Origin: Methanotrichaceae archaeon
GTDB taxonomy: Archaea; Halobacteriota; Methanosarcinia; Methanotrichales; Methanotrichaceae
Assembly (NCBI GenBank): GCA_013178225.1
Contig: JABLXE010000004.1
Location: 62,001 to 126,000, forward strand
Length of the DNA stretch: 64,000 nucleotides
Direction: 5' to 3'
Part shown: positions 1 to 64,000 of the stretch, piece after piece
How positions within the stretch are numbered: position 1 is the first letter of the stretch
Layout of the letters: each line of letters begins with the position of its first letter
Position numbers and translations under genes: made by a program
The notes under the pieces: generated by a model
Told to the model about the DNA's origin: nothing
The model's input: only the letters and a program-made list of their open reading frames with translations
The model's database searches: none

Positions 1-2
1 GG

Positions 3-425
3 GGAAGCATCAGAGAGCTTCTCCGGGCCTCAGAGATGATGGCCCTGGCCAGGTGGCGAAAGACGCCCCCCAAAGACCTGGGAGTGGACCTGCTTCATTT
101 AAAAGAGAAGAGACGCCTGCTCCGAGAAGGGCCGCTCAATTGCGCTGAAGAAGCGAGGTCCGGTCACCAGCTGCAACTGGACCCGGCCGGGAGCTTCAGG
201 ATCAGCCTTTCTGAGGATCAAATCCAGGTAAGCCACAAGAGTTGCTGCGTGTCCGGCAGCAGTGCCCGGGATGTTCTGAACACTTTAATTGACTTGCAAC
301 TGGTGAGCAGGCTCGACCATGCCGGATATCTGGGCCGCGAGCTGCAGAAGGCCGAGCTGGCCCTTCATCTGGAAAAGAACTACGTCCAGGATGAGCCTCT
401 TTCATTCCTGAAAAAGGCTAAATAA
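3..425 (+). CDS. Dihydropteroate synthase-related protein, C-terminal DUF4346-like part (5' partial)
   Basis: The frame is open to the left edge of the window, so the ATG at 36 is probably internal and the gene begins upstream. The visible part carries the pattern LVSRLDHAGYLGRELQKAE followed by a YVQDEP tail, which I recognise from the C-terminal domain (DUF4346-like) of methanogen DHPS-related proteins. That family resembles pterin-condensing enzymes, but its reaction in methanogens is not established. The pterin-binding barrel itself lies outside the window. The next gene starts about 20 bases downstream, so co-transcription is possible. Family assignment is by remembered motif only and is moderately sure. 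Confidence 0.6.
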   Translation, partial: GSIRELLRASEMMALARWRKTPPKDLGVDLLHLKEKRRLLREGPLNCAEEARSGHQLQLDPAGSFRISLSEDQIQVSHKSCCVSGSSARDVLNTLIDLQLVSRLDHAGYLGRELQKAELALHLEKNYVQDEPLSFLKKAK

Positions 426-447
426 TAATACTCTGGTGGTAGAGCAG

Positions 448-1317
448 ATGAATCAGAAGACATTTGCAATCTTCGTTGGCGCTATTATGGTATTATCCGT
501 ATTTTCGGGCATGATGATGCGAGGTGGCGACCAGAACGAGAAGCCTGCTGTGGTGACCTCGGACTCCGTGGACGCTTTCGGAGTACAGGGACGTCTGGTG
601 GACTGGAACTTCGGAAGCCTCGCCGATGTCCTGGAGATGAGTCCCGAAAGCACGGTTGTTGCCTACTGGTTGAACATCAGCGCGTCGCAAAACCTGACCG
701 ATGCGGCGCGAGAGGTGCTTCCTCAATCGTTCGCATTGAGCTACGGAAACAGCCTCTACCCAACCGCGATACAGCGACTGGGTGCGGCTTACTTCAATAA
801 TACCCGGGCCGAGTTCCACTGGATCAGGCCTTTTCAGCTGGGCTATGATGGGATCGTAGTCCCCTACGATGATTACATGATGATCCCCACGGGCTCTGAT
901 TACATGGCGGTCATGGGCAAGCCCACCATCTTCGGAACCGAGGGCGCTCTCCAGGGCGTCCTGGACGTGATCAGCGGCAGCAATTTCCCAAGCGACAAGT
1001 TCACTCTACCCCAGGATGAGGTTGCAGATCTGGAGGTCGCGGCCCTGGGATCGGCCTCAGGAATGGCCAATGCGGCCGATGGGGGCTATAGGGAGCTCTA
1101 CCTGAGCGTCCGCGAAACGGGTGATGGCGACGTGATCTCAGCCAAATACCTGAGTCCGGATGCGGCCACGCTCTCCCGGATCAGCCAGACCGCCAGCCAG
1201 TACGGCCTGGGCGAATCGAAGGAAGGCGATGTGACCGTGATCTCAGGAGGCGTCTCTCCCGATCAGCTCGCAACCGTCCTCCAGGGCCTGCTGCCGGGTC
1301 TAGCGCAACCTTTTTAG
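448..1317 (+). CDS. Membrane-anchored extracytoplasmic protein of unknown function
   Basis: I do not recognise a named domain. The first 25 residues form a signal peptide or N-terminal anchor (short polar start, then a hydrophobic run through FVGAIMVLSVFSGMMM), so the rest of about 260 residues should face outward. I prefer ATG 448 over the in-frame GTG 436 because a GGTGG stretch lies just upstream of it. The body is soluble-looking, with several aromatic and Asp/Tyr-rich segments and no cysteine pairs. The gene ends about 95 bases before rpl7ae and after the pterin-related gene, so it may be read together with the preceding gene. Confidence 0.65.
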   Translation: MNQKTFAIFVGAIMVLSVFSGMMMRGGDQNEKPAVVTSDSVDAFGVQGRLVDWNFGSLADVLEMSPESTVVAYWLNISASQNLTDAAREVLPQSFALSYGNSLYPTAIQRLGAAYFNNTRAEFHWIRPFQLGYDGIVVPYDDYMMIPTGSDYMAVMGKPTIFGTEGALQGVLDVISGSNFPSDKFTLPQDEVADLEVAALGSASGMANAADGGYRELYLSVRETGDGDVISAKYLSPDAATLSRISQTASQYGLGESKEGDVTVISGGVSPDQLATVLQGLLPGLAQPF

Positions 1318-1373
1318 AGGAGGAGCATCAGCCTGATCTAGTCTAATAAGGCGCTTTTGCGATGAATGATGAT

Positions 1374-1401
1374 GGGCGGATCCAGGTCCGCCCGGAAGGA
1401 G
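1374..1401 (+). promoter_or_regulatory. Hairpin abutting the Shine-Dalgarno of rpl7ae
   Basis: A perfect 7-bp stem, GGGCGGA (1374-1380) with TCCGCCC (1387-1393) and a 6-base loop, ends exactly where the ribosome-binding sequence GGAAGGAG (1394-1401) begins. The ATG follows 10 bases later. Just upstream are CTGA (about 1333) and ATGATGA (about 1366) strings that resemble box D and box C, the elements of L7Ae-binding kink-turns. L7Ae autoregulation through leader kink-turns is known in some archaea; whether it occurs here is inference. Confidence 0.45.
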
Positions 1402-1411
1402 AATTACAGTT

Positions 1412-1780
1412 ATGGCTAAAGCAATATTCGTAAGGTTTGATGTTCCGGCTGAGCTGGCCTCAAAGTCTCTCGAGGCCCTTGAGCTGGCTCGTGATACTGG
1501 CAGGGTCAAGAAGGGAACAAACGAGGCCACCAAGGCCATTGAGCGCGGAGTAGCCCGTCTGGTTGTGATCGGTGAAGACGTCCAGCCTCCGGAGATCGTG
1601 GCTCACCTGCCTGCCCTTTGCGAAGAGAAGAAGACGCCCTACATCTACGTGAAGAAGCAGAGCGAGATCGGCGCAGCCGCCGGTTTAGGCGTCAAGAGTG
1701 CAGCTGCCGCAATCGTCGAGCCAGGCAAAGGAAAAGAGCTAGTCGATGAGATCGTCCAGAAGGTACAGTCCCTGAAGTAG
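1412..1780 (+). CDS. rpl7ae: Large-subunit ribosomal protein L7Ae
   Basis: The 122-residue product is full length for archaeal L7Ae, a kink-turn RNA-binding protein. In archaea it is part of the 50S subunit and also the core protein of C/D and H/ACA guide RNPs and of RNase P. The signature run from [13 protein letters not shown] through [22 protein letters not shown] is intact. A GGAAGGAG ribosome-binding site lies 10 bases upstream of the ATG, next to a stable hairpin that may control access. It heads the compact cluster rpl7ae-rps28e-rpl24e-ndk-infB, with a 10-base gap to rps28e, an order common in archaea. Confidence 0.96.
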
Positions 1781-1790
1781 GTGATATCCG

Positions 1791-2003
1791 ATGGAGGAAG
1801 AAAACGGAGTTCCAGCGGAAGTCATCGAGGTAATCGGCGTCACCGGGATGCACGGAGAGGCCACCCAGATCAAATGCAGGATTCTGGAGGGCAGCAATAA
1901 GGGCCGCATCATAACCAGGAATTGCATGGGCCCGATCAGGATGGGCGATGTTCTGATGCTGCTCGAGACGGCCAGAGAGGCCAAGAAGCTGACCAGCAGG
2001 TAG
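1791..2003 (+). CDS. rps28e: Small-subunit ribosomal protein S28e
   Basis: The 70-residue protein matches archaeal/eukaryotic S28e in length and in its core: [24 protein letters not shown], with the C-terminal RDGVLM-like segment appearing here as [15 protein letters not shown]28e is an OB-fold protein of the small subunit close to the mRNA exit region. Its stop codon directly abuts the first possible start of rpl24e, implying translational coupling within the ribosomal cluster. Nothing is unusual in the sequence. Confidence 0.95.
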
Positions 2004-2183
2004 ATGGTGGCAATGGAAGAGAGAAAATGCAGCTTTTGCAGCCGGACCATCGAGCCTGGCCGGGGCAAGCTCTACGCCAAGAAGGATGGAACGGTCTTCT
2101 ATTTCTGTTCATCCAAATGCGAGAAGAACGTTCGCCTGGGAAGAGTCACCAGAAGGATCAAGTGGGCTCGCAAGGGGGCATAA
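2004..2183 (+). CDS. rpl24e: Large-subunit ribosomal protein L24e
   Basis: This is a short gene of 59 codons, easily missed. The translation begins MVAMEERKCSFC and contains a C-x2-C pair (CSFC) followed by FYFCSSKC, the four-cysteine zinc ribbon of L24e, then a basic tail ending RRIKWARKGA. L24e binds near the subunit interface of the 50S. The first ATG (2004) follows the rps28e stop without a gap; the ATG at 2013 would give the more usual MEERKCSFC start. It sits between rps28e and ndk as in many archaea. Confidence 0.9.
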   Translation: MVAMEERKCSFCSRTIEPGRGKLYAKKDGTVFYFCSSKCEKNVRLGRVTRRIKWARKGA

Positions 2184-2195
2184 ACCCTGGCAGAA

Positions 2196-2645
2196 CTGGA
2201 GAGAACTTTCATCATGGTCAAGCCCGATGGCGTTCAGCGCGGGCTGGTCGGAAAGATCGTCCAGCGGATTGAGGAGAAGGGCTTCAAGATCGTGGCCATG
2301 AAGATGACCAGAATGCCGGTTGAAAAAGCCCGCGAGCACTATGCCGAACACGTGGGAAAGAAGTTCTATCAGGATCTGGTGGACTTCATAACCTCCGGCC
2401 CGTCGGTTTCCATGGTTGTCGAGGGCAGAGGAGCCATCTCCGCCATGAGGAAGATGAACGGGGCCACCAACCCGGCTGAAGCCGCATCCGGCACCATCCG
2501 CGGCGATATGGGGATAGAAACCGGCCGAAACGTGGTTCACGGCTCAGACTCGCCTGCCTCAGCGGCACGGGAAATTGCTCTCCACTTTGCCGAGTCGGAG
2601 ATATTAAATTATCAGAGGATTGACGAGGCCTGGCTCTATGAGTGA
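2196..2645 (+). CDS. ndk: Nucleoside diphosphate kinase, possibly with a CTG start
   Basis: This enzyme transfers the gamma-phosphate between NTPs and NDPs through a phosphohistidine. The family core is clear: [13 protein letters not shown], the active-site region NVVHGSDS with the catalytic His, and [14 protein letters not shown] proteins normally begin [11 protein letters not shown]. Here ERTFI is encoded upstream of the first ATG (2214), and the only codon that could start it after the rpl24e stop is CTG at 2196 (or 2187). Starting at 2196 gives 149 residues, the usual family length; ATG 2214 gives 143 and removes part of the first beta strand, although GGAGAG lies about 9 bases before it. 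The start is therefore unresolved. Confidence 0.93.
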
Positions 2646-2740
2646 GGCCTGCAGCCTCGTCGTATTATCCTAAAGGGAAGCATTTAAATTCTCAAAAAAT
2701 AAAAGATATTTTTTAGAAAAACCACCGCCGAGCCAAGAGC

Positions 2741-4549
2741 ATGCGACAGAAGTCCAAAAAAGGCAGCAAGACGAAGAAAGCAGAGTCCAACATCAGAACT
2801 CCCATCGTAGTTGTAATGGGACATGTGGACCACGGCAAAACCACGCTGCTTGATCGGATCAGGGGCACAGCAGTCGTCGATCTGGAAGCCGGGGCCATAA
2901 CCCAGCACATCGGTGCGACCGAGGTGCCGCTGGATGTTGTACAGGACTTCTGCGGAGCGAGCTTTGGAGCCGAGATCCAGGTGCCGGGGCTTCTGTTCAT
3001 AGACACGCCTGGGCATCATGCCTTCACTTCCCTCAGAAGCCGTGGCGGATCCCTGGCCGACCTGGCGGTGCTAATCGTAGACGCCAATGAGGGTTTCCGT
3101 CCGCAGACCATTGAGTCCCTGACCATCCTCAAACGCTATAAGACTCCATTTGTGGTGGCCGCCAATAAGATAGACCGCATCGGAGGATGGCTGCCCTCAG
3201 AAAACGCTCCTTTTTCGAAGACCTTCAAGGCTCAGAACCAGAGAGTCACCGAAGAGCTGGACATGAAGATCTACGAGCTGGTGGGCGAGCTTTACAAGTA
3301 CGGCTTCTCTGCCGATCGTTACGATCGCATCCGGGATTTCACCAGGACGGTAGGAATCGTCCCCATCAGCGCCGTCACCGGTGAGGGAGTTCCCGACCTG
3401 CTCATGGTTTTGGTGGGCCTGGCACAGAGGTTCCTAAAAGACAACCTGAGGATTGCTGCCACCGGCCCTGGCACCGGCACCATTCTGGAGGTGAAGGAGG
3501 AGAGAGGGCTGGGAACGACTCTGGACGTGATCCTTTACGATGGCGAGTTCAAGTCCGGAGACACGGTGCTGGTGGGCACAGCCCGCGAGCCCATCGTGAC
3601 CAAGATCAGGGCTCTTCTCAAGCCCAAGCCTCTGGCTGAGATTCGCAGCGAAGAGCGGTTTCTGCCGGTCAAGCATGTGGCTGCGGCAAGCGGCGTCAAG
3701 GTGGCGGCCCCCAAGCTCGAGAATGCGCTGGCAGGCTCGACCATCAAGGTCGTGACCTCTGAAGAGGACGTGGAGGCCCTGGCCAAGGAGATGAAGTCGG
3801 AGATCGATTCGGTCAGGGTCGAGACTGAGAACGAGGGTCTGGTCCTGAAGGCCGATACCATCGGCTCCCTGGAGGCCCTGGTAGGCGAGCTCAAGTCCAA
3901 GAACATACCCATTCACGCGGCAGACGTGGGTCCTATATCCCGGCGGGATGTGATAAAGGCCGGAGCCATAAAAGACCCGCTCCTATCGGCCATCCTGGCC
4001 TTCAACGTGGAGCTTCTTCCGGATGCCATCTCCGAGATACAGAAGACCGAAGTTCCGGTGTTCAGCAGCGATATCATCTACACCCTGCTGGAGAGCTATG
4101 AGGGCTGGGTTGATGAGCAAAAGATGAAGATGGAGCAGGAGCGCCTGGAGGCGGTAATTAGACCGGGAGCGATCCGGCTGCTGCCCGATTGCGTGTTCCG
4201 GCAGTCCAAGCCCGCCATTGTCGGAGTGCAGGTCATAGGCGGGGTCATTCGCACGCAGATTTCGCTCATAAGGGAAGACGGAGCGGTGGTGGGCGTGGTA
4301 AAGGGCATCCAGGAGCGCAACGAGAACATTGGATCAGCAACTGTGGGAAAAGAGGTGGCCATATCTATCGACGGCCCGACGGTGGGAAGGCAGATTCATG
4401 AGGGCGATATACTCTACGTGAACATTCCCGAGAAGCACGCCCGGATCGTGGAGCAGGAGCTGAAGCCCAAGCTGTCGGAAGACGAGCGCGAGGTCCTGGA
4501 AGATTTCATGGATATCAAGCGCAAGAGGGAGCCCTTCTGGGGAAGATGA
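2741..4549 (+). CDS. infB: Translation initiation factor aIF5B
   Basis: The 602-residue GTPase promotes joining of the ribosomal subunits with initiator tRNA in place. The G1 P-loop GHVDHGKTT is at residues 27-35, the G3 DTPGHH motif near residue 90 and the G4 NKID near 140, followed by the beta-barrel domain II and the long alpha-linked C-terminal domains. The length fits archaeal aIF5B, which lacks the eukaryotic N-terminal extension. A short lysine-rich start precedes the G domain. An AT-rich stretch (about 2683-2715) upstream could serve as its own promoter, so infB may be transcribed both with and apart from ndk. Confidence 0.96.
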   Translation: MRQKSKKGSKTKKAESNIRTPIVVVMGHVDHGKTTLLDRIRGTAVVDLEAGAITQHIGATEVPLDVVQDFCGASFGAEIQVPGLLFIDTPGHHAFTSLRSRGGSLADLAVLIVDANEGFRPQTIESLTILKRYKTPFVVAANKIDRIGGWLPSENAPFSKTFKAQNQRVTEELDMKIYELVGELYKYGFSADRYDRIRDFTRTVGIVPISAVTGEGVPDLLMVLVGLAQRFLKDNLRIAATGPGTGTILEVKEERGLGTTLDVILYDGEFKSGDTVLVGTAREPIVTKIRALLKPKPLAEIRSEERFLPVKHVAAASGVKVAAPKLENALAGSTIKVVTSEEDVEALAKEMKSEIDSVRVETENEGLVLKADTIGSLEALVGELKSKNIPIHAADVGPISRRDVIKAGAIKDPLLSAILAFNVELLPDAISEIQKTEVPVFSSDIIYTLLESYEGWVDEQKMKMEQERLEAVIRPGAIRLLPDCVFRQSKPAIVGVQVIGGVIRTQISLIREDGAVVGVVKGIQERNENIGSATVGKEVAISIDGPTVGRQIHEGDILYVNIPEKHARIVEQELKPKLSEDEREVLEDFMDIKRKREPFWGR

Positions 4550-4680
4550 ACCGGAAGTCCAGGATAAAAGATCCTCAATGTCCGGATACGGTCAAAGCAA
4601 ATATACAAGGTCGATTTTTTCCATAAGTGTTATCCGCGATCATTGTTGCCTTTTGGTCTTAATTCCGGAGCCCCTTCACC

Positions 4681-5277
4681 ATGATTGATCCCGGCATTTT
4701 GCAGGGGGTTTTCATCCCCTTTTTGGCCATAGCTCTGGCAGAGATGGGAGACAAAACCCAGCTCTCGGTGCTGCTGCTGTCCTCCAGAACTCATGAATAC
4801 CTGAAGCTTCTGGCGGGAGTGATGCTGGCCTTCCTGATCGTAGACGGCGTTGCCATCCTGCTCGGATACTGGGTGACGGCATTCGTGCCGATGAGCCTTT
4901 TAAAGCTGATCTCTGCAGCCGTTTTCATAGGTTTTGGAGTCTTGATTCTCATAAGGAATGCGGAGGAGGCTGAGGAGGTCTCTTTCAAGAGCCCCTTCAT
5001 ATCCGGTTTCTCTCTGATATTTGTGTCAGAATGGGGAGACAAGACTCAAATTGCTTCGGCACTCTTCGCAGCCGAGTATGGAGCCGGACAGGTATTGGCT
5101 GGCACTATGCTGGCGCTTTTGCTCCTATCAATTCTCGCCATATATCTGGGGCGTCTGATCTCAGAGAGAGTGGATCGAAGGCTCATTACGCGGGTTGCGG
5201 GCGTAGTCTTCATCATAATAGGTGTCTCTTTTGCCCTTTCATTGCTCAATTTCTCTGCGTTTGCCGAAATGCTGTGA
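4681..5277 (+). CDS. GDT1/TMEM165 (UPF0016) family membrane transporter
   Basis: The family moves Mn2+ and/or Ca2+ across membranes. The 198-residue protein has the two signature repeats, E-M-G-D-K-T at residues 21-26 and E-W-G-D-K-T from residue 117, each inside a three-helix bundle, giving six predicted membrane segments and the internal duplication typical of the family. It is followed after about 100 bases by a TerC-family gene. In bacteria both families are linked to manganese, so a shared role in Mn homeostasis is plausible here but is inference. Confidence 0.88.
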   Translation: MIDPGILQGVFIPFLAIALAEMGDKTQLSVLLLSSRTHEYLKLLAGVMLAFLIVDGVAILLGYWVTAFVPMSLLKLISAAVFIGFGVLILIRNAEEAEEVSFKSPFISGFSLIFVSEWGDKTQIASALFAAEYGAGQVLAGTMLALLLLSILAIYLGRLISERVDRRLITRVAGVVFIIIGVSFALSLLNFSAFAEML

Positions 5278-5374
5278 ACATAAATCACGGCATTAGTAGA
5301 GAAAGCTTTTTGTAGGACTGAAACGAAAACTATGAAGGCTTCAGGATGGGGCGGTTCGTGGAGGACTAAATTTA

Positions 5375-6325
5375 TTGATCACTGACCAACATTTGATGTG
5401 GATTGTCTTTTGTCTCACGGTCTTGATTCTGCTGGCCCTCGATCTGGGAGTGTTTCACCGAAAATCTCAACAGATTGCGGTCAAAGAGGCCATGATCTGG
5501 AGCATTATCTGGATTGCTGTGGCCGCAATATTCAACGTCCTGGTTTACTTCTGGCACGGCCAGGAAACGGCGGTTGAGTTTGCAGCAGCCTATATCGTGG
5601 AGAGGACACTATCTGTGGACAACCTCTTCGTTTTCCTGCTCATCTTTTCTTACTTCAAAGTTCCTGCCCATTACCACTATCGCGTTCTCTTTTGGGGAAT
5701 TTTAGCCGCGCTGGTATTGAGAGCTCTGTTCATCATCTCGGGAATTGCGCTGATTCAGACTTTCCACTGGGTGATTTATCTGTTCGGTGCTTTTCTTATA
5801 TTCACGGGTATCAAGATCGCCCTCAAGAAGGATGACGATATCGGGGATATGAGCCAAAATCCAGTGCTGGGCCTGTGCAAGCGATTTATTCCCACCCTGG
5901 AACGGTACGATGGAGACAAATTCTTCAGCCGCATGGACGGCCGGACGCTGGCAACGCCCCTCTTTCTTGTTTTGGTGGTAGTCGAGACCTCCGACCTGAT
6001 CTTTGCCCTGGACTCTGTTCCTGCGGTCCTGGCTATAACCATCGATCCCTTTGTGGCCTATTCGTCCAATATCTTTGCAGTGCTGGGGCTTCGTGCCCTC
6101 TACTTCGCCCTGGCCGGATGCATGCTCATGTTCCGCTACCTGAACAGCGGAATTACCATCATCCTGATATTCGTAGGAGCCAAGATGCTGATATCCGGAT
6201 TCTATGAAGTTCCGGTGAGCCTGGCCCTGGGCGTAATCACCCTGGTGCTAACGGCATCGGTCGTTTTGTCCCTGCTCTGGCCTGAAGACAAATCCAGCAC
6301 TCAATCCAAGCCTCAGATCAAGTGA
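5375..6325 (+). CDS. TerC/Alx family integral membrane protein
   Basis: The 316-residue protein has about eight or nine membrane helices and the family motifs ERTLSVDNLFVFLLIF and VVVETSDLIFALDSVPAVLAI, with acidic residues inside the helices that are thought to bind metal. Alx/TerC proteins are associated with Mn2+ export and tellurite or pH stress. The start used is TTG 5375, which has GGAGGA about 10 bases upstream; ATG 5396 is the alternative. It lies downstream of the GDT1 gene on the same strand. The C-terminus is a short polar tail. Confidence 0.88.
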   Translation: MITDQHLMWIVFCLTVLILLALDLGVFHRKSQQIAVKEAMIWSIIWIAVAAIFNVLVYFWHGQETAVEFAAAYIVERTLSVDNLFVFLLIFSYFKVPAHYHYRVLFWGILAALVLRALFIISGIALIQTFHWVIYLFGAFLIFTGIKIALKKDDDIGDMSQNPVLGLCKRFIPTLERYDGDKFFSRMDGRTLATPLFLVLVVVETSDLIFALDSVPAVLAITIDPFVAYSSNIFAVLGLRALYFALAGCMLMFRYLNSGITIILIFVGAKMLISGFYEVPVSLALGVITLVLTASVVLSLLWPEDKSSTQSKPQIK

Positions 6326-6338
6326 TATGCCGGGGACT

Positions 6339-6352
6339 TCAAAATATTTTGA
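6339..6352. repeat. Perfect 14-bp palindrome between convergent genes
   Basis: TCAAAATATTTTGA is fully self-complementary and lies 14 bases after the TerC stop, in the 173-bp space before the end of the minus-strand gene. It may be part of a transcription end or a protein site. Nothing else in this spacer stands out. Confidence 0.4.
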
Positions 6353-6498
6353 TGTTAAATCGGGATGCTTCGGCCTCACCATAGAGGCCAGGAGACCAGA
6401 GAGATATGCGACAGAAGTTCATCCATGCCAGATAGCGAGGAGCCGGAAAATATGCCAGGACAAAAAAGCTCGCTTAAGACCTTATCATGACCATCTCA

Positions 6499-7026
6499 TC
6501 ATTTTTTAGGTTCTGAATGCGTGCTATTGGATTTTGTTGGCATATTGGACGCTTCATTTAGCACCGCGGCCTCGCAAAAGACGTTCTGAGTGGAGGTTAC
6601 GTTGTAAAAGGTGCGAGACCTTCCTCCGGGATAGACCACTGTGAACTGAGGGACTCTTTCCTGAAGGGCCTTTTGTCGAGAGCCGAAGGGCCTTGAATCA
6701 TAGAGATAGTAGCCGCTATTGTACTGGCCCGCTCCGACTGCCAGAAGCGATGCGCTTTCCGGACCGGCTTCCACGATCTTGATCTGGCTGTAATTGTTCA
6801 GCAAGGATAGCAGGTCATGCTCAATGTACTTGCATCCCAGGGCCAGCACATAGATGTTGGTAAAAGAGTCCAGAGTATAGTTCAGATCGAAGGTGGCGTT
6901 GCCGTCTTCCAGCCGCATGGTGATATCCTTTATGTAAAAGTAGCCGCTTGCGGAGCTGGTGGAGATGGTAATGGCCAGTATTGCGGAAAGAACGATCATC
7001 TTGATGGCATGCTTCATTCTTTTCAT
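6499..7026 (-). CDS. Secreted or anchored protein of unknown function
   Basis: I do not recognise the family. The preferred start is the ATG at 7026, which overlaps the stop of the upstream zinc-ribbon gene as ATGA. The product of 175 residues begins with a classic signal peptide (KRMKHAIK followed by a hydrophobic run ending at SASG). The mature part is rich in Tyr, Asn and Ser, with several N-x-S/T sequons that could be glycosylated at the cell surface. An in-frame ATG upstream (7137) would run through the neighbouring gene and is rejected. Co-translation with the zinc-ribbon protein suggests linked function. Confidence 0.7.
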   Translation of the reverse strand: MKRMKHAIKMIVLSAILAITISTSSASGYFYIKDITMRLEDGNATFDLNYTLDSFTNIYVLALGCKYIEHDLLSLLNNYSQIKIVEAGPESASLLAVGAGQYNSGYYLYDSRPFGSRQKALQERVPQFTVVYPGGRSRTFYNVTSTQNVFCEAAVLNEASNMPTKSNSTHSEPKK

Positions 7027-7217
7027 CCCTTCAGGCTCATCAGGGCAGGCATGAGCACTATTAAGCCCATCAACACTACGAACACGATCAACAATATCTG
7101 CTGGCGCCTTTGAGCGGATTTGTACTTGGATTCGCACACTTCATCGCAGAAGTTCTCGTCCTCTCTGACCGCATTGCCACAGATCAGACAATGCTTATGA
7201 GGCGGGATACCTGCCAT
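7023..7217 (-). CDS. Zinc-ribbon membrane protein (DUF2116-like)
   Basis: The 64-residue protein has a C-x2-C (HCLICG) and a C-x3-C (FCDEVCES) pair in the first 37 residues, forming a probable zinc ribbon, followed by a basic segment and one C-terminal membrane helix. Archaeal DUF2116 proteins have this layout; their function is unknown. The stop overlaps the start of the downstream secreted protein by four bases. An inverted repeat around a TATA-like box lies upstream at 7263-7288. Confidence 0.75.
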   Translation of the reverse strand: MAGIPPHKHCLICGNAVREDENFCDEVCESKYKSAQRRQQILLIVFVVLMGLIVLMPALMSLKG

Positions 7218-7636
7218 GTCATCACCGCTCCAGGAAATGCCCTAGTGGGTAGATAAGTCTTTGCATATTTAAACTATTTCAAATATGCGGCCTTTACAGA
7301 TGCTAAGGGTCGCGGAAAATCAAGAACAGCTATTGGGAGCATATCTATAAGAGACTTCGCGACTAACCTGCAAGCATTTGCCGGTGAAGAGAACCTTGAT
7401 ACCAGCATCTATTGGCTCAATAGCTGCTGCATTAAGTTATATTACTTAATTAATAACATAATATTATGAATTTAACACTTTGATATCTGTTCTGATATTG
7501 CAGTTTCAGAAATACTAAAATTTCAAGTTTATTTTTCCACTGGAAATAAAGGGGTTAGATCGTGTGGCTGACATCGCGGGAAAAGGCCGGAGATCAATTG
7601 CATTAACTATAAAAGGGTGCCTGGAGATTAGCTGAC
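7218..7636. other. Divergent intergenic region with two promoters
   Basis: This 419-bp spacer is AT-rich. Near the left gene is an 8-bp perfect inverted repeat, GCATATTT (7263-7270) and AAATATGC (7281-7288), overlapping the minus-strand TATA-like sequence TTTAAATATG. On the right, ACTATAAAAGGG (about 7605-7616) sits some 25 bases before the ATG of the beta-helix gene, so that mRNA is probably leaderless or nearly so. I see no gene or RNA structure in the middle part. Confidence 0.5.
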
Positions 7637-9466
7637 ATGCTCAAATTATGGTCCATTCTCTGCATTATCTTGGTTATATGTCTCTTGCCGGCTGAAGGGG
7701 CAAGGACCTATATCGTGGATGATGACGGCTTCGCTAACTACAAGACAATAGGTGAGGCAGTAGTTGTAGCAAACAACGGAGATACCATTTACATCAAGCC
7801 AGGAACCTATAGCGAAAAAGTGACCCTCAATAAAACGCTATCTCTCAAGCCTCTGACCGGAGAGACCGGGCCGATCATTCTGCGGGGGGACGGCAGTGAG
7901 ATGGGAATTGAGATAACCGCTGAAGGATGCTCTCTGGAGGGCTTGATGCTGCAAAATTTCACCGGGCCGGCGATCTCCATTTCCTCCCGGGGAAATATAA
8001 TTCAGCAGAACAGCATTGAGGCAGCAAGCCCTGCCATATTGGTGACGGGTTCAGAAGGAAACTCCATAACCAAAAATGCGATAAAGGATTGCACTGCCGG
8101 AGTGGTGCTCTGGTACGGCTCAGCCGACAACACTGTCGCAGAAAACGAGATTGAAGGAGGGTCCATGCCCATTCTCCTCCGCGAGGCGGGAAAAAATCAG
8201 GTTAACGGCAACTCTGTCCGGGATGGAGAAATAGGCATTCACCTCATGAACTCCAGCCTGATTTCAGTTGCCGGGAACCGGGTCGAAGGGGGCACCTTCG
8301 GCATAAGGATCTACAACAGCAGCTCTATCCAGATATACAACGACCAGGTTTCGGGAAGTACCTACGGACTGTATTTGATGGACTCATCAGTCATTGAGGC
8401 TCAGGATTGTTCGGTTGCAGATGGCAAATTTGGAGTAGTCCTGGAAAACTGCAGTCAGAGTCTGGTCAAGGGGATCATTTCTGAGAACAACGAGAGGGCC
8501 CTTGGGCTGGGAGACAGCTACGGAAACGCAATTGTTGGGAACAGCATCATCAGCTCCAACGATTCGGCATTGGAGATGATTTATTCTTCCGGCAACAACC
8601 TCGCCAGCAATACCATTACCGGAAGTCCGAAAGGAATAATAATCGTAGAATCGAACAATAACGTCCTGGAGAATAACAGCCTGCAGGATGTCGATTGGGC
8701 GCTGTATGTGGAGGGAACCTCTCAGGAAGGCTTCGACAACTCCATCGATAAATCCAATGTGGTGGAAGGAAAGCCGATAGCTTACTATTATCACCAATCA
8801 GGAGAGATGATTGAAGGGCAAGAGCTGGCACATCTGACTCTGGCCTATTGCGACGGGTTTACCGTCAGAGGCAACACCATCACCAACGACGCCATCTTCC
8901 TCTTCGGCTCTCACGGCAATCAGATCCTTGAGAACAACGTCTCCAGCTGCTACGGCATGCGTCTGCTGGACTCAAAGGACAACCTGGTCTCGCAAAACAC
9001 GCTTGACATGAACCGCTACAGCGGCGTATTCCTGGTCAACTCGGACTCCAACGAGATCTCCGAAAACACGGCCAGGGAGAACAATCAGATGGGCATATCG
9101 CTCTTCAACAGCAGCCTGAACGCCATCTTTGGAAACACGCTTGACCGCAACTTTGAGACCGGGATCTGGTTCAACATCTCCAATGGAAATCAGGTTTCAT
9201 CGAACAATGTCTCCGACAATCCCGTGGGAATGCTGGTGCTAAACTCGGTCCAGAACCAGGTTTACCATAACAATTTCCTGGAGAACAAGGTTCAGGCCGA
9301 GGATCGGGGAGGCGACAATTCCTGGGATATGGGCAACGTAACCGGAGGAAACTACTGGAGCGATCACATGGCCAAGGGCAATCCAAGCCAGGGCTGGCCA
9401 AAGATCATCAAAGGCGGCAAGATCGACAGTTTCCCCTTCCAGGATCAAAACGGCTGGATGGGTTGA
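7637..9466 (+). CDS. Secreted right-handed beta-helix (NosD-like) surface protein
   Basis: The 609-residue protein has an N-terminal signal peptide (cleavage after about LLPAEGA) and then some 20 short parallel beta-helix rungs with the recurring pattern N-x-I/V-x-x-N-x-I/V-x-x-S/N, typical of NosD/CASH repeats. Such proteins are abundant on methanogen surfaces and are thought to bind or modify carbohydrate, but no catalytic residues can be assigned here. The C-terminus has the frequent GGNYWSDH motif of archaeal NosD-like proteins. There is no C-terminal membrane helix or sorting motif. A strong TATA-like box lies about 25 bases before the start codon. Confidence 0.85.
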   Translation: MLKLWSILCIILVICLLPAEGARTYIVDDDGFANYKTIGEAVVVANNGDTIYIKPGTYSEKVTLNKTLSLKPLTGETGPIILRGDGSEMGIEITAEGCSLEGLMLQNFTGPAISISSRGNIIQQNSIEAASPAILVTGSEGNSITKNAIKDCTAGVVLWYGSADNTVAENEIEGGSMPILLREAGKNQVNGNSVRDGEIGIHLMNSSLISVAGNRVEGGTFGIRIYNSSSIQIYNDQVSGSTYGLYLMDSSVIEAQDCSVADGKFGVVLENCSQSLVKGIISENNERALGLGDSYGNAIVGNSIISSNDSALEMIYSSGNNLASNTITGSPKGIIIVESNNNVLENNSLQDVDWALYVEGTSQEGFDNSIDKSNVVEGKPIAYYYHQSGEMIEGQELAHLTLAYCDGFTVRGNTITNDAIFLFGSHGNQILENNVSSCYGMRLLDSKDNLVSQNTLDMNRYSGVFLVNSDSNEISENTARENNQMGISLFNSSLNAIFGNTLDRNFETGIWFNISNGNQVSSNNVSDNPVGMLVLNSVQNQVYHNNFLENKVQAEDRGGDNSWDMGNVTGGNYWSDHMAKGNPSQGWPKIIKGGKIDSFPFQDQNGWMG

Positions 9467-9526
9467 TGAGCTGAAGCGGTTTCGCGATCTCAGCGGTCCG
9501 GTTGAGCTGGAACTTTAAATGAACTG

Positions 9527-9565
9527 GGATTTGGGGCAGGCCCAATTTCAGCCCCCCCCAAATCC
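9527..9565 (+). terminator. Inverted repeat downstream of the beta-helix gene
   Basis: A perfect 10-bp inverted repeat, GGATTTGGGG (9527-9536) with CCCCAAATCC (9556-9565), has a 19-base loop and lies 60 bases after the stop codon. It is followed by pyrimidine-rich sequence (CCTTTCCTTG) rather than a clean T-run. It could end or stabilise the transcript, or be a protein site for the next gene. Confidence 0.4.
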
Positions 9566-9687
9566 ACGATCCTTTCCTTGCAAATCTTCCCTGGCGAATC
9601 TTCCCATGCTTTTCTCAACCCAAAGTTTCACCCAGACTCCGGACAAACCGAAAGCTACTTGAAGAAGTTGGTGAATGATTTAGAATC

Positions 9688-9861
9688 ATGGCAAAGAGAA
9701 AGTCTGAAGGCAGCGGACTCATGTCCTCTGCCGGCCTCATGAGATACTTCGATGCTGACGACACCGCCATCAAGCTCGATCCCAAAATGGTCATAGGAGC
9801 TTGTCTGGCTTCAGGCGCGGGAATACTGATTTTAAATATCGCATTTGGCATGTGGCCTTGA
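9688..9861 (+). CDS. secG: Preprotein translocase subunit SecG (Sec61-beta)
   Basis: A short gene of 57 codons. The protein starts MAKRKSEGSGLMSSAGLMRYFD, contains KLDPKMV and ends in one hydrophobic helix (VIGACLASGAGILILNIAF), the standard architecture of archaeal Sec61-beta. It is the small non-essential subunit of the SecYEG-type channel in the cell membrane. The residues SSAGLMRYF and the DP motif before the helix are conserved in the family. It stands alone, as it usually does in archaea. Confidence 0.88.
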   Translation: MAKRKSEGSGLMSSAGLMRYFDADDTAIKLDPKMVIGACLASGAGILILNIAFGMWP

Positions 9862-10115
9862 GCCCCAGCGCCAAATGATTTGATGCTCGGGGTCCGGGCT
9901 GACAGGGCTTGTGAGCCTCGGCTGTAAATTCAATAGCTTTTGCCGGTCAGCTTACGTGTCAGCTTGCGTGAAGCGCTACCGAATCTGCTAAGTTTGCTGG
10001 GGGATGTCAAACTATCCTCTAAAGCTATCCCTCAAACTACCTGAATCTTTTTAATGGTTTGAATTAATAAAATGACTGCAAAATAATCCTGCAGGACCGC
10101 CTTAGCCCATCTTCA

Positions 10116-10367
10116 TCATCGAATGACGTCTGGCCCGAACGAATCTTCCAGCTTACAGCTGCCAACAGGTGGGACTGTCCTCTCCTCATTGATTCGGACC
10201 ACGATCCACCTCTCTATTTCATCAGCCAGCTTTCTTCGACACTCCTTTAAGTTTTTACCTTTAACCATAATGCCGAATAGGCCGGGCACCAGTGCGCAAT
10301 ACATCCCGTCATCCAGTATGACATAGGAAGCCAAAGATAAAACTGCTTCTATGTATTCAGGCAGCAC
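10116..10367 (-). CDS. Orphan HicB-like (UPF0150) antitoxin-type protein
   Basis: The 83-residue protein has the HicB-like fold signature: an N-terminal helix (LPEYIEAVLSLASY), the strand pair ILDDGMYCALVPGLFGIMVKG, then the helix KECRRKLADEIERWIVVRI. In toxin-antitoxin pairs such proteins neutralise a HicA RNase. I find no HicA-like reading frame with a double-stranded RNA-binding fold on either side, so this is an orphan, perhaps a free regulator. The start is GTG. The DUF1699 gene lies upstream on the same strand across about 180 bases. Confidence 0.7.
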   Translation of the reverse strand: MLPEYIEAVLSLASYVILDDGMYCALVPGLFGIMVKGKNLKECRRKLADEIERWIVVRINEERTVPPVGSCKLEDSFGPDVIR

Positions 10368-10551
10368 GTAATGTTCATCGATCTCCAGAGATTTCAGCGT
10401 TTTGGTCGGTAAAAAGGTAAATGGAAAAATACATGTTGGCCAGATGCGATCGATCGCGGGAGAAGAGGTCGGCGGGCCGGCCTGGGTAAAAGCGAAATGG
10501 GATCTGCGTTTGAAGATGTCGTGGAAAAGGCGTTCGGGAGAAGATGCTTGT

Positions 10552-10959
10552 TCAGGCGGCGGCCTCTGTCCTGGCGATGAATTTGACCAGATCCTCTCCT
10601 ATCCTGGCATCCTTTTGAACTTCGCTCGCGATCTGTTGGGCTGGAACCCCAGTCCGGTCCATGCTCTTAATTAGATCCAGGGCTGCATCCGGAACAACGA
10701 AATACTCGTCAATATCCTTCCGATGCCCCCACACGTCACCAGCCAGGAGTTCGATTCCCTGCATCTCCAAAAAACCCCTGATGGCAGCAGACATGGTTCG
10801 CAAATAGGATGGGGGAACCTGCACAGCCCGAAGTCCGGGACACCTTTTCATTAAATTGAGAAAATCTACATTCGATGCCCTGAAGGCCAGATGCACCATC
10901 TTCTCTCTGGGATTTAGAACATCAATCTCCTTTCTTGAGCTCACTATCCTTAATTTCAT
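10552..10959 (-). CDS. DUF1699 family protein (copy 1)
   Basis: The 135-residue protein begins MKLRIVSSRKEI and contains KMVHLAFRASN, CPGLRAVQVPPSY and the strongly conserved GDVWGHRKDIDEY. This is the methanogen-specific DUF1699 family, whose function is unknown. A paralogue with the same three motifs lies at 25296-25697. There is no signal peptide or membrane helix, so it is cytoplasmic. The gene is followed by the HicB-like gene. Its own promoter is probably in the AT-rich stretch beyond 10960, where a TATATATAC string is found. Confidence 0.8.
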   Translation of the reverse strand: MKLRIVSSRKEIDVLNPREKMVHLAFRASNVDFLNLMKRCPGLRAVQVPPSYLRTMSAAIRGFLEMQGIELLAGDVWGHRKDIDEYFVVPDAALDLIKSMDRTGVPAQQIASEVQKDARIGEDLVKFIARTEAAA

Positions 10960-11280
10960 TCATATCACCTTTAAACTTTCAATATTATTATCGTCATTCA
11001 CCGTATATATACTTTTCTCAATTTCAAAGATTGACGGAATTATGGTGCAGAAGTCTTTTTCTGGTGTAGACGTCTGTGCAGTACCTTTCCTTACCCTCGA
11101 TCAAGAAAGGTCGCAGAGGCGACTGTAGAAAACTGCCTGGTTTGGCTCTTGGTCGCCCTTGTCATGAGATTTAGCCCTTGACCGCCCAGAGATATCCGGC
11201 TTCATCTGGCGTGCTAGAAGAGGAAAATGGATTAGGAGGGTATTAGAAAAGTTTATTCGAGCTGTCACCAATCAGGTACT
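10960..11280. other. Divergent intergenic region
   Basis: The 321-bp spacer separates the minus-strand DUF1699 gene from the plus-strand permease. A TATATATAC string at about 11005 is a candidate TATA box for the DUF1699 gene. The right part is less AT-rich and ends with AAAAGTTTATTCG some 30 bases before the permease ATG, which may be its promoter. I see no gene in it. Confidence 0.35.
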
Positions 11281-12321
11281 ATGGAATTCAGCCGTCGCTT
11301 TGATACCGCTGCTGCTGGCGTTATTATCCTGGCCTTCGGGTTGACGGTCTATCTGACCAAGGACTTCCTATCCCCCATGCTCTTGAGCGTGGTTCTGGTC
11401 TTCCTCCTCGCCCCTTTCCGTTCCTTCATCTTTCGTCTGACGGGGAAAGCTCACATCTCCTCATTTCTCTCCTTATTAGCAGTGTTCATCATAATAGTCT
11501 CGGTGTTCATGCTCCTCACCCGCACTATTTTGACTGAGATCTCAAACCTTGAGAGGTCAGGAGCACTGTACAACATCCAGTTCTACAGCCTCTCCGGCGA
11601 TATTGAAAAACAGGTAGAGGTCCTGGTTCCAAGTTCGATTCTTCAGTACTTAGGGGATCTTGGAGCCATTCCATCTACCATTGCCGTGTGGCTTATCCCG
11701 AGGGCTGAGAGTGCGCTGGGCGAATTTGCATCCAACCTACCGATATTGTTCGCCCAATCAATCGTCGTGATCTTCTTCACCTATTACATCCTCGTCGATG
11801 GCGGGAGCTTTGTAGCCCAGGCCGTGGACCTCCTGCCCAAAAACAAAAGAGGGCTGACGAACCGGTTTTTAGAGGAGCTGCACGACATCTACACCACGCT
11901 CTTCACGGTTTACTTCACCACCTCCATGCTCAGTGGAGTGCTGGCTGCGGTGGGCTTCTTTCTGATGGGTATACCCTACCCGGTGCTGTGGGGAGCGATA
12001 ATCGCCATATTTACTCTGATTCCCTTATTGGGCCCGCCGGTAGTATTTATCCCGCTGGCTTTATACTATCTGATAAACGGGGAATTCCTATTGAGCATCG
12101 TACTGCTGGCCTTCGGCACCCTGGCCCTCATGGTCATTCCGGAAAACGTGATCCGGCCCCATCTGGCGCACCAGAGCGCCAGGATTCATCCCATAGTTAC
12201 AGTGCTGGCCTATACCGCGCCCATCTTTGTGGTGGGAATTATGGGTGTGATAATCGGTCCGACGCTCTACGGTTTTCTACTAGCGGTTTACCGGACGGCC
12301 GTGTATTATCGCGAAATCTGA
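11281..12321 (+). CDS. AI-2E (PerM) family permease
   Basis: The 346-residue membrane protein has about eight helices arranged as in the PerM/AI-2E exporter family: two N-terminal pairs, a long extramembrane segment (residues about 85-145), then the conserved block MGIPYPVLWGAIIAIFTLIPLLGPP and the later helices ending in GPTLYGFLLAVY. Family members have been linked to export of AI-2 or to Na+/H+ exchange; the substrate in methanogens is unknown. It is a single gene with spacers of more than 200 bases on both sides. Confidence 0.85.
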   Translation: MEFSRRFDTAAAGVIILAFGLTVYLTKDFLSPMLLSVVLVFLLAPFRSFIFRLTGKAHISSFLSLLAVFIIIVSVFMLLTRTILTEISNLERSGALYNIQFYSLSGDIEKQVEVLVPSSILQYLGDLGAIPSTIAVWLIPRAESALGEFASNLPILFAQSIVVIFFTYYILVDGGSFVAQAVDLLPKNKRGLTNRFLEELHDIYTTLFTVYFTTSMLSGVLAAVGFFLMGIPYPVLWGAIIAIFTLIPLLGPPVVFIPLALYYLINGEFLLSIVLLAFGTLALMVIPENVIRPHLAHQSARIHPIVTVLAYTAPIFVVGIMGVIIGPTLYGFLLAVYRTAVYYREI

Positions 12322-12453
12322 GAGCCTGCGGATGAAAAAAAATGACCCAAAAGGCCTATTTTGTTGGGTGGATTCTCAGCCCCTCCCCAAAAAGACGACC
12401 ATCTGGATGTCGGCCTGATCCTCGGGGGGAGACGGGCAATCGATCCGATTTTA

Positions 12454-12478
12454 TATTAGGAACGGGATCGTCCTAATA
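12454..12478. promoter_or_regulatory. Inverted-repeat operator candidate upstream of the AAA ATPase operon
   Basis: A perfect 8-bp inverted repeat, TATTAGGA (12454-12461) and TCCTAATA (12471-12478), has a 9-base spacer. A TATA-like box TTTTTATAAG lies at 12501-12510 and the ATG at 12543. The repeat therefore sits about 22 bases upstream of the TATA box, where archaeal activators often bind. Confidence 0.5.
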
Positions 12479-12542
12479 GGGCATGGGAAAGCTTTATCTC
12501 TTTTTATAAGCCATTAATAGACTCCAGTCCGATGGAGCATTA

Positions 12543-13826
12543 ATGATGGATTCTGAGAAGTCAGGCGCAATAGAGGTTGCAGAGCTTTTGCTCACCGCAG
12601 ATATCTACAATAGAACGGAGAAGCTAACCGAAGACGACCTTCCTTCAAAGATCCGGAAACATTACTTCAACCCCGAAGCCAGGGGTGTGAAACGGCCGAT
12701 TTATGTAACAGCCTCGGATGTCCAGAAGATCTATGGATTGGATAATATAAAAACATTATTAAAGGATCTGCCTTTTGTGGGCTTCGAAGAATTCGGCTCA
12801 CAGCTAAAGCTCACAGTCTTCGAGGTGGCCGCAAAATGGTTCGCCAACCAGAAACCTCTGGAGATCATCAGGTCGAACCCGGCCCTGGCTTACTTTTATG
12901 AAAATTACAACTCTCTGGGTGTAACTTACGCCGAGGCCAAAGGAAGAAATGCTCCGCTATCTGCAGACCGGGAATGGATCGATGCCAGAATCAGAGAGCT
13001 CTGCACCGATGAGAAGGAAGCGGAAGACCTTCTCAAGCTGGTGTACATAAAAGCTCCCGAAGACGTGAGAGACAACCTGGCAGGCCTGGTGTTAACCGAT
13101 GAGCAGAAAGAGGAGATCAGGAAGACCGGAAAGGCTCTGGAGCATCGCGATTACTTGAAACAGGTCGGCCTTTATGAAATTGGCAAGCTCCTCTTCGTCG
13201 GCCCGCCGGGAACTGGAAAGACCTCTACTGCTCGTGCCCTGTCGAACTGGTTCTCGCTGCCGATAGTTGAGGTGAGGCTGTCGATGATCACCAGCCAGTA
13301 CCTGGGCGAGACCTCCAAGAATATCGACAAGGTCTTTAGCCTGGCCAAGAAGCTCAGCCCCTGCATCCTGTTCATAGATGAGTTCGATTTCGTGGCCAAG
13401 ACCAGAACTTCAGACGAGCACGGAGCCATCAAGAGGGCGGTGAATACCCTCCTAAAGGCGGTGGACGAGATCAGCCTGGTAGAGCATGGTGTGCTTCTCC
13501 TGGCAGCCACAAATCACCCTCAGCTACTGGATTATGCCGCCTGGAGGAGATTTGATAAAGTCCTCAACTTCCCGCTGCCGGACGCGGACATGAGGCGCAT
13601 GATCCTGGACCGGATCTTATCACGAATAGAATCAGATGTGGATACTCAGGAACTGGCTTCACTGACCGAGGGCTATTCGGGGTCGGACCTGCGACTGGTG
13701 GTGAGAGAAGCGGTCTTAAATGCTCTGCTGGAGGAGAGAAAGAATATCCGGCAGGACGACCTCCTGAAGTCCGTTGAGGAGTTCAGCCGCAGGATATCCG
13801 ATTACCGTCGGAGCATCTCGGTATGA
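12543..13826 (+). CDS. AAA-family ATPase, first gene of a coupled operon
   Basis: The 427-residue protein has a C-terminal AAA module: Walker A GPPGTGKT at residues 220-227, the substrate-loop region SQYLGETSKN, Walker B CILFIDEFD ending near 281, a sensor-1 region LLAATNHP and a lid with GYSGSDLRLVVREA. The first 190 residues have no domain I recognise and may be an adaptor; they include charged helical segments. Single-ring AAA proteins of this kind usually remodel or unfold proteins. The stop overlaps the start of the MBL gene (ATGA at 13823), so the two are translated together. ATG 12543 or 12546 are both possible starts. Confidence 0.85.
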   Translation: MMDSEKSGAIEVAELLLTADIYNRTEKLTEDDLPSKIRKHYFNPEARGVKRPIYVTASDVQKIYGLDNIKTLLKDLPFVGFEEFGSQLKLTVFEVAAKWFANQKPLEIIRSNPALAYFYENYNSLGVTYAEAKGRNAPLSADREWIDARIRELCTDEKEAEDLLKLVYIKAPEDVRDNLAGLVLTDEQKEEIRKTGKALEHRDYLKQVGLYEIGKLLFVGPPGTGKTSTARALSNWFSLPIVEVRLSMITSQYLGETSKNIDKVFSLAKKLSPCILFIDEFDFVAKTRTSDEHGAIKRAVNTLLKAVDEISLVEHGVLLLAATNHPQLLDYAAWRRFDKVLNFPLPDADMRRMILDRILSRIESDVDTQELASLTEGYSGSDLRLVVREAVLNALLEERKNIRQDDLLKSVEEFSRRISDYRRSISV

Positions 13827-14566
13827 AGATCACGCTTCTGGGCACCGGGGATGCCATAGGCACTCCTAAGATCGGATGTAAATGTCCCGCCTGCCTGGAT
13901 GCGCTGCGGGGCGGGCGCAGCCGCAGGCTCAGATTTTCGATTCTGGTCGAGTCGGATGAGGACGAGGGCCGGGTTCTGATCGATACCAGCCCGGACCTGC
14001 GGTGGCAGATGCTGAAGAAGGATATCGCCAGCGTGGACGGCGTGATCTGGACCCACGCCCATTACGATCATTATGCCGGCTTTGGGGACTTTCACCGCGT
14101 TCAGAGCCATGTGGACGTCTATGCTCTGAAGAGCACCATGGATTACATTCTGAATTACCTCTATTTCCTGGCCCCGGTGCGCCACGACGTGGAGGCTCTG
14201 CGGCCCTTCGAGATTGCAGGCATGCAGTTCACCCTATTTCCCGTTCACCATCCGCCCACGGAAACGGTTGGGGTGCTGATCAGCAACGGATGCAAGAAAG
14301 TTGTGGTGACCAGCGACACCACGCTGGCGATCCCGGAGTGCAGCCTGGAGCTGATGAGGGATGCCGACCTCATGCTGGCCGATGCCATAATGCCTCCCGG
14401 ATACAACCTGAGCAAGCACATGAACGCCGAGGAGGCGGTGCAGCTGGCAGAAAGGCTGGGGGCAAAGGACTTGAGGCTGACCCACCTCAGTCATCTCTTC
14501 CCGCCTCACGAGATAGCGTTAAAGACCTGGCCGCTGGGACATGATATGATGGAGATCGTCCTTTGA
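13823..14566 (+). CDS. PhnP-like metallo-beta-lactamase fold hydrolase
   Basis: The 247-residue protein starts with the strand KITLLGTGDAIGTPKIGC and a C-x-C-x2-C group (Cys19, 21, 24) that in PhnP-like enzymes binds a structural zinc. The active-site motif H-x-H-x-D-H is at residues 78-83 (THAHYDH), with later histidines in FPVHHPP and TSDTTL. PhnP is a cyclic phosphodiesterase; related proteins act on small phosphodiesters or RNA. The substrate here is not known. It overlaps its upstream AAA gene by four bases and its downstream gene by four bases. Confidence 0.87.
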   Translation: MKITLLGTGDAIGTPKIGCKCPACLDALRGGRSRRLRFSILVESDEDEGRVLIDTSPDLRWQMLKKDIASVDGVIWTHAHYDHYAGFGDFHRVQSHVDVYALKSTMDYILNYLYFLAPVRHDVEALRPFEIAGMQFTLFPVHHPPTETVGVLISNGCKKVVVTSDTTLAIPECSLELMRDADLMLADAIMPPGYNLSKHMNAEEAVQLAERLGAKDLRLTHLSHLFPPHEIALKTWPLGHDMMEIVL

Positions 14567-16020
14567 AGATTCCTGGGCACAGCAGAGTTGCCGTCGTTCA
14601 CGTTCTCCTGTTCATCCTTTTAATTAATGCCGTTTCCAGCAATTCCCTCTCACTAGAACCGCTTTCCGAGTCCCGGGATCTGGGATTTAGCGTGGACTGT
14701 CCCGGGCAGTGGGATATATCAAGCAGAGGGACAGCGGTGTCCGGCAACCTGAGCGTGGAGGACCCGTGCTCGAAGATGCTCATCTCATGGCTGAGAGATC
14801 CGGGAATAGGTCCGGACATCATTCTGGACAGCATCGAGGATGCCTATGACGAAGGGGAGGTTCAGGTGGTCTCCAGCGAAAGGGGCCAGATGAGAATAGG
14901 CGGCCTTGAGGCCGTCTATATGGATCTGGGCTATGAGTTCAAGAGCTCCAAGTCCCGCAAGCGCTTCATATGCTGGAACTCCAGCGCTTCGGACCGGTTG
15001 TTCGTGGCAGCTCTTTCCTCATGCAACTGGGATGAGACTGCGCCCATATTCGATGTGACGGTGGCCTCATTTCTCGATGAGGGCCGGGCAGAGCAGCTGA
15101 GATTCTATTCTGGCCTCGATGTCAAGGACCGGGCCTGGTCCATCCTGCTGGGAGATCTGCTCTCCAGCTATCACTACCTGGACCCTCAAACCCTTCCCCC
15201 TCGGAGCGTGAGTGTCCGGGTAATGCACCTGCTGAATCCCGAGAACGGAAGCTACCGGCTGTATTCCAGCGAGGACATCTCTGCCGATCTGCCGGTTGCA
15301 GCAGCAGCGCGGGCTGCGGTGGTACTGCAGATATTGCGGAAAGAGGGCTATAATGCGGGGCTCCTTCAGTCCGGCGGGCAGATTCGATTGGCGGTCGAGG
15401 ACCCGGCAGGCGCATGGCGGGCGGTGTCTCTCAATCCTGCCGATCCGGACAGGGAGATGGGAGTCCTGATGGACAGAGCTTCCCGGGGGTTGGCCTACGA
15501 CAGCATCGAGGAGCTGGAAGAGGCCAACCGGATGGATTTGGGTCCTATTGATGAAAGCCAGATGGTGCAGAAGGACTGCGAATCTTCGAGATACGTTGAG
15601 CTTAAAAGGCCAGAGAAGATCGATTCTGCATGGCAGCAGGAACTGCAAGATATCCTACAGGGATACGGTTACGGTGAAAATTACCAGGAGAACTCATTTG
15701 ACTGCTCCGATACGGCGCAGATCTGCTGTGAGCTGTTGCAGAGCCGTGGTTACGACGCCAGGCTGATGATGGGCTGGGAAGGACATCCACTGGGAAAACA
15801 CCTGTGGGTGGTGGTGAGCTATCCGGATGAGCCGGGAACCTACCTGGCAGTAGAGACGGCCAACGTCGACGGGGACCGAAAGCTGGTGAACCTGGGAAAG
15901 ATCGTTGAGGACCGGGGCTACTTTGAGGGGATCATGTACAACTCCCGCGCGCAGTTCTCCAGGCTGCACGCGGAGGAAGGGCTTTCCAGCAATGAGATTC
16001 GTTTGACCCGATCCGGTTGA
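14563..16020 (+). CDS. Secreted transglutaminase-like (cysteine-peptidase fold) protein
   Basis: The 485-residue protein begins at a TTG that overlaps the previous stop (TTGA). A signal peptide or anchor covers about the first 32 residues. The N-terminal half has no recognised domain. The C-terminal part has NSFDCSDTAQICCELLQSRG with a candidate nucleophile at Cys381, followed by GKHLWVVV and then an acidic AVETANVD segment, matching the Cys-His-Asp order of transglutaminase/papain-like folds. Such domains in archaeal surface proteins are proposed to crosslink or cleave cell-envelope proteins. Coupling to a cytoplasmic AAA ATPase and MBL hydrolase is unusual. Confidence 0.7.
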   Translation: MKIPGHSRVAVVHVLLFILLINAVSSNSLSLEPLSESRDLGFSVDCPGQWDISSRGTAVSGNLSVEDPCSKMLISWLRDPGIGPDIILDSIEDAYDEGEVQVVSSERGQMRIGGLEAVYMDLGYEFKSSKSRKRFICWNSSASDRLFVAALSSCNWDETAPIFDVTVASFLDEGRAEQLRFYSGLDVKDRAWSILLGDLLSSYHYLDPQTLPPRSVSVRVMHLLNPENGSYRLYSSEDISADLPVAAAARAAVVLQILRKEGYNAGLLQSGGQIRLAVEDPAGAWRAVSLNPADPDREMGVLMDRASRGLAYDSIEELEEANRMDLGPIDESQMVQKDCESSRYVELKRPEKIDSAWQQELQDILQGYGYGENYQENSFDCSDTAQICCELLQSRGYDARLMMGWEGHPLGKHLWVVVSYPDEPGTYLAVETANVDGDRKLVNLGKIVEDRGYFEGIMYNSRAQFSRLHAEEGLSSNEIRLTRSG

Positions 16021-16167
16021 GCTGGGCTAGGGAAGATGTCTTGGCCTTACTCCGGGATCGATAAAGGCGATCGATAGTATTGCCGTTCATTTTGCGGAAA
16101 TAGAGATCTGACTCATACCCTCGCCGAATACGGCTAATTAGTCTTTTCCCGAAAAAAGGACCGTCTT

Positions 16168-16836
16168 TCAGGAATCGAGCGCGTTCTCATAGTTTACTAT
16201 CACCTCGGAGGCCACTGTCCATGCAGTCAGCGGCTGCTCGTAGATGGATAGAACTCGATCTGCTGCGGCGAACACATTGGACCTGAAGTCGCCATGGGAA
16301 AAGCCTCCGATCACGCACAGCAGATCGTCTTTTCCCTTAAGGCAATCCTTTAACCTGCATGGCTCTCCGTCCTCAGACAGGACCACCGTTTCCGAATGCG
16401 GAATTTCCCGGAGGCAATCTTCAAATGAGAAACCTTCCTGGATGCTGAGCAGCGCCGGGCCGCGAGAGGGGACCCGGCCCTCGATGAACAGCGATTCCAT
16501 GAGCCCCACGAAACGAGGGTAGCTCTTCGGCAGCCGGGATGAGGGATCGATGCAAATAAGCTGATCGTTTCGGGTGTGAACGTAGGCTCTCAGCATCCCC
16601 TGGTGATTTAGCACCGACTCCAGGGCGACCATTAGGAAGAAGTGGACTATGTCCGGCCGGCCCCGGCGCTCGAATTCAGATAGCCTCTTCATGGCGGAGT
16701 GGTGAGCTGAGGAGTCGAGAAGCATCTTGGTGGCCGGCTTCTTTCGTCTCCTGGCGCTGGCGGTCACTGTCGGATGCAGGGCAATCTCCTCCGGCACCAG
16801 CTCAAGCTCGGAATCTACGAGCAACAGGTTCAGCAT
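16168..16836 (-). CDS. nep1: Ribosomal RNA small-subunit pseudouridine methyltransferase Nep1
   Basis: Nep1 (Emg1) methylates N1 of a pseudouridine in helix 35 of 16S rRNA and is a SPOUT-family ribosome biogenesis factor. The motifs are well preserved: MLNLLLVDSELELVP at the start, LLDSSAHHSAMKRL, RRGRPDIVHFFL, YVHTRNDQLICI, YPRFVGLMESLF and the knot region IGGFSHGDF. I place the start at 16836, where GGGTG lies 8 bases upstream; a longer in-frame start at 16992 adds 52 residues with several cysteines that are not part of the family. The product of 222 residues is the normal length. Confidence 0.9.
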   Translation of the reverse strand: MLNLLLVDSELELVPEEIALHPTVTASARRRKKPATKMLLDSSAHHSAMKRLSEFERRGRPDIVHFFLMVALESVLNHQGMLRAYVHTRNDQLICIDPSSRLPKSYPRFVGLMESLFIEGRVPSRGPALLSIQEGFSFEDCLREIPHSETVVLSEDGEPCRLKDCLKGKDDLLCVIGGFSHGDFRSNVFAAADRVLSIYEQPLTAWTVASEVIVNYENALDS

Positions 16837-17023
16837 GGTCATTGCACCCTGATGGCGGCATAGGAATTCATTTGGGCATCCACTCCAATCGAGGACCTTG
16901 AGGGCCTGAGCTGGCGTTTGATCAACACAGATTATGCAGTGACCGCAGTATCTTATAGCACCATCGATCTGAAGCTGGGCAGGTTTGGCCATAGCCGGAG
17001 CTTCCTTGACCCGGCAAAAGACT

Positions 17024-18007
17024 CTAGCAGATCAGGTAAATCCCGGCAACTATTATCAGGAAGGACATGGATTTCTGTGCCAATATTTTGCGGTCCATGC
17101 ATCCTTCCATCTCCTGCACCAGTCCCGGATAAAAGGGCATGATCGCCAGCATCAGGATCAGGGTGATCATGGGCTGCAGAGCCCCTATGCAGGTCACAAG
17201 TGCCACCGATCCCTCGGCAAAGGCAAACAGAGAGAAGATGACACCGGAGAACTGCAGCACTTCTTCGGTCATCAGCGCTCCTATGGCCAGGCGTCCTTTG
17301 CTGAAGAATGAGGCTACATCCTCGCGAACTTGGCCCTCGAGAAGCAAGGGAATGGAGGCCATCAGGTTCCCAAGGCAGGACCAGGTGTAAAGGTTCCATT
17401 CGTCTATGGACGACAGAAGGCATTTGAGAGCCAGAAAATAGATCGCGGTCAATATCCAGTAGACGATGAATGGCCTGATCGCAGGGGAGAGGCTGGTCAG
17501 GCCCAATGCTCCTCCACCCTGCCGATAGGAAGCCAGAATCACCCCCAAGATTAGCAGGAGGCCGCCCGCACAATGGCCGGTGGTGTAGGTCTCACCCAGC
17601 AGAACAATAGCGCCCATGAAGACGAATACTGGGTAAAGATATTCCAAAGCTGTTACCCTGGTAACGTCCTCGATCTGCAGAGCCTTCATGTAGTGGATCG
17701 CAGGAACCACTTGCAGCCCTCCGGCAAAGAGGGCGAAGGCCGATTCAGGATAAATGAAATCCACACCCAGCAGCAGCAAAACTGATATCGCGATCAACTG
17801 CTGAAAGAGGATTTGACAGATGACATAGGATCTTGAATCTTTGGCGTAATCGCTAAGCAGGAACTTGTCCAGTATTCCAGCCAAAGATATTAAAGCTGTT
17901 CCGGTCAGAGCGGAGATCAGCCAGCTCACTTCATCAATCTTCCTTAAATGATACCGGCATTTTTCAGATAGCGTTACGATCCAGATATCCTGAGAACCAG
18001 GATTCAT
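17024..18007 (-). CDS. EamA/DMT-family transporter
   Basis: The 327-residue protein has ten predicted membrane helices in two five-helix repeats, the layout of the drug/metabolite transporter superfamily. The region ALEYLYPVFVFMGAIVLLGE in the first half, and the matching GALQPMITLILMLAIMPFY in the second, are typical EamA motifs. The substrate cannot be told. About 30 polar residues precede the first helix, so a downstream start is possible. It ends about 190 bases from the start of nep1 and is bounded on its start side by the IS200-type element. Confidence 0.82.
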   Translation of the reverse strand: MNPGSQDIWIVTLSEKCRYHLRKIDEVSWLISALTGTALISLAGILDKFLLSDYAKDSRSYVICQILFQQLIAISVLLLLGVDFIYPESAFALFAGGLQVVPAIHYMKALQIEDVTRVTALEYLYPVFVFMGAIVLLGETYTTGHCAGGLLLILGVILASYRQGGGALGLTSLSPAIRPFIVYWILTAIYFLALKCLLSSIDEWNLYTWSCLGNLMASIPLLLEGQVREDVASFFSKGRLAIGALMTEEVLQFSGVIFSLFAFAEGSVALVTCIGALQPMITLILMLAIMPFYPGLVQEMEGCMDRKILAQKSMSFLIIVAGIYLIC

Positions 18008-18197
18008 CCTGCCATCCCACCAATCGGCGAATCTCCTATATCTAACTTACTAAAAAAGTTTATTACATTGGGAGTGCGGAGGGTCACGAATACCCCGACC
18101 TTCAGGTCGGGGATGAAGTGAACCCTCGCCCGTTTTTTGCTCATTCTTAAATCGATAAAAACATTGCTTCTTTTAAGATGAGGTTTACTTGGCACCT

Positions 18198-18229
18198 TAG
18201 CCACAGGTGGTGCCAGCCACCTATGGCTA
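18198..18229 (+). promoter_or_regulatory. Leader hairpin before tnpA
   Basis: TAGCCA (18198-18203) and AGGTGG (18205-18210) pair with CCACCT (18217-18222) and TGGCTA (18224-18229), giving a 12-bp stem with one mismatch and a 6-base loop, 14 bases before the TTG start. IS200 leaders in bacteria carry a hairpin that limits transposase translation; a similar role here is inference. Confidence 0.5.
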
Positions 18230-18243
18230 GGATGTGATACGCA

Positions 18244-18666
18244 TTGGAATTGCGCAGCTTCAGCCATGGCTATGGCCAAATTACCTACCATATCGTATTG
18301 GTGCCAAAGTATCGATACAAGATATTCTACAATAACCAAGTAAAAAAGGATTGCGAGTTGATCCTCAACAATATTTGCATGGAGCAAGGCTATAAAATTC
18401 ATGCTTTAGAGATTGTCGATGACCATGTTCACTTGTTCCTGGAATTCCACCCAAGCATTTCTCTATCAAAGGTCATTCAATACTTAAAAGGAGGCAGTTC
18501 GCATAAGTTGTTCATGCTTCATCCTGAATTGAAAAAACGCTATTGGGGTGGAAATCTGTGGTCAAGTGGAAAATTTTTTCGATCCGTTGGAAATGTGACA
18601 GCTGACACAATCAAGCACTATATCAAGGAATCTCAGGGAAAACCTAAGTCGAGGTTTCAGTCGTGA
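18244..18666 (+). CDS. tnpA: IS200/IS605-family Y1 transposase TnpA
   Basis: The 140-residue protein is full length for the family. The HUH metal-binding motif is His61-Val-His63 (DDHVHLF), and the likely catalytic tyrosine is Tyr126 in IKHYIKES. The segments ITYHIVLVPKYR and WGGNLWSSGKFFRSVG are typical. It cuts and rejoins single-stranded DNA at the hairpin-marked ends. The start is TTG. All key residues are present and no stop or frameshift interrupts it, so the element may still be active. Confidence 0.92.
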   Translation: MELRSFSHGYGQITYHIVLVPKYRYKIFYNNQVKKDCELILNNICMEQGYKIHALEIVDDHVHLFLEFHPSISLSKVIQYLKGGSSHKLFMLHPELKKRYWGGNLWSSGKFFRSVGNVTADTIKHYIKESQGKPKSRFQS

Positions 18667-18780
18667 GATCGAGGGCATCCGGTCAACTAAGGCTTGATGA
18701 TTTCTAGATTCCGGAAAACCGGGCAAACGGGGCGTGCGGCCCGAAGCATACCCCGTCCTTTAGGGCGGGGTGGCCGCACG

Positions 18781-19436
18781 CAGTTTGATTTTAAAATTTT
18801 TGAATAATGTTTGGAAAATTAATTAAATCTGCTGATAACCATGGATTGGAATACCTCTCAACCATCTGATTTGCATTCAGGCTCTGATCACAGTGCTTTT
18901 GGAGCTGAAACAAATAATTTTGGAAGAGCAAAGGCTCGCAAAGAGATCGGCTAATGCAGGCCTCTGCTTTTTGTTAGCCGAGGATGGCATTAAGGATAGC
19001 ATAAACAGGCCATAGGATTGCCCTGTTGATGCTGAAGAAGCCTGGGAATCGAGTCTATCGCAGTGGCCAATGGGACGGAGACGTTGCAGGCCCTGGAATG
19101 ACAACGCTTGCGATGCTGATCCTCTGGACGCGGGAAATACCGTCATAAGCAGCCTGGACCAAGATAGCTATGCTCGGGAAGCGGCCTGAGAACAGGACCT
19201 AAGGTCCTAGCCCTGGCTGACCTATGCTATTTCCGGGGAATGAAAAAAATGCCCAGGTTAGCCGAGAAGAATGCCTGCATTAACTATCGCTCACAAGTGC
19301 CTCTTAAATTAAATTTCAATGATATCAATAAAAGTAATTCAAGGTGTTAGAAACACATAAATATTATCGAATAGATAAACAGCTAAGTTTATTGATGGGT
19401 ATACATTGCCCAAAATCAAGACATACGGTGATTTAA
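18781..19436. other. Intergenic region right of the IS element
   Basis: This stretch holds no convincing gene. Its middle (about 18880-19200) is more GC-rich than its ends, and a plus-strand frame there is broken by several stops; it could be a decayed gene but I cannot name one. The last 120 bases are AT-rich and include TAAATATTATCG (about 19358), a candidate promoter for the superoxide reductase gene. Confidence 0.3.
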
Positions 19437-19823
19437 ATGGCTGAAACGGTTCGAAATTTAGGTAGTCTGATCATGGACTACGACATGGCAGCAGGAGAAG
19501 CTTTAGGAAAGAGAGAGAGCCACACGCCAAAAATTGATGCTCCCGAGAAGGTCAAGGCTGGCGAAGCCTTTGAAATAACCGTGTCTGTGGGTCCTCATCC
19601 CAACACGGTGGAACACTCCATAAGGTCGATTGAGATTTACTTCTACGAGGACGGACGAGCCTTTAATCCGCTAAAGCTGGCCCGCCTTGAGTTCGCTCCT
19701 GTAATCTCTGAGCCTCTGGCAACCATCACCGTGAAGCTGCCGAAGAAGGGAGTTATACACGCCCTTGAGTACTGCAATTTGCATGGCCTATGGTCTAACA
19801 AGAAGGAAATTGCGGTCGAATAA
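19437..19823 (+). CDS. Superoxide reductase (neelaredoxin/class II desulfoferrodoxin)
   Basis: The enzyme reduces superoxide to hydrogen peroxide without making oxygen, a common defence in anaerobes. The 128-residue protein has the mononuclear iron site residues: Glu27 and His29 (ESHTPKI), His54 (VGPHPN), His60 (VEHSIR), then Cys113 and His116 (YCNLHGLW). There is no N-terminal rubredoxin-like centre I, so it is the one-iron type. The stop codon is followed at once by seven T residues, a probable archaeal terminator, and the promoter region upstream is AT-rich. Confidence 0.93.
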   Translation: MAETVRNLGSLIMDYDMAAGEALGKRESHTPKIDAPEKVKAGEAFEITVSVGPHPNTVEHSIRSIEIYFYEDGRAFNPLKLARLEFAPVISEPLATITVKLPKKGVIHALEYCNLHGLWSNKKEIAVE

Positions 19824-19830
19824 TTTTTTT
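19824..19830 (+). terminator. T7 run after the superoxide reductase gene
   Basis: Seven T residues directly follow the TAA stop. Archaeal RNA polymerase terminates at such tracts without needing a hairpin. Confidence 0.6.
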
Positions 19831-19869
19831 AATAATTTACAAAAAATATATAGAGGTTCTTCGAGCAGC

Positions 19870-19990
19870 GAGATTGCAAATCCCGGGATGAGATGAGGGG
19901 GGGGCCAAGGAGACGAAAGCCGGGGTCCCCTTCCGGTCTCTCCGGCTGGTTGCGCAATCCTTCCCGAAAAACCAGGAAGCGATTTGCCCA
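19870..19990 (+). ncRNA. Candidate structured small RNA
   Basis: A GC-rich island lies between AT-rich flanks. A TATA-like AAAAAATATATAG (19841-19853) sits about 25-30 bases upstream. GCAAATC (19876-19882) can pair with GATTTGC (19981-19987), closing a domain that contains AGCCGG (19918-19923) with CCGGCT (19942-19947) and further GC pairs. No open frame on either strand looks coding. I do not recognise an RNA family, so this is a proposal only. Confidence 0.3.
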
Positions 19991-20218
19991 TGGAGAAGGC
20001 ATCTTCTGCAGCGAATATAAAAGGAATAGAATTTTATAAGAAATGGAGTTTTGGCCGCCACCAAAGATCGGTGGCCAGATGGTCCAGCCATCATTTCCAT
20101 CAACCTGCTTTCGCGGGAGAGGTGGACATTCGGAGGATTGAGCCTGAAGTCCTGGGAGCAATCTCACAGCAGGTATCAAAACGCTTTTAGCCTCTGCCCA
20201 ATTAAGTATTTTCAGGAG

Positions 20219-20473
20219 ATGGTACCGTTGGATAAGGATGAGCAAACGATCAGGAGAGAATGGTCAACAGTGCTTCAGAAGCATGATTGCATTGAAATTT
20301 ATGAGTTCCTTTATAGCGTCATTCTAAATGAGGAGTACCCTCTGGATCAAAAACTCGTGCTGGATCTATTGCACATGGCACTAGAGTCCGATTTGCCCTG
20401 TGAAGCCGGCCCTTACGGAAATCTCAAGGAGGATATCGGGCACTACACCAAAGTCTACAGCGAGAAGACATAA
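20219..20473 (+). CDS. Small protein of unknown function
   Basis: The 84-residue frame from ATG 20219 has a protein-like composition: an acidic/basic helical part (LDKDEQTIRREWSTVLQKH), then IYEFLYSVILNEEYPLDQKLVLDLLHMALE and a short C-terminal tail. I do not recognise the family. AGGAG overlaps the region just before the ATG. The same frame is open upstream to 20051, but that part has an atypical composition. There is no signal peptide; it is probably cytoplasmic and helical. Confidence 0.45.
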   Translation: MVPLDKDEQTIRREWSTVLQKHDCIEIYEFLYSVILNEEYPLDQKLVLDLLHMALESDLPCEAGPYGNLKEDIGHYTKVYSEKT

Positions 20474-20719
20474 CCGATCAGAGGCTTTAGGCTTTTGAAA
20501 CTGCCTCGAAAAGAAACAGCAAGCGAATCTTTTCGTGGGTCTGAGTTTCAAAGAGATCATATCCCGGGCGGGGCAATAAAATCCGAGCCTGGCTTCTGTT
20601 TTTCTGCCTGCCGGGAAATTTTTGCAGCAGTTCGTAAATTATATTTGGGGGAACTGTGGAAGACACATCAGGCTCCCCATCTGTTCCCGCGACCAGAAAA
20701 TCGCTCGGCCTGGCCGGTT

Positions 20720-21871
20720 TTACACTGTAAGACCGTCCGGCCATCTTCCATGCACTATTCCCAGAGTTTTATCGATTGACTCGTGGGCCCTCTGGGGAAA
20801 AACGCCAGCAAAGAGGAGGTACGCCTCGACGTAGTTGGGGACCGCAATAGACATCTGCTCGACCATCATCACCACCTGCAGCATGGTGTAGCCTCCCAGA
20901 TCGAACGGTATGACCGCATCGGAGACCAGCAGCTCGAATATCTCCGGATAAATCGGCCTCTCGAAGCCAGACAAGAAAGCCTCCAGTATTTCGCTGGTCC
21001 ACTCGTGCTTCCGGCCCGCGTATTCGTATGGTATGACCGCGATCCTCCTGGTCTTGGAGAACTGCTCGATCAGCTCTTCGGGTGTCCGGCTTCCTTCGAA
21101 GACCAGATTGATATGATGCACATGGGGCACCGTGGTTGGAATCTTGCTGGCCCTGACCGAGAACTTCACATCCTCGAAGACCGTCCCGGCATCCTCTCCC
21201 TGATGCCCAACTCCCCGGCCGAAGTTCACGGCGTCCGGCGAAACTCTGACCACGGTGTGAGGATCGCCACTCCTGCGGTCCAGGTTGCCGAGTACTGCTT
21301 TCAGCCCCAGAGGTCTGGCCGCCAGTGATGCCCGGCAGAGACCGGTGGTGTTGCAGCTGGTGCACTGCACCAATCTGGGGCCGACCTTCTGGAACGCCTC
21401 AAAATTTTCCAGGCCGAAGAAAAACTCCCGTCCCAGGTCGTCGCGCAATCTGTCGGGAACCTCCACGCCGCTATTTTTGAGTTCCTGCAGAATATCCGGG
21501 CGGTGAGCGCCACCCATGAGAACGGTAAAACAATCATGTTCGATGCTGGATTTTACGTAATGAGTCTCCTTGCCGCTGGGAATTCCCACCACGATCAGCT
21601 TGGACGAATCGAAGAAATCCTCGTAGCCGCCCTCAATCCTGGCACCGGCCTTCTCCCATTCGGATCTGTCCTTTTCGTCCGTTAGAAAGGCTCTGACATC
21701 ACACATCCTGACGAACTTTTCCAGCATGCTTCTGGCGCGGGCATGAGGACTTCTGAGAAGGACGTTGATCTCTCCTCCAATTCCCTCCGCTTCCTTGACC
21801 TCATGAATGGCAAGCAGAGCTCTCTTGCTCTCAGTGCCGTCAAATCCCACAAAACCTACATCCAGCTTCAA
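20720..21871 (-). CDS. Divergent type II GAPDH-like protein
   Basis: The 383-residue protein keeps the catalytic motif of archaeal glyceraldehyde-3-phosphate dehydrogenase, SCNTTGLCR, with the active-site cysteine near residue 173, and the region PTTVPHVHHINLVFE where the family has its histidine. However, the N-terminal nucleotide-binding loop, normally GYGTIGKR, reads GFDGTESKR (about residues 11-17), so NAD(P) binding may be altered. I choose TTG 21871 as start because GGTGATC lies 5 bases upstream, a strong archaeal ribosome-binding site. A 7-bp inverted repeat lies above its TATA region. It may be a second GAPDH or act on another substrate. Confidence 0.75.
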   Translation of the reverse strand: MKLDVGFVGFDGTESKRALLAIHEVKEAEGIGGEINVLLRSPHARARSMLEKFVRMCDVRAFLTDEKDRSEWEKAGARIEGGYEDFFDSSKLIVVGIPSGKETHYVKSSIEHDCFTVLMGGAHRPDILQELKNSGVEVPDRLRDDLGREFFFGLENFEAFQKVGPRLVQCTSCNTTGLCRASLAARPLGLKAVLGNLDRRSGDPHTVVRVSPDAVNFGRGVGHQGEDAGTVFEDVKFSVRASKIPTTVPHVHHINLVFEGSRTPEELIEQFSKTRRIAVIPYEYAGRKHEWTSEILEAFLSGFERPIYPEIFELLVSDAVIPFDLGGYTMLQVVMMVEQMSIAVPNYVEAYLLFAGVFPQRAHESIDKTLGIVHGRWPDGLTV

Positions 21872-21923
21872 AGAGATCACCCATATTAGAATGGGCATTG
21901 GATAATATTTTAAATTTTCTAAA

Positions 21924-21940
21924 ATGTAATGAAATTACAT
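21924..21940. promoter_or_regulatory. Inverted-repeat operator candidate for the GAPDH-like gene
   Basis: ATGTAAT-GAA-ATTACAT is a perfect 7-bp inverted repeat with a 3-base centre. It lies just upstream of the TATA-like AAATTTAAAATATTA of the minus-strand gene, at a place suited to a regulator. Confidence 0.45.
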
Positions 21941-22316
21941 CTGGGGCGATCAGAAATCGGGGCCATGATAGAGAAACAGGATGCACCAGGCGAGAGGGAA
22001 AGTTTATATTCTGGGATGCGAATTGCATGTCAGCGTACGAGCGCCAGTGTTGGTGCGAGGACGAAGAAATCGCCCATGTAAATCATGGTCCGTGATAAAC
22101 AATTATAACATCAGCAAAACTACATCACAGGAGGGAGGAGCGGTCCCAGAAGCGGGGCAGGGATAAATGTCCCGCTTCGGGGGCTGTCAGTTTTGCAGTG
22201 GTCATGATCTCTTTAGATATGGAATTATAATTCTCACTGCAACATCAATAAAAATTTGCTGGCCTCACTCGGATTTATGTCAGGTCAGGACGAAGAAAGA
22301 TAGAGCAATTGAGGCC
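21941..22316. other. Intergenic region without a recognised gene
   Basis: Several short frames exist, but none has a protein-like composition. An 8-bp inverted repeat, GAAGCGGG (22149-22156) with CCCGCTTC (22171-22178), is the only clear structure. It lies 140 bases beyond the stop of the minus-strand membrane protein, too far to be called its terminator with confidence. Confidence 0.3.
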
Positions 22317-22829
22317 TCAGGCTCCTGCATTTTGAAGTGCGAAAAATGCGAATCCGAAAAGGATCAGAGCGAAGAGCGCAGAATTGCCTATTTTGGCTAT
22401 TGGACGCTTGTTCTTCTCAGGGCTATGCAACGCATCCCGGGCATGAACTACCAGAGTGAGGAGGATGTAAAGTCCGTATATCATAAGAGTGATTCCGCAG
22501 GCCTGCGCTCCCCAATCTAGAAGCGACACAACAAGCGCAATTGTGCCGATAGATAGGTTTGCAATCCCTACCTCGATCTGAAATTGAGGATTTTCCTGCA
22601 TCCAGTTCATGCGTACCTGATCCGAGCGGTAAAAGATCGAGTGCCGGAGAAAGCTGAGTATTCCGACAACTCCAACCATCAATGCAGTGGCGACTCTGAT
22701 GGCCGTCTCTGCGCTTATGAATAAAAAGAAAATTCCAAAGAAGGTGCCTGCAGCGGCGGTCAGAATAGTGGCAGTGAACAGCCAGTGAGCTGGCTTTGCA
22801 GATACGTCTTCAGGCAAGGATTGCTCCAT
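22317..22829 (-). CDS. Four-helix membrane protein (DUF6790-like)
   Basis: The 170-residue protein has four predicted membrane helices (about residues 17-38, 45-65, 90-110 and 118-135) and a last hydrophobic stretch near the C-terminus. The segment NPQFQIEVGIANLSIG resembles the conserved part of DUF6790 membrane proteins, whose function is unknown. It follows tfb on the same strand with a gap of 160 bases that contains a T-run (CCTTTTTTCC), so it probably has its own transcript. Confidence 0.6.
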   Translation of the reverse strand: MEQSLPEDVSAKPAHWLFTATILTAAAGTFFGIFFLFISAETAIRVATALMVGVVGILSFLRHSIFYRSDQVRMNWMQENPQFQIEVGIANLSIGTIALVVSLLDWGAQACGITLMIYGLYILLTLVVHARDALHSPEKNKRPIAKIGNSALFALILFGFAFFALQNAGA

Positions 22830-22989
22830 CTCCTAAATTATTTCATATAGTTTGGGCTGCGCAGCTATTTGAAGCTTTTCAAGACCTTCAAACCTGAAAT
22901 ATAATAAAATCAGACTTAATTTTTAAAATTTCAATATAATCCCGTGTCGTTTCGGAAAAAAGGAATAAAATCCGGAAAAGAGACAATCC

Positions 22990-24003
22990 TCACAGGATTA
23001 TCTCTATGTCCAGCTCTTCTGCCAGCTCTTTGTAGCGGTTCCGGATGGTGACCTCCGTGACTCCAGCCACATCCGCCACCTCGCGCTGAGTGCGCCGGTC
23101 GCCGCATAAAATGGAGGCGATGTAGATCGCGGCTGCTGCTACGCCGGTGGGACCGCGTCCGCTGGTAAGCTCTTTTTCTGCTGCCTGTCTCAGGATCTCT
23201 ATGCCCTTGGCCTGAACCTCTCCTTTCAAGTTAAGGCCGCTGCAAAAGCGCGGTATGTAATCTATGGGGCTGGTGGGCATGAGCTTTAGTGCCAGCTCGC
23301 GGGACACGAACCTGTAGGTCCTTCCGATCTCTTTTCTGCTGACTCTGGATACTTCAGCAATCTCATCCAGGGTTCGAGGCACGTTGCACTGCCGGCAGGC
23401 TGCATATAGAGCTGCTGCAGCCACACCTTCGATGGACCTCCCGCGAATGAGGTTTTTGTCCACGGCCTTACGATAGACCACTGCAGCCGTCTCACGAACG
23501 TTTCTGGAAAGTCCTAGAGCAGAGGCCATTCGATCCAGCTCTGACAGGGCGAAGGCCAGGTTTCTCTCAGTAGCGTTGCTTACCCTGATCCGCCGCTGCC
23601 ATTTCCTCAGCCGGTAGAGCTGAGCCCGATTCTTGGAGGATATGGTTTTTCCGTAGGAATCCCTGTTCCTCCAGTCGATCATCGTAGAGAGGCCCTTGTC
23701 GTGAATGGTGTAGGTCATGGGCGCGCCCACCCTCGACCTCTTCATGCGCTGATCGTGATCAAACGCCCGCCATTCAGGACCCTGATCGATGAAGTTCTCG
23801 TCTATGACCAGCCCGCAATCGGAGCAGACCAGCTCTGCCCGTTCGTAATCGCGCACCAGGGTGTGGCTCCCGCACTCCGGACACTCTACCGTGAACTTCT
23901 CGAACTCGTCTACCTTCTCCTTTTCGCGCTTAAGGCGGGTTCTCTCCTTAAGCTTCTCTGCTTCAGTCCTCTCGATCTCTCTTATCTTCTCTATCTCTTC
24001 CAC
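22990..24003 (-). CDS. tfb: Transcription initiation factor TFB
   Basis: TFB binds the TBP-DNA complex and recruits RNA polymerase. The 337-residue protein has a charged N-terminal extension of about 35 residues, a zinc ribbon with Cys41, Cys44, Cys60 and Cys63, the B-finger/linker region ([15 protein letters not shown]), and two cyclin-like repeats (about 130-225 and 230-335), with the BRE-recognising C-terminal helix motif [12 protein letters not shown]. The N-terminal extension rich in Glu, Lys and Arg is longer than in many TFBs. The gene overlaps the 3' end of gar1 by 13 bases, forming a gar1-tfb operon. Confidence 0.97.
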
Positions 24004-24293
24004 TTACCATCTCTCCTCGACGTCTCTTCGACGTAGAGCTTCTTTCCGACCTGGGCAGAGGCGTCGACCCCTCTATTTGGCCTGACGATAAAATAAGGTT
24101 GCTTTACGGGGCCGAATATGTCCAAAACCTTCCCTATCCTGGTCCTCTTCTGGTCAACGACCGGAGAATTGATTCTGGGGATTGCTTGTTGGCTTCCTGA
24201 TACAGGCTCGCCACGCACAATCAGTCTCTTCTGTACCGCATGCAGGGTGGTGCCCAATCTCTTCACAGTTACCTTTCTATATAGATGCACCAC
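23991..24293 (-). CDS. gar1: H/ACA RNP protein Gar1
   Basis: Gar1 is the small beta-barrel protein of H/ACA ribonucleoproteins that guide pseudouridylation. The 100-residue protein has the core pattern [22 protein letters not shown] and ends GKKLYVEE, both typical of Gar1/Naf1. The first 25 residues before the barrel are basic. Its 3' end overlaps the start of tfb. In methanogens gar1 and tfb are commonly adjacent, which supports the call. The upstream spacer to the divergent NOG1 gene is AT-rich. Confidence 0.88.
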
Positions 24294-24385
24294 TATTATT
24301 TAAACCTTCCGAAAACATTTTATTAAAGAAGCATTTCCGGCCTTGCCTAAAGGTTTATCTGCCTATGCTGGGCTATGAGATATGA

Positions 24386-25312
24386 ATGTTCGAAGACCTC
24401 CCCACCGTCCCCACATCTCAGGAGCTACTGGACAAGGCCTTTCGCAGAGCCGCCAAGGCCGGACTTACTCCGGGAAAGGATGAGATAGTGATACTTACGG
24501 CCGGAAACATCCTCTCGGATAATCTATCCAACTTGGTCCGAAGCTTTCCCTCTCTGGAAAACCTGCCTCCCTTCTACCGGGAAATCGCGGATATCGCAGT
24601 GAACATAGATGACATGCGGATTTCCCTATCCCGCCTCAGCTGGGCCTCCAAGCAGGTCAGAAGGATCACCAGGGAATACAAGGGCAATTTGAAGCGGGGC
24701 GGGGAGACCTCAATCAACAAGAAGGCGGCCTTCGGTCGTATGTCCTCGGTTTTGAGATCTATCGACAAGGATTTGGTCTTTTTAGGAGAAGCCCGGAATA
24801 AGCTTCGTAGGATACCTTTTGTGGACCCCGAGCTGCCGACCATTCTGATCGCCGGTTACCCGAATGTGGGCAAATCAAGCTTTATAGCCCTGATCACCGG
24901 GGCCAGGCCGGAGATTGCCAGCTATCCCTTTACTACCAAAGGGGTAATTGTCGGCCATTTCCTCAGGGGCTATCAGAAGTACCAGGTGGTGGATACGCCG
25001 GGGCTCCTGGATAGACCGCTCTCGGAAAGAAACGAAATTGAACGCCAGAGCATTGCAGCGCTCAGCCATCTTCAAGGCGTGGTGCTGTTCATAGTCGATC
25101 CTGCGGAGCATTGCGGTTATCCGCTGGAATCTCAAATGAGGCTGGCGGATGATTTGAAGAACCAGATCGCCCTCCCAATGCTGGTGGTGGCCAATAAGTC
25201 GGACCTGAAGGAACTGGAAGGAGTTCCTCAGATGTCGACTCTGTCGGGCGAGGGTGTCAATGCCGTGCTGGAGATGCTGGTATCCATGCTGGAGATCAAG
25301 AAGTCTGCTTGA
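24386..25312 (+). CDS. NOG1-family GTPase
   Basis: NOG1 GTPases act in assembly of the large ribosomal subunit. The 308-residue protein has the N-terminal helical NOGN domain (about 1-150, with RLSWASKQVRRITREY) and then the G domain: G1 GYPNVGKSS starting at residue 157, G3 DTPGLLDRP and G4 NKSD. The length fits archaeal members, which lack the eukaryotic C-terminal extension. Its 3' end overlaps the convergent DUF1699 gene by 17 bases, so the two transcripts are partly antisense. Confidence 0.93.
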   Translation: MFEDLPTVPTSQELLDKAFRRAAKAGLTPGKDEIVILTAGNILSDNLSNLVRSFPSLENLPPFYREIADIAVNIDDMRISLSRLSWASKQVRRITREYKGNLKRGGETSINKKAAFGRMSSVLRSIDKDLVFLGEARNKLRRIPFVDPELPTILIAGYPNVGKSSFIALITGARPEIASYPFTTKGVIVGHFLRGYQKYQVVDTPGLLDRPLSERNEIERQSIAALSHLQGVVLFIVDPAEHCGYPLESQMRLADDLKNQIALPMLVVANKSDLKELEGVPQMSTLSGEGVNAVLEMLVSMLEIKKSA

Positions 25313-25697
25313 TCACATATTTTACCAGCTCGGGCGAGAGCTTGCTCTCCCTGGAGATCATGTCTGCAATATCACCGGGGTCCATGCCGCTCGCTCGAAG
25401 CTGGTCGATTCGATGAAAAACTCTGTCGTCGATGGCATAATATTCGTTGATGTCCTTCCGGTGTCCCCATACGTCTCCTTCGATGAGTTCCACTCCCTGC
25501 ATCATGAGGAACATCTCGCTGGCCCTGGAGAGCGTTTTTCGGTACGATGCTGGAACCTGTACCGCTCTGACTCGTGGACAGATCTGGAGCAGTCTGAAGA
25601 TATCGGTATTGGAGGCCCTGAAGGCCAGGTGCACTATTTGTTCATTTCTATTTAGTTCTTCGATCTCGCGTTTTGAACTGACGACTCTAAGCTTCAT
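25296..25697 (-). CDS. DUF1699 family protein (copy 2)
   Basis: The 133-residue protein shares with the copy at 10552-10959 the motifs MKLRVVSSKREI, VHLAFRASNTDI, CPRVRAVQVPASY and GDVWGHRKDINEYY. The function is unknown; the family is confined to methanogens as far as I know. I place the start at ATG 25697 because GGTGA lies 5 bases upstream; GTG 25706 is part of that same ribosome-binding sequence. The 3' end overlaps the convergent NOG1 gene. The C-terminal third is the most different between the two copies. Confidence 0.82.
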   Translation of the reverse strand: MKLRVVSSKREIEELNRNEQIVHLAFRASNTDIFRLLQICPRVRAVQVPASYRKTLSRASEMFLMMQGVELIEGDVWGHRKDINEYYAIDDRVFHRIDQLRASGMDPGDIADMISRESKLSPELVKYVIKQTS

Positions 25698-26092
25698 GGC
25701 CTTCACCGGAACTTGCTTGTTGTTTAGAGGTTACAAGAGCGGGCTAAGGTTTTCCCCTTTATAAGTTTATGGTTGGGAGCAATTTTGCCTAATATGAGCA
25801 AATAACAGCGGGTGGCGGCTCTTACGTGCAGGGTCAAGAGATTTGGATATAGAGATGGATTTCCATATCGAGCGATGATCGAATAAAAAAATTCAATATC
25901 TGTTTGGCATCGAATTGCCTTCATATTGAGGGACTGTTGATTATAAAATGTATTTTTGGATTATATTAGTATTAATTAAGGCTCATTTCTAGTCGATCTA
26001 ATTTATTAATAAATACTTAATATTTAATTAATCGCAAAAAAAGATTAGACTACTTGTAAAAAAATTATTTTATGTTGTTGCTTGTTTCCCCG
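25698..26092. other. AT-rich intergenic region
   Basis: About 395 bases without a plausible gene. CCCCTTTATAAGTTTATGG (about 25755-25773) holds a TATA-like box for the minus-strand DUF1699 gene. The right half is very AT-rich. A run of seven A at 26058-26064 is a T7 tract on the minus strand just after the methyltransferase stop codon and is a probable terminator of that gene. Confidence 0.4.
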
Positions 26093-26656
26093 TTATTCGT
26101 GCGCGACCCTGAGCCTCAAGACCATCAATCGCTCAAAGAAATAACGCTCGCTACAGACGACTTGTGCGCAAAGCCCCGCTTTGCAGGCCATCTGTTTCAC
26201 CTCTTCCAATCCGCTCAAGCTCGATATCAGCAGTAGCGCGCGTCCTCCCGGATGCAGGTGCTCCTTTAAGCCATCCAGGAAGCGAAGAATGGTCTTCCTG
26301 CCGTCAGGGCCTCCGTCGAGAGCTAAGTTAATCCATCCTTTGGCCCTCTCTTCGTCTGCAGTGGGAAGGTAGGGCGGGTTGAAGAGCACCAGGTCGAATC
26401 TTCCTCTTATTCCCTGGAAGAGATCTGCGCGTATTACCTGCAGGCCGTATTCGGCCGCCATCTGCACTGCGAACGGATTTATGTCGGTTGCCACCAGACG
26501 TCTCACCCGGCCCGCAAGCTGCCGCGAGATCAGGGCTCTGCCGCAACCGATCTCGATTGCCCTATCCTCCAGCCCGGCCTCAGCAAGGGCGGCCTCGAGA
26601 AGAAGAAATGTATCCTCTGCCGGCTGGTAGACTTCGTCGAAGTGAACGGAATGCAT
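26093..26656 (-). CDS. HemK2/Mtq2-type N5-glutamine methyltransferase
   Basis: This class of SAM enzyme methylates the GGQ glutamine of the release factor aRF1 (with Trm112 as partner in eukaryotes and archaea). The 187-residue protein has VYQPAEDTFLLLEAAL, the SAM motif AIEIGCGRALIS, TDINPFAV and the catalytic NPPYLPT. These match the HemK2 group, which is shorter than bacterial PrmC and lacks its N-terminal helical domain. The start at 26656 follows GGATCTCC and begins MHSVHFDEVYQPAEDT; the ATG at 26680 is less likely. Confidence 0.87.
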   Translation of the reverse strand: MHSVHFDEVYQPAEDTFLLLEAALAEAGLEDRAIEIGCGRALISRQLAGRVRRLVATDINPFAVQMAAEYGLQVIRADLFQGIRGRFDLVLFNPPYLPTADEERAKGWINLALDGGPDGRKTILRFLDGLKEHLHPGGRALLLISSLSGLEEVKQMACKAGLCAQVVCSERYFFERLMVLRLRVAHE

Positions 26657-26705
26657 GGAGATCCAAAACAAAGAGCCCAACTCGTATTTACCTTATGGGT
26701 CTCTT

Positions 26706-27491
26706 TCACGATCCTTGAGCACAAAGCTCCTCGACAAATGCGATGATGTCGCTCACTATTACCGGGTCGTTCAGCCATATCCCGGCCTCGTAGTTGTTCT
26801 CCGCGCCACCCCGGGTGAGGTTGGCAGATGAGATTATGGCCTGCTTTCTGTCCACCAGGTAGAGCTTGGCATGAAGCTGTTTTAGAGTTACCAGCTCTCC
26901 GCCAAGGTCCTGGATCTCTGCCGAGATATCATCGCACAAGCCGGAAGAATAGTCGCCATCGCATCCCCTGATGAAGACACGGAGGCGGCCACCCCTCTGC
27001 ACAAAACCCCGAAAGGGCTTCTTGATGCGGTCCCACACCGACCTCTTGATCCAGGGTGATACGATTACGATCTCGAACTCGGCCTCCTCCAGCATTCGAC
27101 GGAGCCTGTCCTCAAAGCTGCAGATGCCCCGCTCCGGAGAGGTCTCAAGGAAAAGAAGGCTCCTTTCTCCCCGGGCCGGGCCGGAGACATACTCCTCCAG
27201 ATACTTCAGCCTCTGTGCGGAAAGATTTTCGGTTGAATCCCTGGTCTGGCGAAGCGCTAAATCCAGCTCTTGCGCCCGGCCCTTCCATTTCAGAAGAGCC
27301 ATTGACCTGCGTTTCAGCCTGTCGATCTCGCTCTCCTTGGCTCTCAGCTCTTCCTGAATATTCCGGGCTGCAAACTTCGCCCGGTCGGCCTCGCTCTGCA
27401 GGGCCCGGCAATGCCGGGACTTCAACTCGATTAATGTGAACGCGAGGACGGCCAGAGCCAGAAATAGAAGCCCCGCCAGATAATCATCCAT
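26706..27491 (-). CDS. Membrane-anchored phospholipase D-like protein
   Basis: The 261-residue protein starts with one membrane helix, continues with a coiled-coil-like segment rich in Glu, Arg and Lys (residues about 30-105), and ends with a PLD-like domain. One HKD motif is clear: H-A-K-L-Y-L-V-D followed by SSANLTRGG. The first half of the PLD fold has SPWIKRSVWDR but no second HKD, so activity would need a dimer. Such proteins act as nucleases or phosphodiesterases. It is divergent from the Ku-ligase operon across about 210 bases, which suggests, but does not show, a link to DNA end processing. Confidence 0.78.
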   Translation of the reverse strand: MDDYLAGLLFLALAVLAFTLIELKSRHCRALQSEADRAKFAARNIQEELRAKESEIDRLKRRSMALLKWKGRAQELDLALRQTRDSTENLSAQRLKYLEEYVSGPARGERSLLFLETSPERGICSFEDRLRRMLEEAEFEIVIVSPWIKRSVWDRIKKPFRGFVQRGGRLRVFIRGCDGDYSSGLCDDISAEIQDLGGELVTLKQLHAKLYLVDRKQAIISSANLTRGGAENNYEAGIWLNDPVIVSDIIAFVEELCAQGS

Positions 27492-27699
27492 TCCCCTATT
27501 GCCCTCAGGCATTTATGTAAATAGAACTTATATATAGATAGCGTAATGGCTGACTCTAGACAAAGAAGTGGTTGAATGTTCACTGCCGATCGGATCTCAG
27601 AACGGATGAGATTAATATTATTAAGAATCACTTCTTTTTCCGGGCCGGCAGGAGACGTCTCACAAAAATTCTAGTATCTTCCCGGCCTATTATGTTGTC

Positions 27700-28551
27700 A
27701 TGGCTGAAGTTGTACAGCTGAGGCAAGGCCGGGAAAAGGCCGAGGCCGGAGGGGCGGAGGCTGAAGAAGAAGAGGCTCAGGAGGCGGTTCCCCGGACCAT
27801 CTGGTCGGGAAGCCTGAGGATGGGACTGGTGAACATCCCCGTGAGAGCCGTATCCATGACCCGCGACCGGCACATACGATTTCGCATGATTCACAACGAG
27901 TGCAAGACGCCCATATCCTTCAAGCGCTTCTGTCAAGAGGGAAAGGAAGTGCCCATGAGGGAGGTCCTCTACGGCTACAGGCTGGAGCGAAATAAGTACA
28001 TCCTGCTGGAGAAGAAGGAGATAGACGAGGTAAAGCCGGAATCCAGCAACGCAATAGTCATGGACCGGTTCTTGAGCTTCTTTTCAGCCGATCCCCACTA
28101 TTTCGATCGAACCTACCTCTTGCTTCCGGACAAATCCGAGGAGGCCTATTCGCTTCTCAGAACAGTCATGGAAGAGACGGGAAAGGCCGCGCTGGGGAGA
28201 ATGACCCTCCGCTCCAAGGAGAGGATAGCCCTGGTCCATTACTACCAGAACGCTCTGGTGGTCACCACCCTCCGGTACCCCGAAGAAATTGTAAGACAGG
28301 AACTGTTCCCGGAGCTGTCCGGGCTTCCAGCCCCCAGCGAACAAGAGATGGCGCTGGCCAGACAGATCGTGGACAACCTCAGAGGCGACCTCGATTTATC
28401 AGACTACCACGATTTGTACCGGGAAAAGCTCGAAGAGCTGATCAGGGCCAAGATGGGAGAAGTGGTTCCCGTTGCCGAAAAGAAGAAAGAGCGACCTCCT
28501 GCCAAGAACCTCATGGAGGCACTGAGAATGACCGCCGAATCCCTCAAGTAA
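27700..28551 (+). CDS. ku: Ku protein of non-homologous end joining
   Basis: The 283-residue protein matches the prokaryotic Ku core: SGSLRMGLVNIPVRAVSMT, HNECKTPISFKRFCQEGKEVP, and the pattern YYLLPDKS-like FDRTYLLLPDKSEEAYSLL. Ku forms a homodimeric ring on DNA ends and recruits the ligase. An acidic, alanine-rich N-terminal extension of about 25 residues precedes the core. The ligase gene follows after 7 bases, so the two form an operon. Ku-ligase pairs are known in a few archaea, including methanogens such as Methanocella; they are rare in the domain. Confidence 0.93.
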   Translation: MAEVVQLRQGREKAEAGGAEAEEEEAQEAVPRTIWSGSLRMGLVNIPVRAVSMTRDRHIRFRMIHNECKTPISFKRFCQEGKEVPMREVLYGYRLERNKYILLEKKEIDEVKPESSNAIVMDRFLSFFSADPHYFDRTYLLLPDKSEEAYSLLRTVMEETGKAALGRMTLRSKERIALVHYYQNALVVTTLRYPEEIVRQELFPELSGLPAPSEQEMALARQIVDNLRGDLDLSDYHDLYREKLEELIRAKMGEVVPVAEKKKERPPAKNLMEALRMTAESLK

Positions 28552-28558
28552 TCCGATC

Positions 28559-29497
28559 ATGAACCCGGTTTCCCCCATGCTGGCCATGACCGGCCGGCCG
28601 TTCTCCTCGCCCGACTGGATCTTCGAGCCCAAGATAGACGGAACTCGCTGCATAGCCCAGGTTGGGAAGACGGTTCTCCTCTTCAACCGCAGGCAGGTCC
28701 CCATCACCTACCGCTATCCTGAACTATCCCGTGCGCTGAAAGAGATGGCCAGTGACTGTATTCTCGATGGCGAAATAGCGGTCTTCTCCAACGGACTGCC
28801 CGATTTTTCTGCCCTGGCCGAGCGGGATCATCAGATGGATAAAATGAAGATCGATTATCTATCTCAGGCCATGCCTGCCTCCTACATCGTCTTCGACATC
28901 CTGGAAGCTGACGGCCGGAATCTGCTGAACCTGCCCCTTCAGGAGCGAAAGGCAATCCTCAAAGAGACGATCTCAGGGGATGATCCGGTGACGGTCATCG
29001 ACTCCTTTGCAGAGCGCGGCGAAGACTACTTCCAGGCAGCTTTGAAGATGGGAATCGAAGGAGTTGTGGGCAAGAAGCTGGACTCCGTCTACCAGCCTGG
29101 AGTTCGCAGCCCCGACTGGCTGAAGATCAAGAAAAGGCTCAAGTTCGACCTGGTGGTGGGCGGCTACATTCCCGGACAGGGTCAGCGGGCACCCTATTTC
29201 GGCGGGCTGCTCCTGGGCGCCTACGAAGGCGATCGACTGGTCTATGTGGGCCGGGTGGGCTCAGGCTTCTCGCAAAAGGAGCTTTCCGAGATAGTAGCCG
29301 ATTTCGAGCCCGTTTCAGATTCTCCTTTCGTTTCGCCTCCCTCAACCAAAGGAGTCCGCTGGCTCCTGCCACGACAGGTGGTGGAGGTGGCAGCCATGGA
29401 GGTCACCTCCGACTACGGCCTGAGAGCCCCGGTTTTTCTGAGAAGGCGGTACGACAAAATTCCCCGGGAATGCACCATAGACCAGATCAGGCCGTGA
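28559..29497 (+). CDS. ATP-dependent DNA ligase of the LigD ligase-domain type
   Basis: The 312-residue enzyme seals strand breaks with ATP. The adenylation lysine is Lys25 in FEPKIDGTRC; later nucleotidyltransferase motifs include DGEIAV, YIVFDILEADG, EGVVGKKLD and WLKIKKR, followed by an OB-fold. The size equals the isolated ligase domain of LigD; no polymerase or phosphoesterase domain is fused or encoded next to it in the window. With Ku just upstream it makes a minimal NHEJ operon. It differs from the larger archaeal replicative ligase. Confidence 0.92.
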   Translation: MNPVSPMLAMTGRPFSSPDWIFEPKIDGTRCIAQVGKTVLLFNRRQVPITYRYPELSRALKEMASDCILDGEIAVFSNGLPDFSALAERDHQMDKMKIDYLSQAMPASYIVFDILEADGRNLLNLPLQERKAILKETISGDDPVTVIDSFAERGEDYFQAALKMGIEGVVGKKLDSVYQPGVRSPDWLKIKKRLKFDLVVGGYIPGQGQRAPYFGGLLLGAYEGDRLVYVGRVGSGFSQKELSEIVADFEPVSDSPFVSPPSTKGVRWLLPRQVVEVAAMEVTSDYGLRAPVFLRRRYDKIPRECTIDQIRP

Positions 29498-29547
29498 AGG
29501 GCTGTGAGATGGGAAAAAATCTCAAGCGTACTCCGAAGCATCTCCAT

Positions 29548-29904
29548 CTATCGATCTGAGGCGCAGCCTTCGAGATAGGCAGCCAGATCTTCGGGGCAAT
29601 CTATCTTGATCTCAGTTGCCACAGCCTCGGCTTCAGAGACGCGTGTCATCTTAACCGCCCAGGTAGTCCCGCCTTTTAACACCAGCTGTATGTCCCCGCG
29701 CGCATTCATGGCCAGGTCGGTCTCATACCGGACCCAGTCCTTTCCCTCCCTGCAGACCTCGAAGCTTTCGCCGGGACCGCTGAGCCCGCCCCAGAACTCT
29801 GAGCCTTCCGCCATAATATAGAGGCTCGACCAGCCGACGGCTCTGCAGTACCGGTATCCCTGCATGGTTTCAACCGGTCCCTCCCAACCCTCTAAGCGTC
29901 TCAT
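29548..29904 (-). CDS. Small protein of unknown function
   Basis: The 118-residue protein has no family I recognise. It contains several Trp and Tyr residues (GWEGPVETMQGYRYC, WSSLYIMAEGSEFWGG) and an alternating strand-like pattern suggesting a small beta barrel, with a C-terminal acidic helix (CPEDLAAYLEGC). There is no signal peptide. It is convergent with the ligase gene. A perfect tandem duplication of a 14-bp sequence lies in its upstream region at 29951-29978. Confidence 0.6.
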   Translation of the reverse strand: MRRLEGWEGPVETMQGYRYCRAVGWSSLYIMAEGSEFWGGLSGPGESFEVCREGKDWVRYETDLAMNARGDIQLVLKGGTTWAVKMTRVSEAEAVATEIKIDCPEDLAAYLEGCASDR

Positions 29905-29950
29905 CGAAAATCTCCTCTCCGACCTTCATAGTAGCCAAGCCTCAACTATA

Positions 29951-29978
29951 TTACTACCACCACTTTACTACCACCACT
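29951..29978. repeat. Perfect tandem 14-bp duplication in a promoter region
   Basis: TTACTACCACCACT occurs twice in direct tandem (29951-29964, 29965-29978), 47 bases before the minus-strand start at 29904. It could be a pair of regulator sites or replication slippage. The rest of the 359-bp spacer to 30263 shows only the terminator of the giant gene and AT-rich patches. Confidence 0.6.
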
Positions 29979-30232
29979 ATTCCTCAGGCAAAATGGCTTG
30001 CTGCACATTTAATTAATCTTAAATAGTTTAAAATTGGAGTAATACACAAGGGGCCTGACAGAAGAAATCCCACCTCCATTTCACCTCGAAGGCTCCATCT
30101 CCCTCTATCTATGTTTTCGATGGACGATTTTCCTCGCCGAATTGAGGCTGGCGTAGCTTAAAGCCCGAAAAAAGATCCCCATCTTGTAGAAATTGTTATC
30201 TGCAAAAATCGTTTGTCAGAAGGCGGGGCCGG

Positions 30233-30264
30233 AAAAAAATTGTGGTGGCGAAGTCCTCGCCACC
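30233..30264 (-). terminator. Terminator of the giant surface-protein gene
   Basis: Read on the minus strand, GGTGGCGA (30264-30257) and TCGCCACC (30251-30244) form a perfect 8-bp stem with a 5-base loop, overlapping the stop codon by one base, followed by seven T residues (30239-30233). It looks like a classical intrinsic terminator. Confidence 0.7.
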
Positions 30265-33200
30265 TATGCTACCTTGACGCCTACGATCTTGGAGCTGATA
30301 CAGCCGTCGATGTTAGCGTTCACCCGGAAGGACTTGTCCCCCGCAACACCGAACACCGAGGTGAGCTGGTAGGTGCCGGGCGAGACTCTGGTCAGCCTGG
30401 CGCCAGATGATGCAGCGTCCTGGGGGCTCCAGGAGATTCCCACGTCACTCGGATCGGCCAGCTGTCCGTAGTTGTTGTAGAACTTGGCGGTCAGAGTGTA
30501 GGGACGGTTCGGCTTGGTCGAGCTGAAGGTGAGGACGATGTCGCAGCTCTTCAGCCCGGCCGGAAGCGCGAGCCTCAAGGGCTTCACAAAGATGTTCTGC
30601 CCTTGAGAGTCTTTGCTCGCATAAGCCACCCAGTACATGCCGTCGAGGCTGCTGTAGGAAAGCGACGACGCCGTCTGGTCTCCCGGACCTGAGGCTACAA
30701 CTGTACTGTCTACAGGCGCCCAGTCCTGCAGGAACCGGTCGAGCACCAGGTCATAATTTCCCGGCTTCTTGGTGGCATAAAGCAGCATGAACTGGCCGTT
30801 AAGCCATTTGAGCTGCGGATAGTCCTGATCAGAGCCGTCTGTAGTCAGTCTCTTTTTCTCCAGGAAATTGAGGCTGCCGTCCAGCTTCTGCAGGAAGATG
30901 TCCAGGTTTCCGGTCTCCTTGGAGACATAGGCCAGATAGAAGTTGCCGCCTGCGTAGGCCAGCGATGGCCGGTCCTGGTAAGACTTCTGGTCTGTGACCT
31001 GGACTGTGCTCAGGGGGTTCCACTTCTGATCGAACCTGGTGATGAACAGATCGCCTCCGCTGTCTGAACCGCTGTCCCAGGACTGGTAGGCCAGGAAGAA
31101 GCTGTCGCCCGCTGCTACTAACGACGGTGAGTCCTGGTTGGTGGGTGAGCTGGTGAGCTGCTTGGTCTCGACCAGGTTCAGGCTGCCGTCGTACTTCTTG
31201 AGGAAGATATCCCGGCTTCCAGTCTCTCCCGACACGTAGGCCAGATAGTAGTAGCCCTGTGAAAAGACCAGAGACGGTGAATCCTGGTAGGCTTTATCCG
31301 AGGCCACCCACACATTCTTGAGACTGCTCCACGCGGGATCGAACTTTTGCATGGTCACATCTCCCTGATTGCCGGTGCCCTTCTCCCAGCTCTGGTAGGC
31401 CATGAGGAAACCGTCCCCGGTGAAGAGCAGGGACGGTTTATCCTTGATCGCGCTGCCGGTGGTGACCGCTCTGGCCACCAGAGGATCAAGCAGCTTGAAG
31501 GTCTGTCCCACCGCGCTATCGTATGCTCCCGTTCCAGCATGCTTTCCGTCTCTTACGTACACGTAGACCGTGTAGTCTCCGGCATCAGCCGCCGTGTTGC
31601 CCCAGGTCCACTGGTTTGAAGAGGACCAGTCCTGCACCACCTTCCAGGAGCCTCCGGTGGAGGGCCCCTTCAGCCAGAAGCGGTAGAGCAGAGGATCGCC
31701 ATCCTGGTCTGAGGCCAGAGCCGTCCACTTGATCGAAGTGCCCGCGTACTGCGGGCTGGGCTTGTCTGCTGTCAGGGAGGCGGCCTTGGGGGCCATGTTG
31801 GGAGCTGTCAGGAGGACGTAAGACGCGCCCATGGCGCTGTCGTATCCTCCAACTCCAGCGTGCTTTCCGTCCCTGGCATAGACGTAAACCGTGTAGGCTC
31901 CGGAATCTGCGGCAGCGCTGTTCCAGGTCCAGGTGTTGGCGTATGACCAGTCCTGCACCACCTTCCAGGCATTATCCGTAGACGGCCCCTTCAGCCAGAA
32001 CCGGTACAGAACCGGATCGCCATCGGGATCGGAAGAGAAGGCCGCGAACTTGACCGGAGTGCTTGCGTACTGCGGGCTGGGCTTATCGGGATTGAGAGCA
32101 GTCAGCCTGGGAGGCTCGTTGGGCCGCAGCACCGTGAAGAGCGCTCCGGCATCGTCGTCCCAGCCGGTCAGACTGGCGTGCCGCCCGTCCCTGGCCTGCA
32201 CCTGCACTTCGCTGGTGCCTATGTCTGCCAACGACGTGGGCCAGGTCCAGGTGGGATCTGTGGACCAGTCGCGGACCATCTTCCACAGCCCTCCGGTGGA
32301 TGGACCTCTCAGCCAGTAGCGGAAGAAGACCGGATCTCCATCGGGATCAAAGGCCGTTGCCATCCATCTGGCGGTCACGCCTACCTGCTGCGGGCTGGGT
32401 AGGTTAGCGCTCAGGCTGGTGATCGTCGGAGGCTGGTTCAGGCTGATTATGTAGTAGCTGCTGGTGGCGTAATCGTCCGAGCCGCTGGCTCCAGCGTGCT
32501 TGCCGTCCCTTACTGCCACCAGGACCTCGCTGTACCCGATATCCAGTCCTGTAGTTCTCCACACCCACTTGTTGTTCTTGCCCCAGCCGGTCTGGTCGAT
32601 CCAGAACCCGCCAGTGGAGGGCCCTCTCAGGAAGAAGCGGTACTGCAAGGGATCTCCATCTGGGTCCGAGGCCAGAGCCGTCCACTTGACCCAGTTTCCG
32701 GCGTACTGCGGTGCCGGGCGGTCTGCGAAGAGCGACTTTAAGACCGGCCGCTGGTTGGGGCTGGTAAGCTCGTAGTTCTTGTACTCTTTCCGGACGTCGT
32801 ACCCGCTGGGACCGGCGTGGTTGCCGTCCCTGATCCAGACCTCGATGTTGTACTTGCCTGGCAGGTACCCAACTGTGCTCCAGCTCCAGGTGTTGCTTCC
32901 CGAGTATCCGGTGTCTGCCCGGACTACGCTGCTGGAAGGCCCTTTCACGATGAACCTGTACTGCAGAGAATCTCCTTCCGGATCTGTCGCCCCTGCGGTC
33001 CAGACGATCGGCGTGCCCACCTTCTGCGGGCTGGCTTTGTTCGGCACCAGCGTGGGATCTATCGGCGGCAGGTTGTTGTTGCGGTTGCCGAAGTCCATCC
33101 CCTGCTTGTTCTGGCCGGCTGCGAGGGTGATCGTGTAGACCTGTCCACCCGCTCCCACTGCTGGTTTGGTCTGAGTCCAGCCATCCTCTAAAACCTCTCC

Positions 33201-36200
33201 CACCACGTAGCTTCCGGGTGTCAGGTTGAGGAAGGAGTAAGATCCATCCGAACCAGTGGTTGTAGTGGCCGCCAGGGTCAGATTAGACGAGTACTTGAGT
33301 TCGATTTCCCAATCCGGAAGTCCCGGCTCACCCGCGTCTTTAGCACCGTTGCCGTTCAGGTCGTTGAACTTGGTTCCCAGGATCGATGCCAGCTGTGGTG
33401 GCGTGACCAGGCGGTTTCCGAAGTTCTGGTTGGCCTTGTTGCTGTTGGTGACAGAGACTGTGATCTCGGTCGGAGTGGTCGGAGTCCAGCCCTGTCTCGC
33501 CAGCTCGGAGACCTTGTAGGTTCCCGGAAGGATGTTGGCGAAGGAGTAGGCTCCGTTGGAATCGGTGTAGGTCTGGGCCAGCAGCAGATCCGGCGCTGGG
33601 CCCGGGGTGACAAAGGTCAGGACGATTCCCCAGTGATCAATTCCCTGCTCGCCGGAGTCCTTCTGGCCGTTGCCGTTCAGGTCGTTGAACTTCACTCCCG
33701 AGATCTTGTGGGGGCTGACCGCCGGTACGTTTACCACCGCAGAGCCCGATGGGGTGACGGTGACCAGGATGGGGTCATCCACCTCGTAGTTTCCGGGCAT
33801 CAGGTTGGTGAAGGTATAGCTTCCATCCTCGCCGGTGGTTGTGGTTGCGATCTCCTTTCCGTCCTTGGCCAGGGTCACCTGCAGCCCGGGAAGTCCGGGC
33901 TCATCCTCATCCTGCACCCCGTTTCCGTTGGCATCGTAGAACTTGACGCCCGATAGGGACAGGTCGGCACGGTTGCCGAAGTCCAGGCCGGAAATATCGG
34001 CGTCTTTTAGCTCCGCGCCGTATGATCCGCTGGCGGGAGCAGTCTGAGCCCATCCGTCCTGCAAGACCTCGGAGACTGTGTACGCACCCGGTGCCAGGTC
34101 TCCGAATCTATAGGAGCCGTCCTGAGCGGTGGTGGTGGCGTTGATCACGCTGCCGTCTTTGGATAGCTGTACGGTCCAGCCGGAAAGGCCGGGCTCGCCT
34201 TCGTCTCTGGCTCCATTGCCGTCCAAATCCTGGTACTTCATGCCGGATATGGACCACGAGCCGCGGTTTCCGAAGTCCAGGCCGGTGGCATCAGAGTCCT
34301 TCAGCGCAACGCTGTGCGATCCGCTGGCAGGAGCGGTTCTGGTCCAGCCGGCCTGTTCGACCTCGGTGATGGTGTACGATCCGGCCTCCAGGCCTTGGAA
34401 CCTATAGGATCCGTCGGCCCCGGTAACGGCAGTAGAGGCCTCGCTGCCGTCTTTGGAAAGCTGTATGGTCCAGCCGGAAAGGCCGGGCTCTCCATCGTTG
34501 ACGCCGTTGTTGTTCAGGTCGTTATACTTCATTCCGGATATGGAGTAGGTATTCAGCCGGTTGCCGAATTCCACTCCGGTGAGGTCCGAGCCGCCAAGCT
34601 CGACCGACTGCGAGCCGCTCTCGGGAGCGGTTGCAGCCCAGCCGGCCTGCAGCACCTCGGAGACGGTGTAGGCTCCGGCAGTCAAACCTTCGAAGCGGTA
34701 GGAGCCGTCTTCGGCGGTCAGCGTGCTCACCTGGGACCCGTCCGGCTTTTGCAGGTTGATGGTCCAGCCTGACAGGCCGGGCTCGTCTCTATCCTTGACG
34801 CCATTGCCGTTCCGGTCGTTGTACTTGAGTCCGGTGATGTTGCGAGAGGGAGCGACGATGCTGAAGTAGGCGATCTGTTCGCCGTCGCTATTATCCTCTG
34901 GCGCATGCTTTCCGTCTCTGATCCACACCCTTACCTGGTTCTCGCCAGTATCCGCAGCTGTGGTATCCCAGGTCCAGGCGTTCTGTGCCGACCATCCGGT
35001 CTGCGGCTGCCAGGAGTTCCCTGTTGCCGGGCCGCTCAAGAAGAACCGGTAGAGGATCGAATCGCCCTCTGGGTCGGTGGCGTTGGCGGACCAGGTAACT
35101 GATGTTCCCGGTGGCTGCGGGCTGGTTGTGTCCGGGACCAGAAGGTTCAGCACCGGGGCCAGGTTCTCCTCAACCGCGGGAGAAGGTGCCACCGGGGCGG
35201 TTACGTTCTCGGGGATGGTGACGTTTTCGATGGCTGGTGTTACCGGTGCGGTCACATTTTCCGGTGTCACCGGCTCAGTCACGTTTTCAGGTGCAGGAGG
35301 AGTCTCGACCTCTGGGGTCTCAGCAGCCGTCTCCTGGACGGGGGCGTTGATGGTGTACTCAGCCACCATGCTGCTGTCAAAGCCATCCTCGCCGGCATGT
35401 TTGCCGTCCCTTACTCTGACCTCGATCTGGCTGGTTCCTGCCTGAGAGGCAGTCCAGGACCAGACATTGCCGGCCGTCCATTCCGTGACCTCGCTTCCAT
35501 TCAGCAGGAATCTGTAAAGCAAGGGGTCATTCTCGGGATCGGTGGCTTCAGCCGTCCAGACGACTGCCGTCCCTATCGGCTGCGGGCCGGGCTGGTCCGG
35601 GCTCAGGCTGACCATTGCCGGAGTCTCGTTTTCTTTTGCCGGGGCCGTCGCAGCAGCCTCTTGCTCAGCAGGTGCGACTATGTTGAAGCTTGCACTCCTG
35701 CTGTCGTCAAATCCATCCTGGCCGGCGTGTTTGCCGTCAATTATCCTTACCTCAACCTGGTGCTCACCAGTCTTGGCTCCCGCGGTGTCCCAGGTCCACT
35801 GGTTCTGGATAGACCAGTCGCTGACTGCCTGACCATCCAGGAAGAACCGGTACTGCACCGGTTCGTTCTCCGGATCGGCAGCTTGAGCGGTCCAGGTCAC
35901 GGTTGCACCGACTTCCTGCGGACTGGTCTTGTCTGCGACCAGTTCGGTCAGAGCAGGCTTTTGGTCAGGTGCGGTTAAAACGAAACTGACCGAGCGGCTG
36001 TCATCGAATCCATCCTGGCCGGCGTGTTTGCCATCAATTATCCTTACCTCAACCTGGTGCTCACCAGTCTTGGCTCCCGCGGTGTCCCAGGTCCACTGGT
36101 TCTGGATAGACCAGTCGCTGACTGCCTGACCATCCAGGAAGAACTGGTACTGCACCGGTTCGTTCTCCGGATCAGAGACTTGAGCGGTCCAGGTCACGGT

Positions 36201-39032
36201 TGCACCGACTTCCTGCGGACTGGTCTTGTCTGCGACCAGTTCGGTCAGAGCAGGCTTCTGGTCAGGTGCGGTTAAAACGAAACTGACCGAGCGGCTGTCA
36301 TCGAATCCATCCTGGCCGGCGTGTTTGCCGTCAATTATCCTGACTTCAACCTGGTGCTCGCCAGTCTTGGCTCCTGCGGTGTCCCAGGTCCACTGGTTCT
36401 GGATAGACCAGTCGCTGACTGCCTGACCGTCCAGGAAGAACCGGTACTGCACCAGATCGTTCTCGGGATCAGAGGCTTGAGCGGTCCAGGTCACGGTTGC
36501 ACCGACTTCCTGCGGACTGGTCTTGTCTGCAACCAGTTCGGTCAGAGCGGGCTTCTGGTTAGGTGCGGTTAAAACGAAACTGACCGATCGGCTTTCGTCA
36601 AATCCATCCTGGCCGGCGTGTTTGCCGTCAATTATCCTTACCTCAACCTGGTGCTCACCAGCCTTGGCTCCTGCGGTGTCCCATTTCCACTGGTTCTGAG
36701 CTGTCCATTCACTCACAGCCTGTCCGTCCAGGAAGAACCGGTACTGCACCGGTTCGTTCTCGGGATCAGAGGCTTGAGCGGTCCAGGTCACGGTTGCACC
36801 GACTTCCTGCGGACTGGTCTTGTCTGCGACCAGTTCGGTCAGAGCGGGCTTTTGGTCAGGTGCGGTTAAAACGAAACTGACCGAGCGGCTGTCATCGAAT
36901 CCATCCTGGCCGGCGTGTTTGCCGTCAATTATCCTTACCTCAACCTGGTGCTCGCCAGTCTTGGCTCCTGCGGTGTCCCAGGTCCACTGGTTCTGGATAG
37001 ACCAGTCGCCGACTGCCTGACCATCCAGGAAGAACCGGTACTGCACCGGATCGTTCTCCGGATCGGCGGCTACAGCGGTCCAGGTCACGGTTGCACCGAC
37101 TTCCTGCGGACTGGTTCTATCAGGGCCGAACTCTGTCAGAGCCGGCTTCTGGTTAGGTGCGGTCAAGGCAAAGCTGGCAGACCTGCGGTCATCGAAGCCG
37201 TCCGGTCCGGCGTGCTGGCCGTCTCTCACTCCCACCTCTACCTGATAGCTGCCGGCAGTGGCAGATGCAGTGTCCCAGATCCAGACGTTGGACCCGGTCC
37301 AGTCGGTCACCGGCTGGCCGTTTAGGAGGAACATGTAGTACAGCTGATCTCCTTCGAAATCAGAGGCTTCAGCCGTCCAGGTCACAACCGTTCCGGTCTC
37401 CTGGGGGCTCATCTCATCGGCACCCAGGTTAACTATGCTCGGTTTCTGGTTCGGAGCAGTTATGACAAAGCTTGCTCCTCGACCATCATCCGAACCATCC
37501 TGGCCGGCGTGTTTTCCGTCAATTATCCTGACCTCTACCTGATTCTCACCCACATCATCGGTGCCGGTCTTCCAGGTCCACTGGTTTTTAGTCGTCCAAT
37601 CGGTTGCAGGCTGGCCGTTTAAGAAGAACCGGTAGCGAATGGGGTCGTTCTCAGGATCCGAAGCTTCAGCCATCCAGGTGATCGCAGCTCCGGCCACCTG
37701 AGGACTGGCTTTGTCAGCCCCGAGACTCTTCAAGGCCGGGATCTGGTTGGGCACGGAAATTGTGAACTGTGCAGACCGGCTGTCATCGAGGCTGTCCGGC
37801 CCGGCGTGCTGGCCGTCTCTTACCCGCGCTTCAACCTGATAGTTACCAGCTGGTGCAGATGAAGTGTCCCAGCTCCAGACATTGGACCCGGTCCAGTCTG
37901 TCACCGGCTGGCCGTTTAAGAAGAACATGTAGAGCAGCGGGTCCCCATCGGAATCGCTGGCCTGGGCGGTCCAGGTTATAGGAGTTCCGGCCTCCTGGGG
38001 GCTGGACCTGTCCGGGCTCAGGCTTACCAGCGCCGGTTTCTGGTTGGGGGCAGTGATCGTGTACTCTGTTGAGGATACATCGTCGTAGCTCTGACGCTTG
38101 GCGTGCTCGCCGTCGATCACCCGAACCTCAATCTCGTAATCGCCGGGTCTCACGCGGGACGTGTCCCATGTCCAGGTATTGGATGCAGACCAATCCTGAG
38201 CCGTCCTGCCGCTCAGCAGGAACTGAAAGAGCAGAGAATCTCCCTCGGGATCGGAGGCCTCAGCGGTCCAGGTCACAGCCGTTCCTGCCGTCTGCGGGCT
38301 GTATGGACTGGCTGTAAATCCCGTCAGAGAGGGAGGCTCGTTGGCCTCGACCAGCTGGGCTGGCGTTCTCCCAAACTCCTGCACTTGTTCAGGCATTTGT
38401 TGGGGTATTTGCTGAGACGCCTGCTGGGGTTCTTCCGCAGCAGCAGGAATCCCGTAAAGCTCTTCCTCTTGAGTTGGCGGAACAAATCCGGGCGTCTCCT
38501 GTCTCTTGGAATTTATGATGTAATCCTGAACGCTTGAAGCGTCGCTCCCGTCTTCGTCGGCGTGATTGCCGTCTCGAATCCAGACCCGAACCTGGTTGGA
38601 GCCTGCATCATCTTCTGAGGTCTCCCATCTCCAGGATTCGCTCCTCGTCCATTCGGTCATCTTCTCCCAGCTTTCGCCGGTTGAGGGCCCGTTCAACCAG
38701 AACTGATAGTAAATCTGATCGCCCTCCGGGTCTATGGCCTTCGCTGACCACCGGATCGTCCTTCCTGCATCCTGAGGGCTGGACCTGTCGGGTTCGAAGT
38801 CGATCAGCTGCGGCGGCTGGTTGCTTCCGCTGGCCTGGTCAAGGCCGGGCAAATCCCCTGAAAACGGATTTCTGGAAGAAAAGTCTCCGGAAAAGGGTTG
38901 CGCCTGAACCGAGGACGCAAGCAGCATCCCGCATGTAATTGCAATCGTTAGAAGCAGAACGAAGTCTACAAATTTTCGTTTTCGGAGCTTTTTAGAGCTA
39001 AGCTCCCTCACGGCGACGTCTATAATTTCCAC
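30264..39032 (-). CDS. Giant secreted surface protein with PKD-like, SdrD-B-like and propeller-like repeats
   Basis: The protein of 2,922 residues begins (GTG start) with a basic segment and a signal peptide ending near residue 45. It contains about 12 repeats of roughly 99 residues, each starting NQKPAL or similar and containing SPQ-x2-G-x3-TW, WDT and DGKHAG motifs, a PKD/cadherin-like fold. A Pro/Thr/Glu-rich linker (about 1227-1290) precedes repeat 12. Six SdrD-B-like domains follow (about 1400-1990, G-x-K-x-x-D-x-N-G-N-G motifs that bind Ca2+ in relatives), then five more PKD-like repeats with the variant GPSTG, a propeller-like region (about 2517-2823) and a final Ig-like domain. No C-terminal anchor is seen. 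Its role may be in the envelope or adhesion. Confidence 0.88.
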   Translation of the reverse strand: MEIIDVAVRELSSKKLRKRKFVDFVLLLTIAITCGMLLASSVQAQPFSGDFSSRNPFSGDLPGLDQASGSNQPPQLIDFEPDRSSPQDAGRTIRWSAKAIDPEGDQIYYQFWLNGPSTGESWEKMTEWTRSESWRWETSEDDAGSNQVRVWIRDGNHADEDGSDASSVQDYIINSKRQETPGFVPPTQEEELYGIPAAAEEPQQASQQIPQQMPEQVQEFGRTPAQLVEANEPPSLTGFTASPYSPQTAGTAVTWTAEASDPEGDSLLFQFLLSGRTAQDWSASNTWTWDTSRVRPGDYEIEVRVIDGEHAKRQSYDDVSSTEYTITAPNQKPALVSLSPDRSSPQEAGTPITWTAQASDSDGDPLLYMFFLNGQPVTDWTGSNVWSWDTSSAPAGNYQVEARVRDGQHAGPDSLDDSRSAQFTISVPNQIPALKSLGADKASPQVAGAAITWMAEASDPENDPIRYRFFLNGQPATDWTTKNQWTWKTGTDDVGENQVEVRIIDGKHAGQDGSDDGRGASFVITAPNQKPSIVNLGADEMSPQETGTVVTWTAEASDFEGDQLYYMFLLNGQPVTDWTGSNVWIWDTASATAGSYQVEVGVRDGQHAGPDGFDDRRSASFALTAPNQKPALTEFGPDRTSPQEVGATVTWTAVAADPENDPVQYRFFLDGQAVGDWSIQNQWTWDTAGAKTGEHQVEVRIIDGKHAGQDGFDDSRSVSFVLTAPDQKPALTELVADKTSPQEVGATVTWTAQASDPENEPVQYRFFLDGQAVSEWTAQNQWKWDTAGAKAGEHQVEVRIIDGKHAGQDGFDESRSVSFVLTAPNQKPALTELVADKTSPQEVGATVTWTAQASDPENDLVQYRFFLDGQAVSDWSIQNQWTWDTAGAKTGEHQVEVRIIDGKHAGQDGFDDSRSVSFVLTAPDQKPALTELVADKTSPQEVGATVTWTAQVSDPENEPVQYQFFLDGQAVSDWSIQNQWTWDTAGAKTGEHQVEVRIIDGKHAGQDGFDDSRSVSFVLTAPDQKPALTELVADKTSPQEVGATVTWTAQAADPENEPVQYRFFLDGQAVSDWSIQNQWTWDTAGAKTGEHQVEVRIIDGKHAGQDGFDDSRSASFNIVAPAEQEAAATAPAKENETPAMVSLSPDQPGPQPIGTAVVWTAEATDPENDPLLYRFLLNGSEVTEWTAGNVWSWTASQAGTSQIEVRVRDGKHAGEDGFDSSMVAEYTINAPVQETAAETPEVETPPAPENVTEPVTPENVTAPVTPAIENVTIPENVTAPVAPSPAVEENLAPVLNLLVPDTTSPQPPGTSVTWSANATDPEGDSILYRFFLSGPATGNSWQPQTGWSAQNAWTWDTTAADTGENQVRVWIRDGKHAPEDNSDGEQIAYFSIVAPSRNITGLKYNDRNGNGVKDRDEPGLSGWTINLQKPDGSQVSTLTAEDGSYRFEGLTAGAYTVSEVLQAGWAATAPESGSQSVELGGSDLTGVEFGNRLNTYSISGMKYNDLNNNGVNDGEPGLSGWTIQLSKDGSEASTAVTGADGSYRFQGLEAGSYTITEVEQAGWTRTAPASGSHSVALKDSDATGLDFGNRGSWSISGMKYQDLDGNGARDEGEPGLSGWTVQLSKDGSVINATTTAQDGSYRFGDLAPGAYTVSEVLQDGWAQTAPASGSYGAELKDADISGLDFGNRADLSLSGVKFYDANGNGVQDEDEPGLPGLQVTLAKDGKEIATTTTGEDGSYTFTNLMPGNYEVDDPILVTVTPSGSAVVNVPAVSPHKISGVKFNDLNGNGQKDSGEQGIDHWGIVLTFVTPGPAPDLLLAQTYTDSNGAYSFANILPGTYKVSELARQGWTPTTPTEITVSVTNSNKANQNFGNRLVTPPQLASILGTKFNDLNGNGAKDAGEPGLPDWEIELKYSSNLTLAATTTTGSDGSYSFLNLTPGSYVVGEVLEDGWTQTKPAVGAGGQVYTITLAAGQNKQGMDFGNRNNNLPPIDPTLVPNKASPQKVGTPIVWTAGATDPEGDSLQYRFIVKGPSSSVVRADTGYSGSNTWSWSTVGYLPGKYNIEVWIRDGNHAGPSGYDVRKEYKNYELTSPNQRPVLKSLFADRPAPQYAGNWVKWTALASDPDGDPLQYRFFLRGPSTGGFWIDQTGWGKNNKWVWRTTGLDIGYSEVLVAVRDGKHAGASGSDDYATSSYYIISLNQPPTITSLSANLPSPQQVGVTARWMATAFDPDGDPVFFRYWLRGPSTGGLWKMVRDWSTDPTWTWPTSLADIGTSEVQVQARDGRHASLTGWDDDAGALFTVLRPNEPPRLTALNPDKPSPQYASTPVKFAAFSSDPDGDPVLYRFWLKGPSTDNAWKVVQDWSYANTWTWNSAAADSGAYTVYVYARDGKHAGVGGYDSAMGASYVLLTAPNMAPKAASLTADKPSPQYAGTSIKWTALASDQDGDPLLYRFWLKGPSTGGSWKVVQDWSSSNQWTWGNTAADAGDYTVYVYVRDGKHAGTGAYDSAVGQTFKLLDPLVARAVTTGSAIKDKPSLLFTGDGFLMAYQSWEKGTGNQGDVTMQKFDPAWSSLKNVWVASDKAYQDSPSLVFSQGYYYLAYVSGETGSRDIFLKKYDGSLNLVETKQLTSSPTNQDSPSLVAAGDSFFLAYQSWDSGSDSGGDLFITRFDQKWNPLSTVQVTDQKSYQDRPSLAYAGGNFYLAYVSKETGNLDIFLQKLDGSLNFLEKKRLTTDGSDQDYPQLKWLNGQFMLLYATKKPGNYDLVLDRFLQDWAPVDSTVVASGPGDQTASSLSYSSLDGMYWVAYASKDSQGQNIFVKPLRLALPAGLKSCDIVLTFSSTKPNRPYTLTAKFYNNYGQLADPSDVGISWSPQDAASSGARLTRVSPGTYQLTSVFGVAGDKSFRVNANIDGCISSKIVGVKVA
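35680..37170 (-). repeat. Five near-identical 297-bp tandem units inside the giant gene
   Basis: The DNA of about residues 620-1117 consists of tandem units of exactly 297 bp (99 codons). Long blocks are base-for-base identical between units, for example the block around GGTCCACTGGTTCTGGATAG. Such conservation at synonymous sites points to recent duplication or gene conversion. The flanking repeats are related in protein but not at DNA level. Confidence 0.8.
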
Positions 39033-39159
39033 ATCCTCACTCTCCCTAGATTATTACTCCTCTTACTCTTAAATCACTTAAACCGGGCTCTTTGCCCCTC
39101 ACTCCTCCAAGTCAGATTCAAGTACCTTGATTTTTACATTAAAGTCTATCAGGGGACGT

Positions 39160-39303
39160 TTATTCAGCTTTGTGTTCATGTGAACTTTTTCTAGGTGCCG
39201 TAGAGAAACCAAAAACGGCTCCCCATGCGACCGATATGATCATAATAGGCAGGAAACCAAGCGGTATCTTCGAATCCCTGATCAATTTTCCGATAGCTTC
39301 CAC
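39160..39303 (-). CDS. Possible small single-helix membrane protein after fae
   Basis: A 47-residue frame begins at a GTG one base after the fae stop and has a hydrophobic helix IPLGFLPIMIISVAWGAVFGF followed by a basic, polar tail. The same frame is open upstream inside fae, where the composition is shadow-like. Expression would depend on coupling to fae. I do not recognise the protein and the call is weak. Confidence 0.3.
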   Translation of the reverse strand: MEAIGKLIRDSKIPLGFLPIMIISVAWGAVFGFSTAPRKSSHEHKAE

Positions 39304-39304
39304 C

Positions 39305-39811
39305 TCAGGCGAAGGGGTGCTTTGCCGAATCCTTTTTGGCCAGGACGTCCTTGGCTGTCGGGCTTCCAGATACCGCGCGCTCAATTGCCAGCTTGGTGGC
39401 CCGATAATTGTAGTCGAAGACCTTTTTCTTATCGCGAGCATCCCATTCGATGAATACGGAGACTATTATGAACAGGTCGTCGGCTTTTTCCTCCAGTATC
39501 GTACCTTCGGCCACACAGTCCATGACCGCCTTGGCCACAGCCGCCTGGGCCGGCCCGAACATCAGCACGGCCTGAGATGCGCCTTTGATGGTCACCTTGT
39601 TCACCATCAGCGTGGACGGCTTGGCCGGCAGATTGGGCTCGAGAACCGCCAGCAGCGGAGTATGCCCTCCCGCCGGCGATGCCAGGGAGTTCACAAAGGC
39701 CTCTTCCACGGCTCCGCCTCTGGGTCCGATAACCAGATCTATGTGAGCGATCTCCGGTCCCTCTCCCACCAGGGCCTCTCCTACGAGCGTTCCCTGAAAG
39801 TGATGCAACAT
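39305..39811 (-). CDS. fae: Formaldehyde-activating enzyme
   Basis: Fae condenses formaldehyde with tetrahydromethanopterin (or tetrahydrosarcinapterin) to the methylene form. The 168-residue protein has [20 protein letters not shown], with the catalytic-region histidine, [29 protein letters not shown] and [13 protein letters not shown], all diagnostic. In methanogens Fae serves C1 balance and formaldehyde detoxification or pentose synthesis. The start at 39811 is supported by a TATA-like AAATATATATC about 20-30 bases upstream, implying a nearly leaderless mRNA; a longer in-frame start at 39976 would run through that promoter. Confidence 0.93.
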
Positions 39812-40029
39812 AAAACTAGTTTTGGCCACTTTGATATATATTTGTGAGCATCCCGCATTTCTGTCGCGACTGGAAAGTACGCCCCAGAGGTTCAGGAGCC
39901 CTTCAGCACATTCGCAATCCAGCGAACTCTGCGAATAGATGAACGGAAATGGGAAGAGAGCCATGGTCCAGGCCATGAAATTTCGTCCAAGCCATAAAAT
40001 ATATCATCACAATATCTATGTGAGATGCG

Positions 40030-40575
40030 ATGCGCATACTAGTAGTCAATAATTACGGCCAGTTCAACCACCTCATCCGCAGAAGCATCCGCGAAAAGGT
40101 GGACACTGACCTGATCTCCAATGAGACCCCTCCGGAGGCAATCGATGCCCAGGGGCTGATTTTGGGAGGCGGGCCGACGCTGGATCGGGCCGGACGCTGT
40201 GCCGACTATCTTCGTGAAATGGATATCCCTATCCTGGGAATCTGCCTGGGACTGCAGGTCATGGGCACCACCTTCGGCGGAAAGGTAGCTCCCGGAACCA
40301 TAGGCGGCTATGCGGAAGTGGATGTGGATGTGGTAGAAGAGGACGATATTTTAAAGGGCCTTCCTTCCAGGTTCAAGACCTGGGCATCTCATGCCGATCA
40401 GGTGGTGAAGCTTCCGCCGGACTTCGAGGTGCTGGCCCGGTCCAACGTTTGCGAGATCGAGGCCATGAGACACAAAACCCGGCCCCTCTATGGGGTGCAG
40501 TGGCACCCCGAGGTGGTGCACACCGAATACGGCCAGGAGCTTCTGGACAACTTCATCGCCGTCTGCAGAAAATGA
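40030..40575 (+). CDS. guaAA: GMP synthase, glutamine amidotransferase subunit A
   Basis: This subunit releases ammonia from glutamine for GMP synthesis. The 181-residue class I amidotransferase has the nucleophile Cys72 in GICLGLQ and the partner residues His158 and Glu160 in WHPEV. In many archaea GMP synthetase is two separate proteins; the ATPase subunit is encoded at 47635-48549 in this window, about 7 kb away on the same strand. The stop overlaps the start of the YkgJ gene (ATGA). A TATA-like AAAATATATC lies about 30 bases upstream. Confidence 0.95.
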   Translation: MRILVVNNYGQFNHLIRRSIREKVDTDLISNETPPEAIDAQGLILGGGPTLDRAGRCADYLREMDIPILGICLGLQVMGTTFGGKVAPGTIGGYAEVDVDVVEEDDILKGLPSRFKTWASHADQVVKLPPDFEVLARSNVCEIEAMRHKTRPLYGVQWHPEVVHTEYGQELLDNFIAVCRK

Positions 40576-41192
40576 CCGTTTCCTCTAAGGAGGACACCAT
40601 CGCAGACCTGGAGCGTGAGCTTCAGGCTGCCTGCGGCATCTCGGTTGGGGATCTGGCCTCCCGGATCGAGGAGATCGGCTTTCAGTGCCAGGCTTGCGGG
40701 GAATGCTGCCGGGGAGAAGACAACAGCGTTGCGGTCTTCCCTTTCGAGGTAAGACGAATCCTGGAGTTCTGCGGGAAAGAATGGCTGGAGGCCGTGGAGC
40801 CTCCCCAGGATGGCGAATGGGACCGCCAGGGACGTTTTCACACGCTGGAGTGGCGTCTCAAGAAGGAGGGGGGAGACTGCAAGTTCTACTGTGAACAGGG
40901 GTGTCGCATCTATCCGGCCAGGCCGTTCATCTGCCGCACCTACCCGTTCTACCTGGCAGAAGGAAGGCTCAGGTTCTCCCAGTGCCGCGGGCTGGGAAAA
41001 GCCATAAGCCCTCAAGAGGCGGCATCTATGGCCGTCCTGTTGAAGGACCGGTACCTAACCGAGCTAAAGGAAGCTCTCTCTTTGCTGCGAAATTTCCGGG
41101 ACTTCGAGAGAGGCCCGCCGGCAGAAGGTGGCGAGTGCGTCGTTCACGACAGCGAGGGCGAGCACAGGATATTCGGAAGGCATCTATTCTGA
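40572..41192 (+). CDS. YkgJ-family cysteine cluster protein
   Basis: The 206-residue protein has the family motif C-x2-C-x2-C-C (CQACGECC) near residue 40 and a second group KFYCEQGCRIYPARPFICRTYPF, which together probably bind zinc or an iron-sulfur cluster. The biochemical function is unknown. The start ATG at 40572 overlaps the guaAA stop, so the two are translated together. An open frame reaching back to 40449 is out-of-frame overlap with guaAA and is not used. Confidence 0.85.
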   Translation: MTVSSKEDTIADLERELQAACGISVGDLASRIEEIGFQCQACGECCRGEDNSVAVFPFEVRRILEFCGKEWLEAVEPPQDGEWDRQGRFHTLEWRLKKEGGDCKFYCEQGCRIYPARPFICRTYPFYLAEGRLRFSQCRGLGKAISPQEAASMAVLLKDRYLTELKEALSLLRNFRDFERGPPAEGGECVVHDSEGEHRIFGRHLF

Positions 41193-41230
41193 TTCGCGGG
41201 GGCCTTCCGGGCAGCTCTCATCTCAGCTCC

Positions 41231-41941
41231 TCATGTCTTCGACTTCGAGCCGGACCTGCTGGATTTGACTATCCCGTGCACCAGGGCCAGGCCGTCCTGC
41301 GAACGGAATACGGGAATCTCCCAGCTCTCCGAGACCCGGCCAAGGTTCCGGTAAACCAGAATTCCACGGCGCTGCCAGGCCGGCGTCTTGGCCAAATTGG
41401 TGCCGCTTGAGAAGACCAGCTCGTGTATCTCGCTCTCTCTCATTCCGCGGAGCCTTCCCATGGCCTCGGTGCGGCTGAGCCCTTCCTGCAGCAGGCCGAA
41501 GAACCCGTAAGAGAAGACGTGATTTCTCCAGGTTTCGTCCTGCCTCTCGGCCAGATATTCCGCGACCTCGGCATCGCAGACGGGAACGGCGCGGCAATCG
41601 AAGGAGACCAGCCGGCCAAGGCCGAGGGAGAGCGCTCCGGAGAAGAATCCCGCAATCAGGGAGTCTATCTTCTCGATCCGGCCCGAGAAAGGAGCCTCCA
41701 AAAAGAGCAGGCTTATCTCATCGGAGAAAGTGAAGCCCAAAACGGGGTCCAGGCCCGATTCGGTGAAAAAACGCGCCACCGACCCGGCCATCAGCCTGGC
41801 GAAATTGAGGTCGTAGGGTTTTTCGCAGTCTTCCAGGATCTTTCTGAAACCTCTGCCGTCTGCACGGACCATCAGGGGCCCTCTTGCCTTCAGCCCCGAA
41901 TAGATCTCCCAGCTAGACGCCTTTTCGCGGAGCCTTTGCAT
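41231..41941 (-). CDS. Thg1-like tRNA 3'-5' polymerase (tRNA-His guanylyltransferase family)
   Basis: Thg1 and Thg1-like proteins add nucleotides in the 3'-to-5' direction to the 5' end of tRNA, either G-1 of tRNA-His or to repair truncated tRNAs. The 236-residue protein has the polymerase-palm metal motifs MVRADGRGF (Asp28) and FTFSDEISLLF, then HVFSYGFFGLLQEGLS and a C-terminal ROPVYR-like region RRGILVYRNL. The length fits archaeal TLPs. Its start lies inside the 3' end of the PRC-barrel gene (29-base overlap), indicating a two-gene operon. No in-frame TAG interrupts it. Confidence 0.88.
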   Translation of the reverse strand: MQRLREKASSWEIYSGLKARGPLMVRADGRGFRKILEDCEKPYDLNFARLMAGSVARFFTESGLDPVLGFTFSDEISLLFLEAPFSGRIEKIDSLIAGFFSGALSLGLGRLVSFDCRAVPVCDAEVAEYLAERQDETWRNHVFSYGFFGLLQEGLSRTEAMGRLRGMRESEIHELVFSSGTNLAKTPAWQRRGILVYRNLGRVSESWEIPVFRSQDGLALVHGIVKSSRSGSKSKT

Positions 41942-42173
41942 TTCTGGTCAGATGCCTCATGATCACGATGTCGCCCACGGCAGTTACCCAGCGATAGGGT
42001 ACAACGATCCCCTTTCCCTTGAAATCAAAGATATCGCGGTTTACGTCCCCCAGCGCCAGGGCGCTCACCATGCCCCGATCGGGATCTAAGACCGCGTCGT
42101 CAACTCTTCCCACGAAGATCCCCTTTTGGGTGTAGACCTCCAGGCCCAGGAGAGATGTGATATCTGCATGCAT
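41913..42173 (-). CDS. PRC-barrel domain protein
   Basis: The 86-residue protein is a single PRC barrel: SLLGLEVYTQKGIFVGRVDDAVLDPDRG, then FKGKGIVVPYRWVTAVGDIVIM. Archaeal stand-alone PRC-barrel proteins include the cell-division CdpB-type and RimM-like RNA-processing relatives; which applies here cannot be told from sequence. It is first in an operon with the Thg1-like gene, which would suit an RNA role. There is no signal peptide. Confidence 0.85.
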   Translation of the reverse strand: MHADITSLLGLEVYTQKGIFVGRVDDAVLDPDRGMVSALALGDVNRDIFDFKGKGIVVPYRWVTAVGDIVIMRHLTRNAKAPRKGV

Positions 42174-42318
42174 ACAAGAATCCCATAAATAAATTAGGGT
42201 TCAGATATTAAGCTTACGATGATTGGGAAGCCCATCGCAGCCTTCATTAAGAAATAGATCAGGATAGATATATGAAAGGGATTAACTTGAATATGAAGGT
42301 TTTATTGCGGGAGGATCG

Positions 42319-42555
42319 ATGACAGAAGAAGAAAAGGCAGCAACCAAGGCTCCGAGTACCCCTCAGTTCATCCCCAAGCTGAGAGGCAAAAAGGTCCTGA
42401 TCCGGCTGGTCACCGGCGGACAGCCAATATCCGGAATAGTCGAAGCCTACAACCCCTATGAAATAATGGTTCAAACCACCAAAGGGCCGCTTCTGGTCTT
42501 CAAGCACGCCATAGCCACAATCGAGGTCACAGAAGAGTTCTCATGGCAACAATGA
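42319..42555 (+). CDS. LSm/Sm-like RNA-binding protein
   Basis: The 78-residue protein has the Sm1 motif, VLIRLVTGGQPISGIVEAYNPYEIMV, and a shorter second half, PLLVFKHAIATIEV, as in archaeal Hfq/SmAP proteins that form hexa- or heptameric rings on U-rich RNA. A flexible N-terminal 18 residues rich in Lys, Ala and Pro precedes it. GGGAGGATCG lies directly before the ATG. The usual archaeal partner gene rpl37e does not follow; instead an iron-sulfur flavoprotein gene starts 59 bases downstream. Confidence 0.8.
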   Translation: MTEEEKAATKAPSTPQFIPKLRGKKVLIRLVTGGQPISGIVEAYNPYEIMVQTTKGPLLVFKHAIATIEVTEEFSWQQ

Positions 42556-42614
42556 TGGCAATAATGATGAATAGCCGGGACAGCCGGACCGCAGAGCCGG
42601 GCAAGGTGCTGTAA

Positions 42615-43202
42615 ATGAGGATTGCGGGAATCTCCGGCAGCCCCCGAAAGGCCGGAAATTCCGAGTATCTGCTGGGTGAAGCCCTGAAGGTGGCGGAGGA
42701 GCGTGGCTTTTCCACCCAGATGCTGCTCTGCTCGGAGCTTCGAATAGGCTTTTGCGAAGACTGCGGGGCCTGCAGCAGAGGCCGGAGCTGTCAGCATGAG
42801 GACGACATGAAGGCCGTGCTGGCCGCACTGGAGCAGGCCGACGGAATGGTGATCGTCTCTCCGGTCTACTTCGGCTCCGTAACCGCTCAGCTGAAAGCTC
42901 TGTTCGACCGCACCATTCCCCTGAGGCGGCAGGGGATGAAGCTGAAAGACAAGATTGGGTGCGCGGTAACCGTGGGAGGTGCCAGAAACGGAGGCCAGGA
43001 GAGGGCCATAGAGAACATCCACTCCTGGATGCATATTCACGGAATGGTCATCGTTGGAGACAACAGTCACTTCGGCGGGATCGCAGTCCGGCCCGCCTCT
43101 GAGGACCGCATTGGGAAGAACACCACCATTGCCAGCGCCAACAAGCTTTGCGACCTTTTGGAAAGGATCGAGAAGAAAGGCGGTTGCTGGTCAGGGGATT
43201 AA
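42615..43202 (+). CDS. Iron-sulfur flavoprotein (flavodoxin-like NADPH-dependent FMN reductase)
   Basis: The 195-residue protein has the FMN-binding start GISGSPRKAGNSEYLL and the compact cysteine motif C47-x2-C50-x2-C53-x5-C59 that holds a [4Fe-4S] cluster in methanogen Isf proteins. The later SPVYFGSVTAQLKALFDRT is the flavodoxin-like signature. Isf moves electrons, probably from ferredoxin to oxygen or peroxide in methanogens. It ends in front of the convergent curlin-like gene, separated by a terminator for the latter. Confidence 0.9.
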   Translation: MRIAGISGSPRKAGNSEYLLGEALKVAEERGFSTQMLLCSELRIGFCEDCGACSRGRSCQHEDDMKAVLAALEQADGMVIVSPVYFGSVTAQLKALFDRTIPLRRQGMKLKDKIGCAVTVGGARNGGQERAIENIHSWMHIHGMVIVGDNSHFGGIAVRPASEDRIGKNTTIASANKLCDLLERIEKKGGCWSGD

Positions 43203-43207
43203 ATACC

Positions 43208-43217
43208 AAAAAAAAAA
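43208..43217 (-). terminator. T10 terminator of the curlin-like gene
   Basis: Ten A residues on the plus strand give a T10 run on the minus strand about 20 bases after the stop of the secreted repeat protein, a strong archaeal termination signal. Confidence 0.65.
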
Positions 43218-43236
43218 CAGAAGAGATCAATGATAT

Positions 43237-43950
43237 TTAAGAGGGGCCGATTCTCACTTCATTCTGGAAGGACTGAGTCACCTGGCCTTTGCTCTTAGAC
43301 TTGATCTTGACCTTCTGCTGGAACTGGTTGTAGTCCTGATCCAGGGTCTGGCCGTAATTTGAGCCGGACTGCATTACCGGCTGGTTGCTCCTTCCTGCGG
43401 TCACGGTGGCCTGTACCTGCTGGTTGACCTGGTTGTAAGAGCCGGTCATGTATGCGGTGTTGCTCATGGTCTGGTTGGTCTGGTTGAAGGACTGAGCGTA
43501 GGCCAGGAGCCCCTGCACCAGTGTATTGCCGTCCCCGGTGATTGAGCCCGTGTTCCAGCCGTTCTGGAAGATATTTTCTCCGTATGCGGTCTGGCTCACC
43601 TGCTGGTTGGCGTAGTTGCCGTCGCCAAGAACCGCCAGAGCATTGGCTCCGCTCTGGGTGATCTCCGATCCTTTAGCCTTCTGGTTCACGTTCTGTTTGA
43701 CGGTGTTGCCGTCACCCACAACCACCACGGCGTTCGCTCCGCTCTGGGTGATCTGGCTGCCGGATCCGCTCTGGGAGACACCCTGGCTGATGTAATTGTT
43801 ATTGCCCGAGACCACGGCGGCGTTGGCCGCGCTCTGGCTCACCTGTCCGCTTCCGGACATGCTTATGCTCTGCTTCACCACGTTTCCATAGGCTGCTGCG
43901 GAAGAGACCGTAATCAGCAGCGCAGCTAAGGCAATAGCTAATTTTCTCAT
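43237..43950 (-). CDS. Secreted curlin-like repeat protein, amyloid candidate
   Basis: The 237-residue protein has a clean signal peptide (cut after about SSAAA, residue 20). Four repeats with a period of exactly 30 residues begin at Gln39, Gln69, Gln99 and Gln129, each as Q-S/N-x2-N-A/T-x4-x-G-D/N-x-N followed by Q-x-V-x-Q. This spacing of Gln, Asn, Ser and Gly matches curlin-type beta-solenoid amyloid repeats. The second half is also rich in Gln and Asn. Methanothrix sheaths are reported to be functional amyloid, though made of another protein; a role in sheath or biofilm is inference. No export or nucleator genes (CsgB/CsgG-like) are seen nearby. Confidence 0.72.
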   Translation of the reverse strand: MRKLAIALAALLITVSSAAAYGNVVKQSISMSGSGQVSQSAANAAVVSGNNNYISQGVSQSGSGSQITQSGANAVVVVGDGNTVKQNVNQKAKGSEITQSGANALAVLGDGNYANQQVSQTAYGENIFQNGWNTGSITGDGNTLVQGLLAYAQSFNQTNQTMSNTAYMTGSYNQVNQQVQATVTAGRSNQPVMQSGSNYGQTLDQDYNQFQQKVKIKSKSKGQVTQSFQNEVRIGPS

Positions 43951-43979
43951 CTTTTTTCCCCGTCTATATTATTAATACA

Positions 43980-44112
43980 GCGCGGGGCCGGAGGGATCTG
44001 AAGAGCCCCGCGCCTTGGCGATAAATTCCCACTCTCCTACCGCCATGTCCACCATCCCGGCCATCGAATAAAACCCCTTTTTTCATGTAGGGTTGACATT
44101 GGACTGATCTAA
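43980..44112 (+). promoter_or_regulatory. Intergenic module, copy A
   Basis: The module has a perfect 9-bp stem, GCGCGGGGC (43980-43988) with GCCCCGCGC (44005-44013), with a purine-rich loop. Then comes the box TCCCACTCTCCTACCGCC (44027-44044), an AATAAAAC TATA-like string (about 44067) and TTTTTTCATGTA (44078-44089), with CATGTA 57 bases after the start of the box. GACATTGGACTGATCT follows. Two related copies lie at 45610 and 47446. It is upstream of the DRG GTPase gene and divergent from the curlin-like gene. Confidence 0.6.
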
Positions 44113-44466
44113 GGTCAAAGTGAGAGAATGAGGTCCACGTGAGAGAACGAGGATTTTTCTGAAAAAATCCCAGAGCAGTCCAATCGAAGCCGATATCGGC
44201 AGCAGAAGCTCTGAAGATCGAGAGCCGGTGTGGATAGCGAATACAGGAAGTGCAGGATATGGCACCTCAGGCCAATGGAGAGGTAGAGATGTGGAGGCGA
44301 TCACTGAGGGGATCACCCTGGGGCGATCGTCTCAGAGAGAGGGCCTCAACGCCACAGCTTATTAAGGGGAAGGTTCCAAGATACCCGACCTGATTGCATT
44401 TCAGGCCGAACTCCGGACCGCGAAAGGCATAGCTGCGGTCCCCGGGTTTGGCGAAGAGGATGACAA
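44113..44466 (+). other. Long leader region before the DRG GTPase gene
   Basis: No plausible gene is present in this region. It holds a tandem repeat, GTGAGAGAATGAGG (44120-44133) and GTGAGAGAACGAGG (44139-44152), a GATTTTT/AAAAAATC hairpin right after it, and near the start codon a stem GGACCGC with GCGGTCC (about 44415-44442). If copy A of the module is a promoter, this would be a structured 5' leader of about 350 bases or a separate small RNA. Confidence 0.35.
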
Positions 44467-45570
44467 ATGGCAACCATCGAGGAGCAGATCAAGGCGCTGG
44501 AAGAAGAGATCTTCAATACCCAGAAGAACAAGGCAACAGAGCACCACCTCGGCAAGCTAAAGGCCAAGATCGCGAAGCTGCGGGCACAGCAGGAGCTGCA
44601 GAAGATCAAGGGCGGCGGCCAGGGCCGGAGATACTACATAAAGAAGTCGGGCGATGCCACCGTGGCCCTAGTGGGCTTTCCGTCGGTCGGCAAGTCCAGC
44701 CTGTTGAACTACCTCACGGGCTCCAAATCGGAGGTGGCAGCCTATCAGTTCACCACGCTGGAGGTAATTCCGGGGGTAATGGAGTACAAGGGCGCTAAGA
44801 TTCAGATCCTCGATATGCCGGGAATCATCAAGGGCGCGGCTCGCGGAAAGGGTCGGGGGCGGGAGGTCATAACCGCTGCCCGGGCAGCAGACATAATCCT
44901 GCTCTTGGGAGATGTGTTCAACTACCGCCTGGACATCCTGGAAAGAGAGCTTTATGAGGCCGGAATCCGGCTGGACAAGCAGCCTCCGAACATCCATATC
45001 ACCCAGGAGCAAAAGGGCGGGATCATGGTCAGAAGCACGGTGCAGCTCACCCGCATGACCGAGCTGGAGATCGCAGAGATCATTCGCGCCTACGGCATCG
45101 TCAACGCCTCGGTGACCATTAGGGAAGACATAGACACCGACAGCCTGGTGGACTTCCTGGCCGGAAACAGAGTGTATATACCATCGGTGGTGGCCATCAA
45201 TAAGTTCGATCTCAAGTACGGCGGCGTGGAGCAAAAGATTGGACATGATATCGGACGGGAATACCTGCCGGCCTCTGTGGCCACCCGACAGGGCTTAGAG
45301 GAGCTTAAGGACCTGATATACACCCGATTGGGGTTCATCAGGGTCTACCTGAAGCCCAAGGGCGGAAAAGCCGACATGGAAGAGCCGCTGGTGATCCTTG
45401 ACGGCTCCACGGTGCGAACGGTTTGCGAACACCTGCATCGCGACTTTGTGGAATTGTTCCGGTACGCTCTGGTGTGGGGAAAGAGCGCCAAGTTCCCCGG
45501 TCAATCGGTAGGGCTGGATCATTCGCTAACAGACGGCGACGTCCTCTCAATTATCACCAAGAGAAGATAG
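44467..45570 (+). CDS. DRG-family GTP-binding protein
   Basis: DRG GTPases belong to the Obg-HflX group and associate with ribosomes. The 367-residue protein has a basic helical N-terminus, G1 GFPSVGKSS at residues 70-78, the effector region TTLEVIPGVMEYKGAKIQILDMPGII with G3, an inserted S5D2L-like helical domain, G4 NKFD and a C-terminal TGS domain (about 290-367). Both length and order match archaeal DRG. It starts at ATG 44467 inside a compact ATGACAAATGG context without a clear ribosome-binding site. Confidence 0.95.
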   Translation: MATIEEQIKALEEEIFNTQKNKATEHHLGKLKAKIAKLRAQQELQKIKGGGQGRRYYIKKSGDATVALVGFPSVGKSSLLNYLTGSKSEVAAYQFTTLEVIPGVMEYKGAKIQILDMPGIIKGAARGKGRGREVITAARAADIILLLGDVFNYRLDILERELYEAGIRLDKQPPNIHITQEQKGGIMVRSTVQLTRMTELEIAEIIRAYGIVNASVTIREDIDTDSLVDFLAGNRVYIPSVVAINKFDLKYGGVEQKIGHDIGREYLPASVATRQGLEELKDLIYTRLGFIRVYLKPKGGKADMEEPLVILDGSTVRTVCEHLHRDFVELFRYALVWGKSAKFPGQSVGLDHSLTDGDVLSIITKRR

Positions 45571-45609
45571 AGCATCAAATGCATCGCGGTATATCAAATA
45601 GCATCATCT

Positions 45610-45768
45610 GGCCGATTCCCAGGCATGCAGGAGAGCGAGGAGGAGAGGCTCCTTGCATCCTGGAACGGCCGGGATAAGGGTTCCCACTCACCTATCCGCT
45701 AATCCCGGATTATCTGTCAAAGTTTAAAGCTCTTTTTTTCATGTAGATGCGATGTAGGTCTTATCTAG
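45610..45768 (+). promoter_or_regulatory. Intergenic module, copy B
   Basis: The 5' part is a long stem of 21 bp with single-base bulges: the arms are 45610-45633 and 45649-45670. Then come the box TCCCACTCACCTATCCGC (45682-45699), GTTTAAAGC (45722-45730) as TATA-like box, and TTTTTTTCATGTA, with CATGTA at 45740-45745, 58 bases from the start of the box, followed by GATGTAGGTCTTATCT. It lies 126 bases before the secreted DUF11-type gene. The rest of the spacer 45571-45891 shows nothing else. Confidence 0.6.
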
Positions 45769-45891
45769 GTCATTTGTGGACATGGCCCGGGCCTTGAAAT
45801 AGATCCGGCCATCAGAGCTATCATTCAAGTCTTCTAAATTATTTTTGATAAGCGAATAGTTTTTCTGCAATGGCTGACGACCTAGAGTGCG

Positions 45892-47385
45892 ATGAAGAAA
45901 CTGACTGCGGCCTTGATCGCGCTCTTTTGCCTGGTATGGACCTGCCAATCTCTCACCGACCTCGATTACCGGCTGGGTACCTCCAAACACGGATCTGCGT
46001 CTCTCTCCGATCTGGAGAGCTTTCACGGAGAAAATTCCGCCAGGCTCTCTGTGGATGAAGAGGGAAATTACATCCGGGTCAGCGTCTACTTCGATTATCC
46101 AATGCCTATCATTGATCTCGATCATCTGAGCATGTGGATGTATCCGCAATCAGGCAACGGAAATATCCAGATCGAGATCTTCCTTGATGGAGACGCCGAT
46201 GGCAGCTACAACTCCAAGAGCTCTGACGATGCCAGGCTGCGCTCGGCCAAAAAATCCTGGTCGGAGATGAGCATCGAGACAGAGCAGTGGAACGAGCTGG
46301 ATGGATTTGACCTCTGCTATGAGGAATACGGCGAAGACGGCCTGGCCACGCTGGATGAACGAGCGCATCAGCTACAAGGCCTTGATGTGGTCAGGATCTA
46401 CATCACCATTTACAAAGATCCCGGCGTGGAGACGACATCCGTCTTTTTGGACTACATAAAAGCAGGGGACCAGATAATCAGCTTCGAGCCGCTGGAAGAA
46501 GAGGTGATCAAGAGCGGGCCGGCTTCTGCCAGCCCCGGAGGTCAGATAACCTACACCCTGACCTATGGCAACAACCTTCAAGAGCCGATAGATCTGGTGA
46601 TAACCGAGTTCTACGATTCCCGAACCATCTTTGTGAGCGCAGATCCAGGACCTGACGCTGGCACGGACAACGTCTGGACCATTCGCAGCCTGCAGCCGGG
46701 AGAGCACGGCCAGATCGTGGTGAAGGTCAAGACTAACAAATTCAGCTGCAAAGCGGATATAAATGGAAGAGCCTCAGGAACGGGCTTCACATCGATTAAA
46801 AATATTGTGTCCAACGATCTGGAAAGCTATGAAATAACCAACACCGTGCGGCTCGCCTCCAGCGGATTCAATGCCACAGACACGGTCAGGACGGCCATCC
46901 GGCCGGTGGCCGGCTCGAGCACCAGCTTTAATCATCACGGCTATGGGGATTTTCGGTCACAAGGGTGGCTGAAGTACTCATCCAGCAGCATCATTCTGCA
47001 GCAGGCGATGAACGCCAGCCGGTCGCCGGTGCTGGTCAACCCCGGCAGCAAGACATTGACCTTTTGCGGCCACCTGTATGCCAGCAATGCCTTTCTCAGC
47101 CCGGCCAGGGAGATCTCCTACAGCGAAGAATATCGCTATGCGGATAGCCTGAGGCTTGACACAAACCTCCGTCTGAGCAAGAGCAACACCGATCTGCAGA
47201 GCCTCTCCTCTTTCTCCGGCTGGGCGGAGATCGCGCAGAAATGGCGGAACACTTCCTACATGCAGCAATACGTGGGCTCCTTTTCCCGGGATTTGCAGGC
47301 CCACACCAGGATAGCCAAGAAGACCAAGAGCAGAAGCGAAGATTCGCTGGAGTGCTGCTTTGCATCCCAGGATGTGGAACTGTGA
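45892..47385 (+). CDS. Secreted protein with a DUF11-like domain
   Basis: The 497-residue protein has a signal peptide (first 20 residues, ending CQSLT). Residues about 25-200 form a domain with repeated strands and Asp-rich turns that I cannot name. Residues about 205-290 resemble the conserved DUF11 repeat: GPASASPGGQITYTLTYGNN, then YDSRTIFVSADPGPDAG and LQPGEHGQIVVKVK. The C-terminal 200 residues are Ser- and Asn-rich without a membrane helix. DUF11 domains are common in archaeal envelope proteins. It is preceded by copy B of the intergenic module. Confidence 0.7.
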   Translation: MKKLTAALIALFCLVWTCQSLTDLDYRLGTSKHGSASLSDLESFHGENSARLSVDEEGNYIRVSVYFDYPMPIIDLDHLSMWMYPQSGNGNIQIEIFLDGDADGSYNSKSSDDARLRSAKKSWSEMSIETEQWNELDGFDLCYEEYGEDGLATLDERAHQLQGLDVVRIYITIYKDPGVETTSVFLDYIKAGDQIISFEPLEEEVIKSGPASASPGGQITYTLTYGNNLQEPIDLVITEFYDSRTIFVSADPGPDAGTDNVWTIRSLQPGEHGQIVVKVKTNKFSCKADINGRASGTGFTSIKNIVSNDLESYEITNTVRLASSGFNATDTVRTAIRPVAGSSTSFNHHGYGDFRSQGWLKYSSSSIILQQAMNASRSPVLVNPGSKTLTFCGHLYASNAFLSPAREISYSEEYRYADSLRLDTNLRLSKSNTDLQSLSSFSGWAEIAQKWRNTSYMQQYVGSFSRDLQAHTRIAKKTKSRSEDSLECCFASQDVEL

Positions 47386-47445
47386 AGATTATAGAACTGT
47401 GAAGAAGTCCGCGAATTCTCCGGGCTAAAGGCCCCCGGGAAAGTT

Positions 47446-47587
47446 GGTAGGAGCTGGGAGGGCCCGGAGGGGATGCCCTCCCGTTGGAGGTATAGCGGCG
47501 AGGTCCCACTCTCCTATCCGCCAAAATTACTTTGTTGTGATTATTTAAATCCCTATTTTTCATGTACATGTCATATTGGCTTTATCT
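47446..47587 (+). promoter_or_regulatory. Intergenic module, copy C
   Basis: An 8-bp perfect stem, GGGAGGGC (47456-47463) with GCCCTCCC (47475-47482), has the loop CCGGAGGGGAT, close to the loop of copy A. The box TCCCACTCTCCTATCCGCC starts at 47504, the TATA-like ATTTAAAT is at 47543-47550, and CATGTA starts at 47561, 57 bases from the box start, followed by CATATTGGCTTTATCT. GGTAGGAG (47446-47453) can pair with CTCCTATCC of the box. It lies 48 bases before guaAB. Confidence 0.6.
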
Positions 47588-47634
47588 GAACGCATAACCG
47601 TAAGCCTATTATCTTCGAAGCCGGGCTAGCTAGT

Positions 47635-48549
47635 ATGGCCATGAATGTCGATCGATTCATAAATGACGCGATCTCCGAAATTCAGCGCGAGGTGAAGGGG
47701 AGAGCAATAATTGGACTGTCGGGAGGCGTTGACAGCGCCGTATGCGCAGTTCTGGCGCACCGGGCACTTGGAGACCGGCTGGTTCCTGTTTACGTGGACT
47801 CGGGTCTGATGAGGCAGTTCGAATCCGACCGCATTGAGCAGCTATTCAAGCAGCTGGGGCTGGTCAGGGTCAATGTACAGGACCGCTTCCTGGATGCTCT
47901 GACGGGAATCGAAGATCCGGAGGAAAAGAGAAAGATCGTGGGCGAGACCTTCATCCGCGTCTTCGAGGAAGAGGCCAGAAAGATAGGCGGCGACTGTCTG
48001 ATCCAGGGAACCATCTATCCGGACCGGATCGAATCGGAAGGCGGGATCAAATCGCATCACAACGTGGGCGGGCTTCCGAGCACCATGGAGTTCAAGACCA
48101 TTTTAGAGCCGCTGCGTGATCTCTACAAGGACGAAGTGAGAGAAGTGGCCAGAGCACTCGGCCTTCCGCTGGAGATCTCAGAGAGAATGCCCTATCCCGG
48201 ACCGGGACTGGCGGTGAGAATTGTGGGCGAGGTCACTCGCGAGAAGCTGGAGATCGTGAGGCGGGCCAACGCCATCGTCGAAGAAGAGGTTATGAAGTTC
48301 AAGCCCTGGCAGGCCTTTGCCGCCATTCTCGGAAAGGCCACCGGGGTCAAGGGAGACAACCGGGTTTACGGATGGGTAGTCGCCGTTCGAGCCGTGACTT
48401 CAAGGGACGCCATGACCGCTGACGCGATGGAGCTTCCCTGGGAGGTCTTGAGGCGCATCTCCAGCCGCATAACGGGAGAGATACCGATGGTCGCCCGCGT
48501 AGTTTATGACTTAACGCCCAAGCCTCCGGGAACAATCGAGTTCGAGTAA
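47635..48549 (+). CDS. guaAB: GMP synthase, ATP pyrophosphatase subunit B
   Basis: This subunit activates XMP with ATP and aminates it with ammonia from subunit A. The 304-residue protein has the PP-loop SGGVDS at residues 29-34, the segment [13 protein letters not shown] and the C-terminal dimerisation domain ending PPGTIEFE, which is the conserved C-terminus of GMP synthetases. The glutaminase partner is at 40030-40575. Upstream is copy C of the repeated intergenic module, which is probably its promoter. ATG 47635 and 47641 are both possible starts. Confidence 0.95.
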
Positions 48550-48560
48550 TTCGAGTAATC

Positions 48561-48887
48561 TTAGAGAAGCTGCATTAGAGGATAATCCTTTTCCGGATCG
48601 TATTCGAGCCTGGCCCGAAGGACCTCTCCCTGAAAATCGATCTCTACCTCTGCAGAGATCATCCTTCCTTGCAGCTCCCCGTAGCCGAAGACGTTCTCCT
48701 TGATCATCTCCCGGCTGATGCGCACCTTAACCGATGTGACGAACGGCTGCAAGGATATGCTCTCCTGCATGGCCCGCTCCAGGCCTTCGGCCGTGCTGAG
48801 GCTGACAGGCGTTCCCACGAATTGATGGTAGAGCGCTCCCAGCTTTATGCCGGCTTCAAAGGCAGCTATCTCTCTATTTTCGGGTAT
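48561..48887 (-). CDS. mptD: Dihydroneopterin aldolase MptD (DUF381), start codon uncertain
   Basis: MptD acts in tetrahydromethanopterin synthesis. The conserved part FEAGIKLGALYHQFVGTPVSLSTAEGLERA and the later SLQPFVTSVKVRI identify the family. The only ATG/GTG/TTG start is GTG 48818, but that is inside the conserved block; family similarity continues upstream in frame as NREIAAFEAGIKLGALYHQF. I place a provisional start at ATA 48887, with GGTGAT just before it. This overlaps the end of the synthase gene upstream. A small indel in the assembly would be another explanation. Confidence 0.72.
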   Translation of the reverse strand: MPENREIAAFEAGIKLGALYHQFVGTPVSLSTAEGLERAMQESISLQPFVTSVKVRISREMIKENVFGYGELQGRMISAEVEIDFQGEVLRARLEYDPEKDYPLMQLL

Positions 48888-49522
48888 TTTATCACCACCG
48901 GACTCAAAATGTAAGCCAACGAGGCCGCTGCCAGCACTGCAGCGTAGCCTGACAGGCTGCCCAGGAAGAGCATGTATGCCGCAGCCAGGACCGCAGCTCC
49001 CAGCAAGAGCACGGCCTTGTAGCTGCTAACTTTGGGATAGGGGATGCTTGCCAGCATCAGAACCGACAGCAAGAGCAGCAAGAGCATCGTAAGCTCCGGC
49101 CTCATCAGGGGCACGCTTGCTGCGACCATTATTCCCGCAGCGGGAATGGGCAGACCCTCAAAGAACCGGCTGTTATTGACGGTCAGGTTGAACCTGGCCA
49201 GCCGCAAGGTTCCGCAGAGCAGATAAAGCCCACCGGCCGCCCAGAAGGATGGCGGCAGATCAAAAGCGCTCAAGGCCAGCACGGGCGGTGCCACCCCGAA
49301 GGAGATCAGGTCGGCAAAAGAATCGAGATTCTTTCCGAGCGGGCCCGACCCCATCCTTCTGGCCAGGCAGCCGTCGAGCCCATCGACGGCCATCGAAAAG
49401 ATCAATAGCGTGATGGATAGCGATACCTGGCCCCGTGAGCCAGCCATCAGCGCCAGGAAACCGAATATCGCATTGGAAAGGGATAGTATATCGGGAAGCG
49501 CAACTGCTTTCAGTATGTTCAT
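48866..49522 (-). CDS. pssA: CDP-alcohol phosphatidyltransferase (archaetidylserine synthase type)
   Basis: The 218-residue membrane enzyme joins serine to a CDP-activated lipid. The catalytic motif D-G-x2-A-R-x8-G-x3-D-x3-D is complete (VDGLDGCLARRMGSGPLGKNLDSFADLI). Six or so hydrophobic helices follow. In archaea the product is archaetidylserine. The start overlaps the stop of the decarboxylase gene by 4 bases. The gene order archaeosortase-decarboxylase-synthase is functionally suggestive, because in haloarchaea these lipid enzymes are needed for archaeosortase-dependent protein lipidation. Confidence 0.9.
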   Translation of the reverse strand: MNILKAVALPDILSLSNAIFGFLALMAGSRGQVSLSITLLIFSMAVDGLDGCLARRMGSGPLGKNLDSFADLISFGVAPPVLALSAFDLPPSFWAAGGLYLLCGTLRLARFNLTVNNSRFFEGLPIPAAGIMVAASVPLMRPELTMLLLLLLSVLMLASIPYPKVSSYKAVLLLGAAVLAAAYMLFLGSLSGYAAVLAAASLAYILSPVVIKYPKIER

Positions 49523-50106
49523 GAGCGCTTCACCGCAATCACCGTCTCCCCAGCCCGCACCCGATCGCCCTTCTTGGCCACCAGCCGGTAGCTCTGCGGA
49601 ACGGTCACCTCCACCCTTGAGCCGAACCTGATCATGCCTATTCGCTCTCCCCGGATCACGCGATCTCCGGGGGAGACGTAGCAGATGATCTCTCTCACCA
49701 GAGTGCCGGTGATCAGAGCAAGCTCGATTCCTCCTTCCTCCGTGTCCATGGAGATCCGGTTCTGCTGGTTATTGCCGGCCTGACACAGGAAGGCCGGTCG
49801 ATGTCCTCCCTTGATGTGCCGGACCCCGGTCACCAGTCCGTCCAGCGGAGCCCGGTTCACGTGGACATCACAGGGTCCCATGAATATGATCAGCCTGTCC
49901 TGATCGACCTGTATGATCCGCCCGTCTGCGGGCGCAATCATCCCGTCCCCCAGCGGCAGGCGGTCCGGGTCGCGATGGAAAAAGATCATGAAAATCGAGC
50001 CCAGAAGGGCAAGGCCGGAGATATACCAGCTTCCTAACGCCGCCAGCCCCGCGGTGAGGAAAATTGGTGCCGATATCCAAAGTGATGAGTTCCTGGCCAG
50101 CTTCAA
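49519..50106 (-). CDS. psd: Phosphatidylserine decarboxylase family protein (archaetidylserine decarboxylase type)
   Basis: The enzyme converts the serine head group to ethanolamine and is made from a proenzyme by self-cleavage to give a pyruvoyl group. The 195-residue protein is the short form. Two N-terminal helices anchor it, followed by PLGDGMIAPADGRI, MGPCDVHVNRAP and the cleavage region IRFGSRVEV, where the Gly-Ser bond is cut. It overlaps by 4 bases both the archaeosortase gene upstream and the synthase gene downstream. Confidence 0.9.
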   Translation of the reverse strand: MKLARNSSLWISAPIFLTAGLAALGSWYISGLALLGSIFMIFFHRDPDRLPLGDGMIAPADGRIIQVDQDRLIIFMGPCDVHVNRAPLDGLVTGVRHIKGGHRPAFLCQAGNNQQNRISMDTEEGGIELALITGTLVREIICYVSPGDRVIRGERIGMIRFGSRVEVTVPQSYRLVAKKGDRVRAGETVIAVKRS

Positions 50107-50918
50107 GCCGTACCACCTCCGGGATGCTTGATCTCCGAGGCCAGCTGGTCAATGGTGGCCAGCAGCTCGGGCAGGAGATAAAACACCACGTAGGCGATGA
50201 TCAATAGGGCAATGGTTGAGCCTACCTTGGCGATGACATTGTGGGCCAGGTTAAAGCTGTCTATGCCGAACCAGCCGTAGCCGTAGGCCATGAGAACGAA
50301 GGCGTTTCGGCCTATGTTCAGGATATAGATGGTAAGAGTGGACGCTGCCAGCGCAGCAGCCTTGCGAGCCAAGGGAGCTTTCACCGACACTATAATTCCG
50401 GCAAAGAGAGCAATGCTCTCGATGGCCGTGCAGGCCAGGATTATCTCCACCGACCGTCCGTTGAGGGACATGACGTTCCAGCTCTCCTGCACCACGGGGA
50501 TGGACAGGTTCTGCAGCGTTTGTACCGTCAGCATGGTGGTCACGCCGATCAGCCAGTTCTGCAGGATGGAGATCTGGGCAAAGGGAAAATAGATGATTCC
50601 GCAGATGGAGGCGGCATAGCTCGCCCAGACGCAGGCCGAGGATTCGCAGTGCCTGAATGCGATCAACCAGCCCATGTAAAAACTGAGCAGGCCGGCTGCG
50701 ATTGTCAATGCAGCATTGAAGTAGTCTTCTATGGCCAGATAATGTCCGGGCTGCCCCAGCCAGTACAGGCCGAAGAAGAACCATCCCCACCCGGCCAGAG
50801 AACTGCGTTTAGCAACAGCGGATGCGAGCAGCAATAGAAGGCCAATCCACAGTAGATTGGATAGCAGCCAGGGGGGGCTCATATCAACAGTAGATGGGAG
50901 CACAGGTTTATTTAGCAT
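50103..50918 (-). CDS. Archaeosortase family transpeptidase
   Basis: Archaeosortases cut C-terminal sorting signals (such as PGF-CTERM) and attach surface proteins to membrane lipid. The 271-residue protein has about eight membrane helices and the catalytic set Cys163 (ACTAIES), Arg204 (NIGRNAF) and His226 (AHNVIA). It is the first gene of an overlapping operon with the phosphatidylserine-type decarboxylase and synthase. None of the large secreted proteins in this window ends with a visible PGF-type signal, so the substrates must be elsewhere or carry another motif. Confidence 0.85.
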   Translation of the reverse strand: MLNKPVLPSTVDMSPPWLLSNLLWIGLLLLLASAVAKRSSLAGWGWFFFGLYWLGQPGHYLAIEDYFNAALTIAAGLLSFYMGWLIAFRHCESSACVWASYAASICGIIYFPFAQISILQNWLIGVTTMLTVQTLQNLSIPVVQESWNVMSLNGRSVEIILACTAIESIALFAGIIVSVKAPLARKAAALAASTLTIYILNIGRNAFVLMAYGYGWFGIDSFNLAHNVIAKVGSTIALLIIAYVVFYLLPELLATIDQLASEIKHPGGGTA

Positions 50919-50988
50919 TATCTACCTAACAGCGGAGTAGTGTGATTTTCCCGAGAAAAAAGACATCTCGTTACGGATTCGGTTAGAT

Positions 50989-53900
50989 ATGATCAGACGA
51001 TCTTTGTGGACATTATTTGTAGTACTCATCCTGATATTTCTGCTTCCGGCCGTCAGTGCCAGCGCCCGGCAGGACGGAATGCCGGACCACTTGCCAGCCG
51101 GTAACATGAGCGATGATGGAAAGCTTCCGGTCGTAGTTTTGTTCAAAGGACTGGACAGGCCCGATCTCAGCGGCGTGGATGTGAGATATCAATACCGGCT
51201 AATCAACGGACTCGCCGGACGGGCCGCTTCCTCAGACATCGAGCGCATTGCCGGGAGCGAAACCGTGCTGGGAGTTTATCCGGATGATTTGATAGATGTT
51301 AAAATGCCCGCTGACGAGACCTCGAACGGCCTGCTGCTTTGCCCGGCCACGGTGATCGGTGCCGAAAAGCTGTGGGAAAGGGGAATTGATGGTAGCGGAG
51401 TGGTGGTTGCAGTTCTCGATTCGGGCATCGATCGCAACCACCCAGACCTGGCAGGAAAGGTGATCGGAGAGAAGAACTTCGTCGAAGATGAGGCCTCTGC
51501 CGACGACCTGCTGGGGCACGGCACCATGGTTGCCGGGATAATTGCCGGCAGCGGCGCGATGTCAAGCGGGACTTATAAAGGGGTTGCCCCTGGCGCCGGC
51601 CTGCTTAACGTCAAGGTAATAGACAAGAGCGGAGACGGAAAAGTATCAGACATCATCGCGGGCATCGAATGGGCGCTTTACAGCGGCGCTGATGTGCTGA
51701 GCTTAAGCCTTGGTGGGGCAAACCTGGGCGAGACCAACCCGCCCATCACCATGGCAGCGGACAACGCCATGGATGCGGGCGCGGTGGTGTGCGTGGCTGC
51801 AGGCAACCGCAACAACACCAAGACCAACGGGGTCGCCCAGAGTGCGGGGCCGAATTTTGGGCTGTCCGGTGAGGACATGGTTAGGATCTCTCAGCGGAGC
51901 GACAGCGATGACGTTTTCCTGGTCCTGGTTCCGATAATACTGGCCCTAACTCCCGGGCTGATCGACTCCCCGGGCGACGGCGTAAATGTGATAACAGTGG
52001 GCTCCTCGGATTGTGCAGGGCACGTGGCCGGCTTCAGCGGCTCCGGACCCACCAGGGATGGCAGGACCAAGCCGGAGATCGTGGGGCCTGGAGTGGACGT
52101 GGTATCGACCGTTCCGATGGCCCTCGAGGATCTGAATTACATCGACGTCTATTACGCCAGGGAGTCGGGAACCAGCCTCTCCACTCCAGCAGTGGCCGGA
52201 ATGGCGGCGTTGTTGCTGCAGGCTGAGCCGGACCTGACTCCGGCCGGGGTCAAAGCGGCTCTGACCAGGGGCGCTGAAAAGCTTCGCAATTCCCAGGGAG
52301 AGGAGTACGAGGAGTACTATCAGGGCGCGGGAGAGATGAACGCCGAGGGTTCCTACCAGCAGCTAGACCAGGATCTGTGTGCTGCGATACCGGATAAATG
52401 GGTCGCAGGAAAGTGGGCCTATCTGCCCGCCGGAAAAGGGCTTTACGTGGGGCTGGATGCAGGAGCAGACCGGCCGCAAAAGAAGCTGTATTCTCTGGCA
52501 CCCGGAGACGAAGACTGGAACAACGAGTTCGTGTTCTTTACCGACAAAGACCGGGAAGATCTGCAGGTCTCGGCTGAGGGAGAGGTGGCGGACTGGATAA
52601 GCCTTCAGTCCCTGCCCCGTAAGGCGTCTGCCAACGACCAGGAGATATTCGGCGCTTCGCTGAGGGTGCCGGAGGACGCTTTACCCGGAACTCACAACGG
52701 CTCGATTATCATCAGTGAGAAAGGCCGGTCCATATTCACCATACCGGTGTCCGTGGAGGTCGCAGAGCCGCTGGCGATCTCCAGAGGAAGAGGATCTGCG
52801 ACAGACATGCTTGCCGATAGCCAGTGGCACTACTATTATCTCGACGTTCCGGTTGGAACGAGCGAACTGAGATCTGTTCTATCGGCGAAGGGCACCTCTG
52901 CCAGCCTCGACCTGTTCCTGCTTTCTCCCACCAGCGAATACTATGCCGGCGAACTGAAAGGCTTAACCCAGGAGGTAAGCGTCGAAAGCCCGCCCAACGG
53001 ACGGTGGCTTTTGGCTGTTCACAGCGAAAATCTGACCGCCCCGCTGAACTATAGCCTTGAAGTTGAGCGATCGCTAATCGATAGCTCTCCTCGGAGATGG
53101 AACCTGGAGGACGGCTTTCCCGGCCAGAGCGTGAGCAGCCTCTTTGTCGTCGAGAATCGAGGTCCTGCGCTGGAGAATTTGAGCTACAGGAGCGTCATCG
53201 AAAATATCACCCGCCTGGATCTGAGCGGATCTGTCGGCTCTAAAGAGGTCTGGGAGAGCACGCTTGCCGTCACCGACCAGACCAGCCGGCTGTCGGCCAG
53301 GCTACATTCTCACGACCGCAACAACAGAAGCGAGCTTCTCTTTCTCTTCGAGGACCCCGAAGGGCAGCCCCTGGACGCCGACCTGGGTAAGGGGGACCTG
53401 GGGCCTCTCGAGGTCTCCCGGCCTAAGCCCGGACTCTGGAAGATCAGGGTTTACGGCTATGACGTTCCCGGTGGGGGGCAGTCCTTCGATGTAGGCCTTA
53501 CCGACTACGCTAAGGAGCCCTGGAGCTGGATATTAACGGAAGGGCCGGGTATGATCGAGAGCGAGTCAAACGGCACCATTAAGGCAGTTCTATCCATTCC
53601 CGAGAACGCCTCCTCTCAAAGGCTGGACGGGTACCTGGAGGTGTCAGCTGCGAACCAATCCTTTCAGATCCCCGTCAGCGTGACCGTGGCCGGAACGACG
53701 CTTGAGGGTCTGCGTGAGGCCAAGGCTCTTGATAGCAACGGCGACGGATACTACGATCGGCTCAGATTGGATCTCGGCCTCAACGAGACGGTTTCCGGGG
53801 TCTATAGCGTGGAAGGAGTGCTGACGGATTGCGCCGGAAATCGGATAGAAGACCTGAGCGCCACTGCCGGCGGGCAGATGGAAGGCCAAGTCGAGATTGA

Positions 53901-54474
53901 GGTGAACGGAAGCTTGATCTGGAGATGGGGAAGATGCGGCCCCTTGAGGATTGAGAACCTCGTGCTCCGCAATCCTCGCGGAGATCTAATCGACCATTAT
54001 GAGGGAAAGATCACCATAGACGAAGATCCAAAAAGCTTCCAGCCTCCGTCCGCATTCTTTTCCGGAGGCTTCCAGAACCTGACCGGCTCCCAGAAGATCG
54101 CCATTGGAGTTAACCTGACGGTCATCGATCCTGGAACCTACAGGGTTGAAGGGTCTCTCCTCAACGATCGCGGCGAAGAGGTGGGAAAGGACAGCGTGGA
54201 GAAAAGGCTCGTCTCCGGCAATGTCTCCTTATCCCTGGAGTTCAACCCCACTAAATTCGAGATGTTTGGCAGAAGCTCTCGTTTGCATCTGGTGGACCTG
54301 GTGCTCTCCCGGGACGGAGCAGAGCTGGATCGACTGCCTGAAGCATGGTCTTCCGGAGTCATGAATCCCCGCGGCTTCGGACCTGCGGCCAGCTCTTCCG
54401 TCACATCCAACCTGACCCCTGAAGGCGGGAGGGGAGCCATAAGAATAGAGAACGGACGGGCGGTCATATCCTGA
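50989..54474 (+). CDS. Large secreted subtilisin-like serine protease
   Basis: The 1,161-residue protein has a signal peptide (to about SASA, residue 26) and an S8 domain with Asp144 (AVLDSGIDRNH), His177 (LLGHGTMVAG) and Ser396 (SGTSLSTPAVAG). A propeptide-like segment lies between residues 45 and 115. An unusual insertion (about 290-330) holds a hydrophobic run. After the protease domain come beta-sandwich domains, some resembling pre-peptidase C-terminal domains (around 590-690). No C-terminal anchor or sorting motif is seen. It is divergent from the archaeosortase operon across 70 bases, so the two promoters are back to back. Confidence 0.88.
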   Translation: MIRRSLWTLFVVLILIFLLPAVSASARQDGMPDHLPAGNMSDDGKLPVVVLFKGLDRPDLSGVDVRYQYRLINGLAGRAASSDIERIAGSETVLGVYPDDLIDVKMPADETSNGLLLCPATVIGAEKLWERGIDGSGVVVAVLDSGIDRNHPDLAGKVIGEKNFVEDEASADDLLGHGTMVAGIIAGSGAMSSGTYKGVAPGAGLLNVKVIDKSGDGKVSDIIAGIEWALYSGADVLSLSLGGANLGETNPPITMAADNAMDAGAVVCVAAGNRNNTKTNGVAQSAGPNFGLSGEDMVRISQRSDSDDVFLVLVPIILALTPGLIDSPGDGVNVITVGSSDCAGHVAGFSGSGPTRDGRTKPEIVGPGVDVVSTVPMALEDLNYIDVYYARESGTSLSTPAVAGMAALLLQAEPDLTPAGVKAALTRGAEKLRNSQGEEYEEYYQGAGEMNAEGSYQQLDQDLCAAIPDKWVAGKWAYLPAGKGLYVGLDAGADRPQKKLYSLAPGDEDWNNEFVFFTDKDREDLQVSAEGEVADWISLQSLPRKASANDQEIFGASLRVPEDALPGTHNGSIIISEKGRSIFTIPVSVEVAEPLAISRGRGSATDMLADSQWHYYYLDVPVGTSELRSVLSAKGTSASLDLFLLSPTSEYYAGELKGLTQEVSVESPPNGRWLLAVHSENLTAPLNYSLEVERSLIDSSPRRWNLEDGFPGQSVSSLFVVENRGPALENLSYRSVIENITRLDLSGSVGSKEVWESTLAVTDQTSRLSARLHSHDRNNRSELLFLFEDPEGQPLDADLGKGDLGPLEVSRPKPGLWKIRVYGYDVPGGGQSFDVGLTDYAKEPWSWILTEGPGMIESESNGTIKAVLSIPENASSQRLDGYLEVSAANQSFQIPVSVTVAGTTLEGLREAKALDSNGDGYYDRLRLDLGLNETVSGVYSVEGVLTDCAGNRIEDLSATAGGQMEGQVEIEVNGSLIWRWGRCGPLRIENLVLRNPRGDLIDHYEGKITIDEDPKSFQPPSAFFSGGFQNLTGSQKIAIGVNLTVIDPGTYRVEGSLLNDRGEEVGKDSVEKRLVSGNVSLSLEFNPTKFEMFGRSSRLHLVDLVLSRDGAELDRLPEAWSSGVMNPRGFGPAASSSVTSNLTPEGGRGAIRIENGRAVIS

Positions 54475-54485
54475 TCCGCCGTTCG

Positions 54486-55061
54486 TTACCTGCAGGTCTC
54501 TTCCTTTAGCGTCTTTCCGATGCGCCAGGCCCGTCCCAGCTTTTCTCCCAGCCGCCAGTAATTGTTATCGTGCAGGGTTAAGGCCATCAGGTCCATCTTT
54601 CTGGGGTCCGGAAGGCCCTCCGACAAGAACTTCTCTTCGCTGTAGGTCTGCCAGATCTCGCCGATGAATACCTCATCCATCTTGAAGTCCAGGATCTGCA
54701 ACAGCCTACATTCCATGCTCAAAGGACAGTCAGCGATCATGGGAGCTGTGTTCAGCTCGCCGAAAAAGACCTGAAACTGCTCCGACTTATCCGTCTCCCG
54801 TCCGGAGACCAGGCCGCAGTAGTCGGCAATGCGAACCATCTCCGCGGAGGGCAGGTTCACGCTGAAGGTGCTGTTCTCTTTGATGCCCGCGTTGGTATAG
54901 TGAGCCTTATTGAGGGCTACATAAATTATAGGAGGATGGGGGTTCATGATACCGCAGAAGGCGACGGTCAGAAAGTTGGGCCTCTTTTCGACCATTGCCC
55001 CCACCAGAGAAACCGGCATGGGATAAAGAAACGCGTCAGCGCCAAGCTTTGTCTTGTCCAT
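54486..55061 (-). CDS. Flavin reductase-like FMN-binding protein
   Basis: The 191-residue protein has the flavin reductase-like fold: LYPMPVSLVGAMVEKRPNFLTVAFCGIMNPHPPIIYVAL and NSTFSVNLPS. Methanogen relatives are flavoredoxin-like electron carriers. I choose ATG 55061, since AGGAGATGA lies 8 bases upstream; the in-frame ATG at 55073 is inside that ribosome-binding sequence. It is convergent with the subtilisin gene (11 bases apart) and there is no obvious partner gene. Confidence 0.82.
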   Translation of the reverse strand: MDKTKLGADAFLYPMPVSLVGAMVEKRPNFLTVAFCGIMNPHPPIIYVALNKAHYTNAGIKENSTFSVNLPSAEMVRIADYCGLVSGRETDKSEQFQVFFGELNTAPMIADCPLSMECRLLQILDFKMDEVFIGEIWQTYSEEKFLSEGLPDPRKMDLMALTLHDNNYWRLGEKLGRAWRIGKTLKEETCR

Positions 55062-55201
55062 GGTAAGGGTCATCTCCTCTACTTATCTTATATTGTAGCT
55101 TTCTGTATAAATAAATCTTCATAACAATTTGCACGCCGCTCAGGCCGGCTGGCCAGTATCTCAATAACCTTTAATTGCAGGGCGAACTAATCTTTAAGTT
55201 C

Positions 55202-55816
55202 ATGCTGAACTTGGATGAAGGAAGGCTGGCTGTCAAGCTGGCGCGCCAGGCCCTGACCAGTTACATAGAGACGAAGGCCTACATCGAGCCCTCCCCAGAG
55301 CTTCCGCCGGTGTTCTCCGAGAAACGGGGAGTTTTCGTTACCCTGCATCAGGAGGGCGATCTCAGGGGCTGTATCGGCTATCCCCAGCCGGTCCTTCCCC
55401 TGGGACGGGCTATCATCGACTCTGCCATCAACGCCAGCTCTCGAGACCCCCGTTTTCCATGCGTTCGACCTTCCGAGCTGAAGAGAATCGAGGTTGAGGT
55501 CACCATCCTCACCAAGCCGGAGCTATACGATGTTCCCAAGAAGAGCCTTCCTCAGGCGGTGAGAATTGGCAGTGACGGCCTGATCGTCTCCCAAGGCATG
55601 CGCTCAGGGCTGCTGCTGCCGCAGGTGGCTCCCGAATGGGGCTTTGACTCTATGGAGTTCCTGAGCCAGACCTGTCTTAAGGCCGGCCTTGCTCCAGACG
55701 CCTGGCTCGACGATGACACACAGGTCTTCCACTTCGAGGCTCAGATCTTCGCTGAGGTGGCTCCGGAACGGGAAATATTCGAAAAGAGCTATGCAGATTC
55801 TACCTGCGGGACCTGA
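55202..55816 (+). CDS. AMMECR1 family protein
   Basis: The 204-residue protein has the family core GVFVTLHQEGDLRGCIGYPQPVLPL, with the LRGCIGY motif, then SRDPRFPCV, EVTILTKPE and RSGLLLPQVAPEWG. AMMECR1 proteins are widespread and sit next to MEMO1-type or radical SAM genes in many genomes; their activity is unknown. Here no such neighbour is seen. The ATG at 55202 gives the standard N-terminus MLNLDEGRLAVKLARQAL; TTG 55175 is an alternative. Confidence 0.88.
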   Translation: MLNLDEGRLAVKLARQALTSYIETKAYIEPSPELPPVFSEKRGVFVTLHQEGDLRGCIGYPQPVLPLGRAIIDSAINASSRDPRFPCVRPSELKRIEVEVTILTKPELYDVPKKSLPQAVRIGSDGLIVSQGMRSGLLLPQVAPEWGFDSMEFLSQTCLKAGLAPDAWLDDDTQVFHFEAQIFAEVAPEREIFEKSYADSTCGT

Positions 55817-55910
55817 ATCTCTTGAGGTGGGCGGCAGCAGAAAATCCGCTCTTGCTGGTGATTTCTGCTACAGACAAATACAAAGGGAATCATCCATAGG
55901 GAATCGGACC

Positions 55911-58715
55911 CTAGTTCGTCCGGGCCTTGCAGCTATCCAGGACATCCTCCAGCTCGGCCATTCGCACCGGCTTGCTGATGTAGCCGTCCATTCCTGCGTC
56001 CATGCATATCTCTTTGTCTCCCTTTATGACGCAGGCCGTCATAGCGATGATGGTCGGGCTGGGCCGGAACATGGTTTTGATCCTTCTGGTCGCCTCCAGC
56101 CCGTCCATCTCCGGCATCTGCACGTCCATTAGAATTAGGTCGTATGGTTTTTCTGACAGGGCCTGCAGAACTTCCGAGCCGTTGGCTGCGACATCGGCAC
56201 GGCATCCCAGGTGCTCTATCATCCGCAACGCTACCTTCTGGTTTACGGGGTTGTCCTCCGCCAGCAATATTCGAAGCCGGGATCGGCGGTCGTCACGCGG
56301 AAATATGCCTGTCCTCTTTCCGGGAGACGGCGGCATTTTCGAACCGGGATCACAGATCTCTGTCTGAATGGTAAAATGGAAGACGGAACCTTTCCCGGGC
56401 TCGCTTTCTACCCAGATATTTCCGCCTAAAAGCTCTGTCAGCCTCTTGCTGATGGCCAGTCCGAGGCCGGTGCCGCCATATCTCCTGGTTGTAGTCGAGT
56501 CCAGCTGACAAAATGACTGAAAAAGACGATCCTGCAGATGGATGGGAATTCCAATGCCCGTATCCTTCACCGCAAAATAGACCTCACAATCGCCCTCAAC
56601 CGTTCGCGAGGCGACATCTACTGAGATCTCTCCCTCTTCGGTGAACTTGACCGCGTTGCTCAGGAGATTGACCAGGATCTGGCGCAGCCGGTCGGGATCG
56701 CCCATTATCACCGGAGGAGTGGCGGGATCGATTCTGTAGCTCATAATCAGGCCTTTATCTCTGGCTTTGGCCGCAAAGAGACTTATACAATCCTCGATCA
56801 GATCCCTCAAGCCGAAGGGCTTGTTCTCCAGTTCCAGCTTGCCCTCCTCAATCTTGGAGAAATCGAGTATGTCGTTGATGACGGTCAGCAACGACTCTCC
56901 GCTGGTCTTGATGGTGGTCACGTAATCCTGTTGCTCGGCGGTCAAATCAGTGTCCAGCAGAAGCTCGCTCATGCCAATGACCGCGTTCATGGGTGTCCTG
57001 ATTTCGTGGCTGGTGTTGGCTAAAAACTCGCTTCGGGCTTTGAGAGCAGCTTCCGCCGTTTCCTTGGACCGCAGAAGTTCAGCCTCGTTTCTCTTCTGGG
57101 CTGTGATATCCCGGGCATGTACTGCCAGCTTGGACACCCGTCCCTCAGAATCGAAGATTGGACATATGCTGTTATCGAATACCCTTCCCCTGTACTGGTC
57201 CTCGAAACGGACGGCCCGTCTCTCCTCGATAGCCTTCCTGATCTGTGATGTTCTTTCCCCGGCCAGATACGGCGGGAGGAGAGGCCCTAATCGGGACCCC
57301 AGGATCCGATCCGCATTGCTGCGCAGGCATCTGCAGAGGGACTCATTCGAGGCTATGATTCGCATCTCCCTATCCATCAGGAAGACCACATCTTCAGTAG
57401 CATCCAGGAGGGCACGCACCTCCCTTTCTCGGGACTGCAGGGCCTCTTCGGCCTCCTTTCGCTCAGTTATATCCCGAATCACTCCCACTACGAACCTTTC
57501 GCCTTTCTTGTCCTGCAAACGGGTCTTTTTGGTAATAATAGTCTTGAGATCACCGCTGGAATCAGTGATCGCCTCTTCATTGATATTTTCCTCTCCCGTC
57601 TCCAGAACACGCTCATCCATCTTTTGAAATACATCGACCTGCTCTTTGGGGAAGAAGTCGTAGTCGGTCCGTCCCAGCATCTCCTCGTGAGAACGGCCGC
57701 TAAGCCTGGCCAGCGCTTCATTTACCAGGACGAAGCGGTGGGAAGAGTCTTTTACGAATACGGGATCGCCGATGGAGTCCAGAATGTCCTGCAGAAATTC
57801 TTTTGATTCCTGCAGCTCTTCACCGGCCTCTTTTTGTGCCGTTATGTCTCGGACGGCCCCAAATATGCGCACAACCCTCTGCTTCTCTTCGTCCCAGACC
57901 GGCTGTTTGATGGAATGAATCCACCTGATATGCCCATCCGGGGTCAGAATCCGGCATTCGCATGAGGCCGACTGGCCTAAGAGAGCTTGCTCCAGCAAAT
58001 CATCTGCCAGGGGCCTGTCGTCGGGATGGATGATGCTCCTCCAGCTGTTGCCGGATTCCTGAGGCGAGCGGCCGGTGATCCGGGAAACAGCGCCTCCGAC
58101 CCATTCCTGTGATGTGCTCCCGTCTTCATCGACCCGCAGGGAAAATGCAAAATCCGAGGTCAGCCCCAAGATGGTGCGGTAGCGCTCCTCGCTTTCTGAA
58201 AGCGACTGCTCAGTCAGGCCGAACTCCTTGAGGTTCGACAGCCATAGCTTTAGCCTCCGGCCGGGCCCGAGTCCCCGGTCCGGCTCAAAATAAATGTTAT
58301 CGAAGACCATATCGTCCAGATACACCAGCGGATGTGCGCAAAGCGCCTGCAGCAGCATGGCAGAGTCCAGCTTCCGCTGGTCGTACATACACAGACCGAG
58401 GCCAGGGCTATTGAAAAAGATCTCATTTACCCGGGATTCGTAGTCCAGGAACATGTCTCTACTGCGAGGCACACTATTCAGCCAGTTCGCCTCACCGGCA
58501 ACCCGCATGGCAGAATATCCCAAAGAGAGAGACCTGTCGATCTCGGATCGAAGGCGGGAAAACATTCTTTCCATATCGAAATTGCCATCTGCATAGTAGA
58601 TGGGCTCGCACGTCGAAACCACAAGCTGCCCGCATGATCTATAGGACCTCAGGTCCAGATCGGGAAGCAGTTCTTCTATCCGCTCGAAGCTCAAGCTGTC
58701 AGCGGCCAGTATCAC
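55911..58715 (-). CDS. Hybrid sensor histidine kinase (MEDS, three PAS, HisKA, HATPase, receiver)
   Basis: The 934-residue protein has a MEDS domain (to about residue 160), PAS domains around 175-300, 305-430 and 440-560, a HisKA domain with the phospho-His in FLANTSHEIRTPMN, an HATPase domain (DTGIGIP, GGTGLGLAIS) and a C-terminal receiver with the phospho-Asp in LILMDVQMPEMDG. It is cytoplasmic, with no membrane helix. The first possible GTG is 58715, but similarity to MEDS domains continues upstream in frame (GPGNHICFIYDT) to about 58871, where AGGAG precedes an ATA codon. The true start is therefore probably further up or lost by a small indel. Confidence 0.9.
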   Translation of the reverse strand: MILAADSLSFERIEELLPDLDLRSYRSCGQLVVSTCEPIYYADGNFDMERMFSRLRSEIDRSLSLGYSAMRVAGEANWLNSVPRSRDMFLDYESRVNEIFFNSPGLGLCMYDQRKLDSAMLLQALCAHPLVYLDDMVFDNIYFEPDRGLGPGRRLKLWLSNLKEFGLTEQSLSESEERYRTILGLTSDFAFSLRVDEDGSTSQEWVGGAVSRITGRSPQESGNSWRSIIHPDDRPLADDLLEQALLGQSASCECRILTPDGHIRWIHSIKQPVWDEEKQRVVRIFGAVRDITAQKEAGEELQESKEFLQDILDSIGDPVFVKDSSHRFVLVNEALARLSGRSHEEMLGRTDYDFFPKEQVDVFQKMDERVLETGEENINEEAITDSSGDLKTIITKKTRLQDKKGERFVVGVIRDITERKEAEEALQSREREVRALLDATEDVVFLMDREMRIIASNESLCRCLRSNADRILGSRLGPLLPPYLAGERTSQIRKAIEERRAVRFEDQYRGRVFDNSICPIFDSEGRVSKLAVHARDITAQKRNEAELLRSKETAEAALKARSEFLANTSHEIRTPMNAVIGMSELLLDTDLTAEQQDYVTTIKTSGESLLTVINDILDFSKIEEGKLELENKPFGLRDLIEDCISLFAAKARDKGLIMSYRIDPATPPVIMGDPDRLRQILVNLLSNAVKFTEEGEISVDVASRTVEGDCEVYFAVKDTGIGIPIHLQDRLFQSFCQLDSTTTRRYGGTGLGLAISKRLTELLGGNIWVESEPGKGSVFHFTIQTEICDPGSKMPPSPGKRTGIFPRDDRRSRLRILLAEDNPVNQKVALRMIEHLGCRADVAANGSEVLQALSEKPYDLILMDVQMPEMDGLEATRRIKTMFRPSPTIIAMTACVIKGDKEICMDAGMDGYISKPVRMAELEDVLDSCKARTN

Positions 58716-59061
58716 TCTCTGGTTGTTTGCCAGACCTTGGCGGATGTAATTCGACAGAAGCTTCTGTTGTGCCTGATCCGTATCATAGATGAAGCATATG
58801 TGATTTCCCGGACCTATGTCGTCGATTCTTCTCGGTCGAGATATTTGGCATCCCGCCTGCTTGCTTAATATCTGGCTCCTGTCACAAATACAATATAGTA
58901 AATAAATTTTCCTGTTAAAATTTGGAGATAGTATCTCTTCGATGTGGCTGCTCTGGAGGAGACGAAGAACCCAAATACGAGCAGGATAATATTTCCAGCT
59001 CCACCAGTCCGGGGATCATAGGTCGTGGCCACGAATCCCGGAAGAGGACGGTCTTGAGCAC
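58716..59061. other. Upstream part of the kinase frame and divergent promoter region
   Basis: Bases 58716-58871 continue the kinase frame on the minus strand and encode the MEDS start. Beyond that, minus-strand AATTTATTTACTATATTG (about 58911-58894) is a promoter candidate. The plus-strand remainder to 59061 shows no gene; the CDF transporter starts at 59062 with no clear ribosome-binding site. Confidence 0.5.
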
Positions 59062-60084
59062 ATGGAGAAGGAAGACAGCGAAGGGAGAAGGACTACTGCC
59101 GCGCTGATCTCTGTGGCCTCAAACAGCATTCTGGTGATCCTGAAGATCGCAGTGGGCCTGGCCATCGGGTCGGTGTCTGTTCTTTCGGAGGCCATTCACT
59201 CCGGTGTGGACCTGCTGGCTGCGACGATTGCCTTTCTGGCGGTCAGAAAGTCCGGAAAGCCGGCAGACCAGGACCACCCATTCGGCCACGGCAAAGTGGA
59301 GAATATATCCGGAACCATTGAAGCTCTGCTGATCTTTTTCGCTGCCGGCTGGATCATTTATGAGGCGGCCAAGAAGCTGATCGAGCCCGGTCCCCTGGAA
59401 GAGCCGGGATGGGGCGTGGTGGTAATGGCGATATCGGCAGCATCAAACCTGGCCGTCTCCAGAATGCTTCTAAGGGTTGGCAAGGAGACGGATTCGGTCG
59501 CCCTGCAGGCCGATGCCTGGCATTTGCGTACCGATGTCTATACCTCTGCCGGGGTAATGGCCGGACTTTGCGTGATCTGGGCCGGAAGCCGGGTGGCACC
59601 AGGCATCAATTTGAACTGGGTAGATCCGGTTGTGGCCATTGCAGTGGCCCTGTTGATCATCCGGGCCGCCTACCGTCTGACCCTGGAGTCGGCGCGCGAC
59701 CTGCTGGACGTGAGCCTTCCGGCAGAAGAAGAGGAGAATATCAAGAGACACATCGCCGCGTTCGCTCCGACAGTCAAAGGCTACCACCAGCTGCGCACCC
59801 GCAAGTCAGGTCCTTACCGCTTTGTGGAATTTCATGTCTGCGTTGATTCGTCCATGTCCATTGACGAGTCACACCGCATCGCCGACATGATAACCTGCGC
59901 CATCAAGCAGCACTTTCCGGGAACAACAGTTACCATTCACGTCGAGCCCTGCAATTGTTCCGCCGAAGAAAAGGATGCCTGCGGCTGTCAGCTGAGCGGG
60001 GGAGACCGGAAAGACCTGCTGGTGGTTTGCCACAAGAGCAGCCCTTCGGCGAAATCGAGGTCCCGCAGGCAAGATGAAATCTGA
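59062..60084 (+). CDS. Cation diffusion facilitator (CDF) metal transporter
   Basis: CDF proteins export Zn2+, Mn2+, Fe2+ or related ions by proton antiport. The 340-residue protein has SEAIHSGVDLLAA in helix 2, DHPFGHGKVENI, ALQADAWHLRTDVYTS in helix 5 and a C-terminal metallochaperone-like domain. The site residues His-x3-Asp in helices 2 and 5 (HSGVD, HLRTD) are the Zn/Cd-type pattern. An unusual tail after residue 285 carries clustered cysteines (CNCSAEEKDACGC) and a basic end. A universal stress protein gene follows after 6 bases. Confidence 0.9.
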   Translation: MEKEDSEGRRTTAALISVASNSILVILKIAVGLAIGSVSVLSEAIHSGVDLLAATIAFLAVRKSGKPADQDHPFGHGKVENISGTIEALLIFFAAGWIIYEAAKKLIEPGPLEEPGWGVVVMAISAASNLAVSRMLLRVGKETDSVALQADAWHLRTDVYTSAGVMAGLCVIWAGSRVAPGINLNWVDPVVAIAVALLIIRAAYRLTLESARDLLDVSLPAEEEENIKRHIAAFAPTVKGYHQLRTRKSGPYRFVEFHVCVDSSMSIDESHRIADMITCAIKQHFPGTTVTIHVEPCNCSAEEKDACGCQLSGGDRKDLLVVCHKSSPSAKSRSRRQDEI

Positions 60085-60090
60085 GGGAGG

Positions 60091-60537
60091 ATGAAAATGT
60101 ACCAAAAGATCTTGATCGCCATCGACGGTTCCGGCCCAAGCGCGAGGGCGGCCCGGCTGGGGATCGACTTAGCGAAGCTGTCCGGGGCAAAGGTGACGGC
60201 AATTTATGTGGTGGATGTGTTGAGGCTTTCTCACATGCCGGGCTATGCGGCCATGCCGGGAATCAAGGACAGCATTCTCGACCTGATGCTTGCCGAGGCG
60301 GAAAAGGCCACCGGCGAGATCGAGGAAGCGGCCCGGGAACTGGGCCTATCCTGTGACCGGCTGGTGGCGAGGGGAGACCCCGCCGAGGAGATAATCAGGG
60401 CTTCAGAGGGCATGGACCTCCTGGTCATCGGAAACGTGGGCCGAACCGGGCTAGCCAAGTTCCTGCTGGGAAGTGTTGCAGAAAAAGTGGTCAGGAACTC
60501 AAGAGCGCCGGTGCTGCTGGTGCCAAGTGTGGCCTAG
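60091..60537 (+). CDS. Universal stress protein (UspA family)
   Basis: The 148-residue single-domain protein has the start KILIAIDGSGPSARAARLGIDLAK and the C-terminal ATP-binding motif G-x2-G-x9-G-S: IGNVGRTGLAKFLLGSVAEKV. These are the marks of ATP-binding Usp proteins. It is in one operon with the CDF transporter (6-base gap, GGGAGG before the ATG), so it may act in metal stress. The function of individual Usp proteins is not known. Confidence 0.93.
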   Translation: MKMYQKILIAIDGSGPSARAARLGIDLAKLSGAKVTAIYVVDVLRLSHMPGYAAMPGIKDSILDLMLAEAEKATGEIEEAARELGLSCDRLVARGDPAEEIIRASEGMDLLVIGNVGRTGLAKFLLGSVAEKVVRNSRAPVLLVPSVA

Positions 60538-61159
60538 GTCCGACGCCGGGCGATTCTAGCCGTGGAAATGTGAAAGATCGTCTTATGTGTAATCCCTCAA
60601 TGGCCAGTTCACCAAAAAGACGCCTCCCACCAGAGAGCCCCGTACCTCGCTGACGGTCGCCTCAACCTCTTTCTCTCAATCCCTCCAGGTCATGGAATGT
60701 ATGGCAAGGGCTCTACTTATTCTCATCAAATCGCCGGAACCGGCAAGCCCTCAGGACTCTTTGGGCCTTCTGCTCTTGGAACTTGCGCTCGCGTTTCATT
60801 TTCCTGTCTCTTGCTTCGCTCATAATCCACCAGACATTGAGGGTCAATAAGAATCTTTTTGGCAATGATTTATTATGATAGAAGAGAAACGTCTAACCCA
60901 TGCCGGTTGTGTTGAGTCGGTCATTTCCAGAACTGCCACCAGCCCATTTCTCGATCTTCTCTTCGCCGGGCTTCAGAGCCGGCTGGCCGGCTCTTTTGGA
61001 GATTGATGGCGGTAGGATTAGGAGCAGCAAAAGCCGTTTCTATTGGGCCATGACTTTTCAGCCATGGAAATAGGCTTATCTTCAAGAACACATTTATTTT
61101 ATAGTTGTCAAGATGTTGGCCACAGGTTATATGTACTGCAGCCAAGAAATAAATATTAC
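60538..61159. other. Long intergenic region with a possible tiny gene
   Basis: Apart from the 36-residue frame at 60713-60823 this stretch has no convincing gene. The last 90 bases carry promoter-like sequence for the small secreted protein: TTTATTTTATAG (about 61088) and GAAATAAATATTACATG directly at its start. The middle part on the minus strand has short frames interrupted by stops. Confidence 0.35.
60713..60823 (-). CDS. Possible 36-residue basic protein
   Basis: The frame from ATG 60823 encodes a very basic, helical peptide (start MSEARDRKMKRERKFQEQKAQ, ending in a TAG). GGTGGATT lies directly upstream, a fair ribosome-binding site. The composition resembles small nucleic-acid or ribosome-associated proteins. 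No family is recognised and the gene could be spurious. Confidence 0.3.
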   Translation of the reverse strand: MSEARDRKMKRERKFQEQKAQRVLRACRFRRFDENK

Positions 61160-61381
61160 ATGAAACGCTTAATTGCAGTTGCGCTGGTTGCCATGCTTGT
61201 AGCAACGATGTTTGTCGGGGCAGCAAGTGCAGGCATACAAGAAGGTCCTGCACCTAATTCGGGCGACGGAGTTCCTGACGGTTCAGGAATGGACGACCCT
61301 CTTAATGAAAATCCTGGTGCAAATTCTCCGGGTCCCGCGCCTAATTCAGGCAATGGAGTCTCCGACGGCTCTGGATTTTAA
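61160..61381 (+). CDS. Small secreted repeat protein
   Basis: The 73-residue product has a signal peptide of about 24 residues (LIAVALVAMLVATMFVGAASA) and then two copies of GPAPNSG-D/N-GV-P/S-DGSG separated by a short Asp/Asn-rich segment; the second copy ends the protein. The mature peptide of 49 residues is acidic and without cysteine. Similar small archaeal proteins with this repeat are familiar to me but have no known function. TTTATTTTATAG and AAATAAATATTA upstream are AT-rich promoter elements. Confidence 0.65.
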   Translation: MKRLIAVALVAMLVATMFVGAASAGIQEGPAPNSGDGVPDGSGMDDPLNENPGANSPGPAPNSGNGVSDGSGF

Positions 61382-61460
61382 ATTTTTAGGCCACCCGCTA
61401 TTTATTATCTTTGCCGGACCTCACCCACACAACTATCATCGAAGAGCCAAAAAATAATTT

Positions 61461-61958
61461 TTAGGTTCCTTCAACTTCAAGCCCCGCCCTGAGCTTGGCG
61501 TAGGTCTCTCGCAGGTGCTCCGATATGACCCGGCTGTCAGCCAGCACCGGCATGAAGTTGGTGTCTCCGTTCCAGCGCGGCACCACATGCAGGTGGATGT
61601 GGTCTGCCACCCCTGCTCCGGCCACAAGACCCATATTAATCCCTAAGTTGAATCCGTCCGGCCTCATGGTCTTGGTTAGCAGCGCTACCGCCATATCGGC
61701 AAGCTCCATCATCTCCTGCCGTTCGGCATCCGACCAGCCGGAGAGCGTGGCCGTGTGACGGTAGGGCACGACCATCATGTGCCCGTTGTTGTACGGATAG
61801 GCGTTCATGATGATGAAATGGTGTTTTCCCCGAAAGAGTATCAGGTTCTCCTCATCTCGGTTCTCTGCCGGCTTGTCGCAGAATATGCAGCCTGCTGGCT
61901 TTTTGCTCAGTATGTAGTCGATCCTCCAAGGCGCCCACAAGTTCTCCATTTGCGTCAA
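61461..61958 (-). CDS. HIT-family hydrolase
   Basis: The 165-residue protein has a zinc-binding-like CIFCDKPAENRD start and the histidine triad HIHLHVVPRWNGD, plus NAYPYNNGHMMVVPYRH. These are features of the Ap4A phosphorylase/Fhit-like HIT group that cleaves dinucleoside polyphosphates. The start overlaps the stop of purN by 4 bases, so the two are translated together. Purine-nucleotide metabolism would link them. Confidence 0.92.
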   Translation of the reverse strand: MTQMENLWAPWRIDYILSKKPAGCIFCDKPAENRDEENLILFRGKHHFIIMNAYPYNNGHMMVVPYRHTATLSGWSDAERQEMMELADMAVALLTKTMRPDGFNLGINMGLVAGAGVADHIHLHVVPRWNGDTNFMPVLADSRVISEHLRETYAKLRAGLEVEGT

Positions 61959-62587
61959 TTCCCTCCGGCTTGATTCTTCTCGAACACCAGCTTTCTGCCA
62001 GCTATTTTCGGACGGCAGTCCAGATACATCCTGATGGCCTGAGGATAAGCCTCGAACTCAGCCTGCTGCACCCTGGCCTTCAGGCTGTCGTAGGTATCGT
62101 CTTCCCTGACCGGGACCGGGACCTGATGAATTATCGGGCCGTGGTCCACCTTTTCATCTACCAGGTGAACAGTGGTGCCGGTCCAGCGCACCCCGTAATC
62201 CAGCGCCTGCTGGAAGGCATTGATCCCGGGAAATGAGGGCAGCAGAGCCGGATGAATATTCAATATCCGGTTGTGGTAGTGCTTTACGAATTGAGGGGAC
62301 AGAATGCGCATGTATCCGGTGAGGACCACCAGGTCCACGCTTTCCTTATCCAGCAGTTCCATAAGAACGCGGTCGTACTCCTCCCGGGACAGACCGGACG
62401 GGTCGGCAAAAATAGACCTGATGCCGTATTCATCCGCAATCTTGAGGGCCCCGGCATCTCCCTGGTCCGCCAGCACCACCACTACTTCCGCTGGCAGGCT
62501 TCCGGAACGAGTGGCTTTTATGATGTGGCGAAGATTCTCACCCCTTCCCGAGGATACGACACCTATTCGAGCGGTTCCTTCCTTCAA
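61955..62587 (-). CDS. purN: Phosphoribosylglycinamide formyltransferase PurN
   Basis: The enzyme transfers a formyl group in step 3 of purine synthesis. The 210-residue protein has VVSSGRGENLRHII (in place of the common SGxGSNxQ), LTGYMRILSPQFV, the catalytic region NIHPALLPSFPG and HLVDEKVDHGPIIHQ with the Asp. The glycine-rich loop GRGENL is slightly unusual. It follows albA by 10 bases on the same strand and overlaps the HIT gene. Confidence 0.9.
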   Translation of the reverse strand: MKEGTARIGVVSSGRGENLRHIIKATRSGSLPAEVVVVLADQGDAGALKIADEYGIRSIFADPSGLSREEYDRVLMELLDKESVDLVVLTGYMRILSPQFVKHYHNRILNIHPALLPSFPGINAFQQALDYGVRWTGTTVHLVDEKVDHGPIIHQVPVPVREDDTYDSLKARVQQAEFEAYPQAIRMYLDCRPKIAGRKLVFEKNQAGGN

Positions 62588-62596
62588 CTGAAAAAC

Positions 62597-62866
62597 TCAC
62601 TTCCCAAGGGTAATTTCAATTGCCGATACGTTGGTCTCTCCCCGGTCGGTGTTGAGCGTCTCGGTCGAGATTCCGATGCCTTTCACGGTCACATCCGGCA
62701 GGAACCTGGACCTGGATACCTCAGCTACATCAACTGCTCGGGAGATGGCTCGACCTCTGGCCATTATCCTTACTTCCTTTGCGCCACTGTTGAACTGGGT
62801 AACCACCGCCAACACGTAGTTCATCACTGGTTTGTTGCCGACGAATACAACATCATCTTCTGCCAT
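62597..62866 (-). CDS. albA: Chromatin protein Alba
   Basis: Alba is a small dimeric DNA/RNA-binding protein that organises archaeal chromatin. The 89-residue protein has the start [17 protein letters not shown], then [26 protein letters not shown] and a C-terminal strand pair ending [10 protein letters not shown]. The lysine usually found near residue 16 in Sulfolobus Alba (KPVMNYV) is present. It heads the minus-strand set albA-purN-HIT, with a promoter-like AT-rich spacer at 62867-62932. Confidence 0.93.
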
Positions 62867-62932
62867 TGGCTTATCACCTTGGAATTAAATTTGTACTAAT
62901 GTCTATTTCCTACATAAAGTTGCTGATGATGC

Positions 62933-63505
62933 TTACAAATATCTGCCTCGTGCTTTGATCTCGTCAACTCGCTTTAATACTGCTTCCGGAGCGGGGGCGG
63001 TCCGGGAGTAGCCGGCCTTGAAGGCCTCTACCAGCTCTTCGGCCCGGTCATGGGTGCTGTGAAGCGTCTGGAAGTACACATGGACATCGACTCCCTGGGC
63101 CTCAACCGAACTCTCGTAATATGACAGCCCGAAATCGATCAAGTATATCCGGTCCCCCTGCAGGATCATATTCGAAGTGGTGAGATCCCCGTGAACGATC
63201 CCGCCCCGGTGAAGACGTCCCACCATCTCGCCCACCCTCTCGGAAAGCTCAGGCGTGATCACGTCCTTGATCTTTGCCCCCGAGACGTACTCCATCTCCA
63301 GCTCGAAGCGGGAGATATCGCGGATGATGGGGGTGGGAACGCCGTGCTTCCTGGCCTCAGAGGTGATCTTAGCCTCCCGCAGAGTGCGCTCCTGTCTGAT
63401 GTGCTGGTCCAGTTCCGCCTGCCGGTAGCTCTTGGCCATGCGGTACTTCTTCACCGTGCCCTCGTAGAGCGTAATTGCCGCTTCGGCACCTCTGCCTATC
63501 TCCAT
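62933..63505 (-). CDS. bud32: KEOPS complex kinase/ATPase Bud32
   Basis: Bud32 is the small kinase-like subunit of the KEOPS complex that makes t6A37 in tRNA. The 190-residue protein has GRGAEAAI (G-loop), the catalytic VHGDLTTSNMIL and the metal-binding DFGLSYYE. In some archaea it is fused to Kae1; here it is a separate gene and Kae1 is not in the window. The start overlaps the end of the DUF1786 gene by 10 bases, indicating a joint transcript. Confidence 0.93.
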   Translation of the reverse strand: MEIGRGAEAAITLYEGTVKKYRMAKSYRQAELDQHIRQERTLREAKITSEARKHGVPTPIIRDISRFELEMEYVSGAKIKDVITPELSERVGEMVGRLHRGGIVHGDLTTSNMILQGDRIYLIDFGLSYYESSVEAQGVDVHVYFQTLHSTHDRAEELVEAFKAGYSRTAPAPEAVLKRVDEIKARGRYL

Positions 63506-64000
63506 AGATCCTCCTTCCTGGTCCAGGCCTCCAGCAGGCCGATGCAGCCGGTGATCATCATATCACCGCCAGGCGCAGCAGCGATAGCTTCCGGGAGTGC
63601 TCCGGACTCAATGAAGGTGTGCCTGCGCGGTCCTGTCACTACCACCGATCGTATCTCGTCCGGCGCCTCTTCAATGTAGGCTCCGTGGCCCCCATCCTCG
63701 AAGACCTCCGAATTTTCCAGGTCTCCGTGGCATAATTTGTCCACAAAGAGGCGCAGCTTTTCCGGCGTCAGCTGGCCGGTGTGGTGCTCGAAGAGTCCGG
63801 TAATCCGGTCCTCGCACAGGATCGATGCCACAGTATGGCCGTTTCCGAAGTTGATCACCATCGCCGGCTGCATGCAGCGCGGGTCCAGCGCGGCTCCGAA
63901 GATCGCTGCGGGCCCGGTGTCCATCAACAGGCCGGAGAGGTCCATCTCCCGCAGGTAATTGCAGCAGGAGATCATCCTGGTCATGGCCTGGGGAGGCGTT
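63496..64000 (-). CDS. DUF1786 family protein, 5' end cut by the window
   Basis: The frame stays open to the right edge, so the ATG at 63984 is probably internal. The visible 168 codons contain VINFGNGHTVASIL, GLFEHHTGQLTPEKL and EVFEDGGHGAYI, the DUF1786 pattern. These archaeal proteins are sometimes annotated as related to pyruvate formate-lyase activating enzyme, but the fold looks more like the ASKHA (actin-like ATPase) type. The function is unknown. It precedes bud32 with a 10-base overlap. Confidence 0.8.
   Translation of the reverse strand, partial: TPPQAMTRMISCCNYLREMDLSGLLMDTGPAAIFGAALDPRCMQPAMVINFGNGHTVASILCEDRITGLFEHHTGQLTPEKLRLFVDKLCHGDLENSEVFEDGGHGAYIEEAPDEIRSVVVTGPRRHTFIESGALPEAIAAAPGGDMMITGCIGLLEAWTRKEDLWR

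Follow-up and report, generated by a model that had tools for sequence, protein, structure and literature searches.

A 2,922-Residue Protein of a Methanotrichaceae Archaeon with Ig-Like Repeats, SdrD_B Domains, and a Beta-Propeller, a Candidate Surface Tether

Domain organization and gene neighborhood

The window analyzed here, a stretch of 64,000 nucleotides from a draft genome of a Methanotrichaceae archaeon, carries on its minus strand a coding sequence for a protein of 2,922 amino acids (30264..39032), with a GTG start at 39032 and a TAG stop at 30264-30266. A first-pass annotation of the DNA had the coordinates and length of this open reading frame exactly right. Its remark that no anchor is visible also agrees with hydropathy across the whole protein, in which residues 21 to 39 form the single strongly hydrophobic segment and no membrane anchor was seen elsewhere. 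That segment is part of a signal-peptide-like N terminus (38901..39032, minus strand; residues 1 to 44), assigned by reading and hydropathy, with basic residues at 14 to 20 and an ASSVQA end preceding Q45; several orthologs have similar N-terminal endings, A-x-A-Q or A-S-G-Q. From the N terminus onward, 12 Ig-like repeats are followed by 6 SdrD_B domains, a further 5 Ig-like repeats, a propeller with six blades, and finally a small beta-sandwich; the stretches without assignment are all shorter than 60 residues. The named relatives are Methanothrix MAGs, in agreement with the archaeal origin proposed earlier. Against NCBIfam, the top match was PRK14081, "triple tyrosine motif," an identity that we rejected because its score of 298.9 bits is far under the cut-off of 842. 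Our literature searches found no paper on the protein.

The 17 Ig-like repeats are divided as the first-pass annotation had counted them, with block 1 (34851..38822, minus strand; residues 71 to 1394) holding 12 and block 2 (31485..33074, minus strand; residues 1987 to 2516) holding 5, on either side of the SdrD_B domains. The repeat length of about 99 residues given there applies to repeats 2 to 10 (98 to 99 amino acids) and repeat 11 (about 97), and does not apply to repeats 1 and 12 or the five of block 2, which are about 105 to 107 amino acids long. An alignment shows 14 columns invariant across all 17 repeats. In Pfam, the whole protein matched Big_7 (PF17957) over six stretches with 99.3 bits against a cut-off of 24.1, far beyond chance. 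Repeat 8 scanned alone also exceeded the Big_7 cut-off (30.2 bits), and repeat 16, from block 2, gave no Big_7 match and 17.9 bits with Big_9 (cut-off, 23.6). The nearest solved chains in profile comparisons (E values of 4e-5 to 4e-3) were a chitodextrinase, a CBM74 chain, the related starch-adherence protein Sas6, and a "bacterial immunoglobulin domain."

The repeats had earlier been described as PKD-like, a description that did not survive the Pfam check. No PKD model appeared among the 24 families matching the whole protein at an E value of ≤1, nor at an E value of ≤10 in single scans of 2 of the 17 repeats, and Cadherin_4, with a cut-off of 25.1, scored 14.7 bits; PKD and cadherin assignments were both rejected. 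The PKD miss is not a failure of the tool, because the same library detects PKD_4 with 189 bits in a papain-like protein encoded elsewhere in this genome. That protein (L074:4302-7700, plus strand; 1,132 amino acids) combines an SdrD_B domain and a papain-like protease with seven PKD stretches. Judged from their sequences, the repeats are of the Pfam bacterial Ig (Big_7) type, and neither PKD nor cadherin.

Between the two blocks lie six SdrD_B domains (33075..34847, minus strand; residues 1396 to 1986), whose family membership, suggested in the first-pass annotation, is borne out by 298.5 bits with PF17210 over six stretches (cut-off, 29.7), far beyond chance. The acidic calcium-type loop D-x-[ND]-x-N-G is intact in all six, and the profile of the block aligns with Staphylococcus SdrD across this loop. 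Other solved matches were uro-adherence factor A of staphylococci, human NOMO2, and pilins. A predicted structure of the SdrD_B/Ig segment was poor (pLDDT, 58). According to passages of a published study (PMC6232131), the B domains of staphylococci coordinate three Ca2+ ions and withstand forces above 2 nN, and by analogy the archaeal segment may likewise be calcium-locked and force-bearing.

The propeller-like region and Ig-like end described earlier were both recovered, the latter in broad terms, in an AlphaFold2 model of residues 2412 to 2922 made with four sequences as input. The model (mean pLDDT, 80.4) consists of a beta-sandwich repeat, a six-bladed propeller (30567..31454, minus strand; residues 2527 to 2822, approximately), and a C-terminal sandwich. 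The propeller has a sialidase/GH43-like fold. Its best solved structural match is 3h6j (Z score of 29.8; rmsd of 3.2 over 296 residues; 11% identity), and the closest folds are sialidases and arabinanases, with 7 to 13% identity to the solved enzymes listed. D-x-P-[SQ]-L opens five of the six blades, and a degenerate form of it opens the sixth. A search with an Asp-box pattern found none in the propeller or the whole protein, and the Pfam match to GH43 was weak, at 28.1 bits and below the curated cut-off of 32.2. In a sequence-level alignment of 15 propellers, Arg 2766 is present in all 15 and Arg 2666, 2727, and 2728 in 13 to 14. The C-terminal sandwich (30267..30566, minus strand; residues 2823 to 2922), with two cysteines (2830 and 2911), was modeled at lower confidence (pLDDT blocks of 62 to 83), and its 100 residues match no Pfam family above cut-off.

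Upstream of the gene lies fae, for a formaldehyde-activating enzyme (39305..39976, minus strand). It adjoins the ortholog in 14 of 20 loci that were picked by hand from the best family matches, and so are not a random sample; in five of the other six, the open reading frame reaches the contig end. A GATase gene is near the ortholog in 11 of the 20 loci, and three of the 29 neighbors compared (fae, GATase, and Thg1-type) are recurrent. We rejected an operon partner that would explain function, since the recognized neighbors are housekeeping or DNA repair genes (fae, GATase, Thg1, Ku, ligase, TFIIB, and others) and the three recurrent ones are functionally uninformative. Just downstream of the giant gene, PLD-like, Ku, and ATP-dependent DNA ligase genes stand side by side in an end-joining-type cluster (26706-29497), and elsewhere in the window there is a 1,161-amino-acid subtilase-family protein (50989-54474, plus strand).

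Repeat turnover and distribution of the modules

Among orthologs with an intact N terminus, block 1 contains from 2 to 16 repeats in a species-level comparison that includes drafts. There are 12 here, 16 in G015, 8 in G017, 6 in G018, and 7 in G005; within genus g9, there are 11 (G046), 5 (G043), and 2 (G042). These counts come mostly from draft genomes, that of the window among them, in which near-identical repeats are easily miscounted; G046 is assembled in one contig and G015 in two. Repeats 6 to 10 of the window's protein (35670..37154, minus strand) are recent copies with mutual DNA identities of 86.9 to 95.3%. In G046, neighboring block 1 copies share 87.5 to 100% DNA identity; in G015 they share 81.1 to 99.3%, apart from the last pair with 52.2%.

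The two blocks were compared in a tree of 130 repeats. Nearest-neighbor counts used 102 repeats from eight SdrD_B-type proteins, two of which (G028 and G003) are cut N-terminally by a contig end; the 28 repeats left out belong to two g7 proteins, an ANME-1-like protein, a viral protein, and two other proteins of the window's genome. The nearest neighbor lay within the same protein for 45 of 63 block 1 repeats versus 8 of 39 block 2 repeats (Fisher P value of 6e-7, a guide only, since the repeats are non-independent). The first repeats (7 of 8) and the last block 1 repeats (5 of 7) behaved like block 2, being nearest to a repeat of another species. Block 1 repeats are thus homogenized within species, and block 2 repeats are mostly one-to-one, orthologous by position, between species. 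Most of the sequence from the last block 1 repeat onward is likewise recognizable between species. Turnover in block 1 together with orthology in block 2 is therefore what one would expect if the stalk varied in length and the core to which it belongs were fixed.

The remaining modules are not universal among the 20 ortholog loci. SdrD_B domains, numbering 6, 7, or 9, are present in 14, and the six loci without them are all of genus g7; three of those six still adjoin fae. The propeller is also present in 14, and the six loci without it are all of genus g8. In four genomes (G018, G023, G037, and G001) the propeller is kept and a stop codon precedes the end domain, and at L042, L043, and L049, draft or finished loci, the ortholog frame is split. 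The ortholog of the near-complete genome G015 adjoins fae and ends after the Ig repeats, without a propeller.

In each of the 50 Methanotrichaceae genomes, at least a part of the protein has a match at an E value of ≤1e-3. A single copy of the propeller, whether the end domain follows it or not, is present in each of 23 of the 50, spanning 8 of 11 genera; it was not found at an E value of 1e-5 in the other 27, some of which are incomplete drafts. Elsewhere in the class there were 14 weak propeller matches (E values of 3e-10 to 6e-6). Among 392 genomes sampled from the phylum, one other family supplied five matching genomes (E values of 4e-20 to 1e-67), and two more families supplied one each, at 5e-14 and 1e-9. 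The family with five matches is ANME-1-like, and 5 of its 51 genomes analyzed have the propeller match. All five encode mcrA, scoring below the equivalog cut-off, and mer was not found in any of the five, four of which are 75 to 87% complete. The motif CC-x4-C-x5-C is present at three of the four mcrA loci checked, the fourth holding the N-terminal part only. We take mcrA with this motif and no mer to be marks of ANME-1, and call the five genomes ANME-1-like accordingly. Sheaths are patchy within the ANME-1 lineage. One of the ANME-1-like proteins (L079; 809 amino acids) has a signal-peptide-like start, three same-family Ig repeats, the propeller, and a different end; L081 is a fragment resembling it, and in L082 the propeller follows other domains.

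Related Ig repeats and SdrD_B domains occur in further proteins. Membrane proteins from two genera of Methanotrichaceae also carry Ig repeats of this kind, namely a DUF1616 protein with four repeats (L068:3397-6387, plus strand) and a protein with a chain of them (L076:2204-5668, plus strand). A provirus contig of the window's own genome, C11 (L069), has portal, protease, scaffold, major head, and terminase genes. It encodes a 552-amino-acid protein (L069:4045-5703, minus strand) with four repeats that score with the profile of the window's Ig repeats; this protein has no Pfam or PHROG family match, and a 99%-identical piece of it is in an IMG/VR contig. Viral contigs queried with the whole 2,922-amino-acid protein yielded no Ig repeats. 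Also on C11 are a 493-amino-acid protein fusing DNA ligase-like, uracil-DNA glycosylase, and XkdF-type head protease parts (L069:9081-10562, minus strand) and a 1,149-amino-acid protein that combines SdrD_B-type domains with a VWA domain and ends C-terminally in a hydrophobic tail resembling an anchor (L070:2989-6438, plus strand).

Comparison with known surface proteins

The protein shares features with several known systems. Like the staphylococcal Sdr adhesins SdrD and SdrG, it has tandem SdrD_B domains with an acidic calcium-type loop, probably a stiff force-bearing segment. However, it scores far below the NCBIfam cut-offs for these adhesins (159.8 of 2500 bits for MSCRAMM_SdrD and 112 of 1700 for SdrC), its B domains lie between Ig arrays, its host is an archaeon, and no sortase-type end was seen.

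Stalks of near-identical tandem repeats whose number varies are a known bacterial surface strategy, as described in parts of PMC9704523. The likeness to periscope proteins and fibrillar adhesins consists in near-alike tandem Ig-like repeats of variable number plus a fixed nonrepeat domain. The periscope class is recognized by tandem folded repeats that are longer than 50 residues and highly identical in DNA, and such repeats are found here (86.9 to 95.3% for repeats 6 to 10; 87.5 to 100% in G046). In contrast to the periscope proteins, the nonrepeat domain is C-terminal here and typically N-terminal there, no tether is present here, repeat number is known to vary between species only, and attachment is putative, with a signal-peptide-like start and no anchor seen. 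By analogy, the protein, which we do not class as a periscope protein, may work in the manner of periscope or fibrillar adhesins, as portions of the published accounts portray them (PMC9704523; PMC8201768). Two papers on these protein classes make no use of the word archaea in their text.

Sialidase and GH43-type propellers share with this one the six blades and the high structural score to 3h6j, and differ from it in the Asp-box pattern, the low identity, and the missed curated GH43 cut-off. Archaeal sheath (SH) proteins, as presented in sections of PMC11576556, resemble the protein in having Methanotrichales and ANME-1 hosts, chains of Ig-like domains, and a proposed adhesive role. The protein here differs in its SdrD_B domains and propeller and in having no space for the amyloid SH core. 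We rejected an SH protein with an Ig cap, judging by space alone, since the core consists of two six-stranded sheets.

A proposed tether and its alternatives

We lean, by a little, toward a secreted, calcium-stiffened tether of variable length, resembling a fibrillar adhesin and held noncovalently in the envelope or sheath. At about 4 nm per domain, the stacked domains would form a rod on the order of 100 nm. Block 1 would set the reach of this rod, calcium would lock the middle SdrD_B segment, which would bear force, and the propeller and C-terminal sandwich would serve as a ligand-binding head, probably for glycans of the envelope or of a neighbor. We propose retention through noncovalent binding to the sheath, S-layer, or matrix because no anchor is visible; the location, ligand, and anchoring of the protein are what we infer. 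The long envelope stalk of the first-pass annotation gains strength from the variable block 1 and the fixed core, and we keep it as a proposal; the intercellular link also suggested there is a conjecture. Several results count against the tether. The propeller is dispensable, with 27 of 50 family genomes, near-complete G015 included, lacking it at an E value of 1e-5. SdrD_B domains are absent from 6 of the 20 ortholog loci, all g7, no anchor was found, and the model of the SdrD_B/Ig segment was poor.

A different role, which we think unlikely, would be a structural one within the sheath system, in which the protein would be a linker outside the amyloid that ties together cells, plugs, or sheath hoops, with adhesion to other cells secondary. 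Relatives are spread across a sheathed family, Methanotrichaceae, and the Ig-propeller combination is also found in ANME-1-like genomes. On phylogenetic evidence, Methanotrichales and ANME-1 have exchanged at least five sheath-protein types, according to passages of PMC11576556, in which plug composition is described as not established in published work. This linker is opposed by the lack of space for a sheath amyloid core, with unassigned stretches of less than 60 residues, by the absence of the propeller from 27 of 50 family and 46 of 51 ANME-1-like genomes, and by the neighborhood, since none of 20 neighboring proteins was recognized as a sheath protein in Pfam (4 of the 20 have no Pfam family). 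Because no anchor was found, the protein could be shed. Instead of forming a stalk anchored at the surface, it would then belong to the matrix or granule, or act as a decoy against viruses and parasites; we consider this quite unlikely. The missing anchor favors it, whereas another SdrD_B protein of the genome ends in a hydrophobic segment and a basic tail. The provirus protein with four same-family Ig repeats, encoded near head genes, also favors it, but viral use of the Ig family shows module sharing alone.

It seems highly improbable that the protein is a glycan-processing enzyme on a long stalk, with its propeller acting as a hydrolase of the GH43 or sialidase type. The nearest folds, the weak GH43 match, and the one invariant and three nearly invariant arginines speak for it, but that match stays under the curated cut-off, the pattern search turned up no Asp-box, the solved enzymes listed share just 7 to 13% identity with the propeller, and activity does not follow from a common fold. 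We infer a binding module rather than an enzyme. A broader version of the tether is very unlikely as a whole: a non-amyloid sheath component in which a calcium-locked, length-tunable tether would couple Methanotrichaceae cells, plugs, and sheath, the Ig-propeller module would have moved between the family and ANME-1, and Ig modules on virions would dock on the same envelope.

Methanothrix-type filaments are important producers of methane and scaffolds of anaerobic granules and electron-sharing consortia. Partner bacteria attach to the Methanothrix-type sheath, according to parts of PMC10470525, and plug proteins could not be identified in published work, according to parts of PMC11576556. As a protein that may make these filaments stick, the 2,922-amino-acid protein is a defined candidate whose parts lend themselves to testing, among them the calcium-type segment, the stalk of variable length, and the propeller, which occurs in two lineages of archaea.

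Follow-up and report, generated by a model that had tools for sequence, protein, structure and literature searches.

The open reading frame for a 237-residue product analysed here, from a 64,000-nucleotide stretch of the genome of a Methanotrichaceae archaeon (hereafter the window), encodes a real, conserved and secreted repeat protein that is specific to the Methanotrichaceae and whose predicted fold is a two-sheet beta-arch solenoid. As far as our tests reach, this protein is curlin-like in architecture and not a curlin by descent. The most valuable result, in our opinion, is a recurring cluster of genes for secreted proteins that ties solenoids of this kind to probable relatives of the sheath protein. 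The hosts are sheathed filaments that dominate acetate-driven methane production, and genomic context had given no clue to the proteins that assemble their sheath or plugs (PMC11576556); the cluster is such a clue.

Gene and repeat anatomy

The first-pass annotation of this DNA had described the open reading frame, a secreted product and glutamines at residues 39, 69, 99 and 129, all of which we could confirm (Table 1). The N-terminus (MRKLAIALAALLITVSSAAA followed by YG) reads as a Sec signal peptide, in support of the Sec-type secretion proposed there, and a C-terminal membrane anchor is absent. The repeats had also been called exact, which is true of the 30-residue period and not of the copies, as repeats 1 to 3 share only 15–17 of 30 residues in pairwise comparison, and repeat 4 shares 7–11 of 30 with these. 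At the DNA level repeats 1 to 3 are 59–70% identical, and all that Tandem Repeats Finder picked up of the array was a 90-bp unit in 1.8 copies. The lag-30 self-identity of the mature protein was 0.267, compared to a maximum over all lags of at most 0.207 in shuffled sequences (n = 5000); both the reading frame and its 30-residue period are genuine and lie far beyond chance. The regularity of Gln, Ser, Asn and Gly in the repeats was borne out as well, and these four residues make up about half of the mature protein. No Pfam domain was found in the window protein or in family members, no anchor or binding domain was seen in the window protein's sequence, and searching NCBIfam and the sequences of solved structures with it returned noise only.

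Table 1. Coordinates of the solenoid gene, its parts, its neighbours and related loci. Positions refer to the window unless a locus is named.
Feature	Position	Strand	Remarks
Secreted 30-residue-repeat protein, predicted beta-solenoid, 237 aa	43237..43950	-	ATG start
Signal peptide, residues 1-20 (MRKLAIALAALLITVSSAAA)	43891..43950	-	Sequence; N-terminal hydrophobicity in all complete orthologues
N-terminal half rung, residues 24-38	43837..43881	-	Second half of the repeat pattern; model strand E4-28 (mature numbering)
Repeat 1, residues 39-68	43747..43836	-	Self-comparison and repeat model
Repeat 2, residues 69-98	43657..43746	-	Self-comparison and repeat model
Repeat 3, residues 99-128	43567..43656	-	Self-comparison and repeat model
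Repeat 4, degenerate, residues 129-158	43477..43566	-	7-11/30 identities
C-terminal degenerate rungs, residues 159-237	43240..43476	-	Repeat model (weak, 163-180) and AlphaFold2 strands E138-149, E154-165, E172-182, E189-199, E204-214 (mature-protein numbering)
NADPH-dependent FMN reductase-type flavoprotein	42615..43202	+	Downstream neighbour, conserved in 2 loci
DRG-type GTPase with TGS domain, housekeeping	44467..45570	+	Between the solenoid gene and the 497-aa neighbour; position conserved in 4 loci
Secreted, conserved 497-aa neighbour with DUF11-like domain	45892..47385	+	C-terminal half remotely similar to family C
Solenoid-A-B-C-D clusters	L101 2983-7276; L102 6868-12056; L105 1938-8514; L108 3996-10650		
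Small secreted protein with Gly/Cys-rich tail	L031 6865-7308; L034 6881-7327; L035 817-1275		

Distribution of the family

Full-length orthologues were found by phmmer over the relatives in 13 Methanotrichaceae genomes from six genera, the source genome included, at identities of 43–53%; one of these orthologues is truncated where its contig stops, and one genome carries two copies. A profile search was positive in 17 of 50 Methanotrichaceae genomes and, in a sample of 393 genomes from the phylum, gave no match beyond this family. Over the genome contigs, a scan with the single protein returned no match and an alignment-based search returned nine, and no viral relatives of the solenoid family were found. 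The orthologues are nearly constant in length (237–250 aa, about seven rungs), all complete ones keep the hydrophobic N-terminus, and repeats 1, 2 and 3 are kept in those with 41–53% identity to the window protein. In several genomes the gene lies beside the DRG GTPase or a secreted protein of the 497-aa type, and such a shared position is expected of an old, vertically inherited gene. A single-contig genome of 1,879,471 bp, which we take to be that of Methanothrix thermoacetophila PT, carries an orthologue at 1566770-1567492; another of 2,559,043 bp, presumably M. harundinacea, holds only a decayed copy in the form of a broken one-repeat remnant (L107 7258-7414). Several relatives that bear sheath genes, including one with a genome of 3,008,626 bp, are without the solenoid family, which therefore is not an essential part of the sheath.

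Predicted structure and proposed mechanism

With 10 natural sequences as input, AlphaFold2 returned a beta-solenoid at a pLDDT of 95.7 and a pTM of 0.91, in agreement with the solenoid anticipated by the first-pass annotation. The model has two sheets, and each rung takes up 30 residues; every G-[DN]-x-N marks a short loop, the strands span residues 4–214 of 217, and neither end is capped. Across 37 distinct repeats, mean entropy was 0.47 bits in the inward columns versus 2.06 in the outward ones, and charged residues occupied 0 of 518 inward and 74 of 592 outward positions. The inward columns were initially chosen with conservation in view, a choice allowed for by a permutation test over all two-strand alternation schemes, in which the best scheme (strand starts at positions 14 and 29 of the repeat) showed a contrast greater than all 3000 column permutations. 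The solenoid prediction is a confident one, and the conservation of the repeats, as independent support, fits it. Foldseek gave no match to solved structures at E≤0.001 and no significant match to viral structures; FapC of Pseudomonas (9u4u), which ranked fourth in the fold search, is not a real match (TM 0.14, probability 0.04, E 0.2).

On this model, the protein would be an extracellular structural protein of the Methanotrichaceae, exported via Sec, in which every rung is built from two 11-residue strands and two four-residue arcs, namely strand a (N-x-V-x-Q-x-V-x-Q-x-A), an x-G-x-x arc, strand b (I-x-Q-x-A-x-N-x-A-x-V) and a second x-G-x-x arc. Along the axis, the Gln and Asn residues that point inward would be joined by hydrogen bonds into ladders, with mostly polar residues facing outward. 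Because the solenoid is uncapped and its beta edges are open at both termini, subunits should stack end to end and could form a curli-like fibre. The reading we favor, at what we would call even chances, is that the protein leaves the cell via Sec and, lacking caps, stacks into an extracellular fibre that is probably a minor component associated with the sheath or matrix; polymerisation, amyloid character and sheath location are what we infer for it. Paralogues have the same rung, and one of them, a secreted 449-aa solenoid of another genome (L104 5734-7083, also L049), carries about 12 near-perfect 30-residue repeats (QGNTANQRIDQTAMGYGIDQDAINLANLLG) and is a natural long version of the rung seen in the window protein. 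Pfam matches on this 12-copy paralogue (hnRNP_Q_AcD and others) were repeat artefacts, and no stretch of it passes.

It is conceivable, if less likely, that the protein is a solenoid and yet no polymer, acting instead at the surface as a monomer or with caps, for instance as an adhesin or a sheath-binding or plug protein. The almost fixed length of about seven rungs in all orthologues is what one would expect of such a protein, and its degenerate C-terminal rungs could serve as a stop, but the model strands reach both termini with no capping element, and neither an anchor or binding domain nor a Pfam domain is present in the sequence. As for the model itself, AlphaFold2 is known to over-predict confident beta-solenoids for perfect repeats, often with internally stacked charges (PMC11795689), and a protein in which Q, S, G and N account for about half of the mature residues might in truth be a disordered secreted matrix protein rich in Gln, Asn, Ser and Gly. 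We consider such an artefact unlikely, given that this bias is countered here by imperfect repeats and an inward charge of zero, that the alignment is a natural one at about 50% identity, that conservation alternates strictly between inward and outward positions, and that the 497-aa neighbour received a pLDDT of 38, so that not everything scored high.

Relationship to curlin

Membership in the curlin family, as put forward in the first-pass annotation together with an HMM search to check it, did not hold up. Of the two outcomes that the annotation had named as refuting it, the lack of a curlin HMM match was observed, and a model without a solenoid was not. At E≤10 the Pfam model Curlin_rpt (PF07012) matched neither the 14 members of the family nor 7 diverged paralogues; CsgA and CsgB, run against the same library as controls, scored 95.8 and 86.3 bits. 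One PF07012 match over the cut-off in the source genome was rejected because it fell on a spurious frame with NQAEIRQKSGR in tandem copies. The kernel N-x-Psi-x-Psi-x-Q does not occur in the window protein and is found 5 times in CsgA and 6 in CsgB; Q-x-G-x-x-N is likewise missing from it and occurs 5 times in each of the two curlins; and Q-x10-Q is no more frequent in it than in shuffled sequences. Profile-profile comparison with CsgA/B (hhalign) gave a probability of 0.3%. As regards fold, AlphaFold2 gave a confident solenoid, but its Foldseek match to CsgA (8c50) reached only E 0.63 and TM 0.10. The earlier remark that no Csg export genes lie nearby holds on a wider scale, as CsgG (PF03783) was absent from 41 genomes, namely the source and 40 relatives, with 4 of 4 control bacteria matched; lacking an outer membrane, an archaeon would have no use for this channel.

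The arc-entry motif G-x-x-N-x-Psi does occur five times both in the window protein and in CsgA, above the count in shuffles; "Curlin associated" phage proteins are among the best viral fold matches, but at E 0.008–0.19 and a TM of about 0.2–0.3; and Dueholm et al. 2012 (PMC3521004) refer to an archaeal protein, left unnamed, whose regular repeats resemble those of curli. These observations might be taken to indicate a true but highly diverged curlin, that is, a CsgA homologue with longer strands whose Csg machinery was lost or never present, which we regard as improbable in view of the failure of Curlin_rpt on every member, the profile comparison, the absent kernel motifs, a period of 30 versus about 23 (PMC10192328), the missing CsgG, and a family limited to the Methanotrichaceae in the phylum sample. 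With no Curlin_rpt match, kernel motif, profile similarity or CsgG to rely on, we hold that the protein works like a curlin subunit at most, and do not file it as a curlin. An ice-binding-type beta-roll is hardly credible, since the grass antifreeze beta-roll model, which rests on N-x-V-x-G motifs, matches 3 of the 14 members weakly and in every case below the cut-off (best E 0.15), and the solenoid family is present in the genome taken as that of the thermophile M. thermoacetophila, where ice binding would make no sense.

Solenoid clusters and a possible link to the sheath

Three diverged solenoids of 309 aa (C28), 716 aa (C3) and 189 aa (C6) were found in the source genome by profile search. 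Genes for secreted proteins recur in the order solenoid-A-B-C-D twice in the source genome and once in G035, and G013 has a solenoid cluster with D moved to the front. All-against-all phmmer connected all four families, A to D, between the four loci, with E values of about 1e-40 or better for C, about 1e-12 to 1e-25 for B and D, and 1e-4 to 1e-10 for A. Partial or diverged clusters were seen in G006 and G012; loci with such versions are L147 (953-4306), L148, L152 and G006:C132. The A–D proteins that we tested belong to no Pfam family and gave only noise in NCBIfam. Upstream of the C3 solenoid cluster lies a gene for a secreted matrixin-like metalloprotease (L102 4702-6153; PF00413, barely over the cut-off).

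All 50 Methanotrichaceae genomes carry family C, frequently as multiple copies. In the 1,879,471-bp genome, the probable genes for the main sheath protein (SH) are tandem genes for secreted proteins (L142 1773-4635), about 11 kb from an S-layer-type gene; such putative SH genes are multi-copy in all 50 genomes, as SH genes have been described to be (PMC11576556), and it is from that description, rather than from locus tags, that we infer their identity with the published ones. One putative SH profile matched family C at 83% hhalign probability over the last 53 columns, whereas a second putative SH family gave 3.6% against family C, and the two putative SH families gave 6% against each other. 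The putative SH genes and family C (L101 3558-4478) also have in common a C-terminal motif, Y-x-G-x-F-x-I ... W-L-x-C-C, which suggests that family C belongs to the SH superfamily. In the source genome, three of the four solenoid loci have a gene fully or remotely similar to family C within about 2–4 kb. Since these genomes hold many sheath-like genes, we roughly estimate that chance alone would produce such adjacency at perhaps 10% per solenoid locus. What connects the solenoids to the sheath are distant profile matches that cover short C-terminal segments, and the link should be seen as a lead, not as proof. In hhalign, the solenoid itself reached 6.7% with one putative SH profile and 0.1% with the other, and the SH-type core of two sheets with six antiparallel strands each is not found in its model, where strands are 30-residue-periodic along the whole chain.

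In the window, the C-terminal half of the 497-aa neighbour matched an expanded family-C profile at 80% hhalign probability (E 1.4e-5), with unrelated alignments and the reversed sequence at 1% or below; the apparent relation is one of profiles, because the AlphaFold2 pLDDT of this protein was only 38. Its counterpart in the 1,879,471-bp genome directly adjoins the orthologue, in divergent orientation. The FMN reductase-type flavoprotein is not thought to be part of the solenoid system. Other secreted proteins are encoded in the window as well, namely a 2922-aa giant (30264-39032) with SdrD_B, CarboxypepD_reg and Big_7 domains, in which a 99-residue repeat recurs about five times in similar form (297-bp units, 91% match), and a 1161-aa subtilase (50989-54474) whose gene lies close to those for the solenoid and the DUF11 protein. 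In a Methanocrinis-like clade, the gene for a small secreted protein with a Gly/Cys-rich tail (GGGGCGCG) is conserved directly downstream of the solenoid gene. As a tentative proposal, the Methanotrichaceae may possess a multi-gene secreted amyloid system of their own, sequence-unrelated to curli, in which the solenoid, accessory proteins A, B and D and the sheath-protein relative C would build fibres and sheath together, and of which the window pair 43237-43950/45892-47385 would be a reduced, stand-alone version.

Comparison with known systems

The first-pass annotation was right that the Methanothrix sheath amyloid had been reported from a different protein. MspA of Methanothrix thermoacetophila PT (ABK14853.1, Mthe_1069) is, like the window protein, a secreted candidate amyloid of a Methanotrichaceae sheath, and differs from this 237-aa protein by its described mass of 60.9 kDa (PMC6242892); the argument has been made that MspA was mistaken for the main sheath protein (PMC11576556). 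The archaeal sheath protein SH (Methanospirillum WP_011449234.1 and Methanothrix SH; PMC11576556, PMC10593813) is also secreted, beta-rich and found in the same organisms, and its remote relatives adjoin solenoid genes. SH is amyloid-like as well, a character that we only presume for the solenoid protein, and its core of two six-stranded antiparallel sheets differs from a predicted repeat solenoid.

With curlin (CsgA-CsgB), the window protein has in common secretion, strand-arc-strand rungs with x-G-x-x arcs, a polar surface, inward Asn/Gln ladders around small hydrophobic residues and an uncapped solenoid, which here is a prediction. The curlin rung consists of N-x-Psi-x-Psi-x-Q plus x-G-x-x, twice over, with strands of 7 residues and arcs of 4 (PMC10192328), and measures about 22–23 residues; the archaeal rung has 30, with 11-residue strands, and therefore resembles a curlin arch in which each strand has been extended by four residues. 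The archaeal protein also differs from curlin in having no HMM or profile match and no csg genes, in a host with a single membrane. Should it form fibres, archaea would have an equivalent of curli, arrived at with another rung length and with no secretion channel. The family also allows one to ask cleanly whether stacked beta-arch fibres converge on x-G-x-x arcs and Asn/Gln ladders as a rule.
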